NCBI GenBank assembly: GCA_938075585.1
Contig: CALJHG010000047.1
Coordinates: forward strand, 1 to 32,593
Origin: an uncultured Gammaproteobacteria bacterium
GTDB lineage: Bacteria > Pseudomonadota > Gammaproteobacteria > Ga0077536
DNA length: 32,593 nucleotides
Reading direction: 5' to 3'
A model generated the notes under the pieces. That model was given only the letters and a program-made list of their open reading frames with translations. It searched no databases and was not told the origin of the DNA. Below are positions 1 through 32,593 of this stretch, piece by piece. How positions within the stretch are numbered: position 1 is the first letter of the stretch; each line of letters begins with the position of its first letter. The position numbers and the translations under genes are program-made.

Positions 1-367
1 ATAAAATACCCGTTAATACTAGAAGCAGCCAAGAGAACATGATGGTCACACCGCCTATAGGAGTCGCATATAAAAGTTTAGGGATATCAAATGATACAGA
101 CAGATAGATACTAAAACTAAACAACATAGTGCCGATAATAAATAAAATGCCACTCCATCGGAGCGTTGGTGTAGTTCCAAGTTTTCCTTTTTGTAACATT
201 ACAAAGCCTAGGGTGATTATCACAGCTGCATGAACTTGGTTGTAGCGCACAGCAGTCATCAGAAAGCGGAAATTTTCGTCGCTGACCACTTCATGTAGTC
301 CGTGTTCGGCATATGCTCCAAACGCAACCGAGACAAGCCCCAATAATGCACCCAAAATCAATATCAC
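1..367 (-). CDS. DUF423 (YgdD/TMEM256-like) small membrane protein, 3' end truncated by the window edge
   Basis: Own reverse-strand translation from a GTG at 367-365 (absent from the ORF track): VILILGALLGLVSVAFGAYAEHGLHEVVSDENFRFLMTAVRYNQVHAAVIITLGFVMLQKGKLGTTPTLRWSGILFIIGTMLFSFSIYLSVSFDIPKLLYATPIGGVTIMFSWLLLVLTGIL; AGGAGT RBS upstream; typical GAYAEHGL and YATPIGG motifs. Confidence 0.85.
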   Translation of the reverse strand, partial: MILILGALLGLVSVAFGAYAEHGLHEVVSDENFRFLMTAVRYNQVHAAVIITLGFVMLQKGKLGTTPTLRWSGILFIIGTMLFSFSIYLSVSFDIPKLLYATPIGGVTIMFSWLLLVLTGIL

Positions 368-575
368 GACTTACTCCTGTATTACCTTGCGTAGCCAGCA
401 TTATAATTTTTTTAAAGCACTGACTAATTGTTTAAGAACTTACATCTGATACGTATTATTCTAGCAATGAGCTCAAAGCTGTGATGATTTATGAGTTGCT
501 GAACTGTCTGGAATGTTTTTTCTCATTCAGAATTCATCTCGCACTTAAATCGTATGAATTTGATTTGGAGTGAAA

Positions 576-667
576 TGGCGGAGAGAGAGGGATTCGAACC
601 CTCGATGGGCGATAAAACCCATACTCCCTTAGCAGGGGAGCGCCTTCAGCCACTCGGCCACCTCTCC
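576..667 (-). tRNA. tRNA-Ser (anticodon GCT), CCA encoded
   Basis: Reverse complement GGAGAGGTGGCCGAGTGGCTGAAGGCGCTCCCCTGCTAAGGGAGTATGGGTTTTATCGCCCATCGAGGGTTCGAATCCCTCTCTCTCCGCCA folds as a class II tRNA with a long variable arm and GCT anticodon. Confidence 0.95.
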
Positions 668-760
668 AGAAAAATTGAGTGTGCAGTATATCAGTTTAGA
701 AAATGTGCGTCGCTAATCGCAGAGATTTTTAGCGCAGGGTTCGTGAGATGTCGGCCTTTT

Positions 761-1624
761 CTATGCAGTCGCATGATTAATCGCACGTTCAGAACGCGAG
801 TCACCTGCCACTCGGGTATGTAGCATGAGTCTTTCTTCCGTCAGAGGATAAGGCAGAGCGCGATGCAGGACACATCGGTTGTCCCAAACCACTAGGTCGC
901 CTGGCTTCCATTTGTGGAGTAATGTTGTACCTTTTTTACAGGCTATATCGGTTAACTTCGCTACCAATTTTTCTGTCTTTTTTTCGGACAAGCCCTGAAT
1001 AATGTGAATATGGCGCCCGATGAATAGTGCAGGTATTTTAGTTTCGGGATGAGTTTTTACAAGCGGGTGTAGCGGAGCGTCACTTGCATTGAAGCCATAA
1101 CCCGCCCCCTGTTTAACAGTGTGTCCTATTTTTGCCTGCGAGTGGAAGTATGAGTGATAAGCATTGAGATGTTCGATTTTCTTTTGAGTGGCATTATCCA
1201 GAGCTTCATATCCTGCACGCATATCGGCCCATTCTGTCTCCCCACCAGTTGTAGGTACAATTCTTGCGGACAAAATAGACGCTTTGGCCGCTAGTGGCAT
1301 ATAAGAACTGTCTGTATGCCAGCCTTCGTTTCCTTTAAGCAGCTTCATCCACTCCGAGTCTTGCTCATAGAGCTCGCCATTAGATGCCTTATTGGTTAAG
1401 GGTATTGTTTTTAGGTTGTCCACTAGGTTTTCAATTTTTCCGAACCGAGCAGAGAACTGTTCCTGCTCTTCTTGTGTCAGGTGTTGTTCGGGAAAAATTA
1501 AGACAGCGTACTTCAGAAACGCCTTATGCACTTCAATCCAATCTTTTTCAGAGAGCGCATTTAATTTGAGTCCACGGATTTTTGCTCCCAGACTTACGTT
1601 CGATTCCTCTATCTCAATGGTCAA
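761..1624 (-). CDS. TauD/TfdA-family Fe(II)/2-oxoglutarate dioxygenase
   Basis: 287 aa; WHTDSSYMPLAAKASILSARIVPTTGGETEWADM, GDLVVWDNRCVLHRALPY; HxD...H facial triad. Confidence 0.9.
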   Translation of the reverse strand: MTIEIEESNVSLGAKIRGLKLNALSEKDWIEVHKAFLKYAVLIFPEQHLTQEEQEQFSARFGKIENLVDNLKTIPLTNKASNGELYEQDSEWMKLLKGNEGWHTDSSYMPLAAKASILSARIVPTTGGETEWADMRAGYEALDNATQKKIEHLNAYHSYFHSQAKIGHTVKQGAGYGFNASDAPLHPLVKTHPETKIPALFIGRHIHIIQGLSEKKTEKLVAKLTDIACKKGTTLLHKWKPGDLVVWDNRCVLHRALPYPLTEERLMLHTRVAGDSRSERAINHATA

Positions 1625-1626
1625 AA

Positions 1627-2829
1627 TTATTCCGTCATTGCCGCTAATAGTAGGCTTGCAATCACTCCTATTCGCTCGAAATGATAGCTGTCTTCCATGA
1701 GCCCAGTGGATAAAAAAGAGAGCGTGAGTTCTCGTTCGGGATCAACGGTGAACCCGGTGGAACCAGCGCCAAAGCCTCCGAAAGTTCTTGCGGAGTTCAT
1801 CACGCTAAATAGACCTGGCAGGTTGCCTTCGCCTCTCATAAAAAAACCTACCCCTAGACTAGCTGGATACAATAGCCAATTTCGAGTTCCTCCCCACATG
1901 TCAAAAAGTATATTTCTCATTTCTCCGGTATGGTTGCGAGTACAAAAATCTAACATTGCGGGAGATAATACGCGAGCCCCATCTAACTCACCACCGCGTC
2001 GTAACATTTCTGAAAAACGGTGGACATCATGCGCAGTCGTAAAGCAACCCGCGCCAGGTAACTCGCAACCGGGCGAAGCTAAAAGCGCACCTATTCCCTC
2101 TACTGCCTCTGGAGGAAGCAGCGCTGGGATATCTTTATAAGATACTTTTACAGGGCAGACTCGCCCCATTAGGTCATCCCTTGGCCCTAAGCTTGTGTTT
2201 ATCATACCTAGTGGCTGAAAGATCTCATCAGATAACATTTGAGCATAGCTGCGACCATTACCGGCAGCTCGCAAGCATAAGGCCGCTATAATGCTATGAC
2301 CTAATAAGATAGCGTAGTTCACGCGCTCGCCGGGTTGATTTTCTAACGGTAAGCCGCATGCAAATTCCAGGAGTTTCTCGATATTTGCGAGTACCTCAGG
2401 GGCAACTGGGGGTACCGCTGACATGATCCCGCTAGTATGGGTAAGGAGATGATACAAATTTACTTTTTCTTTACCTAAAGTTGCAAATTCGGGTATGAGT
2501 TCGGCGACCGGTGCATGCAGTTTTAAAAGCCCTTTTTCAACGAGAGACAGGGCAAGAACATTAGTGAACTGCTTGGCAACGGACATAGTAACGAAAACCG
2601 AGTCGGAGGTTAGCATTTCACCATTCTCTTTATGGGCATAGCCTTCCACTATATCCAGAATCACCTTTCCCTTTCTCGCGGCGATCATGGAAACCCCGTG
2701 ACAAGCTCCAAGCTCTATATCGTTTATAATTTTTTCTCTCACTCGTTGAAGTCTATTATGGTCAAAGCCGAGTGCTTTAATTTCATCGTTACTTGCAACT
2801 TGTATCGCTTTTGGTGTATCTGCAGACAT
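1627..2829 (-). CDS. Serine hydrolase, class C beta-lactamase/EstB-like family
   Basis: 400 aa; SVAKQF (SxxK), LLTHTSGI, VNYAILLGH, GFGAGSTGFTVDPE. Confidence 0.9.
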   Translation of the reverse strand: MSADTPKAIQVASNDEIKALGFDHNRLQRVREKIINDIELGACHGVSMIAARKGKVILDIVEGYAHKENGEMLTSDSVFVTMSVAKQFTNVLALSLVEKGLLKLHAPVAELIPEFATLGKEKVNLYHLLTHTSGIMSAVPPVAPEVLANIEKLLEFACGLPLENQPGERVNYAILLGHSIIAALCLRAAGNGRSYAQMLSDEIFQPLGMINTSLGPRDDLMGRVCPVKVSYKDIPALLPPEAVEGIGALLASPGCELPGAGCFTTAHDVHRFSEMLRRGGELDGARVLSPAMLDFCTRNHTGEMRNILFDMWGGTRNWLLYPASLGVGFFMRGEGNLPGLFSVMNSARTFGGFGAGSTGFTVDPERELTLSFLSTGLMEDSYHFERIGVIASLLLAAMTE

Positions 2830-3108
2830 TACTTATCCCCTTTGAAGTCTGTCCATATGGTCGTGCGCGCGCTATGGTCTTAGTGCGTAAGGCCCATGTT
2901 TTGACTATTATTCTGTCAATTATGACTTATTGTTTAAGAAATTCTAGTTTTCTCTAGATTTGCTAGGTTCTGGCAAGAGTTAGATTGCCGCAAAAGAATT
3001 TCTTGTATTAGCTTAAGTCACTGTGTCAGAGTGACGTTGGCTTGATTTAGGAGCTTGCATTTAAAAAATTGATGCGATTTATTCTTTAATGGAGGATGGT
3101 TTGGCTTT

Positions 3109-4638
3109 ATGTTTGATACGACACCAATTCTAGTTGGAGCCGGGCAGTACGTTGATCGCGATGGGCCGGTACCCGACAAAAGTTTGTCCCCTGCTGACAT
3201 TGCGTCTTTTGTCGCTGATGCGGCATTGAAGGATTGTAATGCGACGCGGGGCTTGGCTGACATAATTGATGTTCTGGCTGTCGCCCGCTTATTCGAGCAC
3301 TCGGTGAAAGATAGAGTGATGTGGCCTAATCCGTTCGGCTGTTCTAAAAATATGCCTGGTTCAGTAGCGCAGAGGTTGGGAATAAGGCCTAGTCGATTGG
3401 TTTACGCAGAAGTAGGCGGCGAGACACCGCAGCGGTTAGTGAACCAAATGGCCGAAGCAATTTACCGGAACGAGATCCGTGGTGCTTTGATTACGGGAGC
3501 CGAAGCGTTAGCTACTATCAAGAACGCTAGACGTGCGGGTGTGGAATTCGATTGGGATGAGGAGGTCTCTGGAGATTTTGAGGATCTTTGGCCTGACAAG
3601 CCGATGAGTTCTGACTATGAAAATAGACACGGGGTTAATGTCCCTATTCAGGTTTACGCGTTGTTCGAGCAGGTTCGAAGAAATCAATTAGGATATAGTA
3701 CAAAGGAATATCGGGAATCAATAGGTAAGTTATTTACCACTTTTTCCGAAGTGGCAGAAGGTAACCCGTTCGCACAATTTCCGACCAGGCGTTCGATAGA
3801 CGACATCTCTAATGTGTCTAGTGAGAATTTTCTTTTGACTGAGCCGTATACTAAGTGGATGGTAGCGCAGGATACAGTCAATCAAGGTGCGGCAATAGTC
3901 ATGACGTCAGTGGGTATGGCACGGGAGTTGTCGATACCTGAGAGTAATTGGATTTATTTGACAGCATATGCGGACGCTGACGATCTTATGGTATCCGAAA
4001 GACCTAATTTGAGTGCATCTCAAGCTCAGGGTGATGCCCTAAGTTACGTGGTAGATAAATCAAATTTAAAGCCCGAAAAAGTCGACTTGATGGATCTATA
4101 CAGTTGTTTTCCTATTGCCGTTACCAGTACCTGCGGACATCTCGGCATTACTCCGGCAAATCGACGACTTACCCTCACGGGAGGCTTACCGTTTTTTGGT
4201 GGGCCGGGAAATAATTATAGTTTGCATGCAATAGCAGAAGTAGTTTGGCGGCTAAGAGGTAAGGCTATGGGAGATGCTTTAATTGCGGCTAATGGAGGAT
4301 ATTTATCAAAGCACTCTGTTGGGGCTTACTCCAAAAAGATAAAGGGTCATTGGCTACCCAGTGATTTTCGACCCGATCGAGGAAAAAATGCAAAAGTCTT
4401 ATTAACTGAGTCGCCAAATGGCGCGGGAGTTGTAGAGAGTTATTCAGCAATTTACCAAAAGAACAAGCAGTATGGGGGTTATATTATAGGTCGTTTGATC
4501 GAGACCAATCTCCGGTTTTTGGCAGTTGCATCGCCTAGCGACGCGAAGGCTTTGAGTGTTTTATTTAGCGACAACCCCATCGGCAGTAAGGTCAGTGTAA
4601 CTCACCGTGATGGAATCAATAGGTTCACAGCCGCTTAG
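3109..4638 (+). CDS. Thiolase-like (SCP-x type) acetyl-CoA acetyltransferase family protein
   Basis: 509 aa; TPILVGAGQYVDRD N-terminus, ITGAEALATIKNARRAG, DLYSCFPIAV, LTGGLPFFGGPGNNYSLHAIAEVVWRLRG. Confidence 0.88.
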   Translation: MFDTTPILVGAGQYVDRDGPVPDKSLSPADIASFVADAALKDCNATRGLADIIDVLAVARLFEHSVKDRVMWPNPFGCSKNMPGSVAQRLGIRPSRLVYAEVGGETPQRLVNQMAEAIYRNEIRGALITGAEALATIKNARRAGVEFDWDEEVSGDFEDLWPDKPMSSDYENRHGVNVPIQVYALFEQVRRNQLGYSTKEYRESIGKLFTTFSEVAEGNPFAQFPTRRSIDDISNVSSENFLLTEPYTKWMVAQDTVNQGAAIVMTSVGMARELSIPESNWIYLTAYADADDLMVSERPNLSASQAQGDALSYVVDKSNLKPEKVDLMDLYSCFPIAVTSTCGHLGITPANRRLTLTGGLPFFGGPGNNYSLHAIAEVVWRLRGKAMGDALIAANGGYLSKHSVGAYSKKIKGHWLPSDFRPDRGKNAKVLLTESPNGAGVVESYSAIYQKNKQYGGYIIGRLIETNLRFLAVASPSDAKALSVLFSDNPIGSKVSVTHRDGINRFTAA

Positions 4639-4644
4639 CTAGAG

Positions 4645-5025
4645 TTATGCAGCACCTTCGATGTGAAATAGTTTATTGTATATAGACCATTGATCGTGCA
4701 GTTTAATTAATGACAGCGTATCTAAAAAAGTAGAGCCCAGATAATCGTCTCGTACTAGAGCAACTGCGGTATTTCCCGCAATATCAATACTAATAATATC
4801 TAGCCTAGCGATATCGCCATTTTCCTTCGCAGAGGGTTGATTCCTTTCAACAAACTGACCGAACTCCTCGCGGCTCATTTCAACGAATTTTCCGTGAAAA
4901 ATTCCGGCAATAACTGCGTTGGGATGGAATGAAGCATCGACTTTATTTTTTGAGGATTCGAACATACTGTCAAAGTATGTTCGAATCAGGATGCCTATTG
5001 ATGCTTCATCAGGCGAAACACTCAT
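4645..5025 (-). CDS. NTF2/SnoaL-like putative lumazine-binding family protein
   Basis: 126 aa; SIGILIRTYFDSMFESSKNKVDASFHPNAVIAG ... AVALVRDDYLGSTFLDTLSLIKLHDQWSIYNKLFH, typical NTF2-like layout. Confidence 0.8.
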   Translation of the reverse strand: MSVSPDEASIGILIRTYFDSMFESSKNKVDASFHPNAVIAGIFHGKFVEMSREEFGQFVERNQPSAKENGDIARLDIISIDIAGNTAVALVRDDYLGSTFLDTLSLIKLHDQWSIYNKLFHIEGAA

Positions 5026-5036
5026 TGTATTGCAGG

Positions 5037-6824
5037 TTACCCCGCCGGTGACTTGGAATAAAAGCCTTCAGTATTAGGTTGGCGGATTTTAGCCTTTGCG
5101 ATGAGATCATCGCTCACATCAAACTTATACATTTGATCAGGGCCTATACCTTCATCCTTAAGGCAATCGGCCATATCATCATCAGCTACGGTGAAGCCGG
5201 CTGCATCGTTAAATGCCCACTCATCCTCTAGGCACTGCCAACCGATGTCCGCAATTTGTTCCGATGTTATTTCCTCACCAAAAAATGGGGTAAAGAATTG
5301 TCGAGTTTCATCAATTGTAGGTCCGAGGAACATACAGAAACCGGTCGAGTCACAAATTGCATTAACTATTTGAATTTCCTGGGAAGCGATTACTGCCTCA
5401 TCACCACTAATTTTGGGGTCGATGACTAATCCGGCCGTATGATCCGCGCCCATAGCACTACTAGCATAAGTTATGCCGGTAGCCTTTAAAGGACGAGGGT
5501 CCCAAGCAGGCATAGCCTGACCTTTCGCTACTGGTATCCGGTGATGTTTTCTTTCTGTTCCAATTGCGAGCGCACCATGACCTATATTTTTCCCAAGCTC
5601 GCTCCCTGATGCGAGTTCTTTCCTGAGCAGGTCTTTAGCACCCTCCGCATCTCCCCAAGCCATACCGCCTGAGTCCATATAAACAGCGATAGCTGCTCCA
5701 GTTTCGATGGTGTCCAGCCCTAACTCATCACACAATCTATCGAGGTCTGCCACATCTTCCCAATTATTAATCGCGCAACAGGAACCCAATAGAGTGAGTG
5801 TCTCAAACTCTAAAGCGGATGTTAAATAGTTCCCATCAGCATCATGCACTACGTTGGAGCATTGAACTATACAACCGGTCATACAGTTGTGCATTTCGCC
5901 ACCTCGGGACTCGAAGGACTCTCGAATTCTTGCACCATCGAGTTTTTCAAATTCTGGATTTCTTCCTTCAATTCGATTTTTATAAGGAAAAGTATGGAGC
6001 ATGTTGGCCGCAGGGACTACCGCGCTTGTGCCATATTTGAAATTGCTGTGTCTGCTGGAGAGATAGTCTTTACTGAAATCTTTATTGTACTGAGCATAGG
6101 CTTTTCGATCGACGGGTTTGCGCGTAGCTTTCTTTCCTGGATCAACCAAAACCCATTTAAGGCACTTAGACCCCATAACAGCACCCACTCCTCCACGCGC
6201 CGCTTGGCGAGCAGGTCGCCGATCTTTATCGCTATCCGTGCAGGCGATAGAAGCGCCTTTGAGCATCATTTCTCCAGCAGGACCAATTGAAATTACAGAG
6301 GCTTTATCAGACTCCCCATCCAGCAACTTTTCGCAACAGGCATAGTTCCACATCCCTTTATACTCTGTAGCATCAACCAACTCGGCATTGCCGTCAGAAA
6401 CTCTAAGTCCCCAGAGTTTATTACGATCGACAGGTTGCCCAGTCACAATGACCGCGCGATAACCTATTTTCATGAGGTCTTGTCCAGGATTTCCCCCAGC
6501 ATTTGCTTCCTTAATTCCTCCAGTCAATGGACTTTTACATCCCATCGAGATCCGACCAGAAGTGGGCGCAGATGTTCCACTCATAGTTCCCGGGGCAAAA
6601 ACTAAGACGTTTTCGGGACCTAATGGGTCACATTTTGGGTTACATTCCTCCAGCATTACTTTAGCGGATAAGGCTCGACCACCCAACAATTTCCATTCTT
6701 CCCGAAAGTCTTTAATGGTCACTTTCAGCGTACTCATATCTACGTGTATTGTTTTGTCGTTATCCCAAGCCTGACCCATTTTAAATTGCTCCCAATTTTT
6801 GCTTATGCGCTTAATCGCATTCAT
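5037..6824 (-). CDS. Aldehyde:ferredoxin oxidoreductase (AOR)-family tungstopterin oxidoreductase, YdhV-like
   Basis: 595 aa; LLGGRALSAKVML, NVLVFAPGTMSGTSAPTSGRISMGCKSPLTGGIKEANAGG, CMTGCIVQC, LEFETLTLLGSCCAINNW, CDELGLDTIETG, DSTGFCMFLG. Confidence 0.92.
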   Translation of the reverse strand: MNAIKRISKNWEQFKMGQAWDNDKTIHVDMSTLKVTIKDFREEWKLLGGRALSAKVMLEECNPKCDPLGPENVLVFAPGTMSGTSAPTSGRISMGCKSPLTGGIKEANAGGNPGQDLMKIGYRAVIVTGQPVDRNKLWGLRVSDGNAELVDATEYKGMWNYACCEKLLDGESDKASVISIGPAGEMMLKGASIACTDSDKDRRPARQAARGGVGAVMGSKCLKWVLVDPGKKATRKPVDRKAYAQYNKDFSKDYLSSRHSNFKYGTSAVVPAANMLHTFPYKNRIEGRNPEFEKLDGARIRESFESRGGEMHNCMTGCIVQCSNVVHDADGNYLTSALEFETLTLLGSCCAINNWEDVADLDRLCDELGLDTIETGAAIAVYMDSGGMAWGDAEGAKDLLRKELASGSELGKNIGHGALAIGTERKHHRIPVAKGQAMPAWDPRPLKATGITYASSAMGADHTAGLVIDPKISGDEAVIASQEIQIVNAICDSTGFCMFLGPTIDETRQFFTPFFGEEITSEQIADIGWQCLEDEWAFNDAAGFTVADDDMADCLKDEGIGPDQMYKFDVSDDLIAKAKIRQPNTEGFYSKSPAG

Positions 6825-6968
6825 GCACTTTGTATAATACTTTACACAAACTCACTTACTTTAAAGTTTTTCGAATGACAATACTTTAACTTCAATGGGG
6901 GCAATTGTATATATTTCGTTGGACTAGAATGATAAAGTCCGGATTTAATTAGTAATCTGGAGTGAGGT

Positions 6969-7256
6969 GTGGCTATGAGGGCAGTATGGAACGGGAAAAT
7001 AGTAGCTGAGTCAACTGAAACGATAGTCATTGAGGGGAATCACTATTTCCCACCTCAGTCTCTCGATCAGTCTGTTGTGGTATCTAGTGAAACGACTAGT
7101 GTGTGCGGCTGGAAGGGTACCGCAAGCTACTGGAGCTTGAACGTCGAAGGTAAAATAAATACTGATGCTGTTTGGTCTTATCAGACACCAAAGGAAGCCG
7201 CTAGTGAGATAAAAGGATATTTCGCTTTTTGGAAAGGAGTTGATTTCGTTCAGTGA
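6969..7256 (+). CDS. DUF427 domain protein
   Basis: 95 aa from GTG, or 93 aa from ATG at 6975; VWNGKIVAESTETIVIEGNHYFP, CGWKGTASYWSL, AVWSYQTPKEAASEIKGYFAFW. Confidence 0.88.
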   Translation: MAMRAVWNGKIVAESTETIVIEGNHYFPPQSLDQSVVVSSETTSVCGWKGTASYWSLNVEGKINTDAVWSYQTPKEAASEIKGYFAFWKGVDFVQ

Positions 7257-7714
7257 CTCCTGCTATCGATGTGTTAACGGAGGCTGGCATCGACTACAAG
7301 TTGCACTCCTACAGCCATGATCGCGCCAACCAATCTTTTGGTTTAGAGGCAGCTACGAAGTTAAAGGTTTGCCCAGAGAGAGTATTTAAAACGTTGATTG
7401 CCGAGACCGACGGATATATGTGCGTTGGAATAATACCGGTGAGTGCCCAATTAAACTTAAAACGGCTCGCTAAAGCTTTTGGAAAGAAAAGATTGGCTAT
7501 GGCAGATTCGAGACGAGTTGAGCGAGTAACGGGATATGTAGTGGGAGGTATAAGTCCTTTAGGGCAGAAGCGGGAGCTGCCGGCGTTTATGGATACATCC
7601 GCAGAACTATTTAAAACAATTTTTATTAGCGCTGGCAGACGTGGTCTCGATATTGAAATTAGGACGTTTGATTTACAAAGTTTAATAAAGGCGGAACTGT
7701 GCCGCCTAATTTGA
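7253..7714 (+). CDS. ybaK: YbaK/EbsC-family Cys-tRNA(Pro)/Cys-tRNA(Cys) deacylase
   Basis: 153 aa; RVFKTLIAETDG, VIPVSAQLNLKRLAKAFGKKRLAMAD, VTGYVVGGISPLGQK, DTSAELFKTIFISAGRRGLDIEI. GTGA overlap with the DUF427 stop. Confidence 0.92.
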   Translation: MTPAIDVLTEAGIDYKLHSYSHDRANQSFGLEAATKLKVCPERVFKTLIAETDGYMCVGIIPVSAQLNLKRLAKAFGKKRLAMADSRRVERVTGYVVGGISPLGQKRELPAFMDTSAELFKTIFISAGRRGLDIEIRTFDLQSLIKAELCRLI

Positions 7715-7727
7715 TTCGAGGTGCAAT

Positions 7728-8642
7728 ATGATGAAGTTTGGGATCTCTCTTATCGTAAGAGGAGATGACGCAAACCCGGATACTCTGCAGAAAATGGCTG
7801 AGTTAGCTGAGCGGGATAGTTGGGATTGTCTTTGGGCGAGCGACCATCTAATCATGCCGGCTATGAAGACATCGCATTATCCCGGAAGAGAGGATGGGCA
7901 ACTCCCGGGGCCTTGGAAAAACACTTACTATCAGCCTTTTAGCGTCCTAAATTTTTTGGCAGGTATTACGTCGACGGTCCGATTAGGGATGAGTGTTCTG
8001 ATATTACCTATGCGAAATCCTTTGGAAGTAGCAGCACAAGTTGCGGAAATGGATCGACTCAGTTCTGGACGAGTCAATTTCGGTGTAGGTGTTGGTTGGT
8101 ATAGGGAGGAGTTTGAGGCATTAGGCTTTGACTTTGCAAATAGAGGGCAGAGAACCGACGATGGTTTAGAAATAATACGCAGGTTGTGGACGGAGCGACA
8201 TGTTTCGGTTGACGGACCATTTTATAGGTTTACTGATGCTCAAATGGGCCCCAAGCCGCAGCAAACTCGATTGCCGATCTATATTGGTGGGAATACACCA
8301 CATGCTCTTCGCCGGTTAGCTCGCTATGGCGATGTATGGCATCCGTTTAAGATCAGTCCGAAGCAATTGTCAGATTCAAGGATCATTTTAGACGCGGAAC
8401 TAAAAAAACAGGGAAGAAGTGTGATTGACTTCCCAATAGCGGTGAAGATTCCATTAGTTTTTTCAGATGGTGCGTCCACTAGAAGTAAAAAAGGTTCGCA
8501 GGAGGTCATTGATAGTCTAAGACGTTATCAAGATGTCGGCGCAACAGAATTTTGTTTTGATATATTAACGGAAACCTGTGGAGTCGCTTTAGATACTATG
8601 CGGCGATTCGTAGAGGAGGTTCGCCCTCACATGGTTTCTTAG
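7728..8642 (+). CDS. LLM-class (luciferase-like) flavin/F420-dependent oxidoreductase
   Basis: 304 aa; LGMSVLILPMRNPLEVAAQVAEMDRLSSGRVNFGVGVGWYREEFEALG, PIYIGGNTPHALRRLARYGDVWHP. Confidence 0.92.
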   Translation: MMKFGISLIVRGDDANPDTLQKMAELAERDSWDCLWASDHLIMPAMKTSHYPGREDGQLPGPWKNTYYQPFSVLNFLAGITSTVRLGMSVLILPMRNPLEVAAQVAEMDRLSSGRVNFGVGVGWYREEFEALGFDFANRGQRTDDGLEIIRRLWTERHVSVDGPFYRFTDAQMGPKPQQTRLPIYIGGNTPHALRRLARYGDVWHPFKISPKQLSDSRIILDAELKKQGRSVIDFPIAVKIPLVFSDGASTRSKKGSQEVIDSLRRYQDVGATEFCFDILTETCGVALDTMRRFVEEVRPHMVS

Positions 8643-8651
8643 AATAACGCT

Positions 8652-9146
8652 TCACCAGTTCCCTGTTAAGACTAATAGGCCTGGTATCCAACATGTGAAA
8701 ACTCCCACGCATATCGTGGCGTATGGTAGAAAAGTTCCAAAGTCTTTTTGATGTGCGCTAGATAAATAAAAGCCGAACCAGAGGGCACCCCATATAATCC
8801 AGAAGGATCCGAACCTATAGTCGCCTCCGCTGAACGCAACAATTGAACAAGGGATTGCTGTGACGGCAACAAAAAAGCAGAACCAACCAAATCCACGCAT
8901 ATCTAAATCGAACCACATCGAGATTGCAACGTACAAGTAGGTGAAAGTAAATAAGAAAAACGTGGCTACTGCAAAAAAGTCTCCGGACGTTTCTGCGCGG
9001 ACTAGCAGCAGTAGACTTACAAACAATCCTAGGCCACCAACCATGAAATTCAGAACCGCTGTCGACCTAGGTTCTATTTTACCCAAGCCTCCGACGCCAT
9101 TTATTAACAGCACACAACCAACGTAAAGAAGCATTACTCCCAACAT
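8652..9146 (-). CDS. AmiS/UreI-family urea/short-chain amide channel
   Basis: 164 aa; MLGVMLLYVGCVLLINGVGGLG, VGGLGLFVSLLLL, FTFTYLYVAISMWFDLDMRGFGWFCFFVAVTAIPC, WIIWGALWFGFYLSS. Confidence 0.85.
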   Translation of the reverse strand: MLGVMLLYVGCVLLINGVGGLGKIEPRSTAVLNFMVGGLGLFVSLLLLVRAETSGDFFAVATFFLFTFTYLYVAISMWFDLDMRGFGWFCFFVAVTAIPCSIVAFSGGDYRFGSFWIIWGALWFGFYLSSAHQKDFGTFLPYATICVGVFTCWIPGLLVLTGNW

Positions 9147-9249
9147 ACCAATTACTCCCCGAAAGTTGCAGTATTTGTAAGTTAAATATAGTTGCGTCGT
9201 GACGCAAGCACAAGTTAAGTTAAATTAAGTTAAGATATAAGGGGCCCAG

Positions 9250-9615
9250 ATGAAAATGAAACAATCTTTGTATGAGAGGCTTGGTGGTAGCGAAAATATT
9301 ACCAAAATAGCAAGTGATCTGACGGATCTTCATATTGTGAATCCAAGGATTGCCACTAGATATGCTAATTCAGATCCGGTTTTAGTGAAAAAACAGGTGT
9401 CTGCTTTTTTTATTGCGGGCACGGGTGGTCCAGATAATTACACGGGTCAAGATATGATAGCCGCACATCGTGGGATGAATATTGATAATGACGAGTTCAT
9501 GGCTGTTCTTGATGATGTAATGCAAGCCTTAGACATGAACGGTATTGGGCAAAGAGAAAAAGAAGAAGTTCTATTTATTTTATACAGCTTGAAATCTGAG
9601 GTTGTCTATCTCTAG
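9250..9615 (+). CDS. Group I truncated hemoglobin
   Basis: 121 aa; SLYERLGGSENITKIASDLTDLHIVNPRIATRY, FFIAGTGGPDNYTGQDMIAAHRGMNI (proximal His region). Confidence 0.92.
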   Translation: MKMKQSLYERLGGSENITKIASDLTDLHIVNPRIATRYANSDPVLVKKQVSAFFIAGTGGPDNYTGQDMIAAHRGMNIDNDEFMAVLDDVMQALDMNGIGQREKEEVLFILYSLKSEVVYL

Positions 9616-9632
9616 AACAAATTGACCTCTTA

Positions 9633-10601
9633 TTATTTTTTTTGCTCGAATTGCCAGGCGTGTTGGATAATTGTTTCAAGATCTGTGTAGCGTGGTCGCC
9701 AATCTAATACTTGTCTAGCTAACTTGGAGTCTGCGACTAGGATAGCAGGATCGCCTTCGCGTCGATTTTCATAAACGATATCAAAGTTTTTACCAGTTAC
9801 TTTTTTCACTGTCGCTATCACCTGTTCTACAGAAAAGCCTTCGCCATTGCCTAGGTTAAAACAATTTGAGGCTTGTTCTTTATTTAGATAGTTAAGAGCG
9901 GCCATGTGAGCTTTGCATAAGTCTGAAACATGAACATAATCTCTAATACAAGTGCCATCTTGAGTCGGATAGTCGGACCCAAAAACAACCACCTTTTCTC
10001 TGATGCCTAATGCAGCTTCTAATAATATAGGGATCAGGTGTGTCTCTGGGAGGTGTCGCTCTCCAATATCGCCAGATTCATCTGCGCCCGCGGCATTAAA
10101 ATAGCGGAGGCTTACGGATTTAAGTTCGAAGGCTTGATCTAGATCCTGTAAAATGTGCTCGACCATGAGTTTACTTCGACCGTAAGCATTTATCGGTAAT
10201 TTCGGGTGTGATTCATCTATGGGGATGTGCTGTGGCTCGCCAAAAATAGCCGCGGTTGAAGAAAAGACGAACTGCTTGATATTCGCATTAATCATTGCAT
10301 GTAACAGGTTGATCGTGCATGCCACATTATTTAAGTAGTAAACATCAGGTTTTTTAACTGATTCAGCAACCTGACTAAATGACGCAAAATGCATCACTGC
10401 ATCAAATTCATGAGTATTGAATAGTTTTTTAAGAGTACGAGAGTCAGCTAAATCACCTTCGATCAATTGTGCATCATGGACCGCATCTCGATGCCCTGTG
10501 GACAGGTTGTCGAAAACAATGGGATCGTGTCCGCATTGCATTAGATGTTTCACCATATGTGACCCAATGTACCCCGCGCCGCCTACTATCAGTAATTTCA
10601 T
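9633..10601 (-). CDS. galE: UDP-glucose 4-epimerase
   Basis: 322 aa; GGAGYIGSHMVKHL, FDNLSTGHRDAV, SSTAAIFGEP, NAYGRSKLMVE, RYFNAAGAD, RDYVHVSDLC, RREGDPAILVAD. Confidence 0.96.
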   Translation of the reverse strand: MKLLIVGGAGYIGSHMVKHLMQCGHDPIVFDNLSTGHRDAVHDAQLIEGDLADSRTLKKLFNTHEFDAVMHFASFSQVAESVKKPDVYYLNNVACTINLLHAMINANIKQFVFSSTAAIFGEPQHIPIDESHPKLPINAYGRSKLMVEHILQDLDQAFELKSVSLRYFNAAGADESGDIGERHLPETHLIPILLEAALGIREKVVVFGSDYPTQDGTCIRDYVHVSDLCKAHMAALNYLNKEQASNCFNLGNGEGFSVEQVIATVKKVTGKNFDIVYENRREGDPAILVADSKLARQVLDWRPRYTDLETIIQHAWQFEQKK

Positions 10602-10656
10602 TGAAAGGATTCCAGCTCCATGACAGTTTTTATTCTCAATTTATAGAGTGACTTAA

Positions 10657-11820
10657 TTAACCCCATTTTTGGTCCACTTTCCCAGTTCGAGTGAACTCTT
10701 CAATAATCCGTGCGCCACGTTCAGCTGAGGAGATATCGTTAATTTCGAAAGTATGAGTAAACGCTCGCTTCTGAACGTCGATGTAATTTAAATGATTAGC
10801 AAGTGCTCTATTTATTGTCATCCCTAGATCTTCCACAGAGTCTACTATAGGTCCGAAGTTCCAGCAGTAATAGGGTAGAGTTGGCCCATCAGTTTTTATC
10901 CCAAGTGTATTTAAAAACACGCATGGTCTTGGATGGGCAAGAAATTCATATATTTGGCTGCTACAGTCGCCAAGATAGAGATCGGCGGCTCGCATGTAAG
11001 TCATATCAACTGAGCGCCGACTTCCTGGGTCAATAATAATATTATCCGTCGTTTGATATTTGCTCGGTAGCTTGAATCCCTTGCCCCATTTGCGTTTGAA
11101 GAGTAGGACATGTGGCGCGAATATGAAATTAAAATTTTGGTTACTATTAAAGTACTCTAGGATATCTTCACCGAGTAACGGCCACGAAGAGTAGGACGGA
11201 TGATGGTGTGGATTGTAGACAATAGTAGGTCTCGAGTTTTCAAACAACTTTATCGGCTTGTGCGGTAGTGCGCGGACTGCTTCAAATTTTGGATAACCTG
11301 AGATGGCAAAGTTGTTATGCTTTAGAAAGCCATGCTCAGTTAGACCTTTAGCATATTTTTGCCCTGGAAGTAGGCAGAGATCAAACTCTGAAAGGCGCTT
11401 GTCATAGGAGCCGAGATTCTCGTTGTCACCAGACCCATGCCCGGTAAAGATTAATTTAACGTCCTTGAAAGAAGGGTGTTTTTTCAACGAAAGGCTTGTT
11501 ACCTCTGGAACCACCAACGCGTCAAAGCTCGAAAAAACCGATATATTTTTTCTGATGACCGCACTTTTCCGAGCAAAGACTAGTTTGGATAAGAAAGGAT
11601 CGATCAGCTCAATTATTAGAGATGCTTTCACATCAATAAATTTACATTTTTGATTTCTGTAGTCAAAAGAGATCTTCTTAGCAAAGTTTTTTTGCTCTTG
11701 GGTGGAGGAGAGGATAACGACTTCAATATCGGGATACAGTTCGGACAATTTAAAGGCATAAGGCACTAGGTGAGGTACCTGATGGGAGTCATAATGATTC
11801 AGGAGAAACCCGATTTTCAT
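10657..11820 (-). CDS. CDP-glycerol glycerophosphotransferase-like surface polymer protein
   Basis: 387 aa; TGHGSGDNENLG, YNPHHHPSYSSW, DMTYMRAADLYLGDCSSQIYEFLAHPRPCVFLN. Confidence 0.72.
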   Translation of the reverse strand: MKIGFLLNHYDSHQVPHLVPYAFKLSELYPDIEVVILSSTQEQKNFAKKISFDYRNQKCKFIDVKASLIIELIDPFLSKLVFARKSAVIRKNISVFSSFDALVVPEVTSLSLKKHPSFKDVKLIFTGHGSGDNENLGSYDKRLSEFDLCLLPGQKYAKGLTEHGFLKHNNFAISGYPKFEAVRALPHKPIKLFENSRPTIVYNPHHHPSYSSWPLLGEDILEYFNSNQNFNFIFAPHVLLFKRKWGKGFKLPSKYQTTDNIIIDPGSRRSVDMTYMRAADLYLGDCSSQIYEFLAHPRPCVFLNTLGIKTDGPTLPYYCWNFGPIVDSVEDLGMTINRALANHLNYIDVQKRAFTHTFEINDISSAERGARIIEEFTRTGKVDQKWG

Positions 11821-11840
11821 GATTGCGCTTCAGCCTTAAT

Positions 11841-13139
11841 TTAACTTATCTGTCGGTTTGTCATGCAAATAAGCGCTATAGCACTCAATACACTAGATAG
11901 AACGGCAGCATATCCCGCACCTACGATCCCGACTGATTGTAGCATTATTAGCAAAGCTGTTAGTTGGGTCAGGGTTACAGAAAATTTAATAAAAAGAGCA
12001 ATATGTGGTTTACCTATTGAATATAGTGCGGCTTCATAGGGATATGTTATTAGCAAAACGGATGTCGCGATGCTTAAAATCACCATCGTACCGTAGGCGT
12101 CACTGAATTGTTGACCAAAAAAGGTCTGTAAGAATAATTCACCGGCAATTACCAGTAATCCTGTGAAGATGAAGCCAATAAAAACAGATGATTTAGCTGT
12201 TTTACGGACGACACTTCGTATTTGAGAGTTTCCTTGAGAAGATGTCGCGAGTCTGGCCAATTCAGGATACAGCGCACTACTGAAAACTACCGCTGCCTTT
12301 GCGCTTGCTTCGGCAAGTTCTTGAGCTACTTTAAATAGCGCTGCGCCAGAAGCCCCGATTAAGCTTCCTACTGCTAATGTCGTGAATTGGATCCCGATCG
12401 AGTTAGTGGAACCATAAAAGTTTGAGGACCATGAAAAACTCCAGATTTTAGGATTTCGCTGAGTGGGTCGAGGTATCTTCCAAGAAAAAGATTGAAGGAG
12501 TTTTTTTCTCGATAACTCATAACCCGCTACTATTAATGATATACAAAAGTACGAGATCCGTGCTGCGAACCACGCCATTAAGTATGCTTGCCAAGGCGAG
12601 TCGGCGTAGAAAGCTATAGTTACTCCTACGAGTCTGATTATAGGCTCTACAATTGCAAGGAATGCGACGATATCAAATCTGTCACAAATTCGGAGAATTC
12701 CTGTCGTAGTATCAGTAACGTTAGAGACAATCAGGAGGCAATATATGACTGCTAGAGGGATAGCATCGGATGGGATCCCGAAATTGTGGCCCCACAGGAA
12801 TACAATAAGTGTACCGAGTAAAATTCCAAAAAATGCGGCAGAAAGGTCCAGTAAAAATGTGAACTTTATTAGGTCTTGAAAATCTTTTTTCTTGTTTGCT
12901 GCTAAAGACTCGGCACCATACTTGATTATGATGTCGTAGGATTTAAATGAGACTACCCTCGTACACATTAGCATGTACGAGTGGATTAGGATCACGATAC
13001 CGAACCCATTTGTTCCTAAACCACGTGCAGCTAGGGCTAAATAGATAAGAGAAATTGCGGCGCCCACTGCTTTTCCAGTAAGGACTTTACCAAAGTTTTT
13101 TGTCGCACGCCGAAAGAGATTTTTTTGTTCAGAGGTCAT
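11841..13139 (-). CDS. Polysaccharide biosynthesis flippase (Wzx/MATE-like)
   Basis: 432 aa multi-TM; KVLTGKAVGAAISLIYLALAARGLGTNGFGIVILIHSY, SSALYPELARL, IATSVLLITYPYEAALYSIGKPHIAL. Confidence 0.85.
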   Translation of the reverse strand: MTSEQKNLFRRATKNFGKVLTGKAVGAAISLIYLALAARGLGTNGFGIVILIHSYMLMCTRVVSFKSYDIIIKYGAESLAANKKKDFQDLIKFTFLLDLSAAFFGILLGTLIVFLWGHNFGIPSDAIPLAVIYCLLIVSNVTDTTTGILRICDRFDIVAFLAIVEPIIRLVGVTIAFYADSPWQAYLMAWFAARISYFCISLIVAGYELSRKKLLQSFSWKIPRPTQRNPKIWSFSWSSNFYGSTNSIGIQFTTLAVGSLIGASGAALFKVAQELAEASAKAAVVFSSALYPELARLATSSQGNSQIRSVVRKTAKSSVFIGFIFTGLLVIAGELFLQTFFGQQFSDAYGTMVILSIATSVLLITYPYEAALYSIGKPHIALFIKFSVTLTQLTALLIMLQSVGIVGAGYAAVLSSVLSAIALICMTNRQIS

Positions 13140-13294
13140 CAGTATTTATTTTTATCGGATCCATTTTCCTATTTTACTTGGAAAGGAGCGAGAAAAATAT
13201 ATAGTGATTATTTTCGACAGCGAATTAAGCGTTTTCTTGCCAGCAATTGGCGAGCTTTAGTTAAACTGGAAATTAGTATCTTTAGGAGCTGAAT

Positions 13295-14452
13295 GTGAAG
13301 TTAGATGGTGTCAGAGTTCTAGATTTGTCTCGATTTTTGCCTGGACCTTACATGGGTATGTTGTTAGCAGATCACGGAGCGGAAGTGATAAAAATTGAGC
13401 ATGGCTCTGGCGAGCCTACTCGTTATTTAGGTCCTGAAGTAGAGGGCTTTACCACTTACTTCCGCAACACGCAGAGAGGAAAACTAAGCGTAAAATTAAA
13501 TTTAAAAGAAGACGAAGGGGTTCACATCTTTCTAAAACTGGCTGAAGAAAGTGACATTATCATAGATTCATTTCGACCTGGCGTCGTTGATCGCCTCGGA
13601 ATAGGCTACGAAGTGGTTGCAAAACTAAATCCAGGTATCATCTTTTGTTCTCTATCTGCGTTCGGTCAAACTGGAGATATGTCTCTCAGGCCTTCACACG
13701 ATCTCGGTGCGCAGGCGATCACTGGTGTACTTAGCTTGGGTTCGCGAGGAGCAGATGATACGGCATTGCCAGCTGCGCCGACTGCGGATGTGGCTCTAGG
13801 TTCTCTGGCATTGGTAGGGATCATGATGGCGCTATACAGAAGAGAGAAGAGTGGTCGGGGCGATTATTTGGACATGTCTATGACCGATAGTTTGATGTCG
13901 TGGACGCCTCATATTTTGAGCGAGGTGATTGCTAATAATGCAGCGCCGAACTTAAGCCGCGAACGCCTTTACGGTGGCGCAGCGCTTTATAATATCTATG
14001 CGACATCGGATGGGCGTAGGCTAGTCTTATCAGGATCTGAGATGACTTTTGCTGAAAATTTGTTGAACGCGTTGGGGCGTCCCGATTTAGTACCGTTGTG
14101 TGAGAAACCATGGGGAGACGCCCAAAAGCCTGTAAAGGAATTTTTACAGAAAACGTTTCTTACTAAGACATTATCTCAGTGGCGCGAATGGTTCAGCGAT
14201 CGCAGCGTGTGCTGGGCGCCAGTACTAGAACTGGACGAGGCCTGGGAGCAAAAATTTTTAAGAGACAGAGGAATTATAAGTAAAGGAAAGGATGGCGTTG
14301 AGAGAGTGGGGACTCCAGTGCGCTTTCTTAATGAGCCGGGGACGCCGTCGGATAAGTTGCCGACAGTTGGCGAAGACACGCAGCAAGTACTAGGACTGGT
14401 TGGTTACAATTCCCGCGGTTACTATAGACTAATAGAGAATGGGGTTTGCTGA
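13295..14452 (+). CDS. CaiB/BaiF-family (class III) CoA-transferase, AMACR/formyl-CoA transferase-like
   Basis: 385 aa from GTG; VRVLDLSRFLPGPYMGMLLADHGAEVIKIEHGSGEPTR, GKLSVKLNLK, DIIIDSFRPGVVDRLGIGYE, PSHDLGAQAITGVLSL. Confidence 0.95.
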   Translation: MKLDGVRVLDLSRFLPGPYMGMLLADHGAEVIKIEHGSGEPTRYLGPEVEGFTTYFRNTQRGKLSVKLNLKEDEGVHIFLKLAEESDIIIDSFRPGVVDRLGIGYEVVAKLNPGIIFCSLSAFGQTGDMSLRPSHDLGAQAITGVLSLGSRGADDTALPAAPTADVALGSLALVGIMMALYRREKSGRGDYLDMSMTDSLMSWTPHILSEVIANNAAPNLSRERLYGGAALYNIYATSDGRRLVLSGSEMTFAENLLNALGRPDLVPLCEKPWGDAQKPVKEFLQKTFLTKTLSQWREWFSDRSVCWAPVLELDEAWEQKFLRDRGIISKGKDGVERVGTPVRFLNEPGTPSDKLPTVGEDTQQVLGLVGYNSRGYYRLIENGVC

Positions 14453-14455
14453 AGC

Positions 14456-15520
14456 ATGGACGAAGATAATGACAACCTTTTCGCTGCACAGATCTACGAA
14501 GCAGATAGTTACGATGCGGTACAAGAACGGTGTCACTCCAGTCGCTGGACCGACGGTTTGCCTATCATTCCACCGACCCCTGATCTAGTGCGGAAATTTC
14601 TTGCTGAGGCACTAATACCATCACATCATCTCGTTGGCGTGGAACCGGTAAGAGAACGAGCTATTACAGCTGAGCAACTCGCTATCAATGCAGTCATGGC
14701 TGGTTGCGTGGCGCGACATTTTCCCATTGTAGTAGCTGCGTTCACGGCGATGCTGCAAGATAAATTTGTTTTGCATGGAGCGACCTCTAGTACGGGAGGG
14801 TGCGCGATTTTGGTTGTTATCAATGGGCCGGCTGTTCAGTTCCTAGGTATCGACCCTACTTTTAACGTCCTTGGGTCTAGTGATCGGGCTACTACATGTG
14901 TCGGTCGTGCAATTCGTTTGTCATTACAGAATATTTTAGACGTGCGCCCGGGGGAGGCCGATAGATCGACCTTAGGCCATCCTGGTAAGATAAGCTTTTG
15001 TATGGGCGAGGACGAAGGCAACACTTCATGGTTGCCGCTTGCGCAGGATAGAGGCATCCCTTCAAATACGTCGGCGGTCACGGTGTTTGCCGCTGGCTCG
15101 CCACGTCAGATCATGAATGAATGGACTACTAATCCTGAGGAAATATTAGATACTTATGTCTCCGAAATTAAGGCATCGATGCTCAATTACTCTATTCATT
15201 CAGGTGACTGGGCTATAGTCATTCCTCCTCAATTACGCGCACATTTTGAGCACGCTGGATGGGACAAGCGCCAGATCCGCGAATATGTTAAAAAAAATGC
15301 TTGGGTGATGCGAAAGGATTGGGCGTCGTGTGGTAAGAGGGCCGTTATCGCTAATCAAGGGGAACGCAAGTATTTCGCCTTGAAAAGTATTGATGATCTT
15401 TTAGTCATCGCAGCTGGCGGGCCCGCGGGTGGATTCGGGGCGGTAATACCTCCGTGGTTTGGCAAGACCAGTCGTGCGACTACAATGGCAATCGGAGCGT
15501 GTGTAGACTGCGAGATATAG
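14456..15520 (+). CDS. Protein of unknown function ('WTDGLPIIPPT' family), putative partner of the UGSC selenoprotein
   Basis: 354 aa; SRWTDGLPIIPPTPDLVRKFL, TAEQLAINAVMAGCVARHFPIVVAAFTAML, VVINGPAVQFLGID, RAIRLSLQNI, STLGHPGKISFCMGEDE; ends GACVDCEI (CxxC). Starts 3 nt after the CoA-transferase stop and ends 11 nt before the UGSC gene. Confidence 0.8.
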   Translation: MDEDNDNLFAAQIYEADSYDAVQERCHSSRWTDGLPIIPPTPDLVRKFLAEALIPSHHLVGVEPVRERAITAEQLAINAVMAGCVARHFPIVVAAFTAMLQDKFVLHGATSSTGGCAILVVINGPAVQFLGIDPTFNVLGSSDRATTCVGRAIRLSLQNILDVRPGEADRSTLGHPGKISFCMGEDEGNTSWLPLAQDRGIPSNTSAVTVFAAGSPRQIMNEWTTNPEEILDTYVSEIKASMLNYSIHSGDWAIVIPPQLRAHFEHAGWDKRQIREYVKKNAWVMRKDWASCGKRAVIANQGERKYFALKSIDDLLVIAAGGPAGGFGAVIPPWFGKTSRATTMAIGACVDCEI

Positions 15521-15531
15521 GAGACTGATGT

Positions 15532-16059
15532 ATGTCAATAAAGTTTTTAGATCCGACTTATAAACGTAACATTACGGACTTCACGTATGCTCCAAGATTG
15601 GAGTCTTTCAAGGATTCTGTGGTAGCGATTATTTCTAATGGAAAACGCGGAACCGTTCCATTTTTTGACTGCTTAGAGGCCGAATTAAAGGAGCGCCACC
15701 AAGTAGCAGAGGTGGTTCGTATAATTAAATCTAATTATAGCACCCCTGTAGACAGCCTATTACTGAATGATGCTGAACGTTGGAATGCTATGATTTCAGG
15801 CATTGGCGACTGAGGCAGTTGTTCCTCGTGCAGTCTGCATGATGCGATTATTTGCGAGCGATTGGGCATACCTTCTGTTGGCATCATGACTGAGCCCTTC
15901 GGAAGTGCGGCAGCGTTGATGGGGCGGGTGCTTGGTGCGAGCCAATTAGAGTTTGTGACTATTACCCATCCAATATCGAGCGCATCTGCTAACGATCATA
16001 GTACGCGGTCTCGAATTGCTTGCAGTGAGATTACAAATATTTTGAGTGGGAGCGATTAA
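15532..16059 (+). CDS. UGSC-family selenoprotein; in-frame TGA (15811-15813) read as selenocysteine, residue 94 of 175
   Basis: ORFs 15532..15813 and 15862..16059 are in the same frame, separated only by TGA at 15811. Continuous reading: MSIKFLDPTYKRNITDFTYAPRLESFKDSVVAIISNGKRGTVPFFDCLEAELKERHQVAEVVRIIKSNYSTPVDSLLLNDAERWNAMISGIGD[U]GSCSSCSLHDAIICERLGIPSVGIMTEPFGSAAALMGRVLGASQLEFVTITHPISSASANDHSTRSRIACSEITNILSGSD*. The GIGD[U]GSCSSCS motif is diagnostic; a SECIS-like hairpin follows. Confidence 0.9.
15826..15842 (+). promoter_or_regulatory. Putative bacterial SECIS hairpin for Sec insertion at TGA 15811
   Basis: TCGTGCA-GTC-TGCATGA: 7-bp stem (one G-U pair) with GUC loop. Counting U of UGA as 1, loop G = 23 and U = 24; GUCUGCA spans 23-29. 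Confidence 0.75.
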
Positions 16060-16121
16060 ATTTTTCGCTAATTTGATTAATAGGGGCAAGCAAATGAATG
16101 GTGGGTAGTGGGGAGGAGATG

Positions 16122-17228
16122 ATGGAAAAATATTTTGATGATGGTCACACTCGTGCCAAAGCCTTGAATAATCGTGGTCCGATCAGGTTCGAGAGTGATG
16201 GCACCTTAGGTCGAGATATCTCGGATGCATATTCCGAATATGGTTTTTATATATTTGAGTCTGTGTTAGCTAGTGATGAGCTTGCTGACATCAAAGCTGA
16301 TGTGGAACATATCTTGAATAGAGCTCCGATTAAAAAAGATGCAGAGAACGATCTGAGTGGCAATAGACCGCTAGGTTTCGGGTGCAAAGCTCCGACTTTT
16401 TTCTGGGCGCCGCCTCTCTCTGATCCTTTTGGAGCGACGGACGCAGCCGGAGGCCGACATCCTGTAAAAATGCCAGAGCCTAAAGCCGAGAAAGGGGTTC
16501 CTGACGAAGCGATATTTCTTATATTAGGTTCTTTGCAATTTTCGAATGCGTGTTTACGCGCATACGGACATCCGGAACTTTTAAAAGTGGCAGAGGCTGT
16601 CAACGGCAGTGATTTCACACCGTTTAATGAAGCCTTATTTATCAAGAAGCCCGGAGTAGGGGCATCGGTTGCCTGGCATCAAGATGGTCTGACTCATTGG
16701 GGTAGTGAGGACTTTGACGAAGGGACTCATGGATTTAATTTTATGGCACAACTATATGGAAGTACCGCTCGAAACGGCGTATGGGTCATTCCTGGAACTC
16801 ATCGATTAGGTAAAATGGATATAAAAGAAATGGTTAATGTGGCTGGTACAGAGTATCTCCCAGATGCTGTCCCAATGGTTTGTGGGGCTGGTGATGTAGT
16901 GATCTCTAATAGACAGTTAGTTCATGGATCATTCGCAAATACCAGTAAAGAGGAGCGAGTGACCGTGAATTTTGGTTTTCATAGAAGAAAGTCGGTATTA
17001 GGAGTTAAGGCAGGTGGGGTCCATAATGCCGAGGCTATTTATGATGAAGCTAGGATTTTGAAACGCTCGCAAGTGATTTCTTTGGCTATTAATGCTCGAA
17101 AGCAAAGGTTTCCTCACGAGGAAAGTTTTTGTTACCAACCTTTAGCTAGTTGCGCCGATGATCATCGATGGGATGAAAACACCCTGACAAAGTTAAAGGA
17201 CTATAATTTACTCGATCTGAGCATTTGA
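16122..17228 (+). CDS. Phytanoyl-CoA dioxygenase (PhyH)-family protein
   Basis: ORF track starts at 16098; GGGGAGGAG just before ATGATG suggests a start at 16119/16122. YSEYGFYIFESVLASDELADIKADV, VAWHQDGLTHWG (HxD), GDVVISNRQLVHGSFANTSKEERVTVNFGFHR. Confidence 0.88.
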   Translation: MEKYFDDGHTRAKALNNRGPIRFESDGTLGRDISDAYSEYGFYIFESVLASDELADIKADVEHILNRAPIKKDAENDLSGNRPLGFGCKAPTFFWAPPLSDPFGATDAAGGRHPVKMPEPKAEKGVPDEAIFLILGSLQFSNACLRAYGHPELLKVAEAVNGSDFTPFNEALFIKKPGVGASVAWHQDGLTHWGSEDFDEGTHGFNFMAQLYGSTARNGVWVIPGTHRLGKMDIKEMVNVAGTEYLPDAVPMVCGAGDVVISNRQLVHGSFANTSKEERVTVNFGFHRRKSVLGVKAGGVHNAEAIYDEARILKRSQVISLAINARKQRFPHEESFCYQPLASCADDHRWDENTLTKLKDYNLLDLSI

Positions 17229-17293
17229 CAAAAAGCCAATTGTCGAAGAATTTTTGAGATAAAAAAATATAATATGAGTTATAAGGAGCACGT

Positions 17294-17803
17294 ATGAATT
17301 GGTCTGCGATTTTTAATTGGTCGGCGCTTGGGTCGATATCTGAGACGATTGGTGCCATCGCGGTAGTCGCTTCGCTGATCTATCTTGCGGCACAAATTAA
17401 GCAAAACTCGAATGCGGTCCGCGCGACTATAGAGCAAGAAAGCGCAAAATTAATAAATCAGACGGTGATGTCTATCGGTGCGTCTGAAGAGCTTAGCCTA
17501 CTTTATTTGCGGGCGACCGAGGATTTTTCTGCTCTGAAACCTGCCGAAAAAGCTCGTATGTTTATGATATTGACAGGTATTTTTAGAGCGTTTGAGGTTT
17601 TGTATAGACAGCAGGAGACTGGGCATGTAAGTCAAGAAATATGGTCCGGTTACGAGCATTTCATCAAAGCAGTGGTCCAAACTGACTTATTCGAAAATTG
17701 GTGGGCGGTGAGGAGCGGCACGTTTTATTTCGGGTTTAGAAATCATGTGAATCAAATGGATCTTTCTGACGCCCCGGTAAAACCTATGGCGATTTTGGGA
17801 TAG
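17294..17803 (+). CDS. Hypothetical protein with N-terminal hydrophobic segment
   Basis: 169 aa; MNWSAIFNWSALGSISETIGAIAVVASLIYLAAQIKQNSNAVRATIEQESAKL; ATAAGGAGCACGT ribosome-binding region upstream. Confidence 0.75.
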   Translation: MNWSAIFNWSALGSISETIGAIAVVASLIYLAAQIKQNSNAVRATIEQESAKLINQTVMSIGASEELSLLYLRATEDFSALKPAEKARMFMILTGIFRAFEVLYRQQETGHVSQEIWSGYEHFIKAVVQTDLFENWWAVRSGTFYFGFRNHVNQMDLSDAPVKPMAILG

Positions 17804-17811
17804 CTGGGCTT

Positions 17812-18195
17812 GTGGGGATATCTGGATCTCAAGTAAAGATCTTATATGGCGTATATGATGCCGACGGTGGCTTATGGGGCGAGATTAAATATATTTTAGG
17901 CAAAATAAGTGGTTTAGCCCATTGTACTTTATGTGATATGACCCATGGTTGGTCACTAAGAGGGAAGAAGGAATGGATTGGTTTTGCTAATCGCAGTGAA
18001 TTAGAATTTAGGCTTTTGCATCGCAATGAGCAACCTAGCGATCTTGCCAAAACCACTGGCGATAGCATTCCTTGCATCGCACAGAGAATTGGAGACTCCT
18101 ACTCTGTGATTGTCAGTCCTGAAGAGTTGGTGACATGTGAAGCTGATATAAGAAATCTTGAGATATTGCTTGCGTCGAAACTGGGTAGCGTTTAA
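17812..18195 (+). CDS. Hypothetical protein with HCTLCDMTHG motif
   Basis: 127 aa; VKILYGVYDADGGLWGEIKYILGKISGLAHCTLCDMTHGWSLRGKKEWIGFA; the start codon (GTG at 17812 or downstream) is uncertain. Confidence 0.65.
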   Translation: MGISGSQVKILYGVYDADGGLWGEIKYILGKISGLAHCTLCDMTHGWSLRGKKEWIGFANRSELEFRLLHRNEQPSDLAKTTGDSIPCIAQRIGDSYSVIVSPEELVTCEADIRNLEILLASKLGSV

Positions 18196-18207
18196 TCAAC
18201 AGCGTTT

Positions 18208-19209
18208 TTAACTGCCACTTACGATAATCTTTCCTATTTGCTGTCCAGCGGCCATATGCTCATAGGCCTGTGTGACTTGACTCAGTGGGAAGACTCTGTC
18301 GATAACCGGCTTATAGGTACCGTTAGCGAGATTCTCTCCTAAGTGCGCCATGGCTCGTTCGGTCCGGTCAACGTGATCAAATAAGTTGTATACCAGATGA
18401 AAGCCACATACCCGCAGACCTTTCCCAATAGCGGGGAATAAGGGAAAAGGTGTGTCGGACATAGCAAGAGCCCCGTATACAACTATAGTAGCCTCTACAG
18501 CTGCACCATCGGCAAGAGTTTCGAGAAAAGGCCCACCAATAGGATCAAAGGCAATGTCGAAACCATTACCTTCTGTGATTTCCATAATTCGAGCTGCGAA
18601 GTCTTCTTCACCGGTGGCAATTACGTGATCTGCACCGGCATTTAATAGCGAGTCTTTTTTAGAAAAGTCTCTGGAAGTTGCTATTACCTTCGCGCCGTGG
18701 TTTTTAGCTATCTGGATTGCGGGAATCCCAACGCTAGAGCTCGCCGCTGATATTACCACGCGTTGTTCTTTATTTTGCTTTAAACCACCAACCTCAACCA
18801 AGCCGCCGTACGCTGTTGGAAAGGCCATCCAAATTGCAGCGGCCTCCTCAAAACTTATATCTGGAGATTTAGGTGCTAATGCTTGAACAGGGATAATAGC
18901 TTTTTCCCCAATAACTCCATACTCAGCAGGAGACATGTTTGGGGTAATGGAAACTTCTTGTCCGACTTTGAAGTTGGTTACATTCGGTCCTACTGCCTCT
19001 ATCACGCCTGAACCTTCGACACCTACACGAGAAGGCAATTTTGGTTCAACAAGATAAAGTCCTTGCATATATAAATATTCTGCGCGGTTAAGCCCAGCTG
19101 CTTTAACATCTACGAGCACCTCGTTATTTTTAGGTGAGGCTAACTCTTCTTCATTGAGTTCTATAACATCTGGACCGCCTATACGGTTAAAGCGAGCGAT
19201 TTTTGACAC
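18208..19209 (-). CDS. MDR-type quinone oxidoreductase/alcohol dehydrogenase-like
   Basis: 333 aa; DVKAAGLNRAEYLYMQGLYL, GVEGSGVIEAVGPNVTNFKVGQEV, VVISAASSSVGIPAIQIAKNHGAKVIATSR. Confidence 0.92.
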   Translation of the reverse strand: MSKIARFNRIGGPDVIELNEEELASPKNNEVLVDVKAAGLNRAEYLYMQGLYLVEPKLPSRVGVEGSGVIEAVGPNVTNFKVGQEVSITPNMSPAEYGVIGEKAIIPVQALAPKSPDISFEEAAAIWMAFPTAYGGLVEVGGLKQNKEQRVVISAASSSVGIPAIQIAKNHGAKVIATSRDFSKKDSLLNAGADHVIATGEEDFAARIMEITEGNGFDIAFDPIGGPFLETLADGAAVEATIVVYGALAMSDTPFPLFPAIGKGLRVCGFHLVYNLFDHVDRTERAMAHLGENLANGTYKPVIDRVFPLSQVTQAYEHMAAGQQIGKIIVSGS

Positions 19210-19243
19210 AATTTCTTCCTTCTAAATAATTGAATAGGGATGC

Positions 19244-19876
19244 CTAAGCAGTACCGCTGACTATCATACGCGATGTAAATCCATTAGTTTTTTTATGGCT
19301 CCAACTTGAGGATGAACTTTTATGAGTATGGATTACAGATTGATATTGAATATAATTTCGATAGTTTGTTGACGGTAATCCGGTAATATTTATTTCCGCA
19401 CCCTCTAATCCTCTCAGTTTCTTAATCTCTACTGTCGAATCGGGCACTGAATATTTGATTGTCTCAGAAGTTTTCTCGTAAGACATAGGCACTCGTTCGA
19501 TCTTTCTTGATAGTTTTTTGAACCCAGCGAATGCCACCGGAAAGATCAGATCAAAGCCTTTGTTTTGCCGTTCGTTCAATTTGTCATCTACATAAATATG
19601 AGCCCATTTCCTCATCTCAAATGTGGCAAGAAATGCAATACCAGTTAGGTCAATCTGATCAAATTCTCCCGACAGAATTTGAATTAGCCGCGATCCTTCG
19701 CATTTTTGATCTGTAGGAAAGCCAAAGTTACAGGGGCAAGGTATCGAGCAACTGCAGGCCTCAGTTATATCCGCGGTGAGATTCCATTTAGTTCCTGCCA
19801 TAGCATTTGAGGATAGTCCGGCTGTCCCGGGAACGGCGAACATTGCTAAATATTTATTAAAGTCTCTTCTTTTCAT
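19244..19876 (-). CDS. DUF1326 protein with putative Tat signal
   Basis: 210 aa; MKRRDFNKYLAMFAVPGTAGLSSNAMA leader, TEACSCSIPCPCNFGFPTDQKCEGSRLI cysteine motif. Confidence 0.78.
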   Translation of the reverse strand: MKRRDFNKYLAMFAVPGTAGLSSNAMAGTKWNLTADITEACSCSIPCPCNFGFPTDQKCEGSRLIQILSGEFDQIDLTGIAFLATFEMRKWAHIYVDDKLNERQNKGFDLIFPVAFAGFKKLSRKIERVPMSYEKTSETIKYSVPDSTVEIKKLRGLEGAEINITGLPSTNYRNYIQYQSVIHTHKSSSSSWSHKKTNGFTSRMIVSGTA

Positions 19877-20114
19877 GAGGTATATTTCCTAAAATTAAAG
19901 TCTCTCTACTGAGTTAGACCAAGATTTGAAGCGCTTTACACGCGAGGTAGGCCAAAAAATACGAAAAAAATTAATTTGCAGTTGTTACCACGGTATCAGA
20001 TCCCGATCTGATGCGCTACATCGAGCTCAGACAAATGCCAACTCTAACCCGTCACTAATCGTTTTTTCAGTGTTACAATTTGGCTCCAATAGTATTCTCA
20101 AATTTTTATAAATA

Positions 20115-20594
20115 ATGGTAAACAATGCGTCTTACAAAATCATAGATAAGGTTGGTATGCCACGAGTGATATCGTTTTTTTTAAGCCAACTCGAGGCGTA
20201 CTGCACATCTGAGCTCGATTGGCTCAAACTGTTGCCTTTGGAGCAGAATCATTTATTACATGGCGCTTGCCATTTTCCTGTCAAACCAAAGCCGGGTAGT
20301 CGTATGAAGCCACATGGGTTCAGGATCCGTGCGAGCGTTAACATTGAGATGTGTCCCCCATTCAGTTATGTCCATTGGGGTCGGATACCTTCCGACGAAA
20401 GTAAGCAAGGATGGTTGTCCGGCGAGCAAACTTTTAGATTCAATGATCTGGAAGAATGTGCGGTGCATACTTTAGCCCATGAATGTTTTCATTTTTTGAG
20501 TGGCTCCCAACAGGTGAAGGAAAAGAACACCGAGGCTAATGCGAATTGGTGGGCGGACACTTGGCTGAGACAGTTTCGTGAGCAGGTCGACTAA
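20115..20594 (+). CDS. Putative zincin-like small metalloprotein (HExxH) of unknown function
   Basis: 159 aa; AVHTLAHECFHFLSGSQQVKEKNTEANANWWADTWL; HECFH plus a downstream acidic region. Confidence 0.65.
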   Translation: MVNNASYKIIDKVGMPRVISFFLSQLEAYCTSELDWLKLLPLEQNHLLHGACHFPVKPKPGSRMKPHGFRIRASVNIEMCPPFSYVHWGRIPSDESKQGWLSGEQTFRFNDLEECAVHTLAHECFHFLSGSQQVKEKNTEANANWWADTWLRQFREQVD

Positions 20595-20694
20595 ATTTAG
20601 ATGGGTTTAGGTGATAAATAGCTGATCATTGGTCCATTGAAGTGGTAGTATATGTCTATCAGCATTACCGGTTAGAACGTAAAGGGGCATAGAT

Positions 20695-21777
20695 ATGAAA
20701 GCAGTTGTGGCGCACGATATTGATGATTTTTCGGTGGTGAACGTTGACTTGGACGCACCCAAAGTTGGTGAGGTCCTGGTAAAAATGAAGGCTACTGGAA
20801 TATGTCATTCTGATTTATCAATTATCAACGGCACAATTCGGTGGAAGTTGCCATCTGTTCTCGGACATGAAGGAGCTGGGATTATAGAGCAGGTTGGAGA
20901 GGGTGTATCAAATGTGAAGGAGGGAGATCACGTTGTATTATCCTTTGTCCCGAATTGTGGGGACTGTTACAACTGCCAAAGAGCCGAGCCGCATTTGTGT
21001 CAAATGAGTAAGCCGCACGGTGGCCTTCTTGATGGTACTAGCCGTGTAAAAATGGACGGTCAAGAAATAGCGGTTATGTCGATGCTTGGAAATATGGCCG
21101 AGTACTGTGTGGTCCCAGAGGCTTGCGTGGTGTCAGTCGATAAAGAGCATGATTTTAAGGCGGCTGCGCTTGTTGGCTGCGGTGTAACGACTGGAGTCGG
21201 CGCGGCTATAAAAACTGCAGAAGTGAAGCCAGGTTCTACGGTGGCTGTTTTTGGTTGTGGTGGCGTTGGCTTGAATGTAATACAAGGTGCAAGAATTGCG
21301 GGTGCTGCTCGTATCATAGCTGTCGATCTCTCTGCCGAAAGGATGGAGCTCGCCCGATCTTTTGGTGCTACCGATGTGATTAATCCGAAAGCTGACTCTG
21401 TCAAGCAAGTACAAGACATTACGGGTGGCATTGGAGCGGATTATTGCTTTGAAGTAGTTGGTAGTGGCAAGTTAGTGGAAGCTTGTTTTAAAGCAACGCG
21501 CTTTGGTGGTACTACGGTATTAGTTGGAGTTGGGCGAGCTGATGATAGGTTTTCAATTAACGCCATGATCGTGCCATTTTCCAGCAAAACCATAAAGGGA
21601 TGTATGTACGGAAGCGCCAATTTCAAAGTTGATTTTCCCATGTATCTTGATTTATATCGACAGAAAAAGCTTGATCTCGATAGCCTGGTGACACGGACCT
21701 ACAGTATCGATGAAGCACCGGAGGCATTCGCCGATCTTGAAAGTGGTAAAAATGCTCGTGGGGTTATCGTTTACTAA
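20695..21777 (+). CDS. Zn-dependent alcohol dehydrogenase, class III-like MDR family
   Basis: 360 aa; ATGICHSDLSI, LGHEGAGIIEQVGEGVSNVKEGDHVVLSFVPNCGDCYNCQRAEPHLC, AVFGCGGVGLNVIQGARIAGAARIIAVD. Confidence 0.95.
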   Translation: MKAVVAHDIDDFSVVNVDLDAPKVGEVLVKMKATGICHSDLSIINGTIRWKLPSVLGHEGAGIIEQVGEGVSNVKEGDHVVLSFVPNCGDCYNCQRAEPHLCQMSKPHGGLLDGTSRVKMDGQEIAVMSMLGNMAEYCVVPEACVVSVDKEHDFKAAALVGCGVTTGVGAAIKTAEVKPGSTVAVFGCGGVGLNVIQGARIAGAARIIAVDLSAERMELARSFGATDVINPKADSVKQVQDITGGIGADYCFEVVGSGKLVEACFKATRFGGTTVLVGVGRADDRFSINAMIVPFSSKTIKGCMYGSANFKVDFPMYLDLYRQKKLDLDSLVTRTYSIDEAPEAFADLESGKNARGVIVY

Positions 21778-21782
21778 AAAGG

Positions 21783-21805
21783 TGAGGCCTAGGCCTCATT
21801 TTTTT
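21783..21805 (+). terminator. Rho-independent terminator between convergent genes
   Basis: Perfect palindrome TGAGGCCTAGGCCTCA (21783-21798) followed by T7, just after the ADH stop. Confidence 0.85.
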
Positions 21806-22832
21806 AAAAATGAGGCATTACCTCCTTGGCGAATAGCTCTACTGAGGACATCGCGTCACTGCCTTTGATTCCCGGCAGGTGCATCCAACAAGAAACCTCC
21901 GATGGATTTACTGCCTTTTCATATAGAGATAACTGTTCAATTGCGAAATCCGGATCCCCAATTATATAACGGTTCTTAAACGTGTCGAAGCCGACTTGAT
22001 CCTTAGCGGTAATAACACTGCCGTCCGCTGACTTTAATACTCTGTCTCCGGCTGCTGAGGCTGCTCCATATAGTTCAGTAAACAGGTAGTTTAAAGCCGG
22101 GGCTGCGATAGCTTCAGCTTTTTGTTTTGTCTCAGCTATAAACACAGATCGCATTACTGGTCTTTCGGGAATCTCCCATCCGATCCTTTTGGCTTCAGCT
22201 TCATAAGGAGCAAAGTGCTCGATCAGCTCCTCCGGCCCATGTCTGGGGGACATTATCTGGATCGCATTTCTGCGTGCAGCTCGTCTCAAAGATCCAGGAG
22301 CGGACACTCCATACCAAATTGGAGGGTGTGGATTCTGCACGGGTCTCGGGGTAAGACTAGTCTCCGGTACGTTGAAATATTTTCCATTAAAAGAAAAGGT
22401 TTCTTCAGTCCAAGCAAGAGTCATTAGATCAAGCGCCTCTTCAAATCTACCAATTCGTTCTTCTCGAGGTATACCGTGTGCTTCAAATTCGGATGCAACG
22501 TAGCCTGGGGCAACCCCAAATATAAATCGGCCATTCGATAAGTTATCTAATACCACAACGTCTTCTGCCAGCTTGAGTGGGGCGTACAGAGGCACGAGGA
22601 GAACACCGGTTCCGATTCGCATCGTATTAGTGACGGCAGCAGCGCCGGCGCAGGCAACAAGGGGACCAGGACACAGACCATCTTTTTGGGCATGATGAGA
22701 TACTTGGAAACTTGAGGTGTACCCTAGTTCTTCCGCTCTCGGCAAGCAGGTCAGCATATCTTGATAGGGTTCTTGCCATGGAATACCACTGCCCGGCGGA
22801 ACTTGAAGAGAAAAGATTAAGCCAAAATCCAT
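21804..22832 (-). CDS. LLM-class flavin-dependent oxidoreductase (bacterial luciferase-like)
   Basis: 342 aa; MRIGTGVLLVPLYAPLKLAEDVVVLDNLSNGRFIFGVAPGYVASEFEAHGI, PRPVQNPHPPIWYGVSAPGSLRRAARR. Confidence 0.93.
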   Translation of the reverse strand: MDFGLIFSLQVPPGSGIPWQEPYQDMLTCLPRAEELGYTSSFQVSHHAQKDGLCPGPLVACAGAAAVTNTMRIGTGVLLVPLYAPLKLAEDVVVLDNLSNGRFIFGVAPGYVASEFEAHGIPREERIGRFEEALDLMTLAWTEETFSFNGKYFNVPETSLTPRPVQNPHPPIWYGVSAPGSLRRAARRNAIQIMSPRHGPEELIEHFAPYEAEAKRIGWEIPERPVMRSVFIAETKQKAEAIAAPALNYLFTELYGAASAAGDRVLKSADGSVITAKDQVGFDTFKNRYIIGDPDFAIEQLSLYEKAVNPSEVSCWMHLPGIKGSDAMSSVELFAKEVMPHF

Positions 22833-22857
22833 AATTTAAATCCTCTTTGAAATTATT

Positions 22858-23622
22858 TTATTCCGTTACTGGGATGATTTCGCACCCGATTTCATCTAAG
22901 GCCAATCGGATCGCGGTGCCTACGTCTGTAGCATTTGGCCCATCACCGTGGATACATAATGCCTCCGCATCAAGGGTCACCAAACTTCCGTCGATCGCCT
23001 CTACTTTTCCGGTTTCAACATACCGTTTCACCTGAGACACAGCAAAATCAACGTCCGTTTCATGTTTTTCGCGTTGTATCACAAGCGTGCCATCGGCTGC
23101 ATATTGGAGGTCTGGATATATCTCTCCAACGACTCGAATGCCTTTTTTTCTTGCCGCTACTGGCATTGCCGCATCAGTGGGAGCAGGCCAATATAACATC
23201 GGGTTGTCGGTTAAGAGGCTTATTGCATCGGCGACTGCCGAAGCTAGCGCCTCATCTGTGCGAAGTACGGAATAGAGTGCACCATGGGGTTTCACATGAT
23301 GCAGTTTCATTCCCGCTGTTTTCAGGACGGCTTGCAGCGCCCCAGTTTGATAAACAGTATATGCAAACGCGTCTTCTGGAGTAATGTTCATCGTTCTTCG
23401 GCCGAATCCAAGTAAATCCGGTAGACCTGGGTGGGAGCCCACGACAACATTATTTTCCTTTGCCATTTTGATCGTATCGAGCATTGTGAGCGGATCTCCT
23501 GCATGAAAGCCACAGGCGACATTCGCTGTAGTAATCAAGGTCATCATACCTTCGTCATTTCCCATGACCCAATTCCCAAAGCTCTCGCCCATATCGCAAT
23601 TGATGTCCATTGATGTAATCAT
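22858..23622 (-). CDS. pxpA: 5-oxoprolinase subunit A (LamB/YcsF family)
   Basis: 254 aa; DINCDMGESFGNWVMGNDEGMMTLITTANVACGFHAGDPLTM, VGSHPGLPDLLGFGRR, HVKPHGALY, CIHGDGPNA. Confidence 0.95.
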   Translation of the reverse strand: MITSMDINCDMGESFGNWVMGNDEGMMTLITTANVACGFHAGDPLTMLDTIKMAKENNVVVGSHPGLPDLLGFGRRTMNITPEDAFAYTVYQTGALQAVLKTAGMKLHHVKPHGALYSVLRTDEALASAVADAISLLTDNPMLYWPAPTDAAMPVAARKKGIRVVGEIYPDLQYAADGTLVIQREKHETDVDFAVSQVKRYVETGKVEAIDGSLVTLDAEALCIHGDGPNATDVGTAIRLALDEIGCEIIPVTE

Positions 23623-23965
23623 AGTTGACTCCTTTTGGCTTTGATGACGGCTATCATACTTAATCTATAGAAGAAGTATGCTCTATAATTAGCTTAATTG
23701 AGCCGGCATGATATAATTTTATTGTTATTTATGTATGATATTTAAAATTTAATTCGAATTAGTTAGATTATTTTAAAATTAGAGTTTAAATAAGGGAAAA
23801 AAGTCCTAGTCGATGCTTCATAAGTTTCTACTTTAAGCCATAGTCTATTCTTAGAATTACCATGTAGCAAAAATTTAACTAGTATAAGCGCCTATCGATC
23901 ACATAGACATCGAAGCTTCTAGCTGTTTAAACGTACACTTCAAAATATTTATTTGTCATCATTAT

Positions 23966-23994
23966 TTGACAGTAGGTATTTGTCATTTGATAAT
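23966..23994 (+). promoter_or_regulatory. Sigma70-type promoter for tRNA-Arg(ACG)
   Basis: TTGACA (23966-23971), 17-nt spacer, GATAAT (23989-23994), then GC-rich CGCGCTCCC discriminator/start region ahead of the tRNA at 24009. Confidence 0.8.
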
Positions 23995-24008
23995 CGCGCT
24001 CCCACTTA

Positions 24009-24085
24009 GCGCCCGTAGCTCAGCTGGATAGAGTACCTGGCTACGAACCAGGGGGTCGGAGGTTCGAATCCTTCCGGGCGCGCCA
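24009..24085 (+). tRNA. tRNA-Arg (anticodon ACG), CCA encoded
   Basis: GCGCCCGTAGCTCAGCTGGATAGAGTACCTGGCTACGAACCAGGGGGTCGGAGGTTCGAATCCTTCCGGGCGCGCCA; complete cloverleaf. Confidence 0.97.
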
Positions 24086-24200
24086 TCATTTTTTACCAAG
24101 ATTGGTATAGTATGTAATCTGAGCAGATCTTCCTCATAGAATACGATCAACTTGAGGATGGAAATTTACATAATATATTATATTTTTACAGTAGGTTGTT

Positions 24201-24929
24201 ATGCGTGAGAACTTGAAGCCGACGGGACACCGGTCTGCGCTGGTACTTTTTTCGGGCGGCCAAGATTCGACTATTTGTCTGGCGTGGGCTCTGGAGAATT
24301 TTGACTTGGTCAGTACCGTAAGTTTTAGCTATGGGCAAAGGCATCAAATTGAGTTGGATTGTTGTAAAAGGATCTTAGAGGAAGTTAGGAAAATAGCCCC
24401 GCATTGGTCGAAAAGGCTGTCTGGGCAACACGTAATAAATTTAGATTTTATTTCTACCATTGCTAGTTCAGCTTTGACGTCAGAGGTGGAAATAGAAATG
24501 ACGAATTCGGGCTTACCTAATACCTTTGTGCCTGGGCGTAATATTTTCTTTCTGTCGGCTGCGGCTTCTCTAGCTTATAGATCTGGGATTTTGAATTTAG
24601 TGGGAGGGATGTGCGAGACAGATTACTCAGGTTACCCAGATTGTCGAGAAGAGTTTATCAAAAGTCTCGAGAGAGCTATCGGTCTTGGTATGGATATGAA
24701 GTTCAAAATGCATACGCCCTTGATGTTTCTAAATAAAGCTCAATCATGGCTAGTCGCAGAAAATCTTGGTGGGCCAGAATTGATAGATATTGTCGTTGAA
24801 GAGACCCACAGCTGTTATTTAGGAGTGCGTGACAGTCGTTATGAGTGGGGATATGGTTGTAACAAGTGCCCTGCTTGCGAGCTCCGTAAAGCAGGTTATG
24901 GCCAATATAAGGCGGGAGACGCCGTTTGA
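24201..24929 (+). CDS. queC: 7-cyano-7-deazaguanine synthase
   Basis: 242 aa; ALVLFSGGQDSTICLAWAL, VSFSYGQRHQIEL, FVPGRNIFFLSAAASLAY, GYGCNKCPACELRKAGY. Confidence 0.97.
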   Translation: MRENLKPTGHRSALVLFSGGQDSTICLAWALENFDLVSTVSFSYGQRHQIELDCCKRILEEVRKIAPHWSKRLSGQHVINLDFISTIASSALTSEVEIEMTNSGLPNTFVPGRNIFFLSAAASLAYRSGILNLVGGMCETDYSGYPDCREEFIKSLERAIGLGMDMKFKMHTPLMFLNKAQSWLVAENLGGPELIDIVVEETHSCYLGVRDSRYEWGYGCNKCPACELRKAGYGQYKAGDAV

Positions 24930-25567
24930 GTTATTCAGTAAAAGAGATCTATCTCACTCTGCAAGGAGAGGGCGCACAGCAAGGGAGGGCGGCAGTTTTT
25001 TGCAGGTTTTCTGGTTGTAACCTATGGAGCGGCAAGGAAATAGATCGCAGCACTGCTGCGTGTAATTTTTGTGATACCGATTTTGTTGGGACTGACGGTT
25101 CCGGAGGGTCCAAATATCCTGATGTTGAGTCTCTCGCAGGTGCTATAGAGCTAGAGTGGGTGAAAAATATAGAGTCGAATTCTGGCCGTCTGGTAGTCTT
25201 TACTGGCGGGGAACCCGCTCTTCAGCTTACCGGCGAGCTCACGAGAACCTTGAGGAGTCTTGGCTTTCAATGTGCAATAGAAACAAACGGCACCCTTCCT
25301 ATTAAAGCTGAATTGGATTGGATAACAGTTTCTCCCAAAACTAGTCAAAAATTAGAAGTCCTTGCGGGAGACGAGCTAAAGTTAGTTTATCCGCAGCAGC
25401 ATATTAAGCCTGAGCTATTTGAGACTCTCGACTTCCGTCATTTTTTCTTGCAACCGAAGGATGATGAAAATTTCAATGAAAATCTGAGCAAATCGATTGA
25501 GTATTGCTTGAAGCATCCGCGCTGGCGGCTTTCAGTTCAGACCCACAAATATATAGGTATTGATTAA
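24926..25567 (+). CDS. queE: 7-carboxy-7-deazaguanine synthase (radical SAM)
   Basis: 213 aa; YSVKEIYLTLQGEGAQQGRAAVFCRFSGCNLWSG, CNFCDTDFVGTDG, VVFTGGEPALQL, IETNGT; overlaps queC stop. Confidence 0.97.
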   Translation: MSYSVKEIYLTLQGEGAQQGRAAVFCRFSGCNLWSGKEIDRSTAACNFCDTDFVGTDGSGGSKYPDVESLAGAIELEWVKNIESNSGRLVVFTGGEPALQLTGELTRTLRSLGFQCAIETNGTLPIKAELDWITVSPKTSQKLEVLAGDELKLVYPQQHIKPELFETLDFRHFFLQPKDDENFNENLSKSIEYCLKHPRWRLSVQTHKYIGID

Positions 25568-25617
25568 GTCCCCCGATCTTCGGTTATTATAGAACATCAA
25601 GTATCAGTGTAATGCAT

Positions 25618-25694
25618 GCGCCCGTAGCTCAGCTGGATAGAGTACCTGGCTTCGAACCAGGTGGTCGGGAGTTCGAATCTCTCCGGGCGCGCCA
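25618..25694 (+). tRNA. tRNA-Arg (anticodon TCG), CCA encoded
   Basis: GCGCCCGTAGCTCAGCTGGATAGAGTACCTGGCTTCGAACCAGGTGGTCGGGAGTTCGAATCTCTCCGGGCGCGCCA; anticodon loop CTTCGAA. Confidence 0.96.
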
Positions 25695-25783
25695 TTTAAA
25701 TGTGCGTAATTCAAGTCGGGTGGCATCACTTTTCTCAACTATTGAGGGTTAAATTCAGATCAATTACATGGGGGGGTATTGGA

Positions 25784-28700
25784 ATGGGTGATTTGAAGCG
25801 TGTTCTCGTCGCTAATAGGGGAGAGATAGCCTTACGGATCATTCGGGCAGCGAAGGAGTACGGCTTTGTAGCTGTCGCAATTTACTCTCAGGATGATGCC
25901 AACAGTCTTCACGTGTCGCGTGCAGATGAAGCAATATTGTTAGAAGGAAACGGCCCATCTGCGTACCTTAATGCGGAGCAAATTGTTCAAGCTGCGGTTG
26001 ATAGTAACTGTTTTGCTATCCATCCTGGGTACGGATTTCTGTCCGAGCAAGTATCATTTTTGGATTTAGTGGAGAGGTCGAGTTTACTATTTATAGGACC
26101 TACGCAAAAACAACTTGCCTTATTAGGTGATAAGGAAAAAGCTTGCTCGTTTGCCAGAAAACTGGGAGTGCCCACGTTGTTATCTTCTGGAGTTTTGGCA
26201 GATAGTTCTGATTTGGCGACATTCCGCGAAAATGGAGTTGCAGATCGCCCTGTAATATTAAAAGCGGTCTCTGGGGGAGGAGGTCGTGGGCTTAGGATTG
26301 TTCAATCAAAAAAAGATGGTGAACTGCTGTTTGAACAGGCCAGTGCCGAGGCGAAGCTAGCATTCGGTGATAGCAGGCTATACGCAGAGGATTACCTATC
26401 AGATGTGCGACATATCGAAGTTCAGATCATCGGCGATGGTCAACACGTGTGTCATCTCTGGGAAAGGGATTGTTCGTTACAAAGGCGCCATCAGAAAGTA
26501 ATTGAAATCACACCCGCGCCTGGTTTACCTGATAAGTTGCGTCGAAAAATTTTAGATGCGGCCATCAGTTTAGCCTCCGCTCTTAACTATAAGGGGCTGG
26601 GGACGATAGAATTTTTAGTTGACGTAGATGAACACAAATTCTTTTTTATTGAAGCTAATGCAAGATTACAGGTAGAGCATACCGTAACCGAAGAAGTGTT
26701 AGATATGGACTTAGTGAGCTTGCAGTTTGATATTGCGCTAGGTAAGACACTTAAACAGCTAGGCTTAGAAAAGCCACCAGAGTTACGTGGAACTGCTCTT
26801 CAGTTGAGAATCAACGCGGAAGAGTTGACCGCCAATGGCGATCTTATTTCCGCGGCGGGTACGCTAAATAATTACGAGCCGCCATCAGGGCTCGGCATCC
26901 GAATTGATAGCTGTGCTTTTTCTGGATACCAAATGAATCCTCTTTTTGATTCGCTGATAGCGAAATTGATAATACATGTCAACTCAGATGATATTCGTAA
27001 GTTATTCCATAGAGCGGAATGTGCTGTTTCAGAGTTTGTTTTGGAAGGCATGAGTAGTAATTTACCTTTCCTCAATGCGTTAGTACGCAGAAAAGAGCTT
27101 TTAACCACTAATTACAGGACTACATTTTTAGATGATCAGTACGAAAGTTTGTTACAAGAGTCTCAATTTTTCATAAAAAAAGAAGTCGTCTCTCAGGGCA
27201 ATACCCTAGAGTGTCGGAGTAAAAATATTCCTGACGGCCTCAAGGCTGTTGTGGCGCCTATGCGCGGTAGTGTTGTGAGTATTTTAGTAGGTGTAGGGGA
27301 CGAGGTGTGCGCTGGTCAGCACTTGGGCTTCCTAGAAGCGATGAAAATGCATCATGACATAGTTTGTCCGATGGCTGGCGTTATTCAAGCGATATTAGTT
27401 GAGGCTTCTGAGATTCCGGATCAGGGTGATCATCTTTTTTACATTAAACCTCTCGACAGCGTTACCGAAGATGCTAGGCCAATAATCGAATATGATTTGG
27501 GTGCGAAAAGAGAAGATCTGTCAGAAGTGATACAGTTGCATTCTTTGGGATTGGATGAGAATAGAGGTGATGCGGTAGAAAAAAGAGTTAGGCGCAAGTC
27601 TAGGACTGCTCGCGAGAATATTGAACACCTTTGTGACTCGGATACTTTTATAGAGTATGGCGCGCTGACAATTGCGGCTCAGAGAAAACGACGCTCTATT
27701 AAAGATCTTCGCTTAAAAACTCCGGCAGACGGAATGATAGCGGGTTTTGGTAATGTAAATGGGACTCAATTCGAAGACGATAAATCTAGATGCGCCGTGC
27801 TAGCTTATGACTTTACTGTTCTTGCGGGAACACAGGGGCACAATAATCATAAGAAGAAAGATCGGATTTTTGAACTGGTGCAACAGTGGGAAACCCCGGT
27901 AGTATTTTTTACAGAAGGAGGCGGAGGGCGGCCCGGAGATGTGGACACTGATGACCTTGTCATGAGCTGGCTAGATCTCAAAACCTTTGCGACTTGGCCT
28001 AAGTTAAGTGGTGTCGCTCCGAGGATTGCGATTAATTCAGGACGTTGTTTTGCAGGTAACGCGGTAATATTTGGATGCGCCGATATTACGATTGCTACTA
28101 AGAATTCTAATATCGGCCTTGCTGGACCTGCAATGATAGAAGGTGGGGGGCTAGGTCATTTTACGCCGGAAGATATAGGTCCAATCGAAGTGCAGGAAAC
28201 TAATGGCGTCGTCGATCTCGTGGCAGATAATGAATACGACGCTACCACGGTCGCTAAGCATGTTTTAAGTTTTTTTCAAGGAAAAGTGAGTGACTGGTCT
28301 TGTGTGGACCAGCGAATATTACGGCACATTATTCCTGAAAATAGACTACGTATTTATGACATGCGTCTAATAATAAATTCTTTAGCCGACAAAGACTCCT
28401 TCGTTGAGCTTAGAAGGTCCTATGGGATAGGTTTGATTACAGGTCTTATCCGGATCGAGGGTGAAGCAATGGGCGTGATTGCAAATGATCCAAGTCACCT
28501 GGGAGGAGCGATAGATGGAGATGCGGGTGAGAAAGGTGGACGGTTTCTGCAATTGTGCGATGTTTATGGGATCCCAGTCCTTTCTCTTTGCGATACCCCT
28601 GGATTTATGGTCGGCCCTGATAGCGAGAAAACAGCGGCAGTAAGACGGGGATCACGACTAATAATGGCTAGCGCCAACTTGAGTGTTCCCTTATTTTCTA

Positions 28701-29059
28701 TTGTTACGCGAAAGGGATATGGGTTAGGGGGGCAGGCTATGATGGGAGGAAGCACCCATGAGCCTTTTTTTACGATTGCCTGGCCGACTGCTGAGTTAGG
28801 TCCTATGGGGCTTGAAGGTGCGGTCGAGTTAGGTTTTAAGAAAGAGCTTGATGCGACTATTGATAGTACTGCCAGACAGGCACTATTTGATAAGTTGGTT
28901 AGCGAGTTATATTCGAAGGGTAAGGCGGTATCAGTTGCGTCAGTATTTGAGATTGACGCAGTGATCGATCCTGCCGAAACTCGGACATGGGTGAGTCGTG
29001 GATTAAAAACAGCTCAAAGGACAAGTAGAAAATCGAAACGTTACGTGGATGTTTGGTAG
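25784..29059 (+). CDS. Fused biotin carboxylase / BCCP / carboxyltransferase (acyl-CoA carboxylase family)
   Basis: ORF track starts at 25700, but conserved MGDLKRVLVANRGEIALRIIRAA starts at 25784. GGGGRGLRIV, EANARLQVEHTVTEEV (BC); GFLEAMKMHH (biotinyl Lys); PADGMIAGFGNVNG ... CDTPGFMVGPDSEK (CT). Confidence 0.93.
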   Translation: MGDLKRVLVANRGEIALRIIRAAKEYGFVAVAIYSQDDANSLHVSRADEAILLEGNGPSAYLNAEQIVQAAVDSNCFAIHPGYGFLSEQVSFLDLVERSSLLFIGPTQKQLALLGDKEKACSFARKLGVPTLLSSGVLADSSDLATFRENGVADRPVILKAVSGGGGRGLRIVQSKKDGELLFEQASAEAKLAFGDSRLYAEDYLSDVRHIEVQIIGDGQHVCHLWERDCSLQRRHQKVIEITPAPGLPDKLRRKILDAAISLASALNYKGLGTIEFLVDVDEHKFFFIEANARLQVEHTVTEEVLDMDLVSLQFDIALGKTLKQLGLEKPPELRGTALQLRINAEELTANGDLISAAGTLNNYEPPSGLGIRIDSCAFSGYQMNPLFDSLIAKLIIHVNSDDIRKLFHRAECAVSEFVLEGMSSNLPFLNALVRRKELLTTNYRTTFLDDQYESLLQESQFFIKKEVVSQGNTLECRSKNIPDGLKAVVAPMRGSVVSILVGVGDEVCAGQHLGFLEAMKMHHDIVCPMAGVIQAILVEASEIPDQGDHLFYIKPLDSVTEDARPIIEYDLGAKREDLSEVIQLHSLGLDENRGDAVEKRVRRKSRTARENIEHLCDSDTFIEYGALTIAAQRKRRSIKDLRLKTPADGMIAGFGNVNGTQFEDDKSRCAVLAYDFTVLAGTQGHNNHKKKDRIFELVQQWETPVVFFTEGGGGRPGDVDTDDLVMSWLDLKTFATWPKLSGVAPRIAINSGRCFAGNAVIFGCADITIATKNSNIGLAGPAMIEGGGLGHFTPEDIGPIEVQETNGVVDLVADNEYDATTVAKHVLSFFQGKVSDWSCVDQRILRHIIPENRLRIYDMRLIINSLADKDSFVELRRSYGIGLITGLIRIEGEAMGVIANDPSHLGGAIDGDAGEKGGRFLQLCDVYGIPVLSLCDTPGFMVGPDSEKTAAVRRGSRLIMASANLSVPLFSIVTRKGYGLGGQAMMGGSTHEPFFTIAWPTAELGPMGLEGAVELGFKKELDATIDSTARQALFDKLVSELYSKGKAVSVASVFEIDAVIDPAETRTWVSRGLKTAQRTSRKSKRYVDVW

Positions 29060-29083
29060 TTACGAACAATTTGGAGTAAAGAT

Positions 29084-29605
29084 ATGAAATACTGCTCGTT
29101 TTGCGGTCAACAGTTAATCAAGCTACCCCTTGGAGGACGAGAGCGTTCAGCATGTCCGGACATAAAGTGTGGTTTTGTGCATTGGAATAATCCGATCCCA
29201 GTTGTAGCGGCTATAGTTGAGCATGACGGTGATATTGCTCTTATACAGAATGTTGGTTGGCCTGATAATTGGTTTGGTTTAGTGACAGGATTTCTAGAGT
29301 CTGGTGAAATGCCAGCGGACGCGGTGCTTAGAGAAGTAGAAGAAGAAATCGGCTTGCAAGCGACGCTACAATCTTACGTTGGAATGTACGAATTTTATCG
29401 AAGCAACCAACTGATCATTGCTTATCACGTAACCGTCGAAAGTCACGAAGTTAATCTGGATCGGCATGAGATAGCTGATCAGAAATGGGTTCCTATCACG
29501 GAAGTTCAACCTTGGTCGGCTGGCACAGGTAAAGCTCTGCGCGACTGGTTGAAAACGAAAGGGATTGACCGGGACCTAGAAGAATTTGGGACTACGAACA
29601 CTTAG
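29084..29605 (+). CDS. NUDIX hydrolase with N-terminal zinc ribbon
   Basis: 173 aa; YCSFCGQQL ... [14 protein letters not shown]; Nudix box [23 protein letters not shown]. Confidence 0.93.
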
Positions 29606-29847
29606 GCAGTTTTATCAGCCTGCTTTTTTTTCACTGGATCGTAGCCAGATCCTCCCCACGGATGGCATCGGGAAATACGCTTCAGTGACCGTAGCGAGCC
29701 AGAAAGGAAACCGTAGACTTGAATGGATTCAATTGCATATTCAGAACAGGACGGTGCGAATCGACAACTTCTGGGTAACACAGGCGAAAGATATTTTCTG
29801 TAAAGTTTAATAATGTCTATTATTAAAGTTGCAGGCGACCATTTCAT
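29602..29847 (-). CDS. yidD: Membrane protein insertion efficiency factor YidD
   Basis: [72 protein letters not shown]; internal Met at 29847 preferred over the longer ORF start at 29922. Confidence 0.93.
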
Positions 29848-29875
29848 GCCTTTTAAACCTGAGGCTCTTTCGGGT

Positions 29876-30058
29876 TTAACAATTTTTTCGATTATATTCT
29901 GCGGTGGCAAAACGTTGTCCACAGTAGTAGCAGTCCACCCAGGTTTTTCCTTCTAAAGAAAGGTATATCCGTGGGTGGCCCAGAGCGCCACCGCCCCCAT
30001 CACAGTATGCTCCGCCGCTTTTTGCTTCTATTATGCGAATGCTTCTTTGATCGCTCAT
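29876..30058 (-). CDS. zf-CHCC zinc-finger domain protein
   Basis: 60 aa; [33 protein letters not shown] (C...H...CxxC). Confidence 0.88.
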
Positions 30059-30300
30059 TTTGTATCACTACGTCCCTGAGGGCTTACTTTTTAGATAATT
30101 TTACAAGTCTAGCCGAGTTAATATTTTTGATATTATATCTTAATAGTGCTGGCTACCAAAGCGAGTACGATTAATAAGCCCCGATGGGCTGGATGAGAGA
30201 TTTGATTAATTAACATTTTTATCGATCATGACCGCTCTGGCGAATAGGTTTGGTCAAAAAATAGAGTACTATTAAATAAAATTAGCGCAGTCGAAAAAAT

Positions 30301-30585
30301 ATGAATCAAGAATTAAGTAACAGAGATCGTAAAAATTTGCGTAAATTAGCGCACTCGCTCAAACCAATTGTGATGATTGGACAGCATGGCGTCACCGCCG
30401 CGGTCGTCAGTGAAATAGATATGGCATTAATCTCTCACGAGTTAATAAAGATTCGTGTTAGGGGCTTCGGGCGAGAGGAGCGGCGAGCTAAAGTCGAAGA
30501 GATTGCAAAAGAACTAAATGCAGAAATTGTTAGTATGATAGGTGGCGTTGTTACAATGTACCGTGAGGTTCGCGAGACTGATTGA
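30301..30585 (+). CDS. yhbY: Ribosome assembly RNA-binding protein YhbY (CRM domain)
   Basis: 94 aa; LRKLAHSLKPIVMIGQHGVTAAVVSEIDMALISHELIKIRV, IVSMIGGVVTMYRE. Confidence 0.95.
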   Translation: MNQELSNRDRKNLRKLAHSLKPIVMIGQHGVTAAVVSEIDMALISHELIKIRVRGFGREERRAKVEEIAKELNAEIVSMIGGVVTMYREVRETD

Positions 30586-30638
30586 CATCTTTGAGTATGT
30601 TTCTACTTCGATGCGATGTGTAATGAGATGTGAGGTCT

Positions 30639-32528
30639 ATGATTAAGGTAACTAACGTGTCCTTACGACGGGGCGGCGAACTCCTATTTGAGGATGCTAG
30701 CTTTTCAATTTATCCCGGTCATCGTGTTGGTTTGATAGGTGCTAATGGTGTCGGTAAGACAAGTTTATTCAAATTGCTCGATTCTACATTACCCCTAGAC
30801 AGTGGCGATATCGCATTGCCTTCATCTGCAAAATTGGCATGTGTGTCTCAAGAAATTTTTGATACTGAATTATCAGCAATTAATTATGTCATGGCAGGGG
30901 ATACGGACCTTGTGATGGCAAAACAGGAATTGATTGCAGCAGAGGTGAAGAACCAAGATGAGGCCTTAGCATTAGCATACGATAAGATCGAACAGGCAGG
31001 TGGATATACTGCGGAGACTCGAGCGGCTAAATTGCTAGCAGGTCTAGGTTTTTCGATTGAAGAGCAAAGTCAGTTGTTTAATACTTTCTCAGGTGGGTGG
31101 CGTATGCGTTTAAATTTAGCTCGCGCCCTGATGACTCCTTCAGATATTTTAATGCTAGATGAACCAACTAACCATCTCGATCTGGACGCTATTGTGTGGT
31201 TAGAAAATTGGTTGGTGAGATACCAAGGGATGCTGATAGTTATTTCGCATGATAGAGATTTTTTAAATACAGTTACTACTAACATAATTAACATTGAGAA
31301 TAAAAAAATCGATGCCTATACGGGTAATTATGCCGATTTCGAAAGACAAAGAGCTGCAAGATTGTCTACTCAAAACGCTGCCTATCTCAAGCAACAAAAA
31401 GACATACTTCACATACAAGCTTTTGTAGATAGATTTAAAGCCAAAGCAAGTAAGGCTAAGCAGGCGCAGAGCAGACTAAAGGCATTGTCACGGATGAAGA
31501 GAGTGAGTTCGGCACACATTGACTCTCCGTTTTCTTTTAGTTTCTTCGAGCCTGAAAAAATGCCAGCACAACTATTAACTATGAACGATTGTGATATAGG
31601 CTATGACAATATTCGAGTTTTGAGAGAACTAACGTTAACTATTGCGCCAGGTGACCGGATTGGTTTGTTGGGTGCAAATGGGGCAGGAAAATCCACCTTC
31701 ATTAAAGCTTTAGCACATGAAATATCTATAATCAGCGGGACGGTTGAGCGCGCCAATAGTTTAACGGTCGGATACTTCGCTCAGCATCAGGTGGAACAAT
31801 TACGAAGCGATGAAACTCCTTTAGAGTTTTTAACACGATTAGATCGCTCGATACCTGAAAGAGACCTGCGGACTTATCTAGGTGGGTTTGGTTTCTCTAA
31901 CGAATGCGCCCTACGCGCTATCGGGCCATTATCTGGTGGGGAAAAAGCGCGATTAGTTTTAGCGGCTATTGTTCGGCAAAAACCAAACCTATTGCTGTTA
32001 GATGAGCCAACCAACCATTTGGATTTACAAATGCGGCATGCTTTAGGCGTTGCGCTTCAGGGGTACGAAGGAGCATTAGTGGTAGTATCGCACGATAGAT
32101 ATTTGCTTGAATCAGTTAGTGATAAATTTAAGTTGGTAGCCAACGGAAGGATAGAGGAATTTGATGGGAGTCTAAGCGATTATACCAAATGGCTAACAGA
32201 TACTCGCTCCCAAAAGTCTGCATTGTTGAAGGAAGAGGTTTTGAGACATGAGTCTAAAAAAGACAAACGTAAAAGAGAGGCAAAATCGAGAACTAGAAAG
32301 AGTGAGCTCGTTAAACGTGTGAGCTACTTAGAAGAAAGTGTAAACATTTTAAGTAAACTCGTATCTGAAACTAATGCGAAGTTAGCGGATAGTAGTATTT
32401 ATGTAGAAGGACGACAGGGTGAACTTAAAGAGCTCTTAGGTGAGCAAAAGATCCAATCTAAAAAATTGAGGTGCGCGGAAAAAGAGTGGTTAGAGGCTAC
32501 AACTCAATTAGAAGGGTCTCAGCTTTAG
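30639..32528 (+). CDS. ABC-F family ATPase (YheS/Uup-like)
   Basis: Two ATPase domains: GANGVGKTS, FSGGWRMRLNLARALM, LMLDEPTNHLDL; GANGAGKST, LSGGEKARLVLAAI, LLLDEPTNHLDL. ATG at 30639 preferred over the upstream alternative start at 30630. Confidence 0.95.
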   Translation: MIKVTNVSLRRGGELLFEDASFSIYPGHRVGLIGANGVGKTSLFKLLDSTLPLDSGDIALPSSAKLACVSQEIFDTELSAINYVMAGDTDLVMAKQELIAAEVKNQDEALALAYDKIEQAGGYTAETRAAKLLAGLGFSIEEQSQLFNTFSGGWRMRLNLARALMTPSDILMLDEPTNHLDLDAIVWLENWLVRYQGMLIVISHDRDFLNTVTTNIINIENKKIDAYTGNYADFERQRAARLSTQNAAYLKQQKDILHIQAFVDRFKAKASKAKQAQSRLKALSRMKRVSSAHIDSPFSFSFFEPEKMPAQLLTMNDCDIGYDNIRVLRELTLTIAPGDRIGLLGANGAGKSTFIKALAHEISIISGTVERANSLTVGYFAQHQVEQLRSDETPLEFLTRLDRSIPERDLRTYLGGFGFSNECALRAIGPLSGGEKARLVLAAIVRQKPNLLLLDEPTNHLDLQMRHALGVALQGYEGALVVVSHDRYLLESVSDKFKLVANGRIEEFDGSLSDYTKWLTDTRSQKSALLKEEVLRHESKKDKRKREAKSRTRKSELVKRVSYLEESVNILSKLVSETNAKLADSSIYVEGRQGELKELLGEQKIQSKKLRCAEKEWLEATTQLEGSQL

Positions 32529-32593
32529 TGAATTCTAGCGTCAAAATTTATTTACGTGAGTGTAAATAGCTAGTAAAAGAAAAAAATCGACCA

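Follow-up and report, generated by a model that had tools for sequence, protein, structure and literature searches.

A UGSC-family gene read across an in-frame TGA in an uncultured gammaproteobacterium: a predicted selenoprotein with a constant partner gene and a probable distant kinship to the Sec domain of glycine and D-proline reductases

Among the selenoproteins of marine prokaryotes, the UGSC family (Pfam PF24696; NCBIfam NF041046) ranks fifth by count (PMC2398784). It accounts for 8.2% of selenoprotein genes (PMC9402790), and a 2026 review places it among the selenoproteins with largely uncharacterised functions (PMC13188914); in the openly licensed literature we found neither a function nor biochemical data for any member. 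A thioredoxin-like fold has been suggested for the family, and a fusion to a conserved domain called “Unknown_1” has been published (PMC2398784). Two groups of better described selenoproteins invite comparison. The selenoproteins of the thioredoxin fold (Prx-like and Trx-like) share with UGSC the UxxC arrangement, whereas GrdB and PrdB (PF07355), the Sec subunits of the glycine/sarcosine/betaine and D-proline reductases, share with it a Sec-x-x-Cys that has a beta strand in front of it and a helix behind it, the helix leading on to a GIPT/GIPS motif. Thioredoxin genes accompany the glycine/betaine reductase (grd) clusters (PMC4517662, PMC8547467).

Here we describe a UGSC gene in an uncultured marine gammaproteobacterium, within a window (the whole stretch of DNA that was analysed) of 32,593 nucleotides. 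The features on which the argument depends are the following:

13295..14452, plus strand: gene for a CaiB/BaiF-type CoA-transferase (PF02515), 3 bp upstream of the partner gene
14456..15520, plus strand: partner protein gene, 354 aa, unannotated, 11 bp upstream of the UGSC gene
15532..16059, plus strand: predicted UGSC selenoprotein gene, 175 aa with the TGA read as Sec; stop TAA at 16057-16059
15811..15813, plus strand: in-frame TGA, predicted Sec94, modelled between beta strand 86-92 and the N-terminus of helix 95-110
15820..15822, plus strand: Cys97 (TGT), the sole other invariant redox residue of the UGSC family (UxxC)
15826..15842, plus strand: bacterial-SECIS-like hairpin, 12 nt after the TGA, with a 7-bp stem (15826-15832 with 15836-15842) and a GUC loop

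The initial annotation of this DNA had proposed that two short ORFs share one frame interrupted only by a TGA at 15811, and that reading through it gives a 175-residue protein with GIGD-U-GSCSSCSLHDA. Both points hold: the ORF 15532..15813 and the one that opens with a TTG at 15862 lie in the same frame (their starts 330 nt apart), the TGA at 15811-15813 is the sole stop before the TAA at 16057-16059, and the read-through product of 175 residues contains the expected stretch, with Sec as residue 94 of the motif U94-G-S-C97. Membership in the UGSC family was likewise confirmed by Pfam PF24696, whose match covers residues 5-172, TGA included (E=3.6e-40; 138.3 bits for a curated cut-off of 25), so that homologues align across the TGA, with Sec or Cys in that column; the NCBIfam equivalog model NF041046 gave 111.8 bits, under its 125-bit cut-off. 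UGSC selenoproteins have been published since 2007-2008, and the gene is therefore a further member of an already known family, which it resembles in its full-length profile match, its motif and its Sec/Cys exchange, and from which it differs in falling below that equivalog cut-off.

Exactly one in-frame TGA is present in all 70 UGSC matches, which come from 31 of the 95 related genomes searched, and both U and C are present in every one of 36 aligned members. The window's genome has a further UGSC paralogue on a different contig, and this one too contains a TGA. The orthologue of a same-genus genome (L067, 89% identical) keeps the TGA, and the dN/dS between the two genes is 0.13 before it and 0.10 after it: both sides are under purifying selection and the downstream half is therefore translated and selected. 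In the same column Cys replaces Sec in Arthrobacter, where the form GDCGSCSSCS that the initial annotation had given for homologues is indeed found, and also in haloarchaea, Roseovarius, Variovorax and two further genomes of the same phylum. Sec coding and Sec/Cys exchange in this family are thus direct outcomes of the comparison, and for the window gene itself a selenoprotein is predicted from the sequence with near certainty.

The machinery for Sec insertion was recovered in large part. On contig C30 of the window's genome, selA (566 bits), selB (418 bits) and a tRNA-Sec with anticodon UCA lie near one another, so that three of the four genes whose presence had been proposed as a check are there; the fourth, selD, did not turn up in the assembly (G000, 92% complete), whose weak TIGR00476 match was rejected as selD, the protein being ThiL-like. 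Three same-genus genomes (G001, G002, G004) do have a selD domain, within open frames of 745-751 aa that, judged from the selD domain alone, fit the Ndh-SelD fusions reported from marine bacteria (PMC2398784). As for the hairpin, it is kept in 14 homologues from three subgroups, with 93.8% of cells paired and two pairs changed on both sides, and as a single window sequence it is no more stable than its shuffles (z -0.3). This ordinary stability and the missing selD are what could be said for reading the TGA as a genuine stop or as an error of sequencing, which would leave a pseudogene or two unrelated ORFs. Against it stand the selA, selB and tRNA-Sec genes, the TGA in 70 of 70 homologues, the selection on both sides of it and the Cys found elsewhere in its column, because of which an error or a pseudogene is excluded for practical purposes at the level of sequence, the whole explanation being barely credible.

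What the initial annotation did not contain is the gene immediately upstream. Neither Pfam nor NCBIfam has a family for its product, and a profile built from its homologues recovers 72 genes in 32 of the 95 related genomes, to be compared with the 31 that have UGSC. For 68 of the 70 UGSC genes the partner is near on the same strand or fused, either upstream or downstream and often with an overlap of a few bases, and all six unpaired genes (two UGSC, four partners) lie at contig ends. The two proteins form a single chain in several genes of genome G006 and in one of G034, and the model of a natural fusion reached a pTM of 0.90. Among 19 plasmid loci with the partner that were examined, UGSC was missing within about 7 kb only in Haladaptatus. 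The partner is thus obligate for UGSC, as pairing and natural fusion both show, and this linkage strongly supports a physical complex: we consider it very probable that UGSC works bound to its partner. The published “Unknown_1” domain may be this same partner.

Residues common to stand-alone and fused partners include D33, G83, G124, G150-R151, N159, E185 and G321, and no Cys is kept across the alignment of both forms. A pyruvoyl role was considered for the partner and is not supported, because it has no match to the pyruvoyl subunit of glycine reductase (PF09338) and the fusions do not conserve its Cys84 and Cys182. A relationship of the partner with PF07355 proteins was also rejected, as was any known fold, Foldseek matching the fusion model no better than weakly (TMq up to 0.19). 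Neither UGSC nor the partner retrieved anything when its sequence was searched against the PDB, no partner was found in phages, and a search of viral contigs with the UGSC profile gave no relative. In the haloarchaeal plasmids L134, L135, L145 and L146, a Cys-form UGSC lies between two partner paralogues (partner-UGSC-partner), an order that suggests a heteromeric complex.

The genes around the pair point in two directions. The first is thioredoxin. A thioredoxin domain with CPTC stands at the N-terminus of the group-B partners, the paralogue elsewhere in the window's genome included; in Arthrobacter the order is trxB-trxA-partner-UGSC; trxB is close to the pair in Variovorax SRS16 and Roseovarius; and genes similar to thioredoxin reductase, under the equivalog cut-off, lie beside it in genome G006, V. 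boronicumulans and Haloterrigena. The linkage of the pair to thioredoxin or thioredoxin reductase therefore recurs in relatives, and it makes recycling of UGSC by thioredoxin likely. No thioredoxin gene was found near the loci of the window's own subgroup (A), which have a CoA-transferase instead, and this is the second direction: all five group-A loci, that of the window included, have CoA-transferase, partner and UGSC in this order, and CaiB-type CoA-transferases are also near the pair in Roseovarius, Natrinema, Halalkalicoccus and Halorientalis. Other genes around the pairs encode TTT or TRAP transporters, a CoA ester lyase, ComA-like enzymes and LysR regulators, and the wider context of the pair is carboxylic-acid catabolism. 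The PhyH gene at 16098-17228 was rejected as a part of the system, not being conserved beside UGSC.

Two UGSC-partner fusions near aconitase X and DUF126 genes, in Vibrio europaeus (L138, 6371-8056) and Sporomusa (L139, 6314-8038), have DMGTS instead of U/C-GSC. Judged by this motif they are a branch that lost the redox pair, so that some branch of the family would function without Sec/Cys chemistry.

How close, then, is UGSC to the Sec domain of the glycine and D-proline reductases? None of the 36 UGSC members has a direct match to PF07355 at E values up to 10. In profile-profile comparisons (hhalign) with the PF07355-type selenoproteins of the same bacterial family, about 70 columns around the Sec align, Sec on Sec, with a probability of 32-52% for shallow alignments and of 91.5-94.9% (E 9e-7 to 5e-8) for a deeper UGSC alignment. 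With Sec and Cys masked the probability is 78-88%, and the controls (reversed, column-shuffled and 21 unrelated families) gave at most 4%. UGSC is therefore probably, as far as profiles can tell, a distant relative of the GrdB/PrdB Sec domain, yet no member of PF07355. Thioredoxin or thioredoxin reductase genes alongside are a shared trait, seen for UGSC in relatives and not beside the window copy. The differences are also clear: UGSC is about half the size, its partner is not a pyruvoyl subunit, and its carriers are marine proteobacteria and haloarchaea, in which CoA-transferases often accompany it. Among the relatives of the window's genome, the loci L052-L066 hold short PF07355 (GrdB/PrdB-type) genes whose frames stop at an in-frame TGA and, read through it, go on as U-P-x-C. 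They look like additional selenoproteins of this bacterial family that a TGA conceals.

From these elements we propose, as the somewhat more probable account, that UGSC forms the catalytic, Sec-bearing subunit of an enzyme with two components, a thioredoxin-recycled reductase similar to GrdB/PrdB with the upstream gene product as its partner. A small substrate, either a carboxylic acid or a CoA-linked compound, would be bound and presented by the partner and attacked by Sec94, which in the modelled flavodoxin/Rossmann-like sandwich sits at the N-terminus of a helix. Cys97 would then resolve the product as a Se-S bridge, to be reduced again by thioredoxin reductase and by thioredoxin, which one subgroup has fused to the partner and others encode next to it. 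Such a scheme would resemble that of the Sec subunits GrdB and PrdB, with which UGSC shares the sequence profile of the Sec region. The best reading of the setting of this thioredoxin-dependent reductase is carboxylic-acid/CoA catabolism. Both the reductase chemistry and the carboxylate or CoA nature of the substrate are inferred, the type of reaction by analogy from the GrdB/PrdB kinship, and a reductive cleavage of the glycine/proline-reductase type is conceivable at somewhat less than even odds. Counting against this account are the lack of a thioredoxin gene by the window copy, the non-pyruvoyl partner, the Vibrio/Sporomusa branch without the Sec/Cys pair, the missing PF07355 match of the window protein and the selD not found in the assembly.

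Two other explanations of the UxxC pair deserve to be weighed against the two-component reductase. The resemblance of UxxC to CxxC, the marine abundance of UGSC and the published Trx-like suggestion would all fit a protein of thioredoxin-like fold with a general antioxidant role, but the AlphaFold2 model of UGSC (pLDDT 91, pTM 0.85) is a flavodoxin/Rossmann-like alpha/beta sandwich in the order of its strands and helices. Its PDB matches are weak and largely to flavodoxin-like or other Rossmann-like proteins, with no thioredoxin among the top 50, and the comparison of the UGSC profile with that of the thioredoxin domain gave 0.5%. Model, PDB search and profile comparison thus agree in rejecting a thioredoxin fold, and the published guess is not supported by the modelled structure. 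Thioredoxin exists, moreover, as a separate domain fused to the partner, and neither the obligate pairing nor the catabolic neighbourhoods suggest a general antioxidant, a role that we hold to be quite improbable. Less easily dismissed, though still unlikely, is a non-redox function, in which a lyase, hydratase or isomerase of carboxylic-acid catabolism would use its Sec or Cys as a nucleophile or to bind a metal, and thioredoxin would just keep that residue reduced. Neighbours such as the CoA-transferases, CoA ester lyase, aconitase X, PEP-mutase-like enzymes and a ComA-like enzyme agree with this possibility, and the Met-form (DMGTS) branch implies that non-redox chemistry is possible; however, a Sec with an invariant resolving Cys and a repeated association with TrxB/Trx is typical of turnover through a Se-S bridge, and the kinship with reductase Sec domains argues in the same direction.

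Beyond the two-component reductase itself, a bolder and clearly tentative extension is that UGSC and its partner represent a new class of two-component, thioredoxin-dependent selenoenzymes, composed of a stand-alone Sec domain of the GrdB/PrdB type and a non-pyruvoyl substrate-binding subunit, which in marine bacteria would cleave a small organic acid reductively and which haloarchaea and soil bacteria would have in its Cys form. If true, chemistry like that of the glycine and proline reductases would extend outside the anaerobic fermenters. Three points go beyond the initial annotation, namely that UGSC has an obligate partner, that the pair is linked to thioredoxin and that UGSC is probably kin to GrdB/PrdB; in the openly licensed literature we found no published account of them. 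UGSC travels constantly with one partner gene and often with thioredoxin genes, and the function of the family therefore becomes testable by co-expression or reconstitution, with the obligate partner, a likely electron donor (thioredoxin) and the closest mechanistic relatives now named.

The window gene is of a kind that standard annotation cuts or splits. Public annotation does so at the TGA in the Paracoccus ferrooxidans plasmid pFER4 (L136, 6435-7004), where selB lies about 4 kb from the UGSC gene, and again in an Acidovorax T1 plasmid (L129, 7992-8483). A large expansion of the family occurs in genome G006 (62% complete, 2.2 Mb; L105-L114), whose 13 UGSC matches lie for the most part in long UGSC-partner frames, several of these with N-termini resembling signal peptides. 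Elsewhere in the window, on the minus strand at 5037-6824, there is a gene of the aldehyde:ferredoxin oxidoreductase type (PF02730/PF01314) that is kept in a neighbouring same-genus contig.
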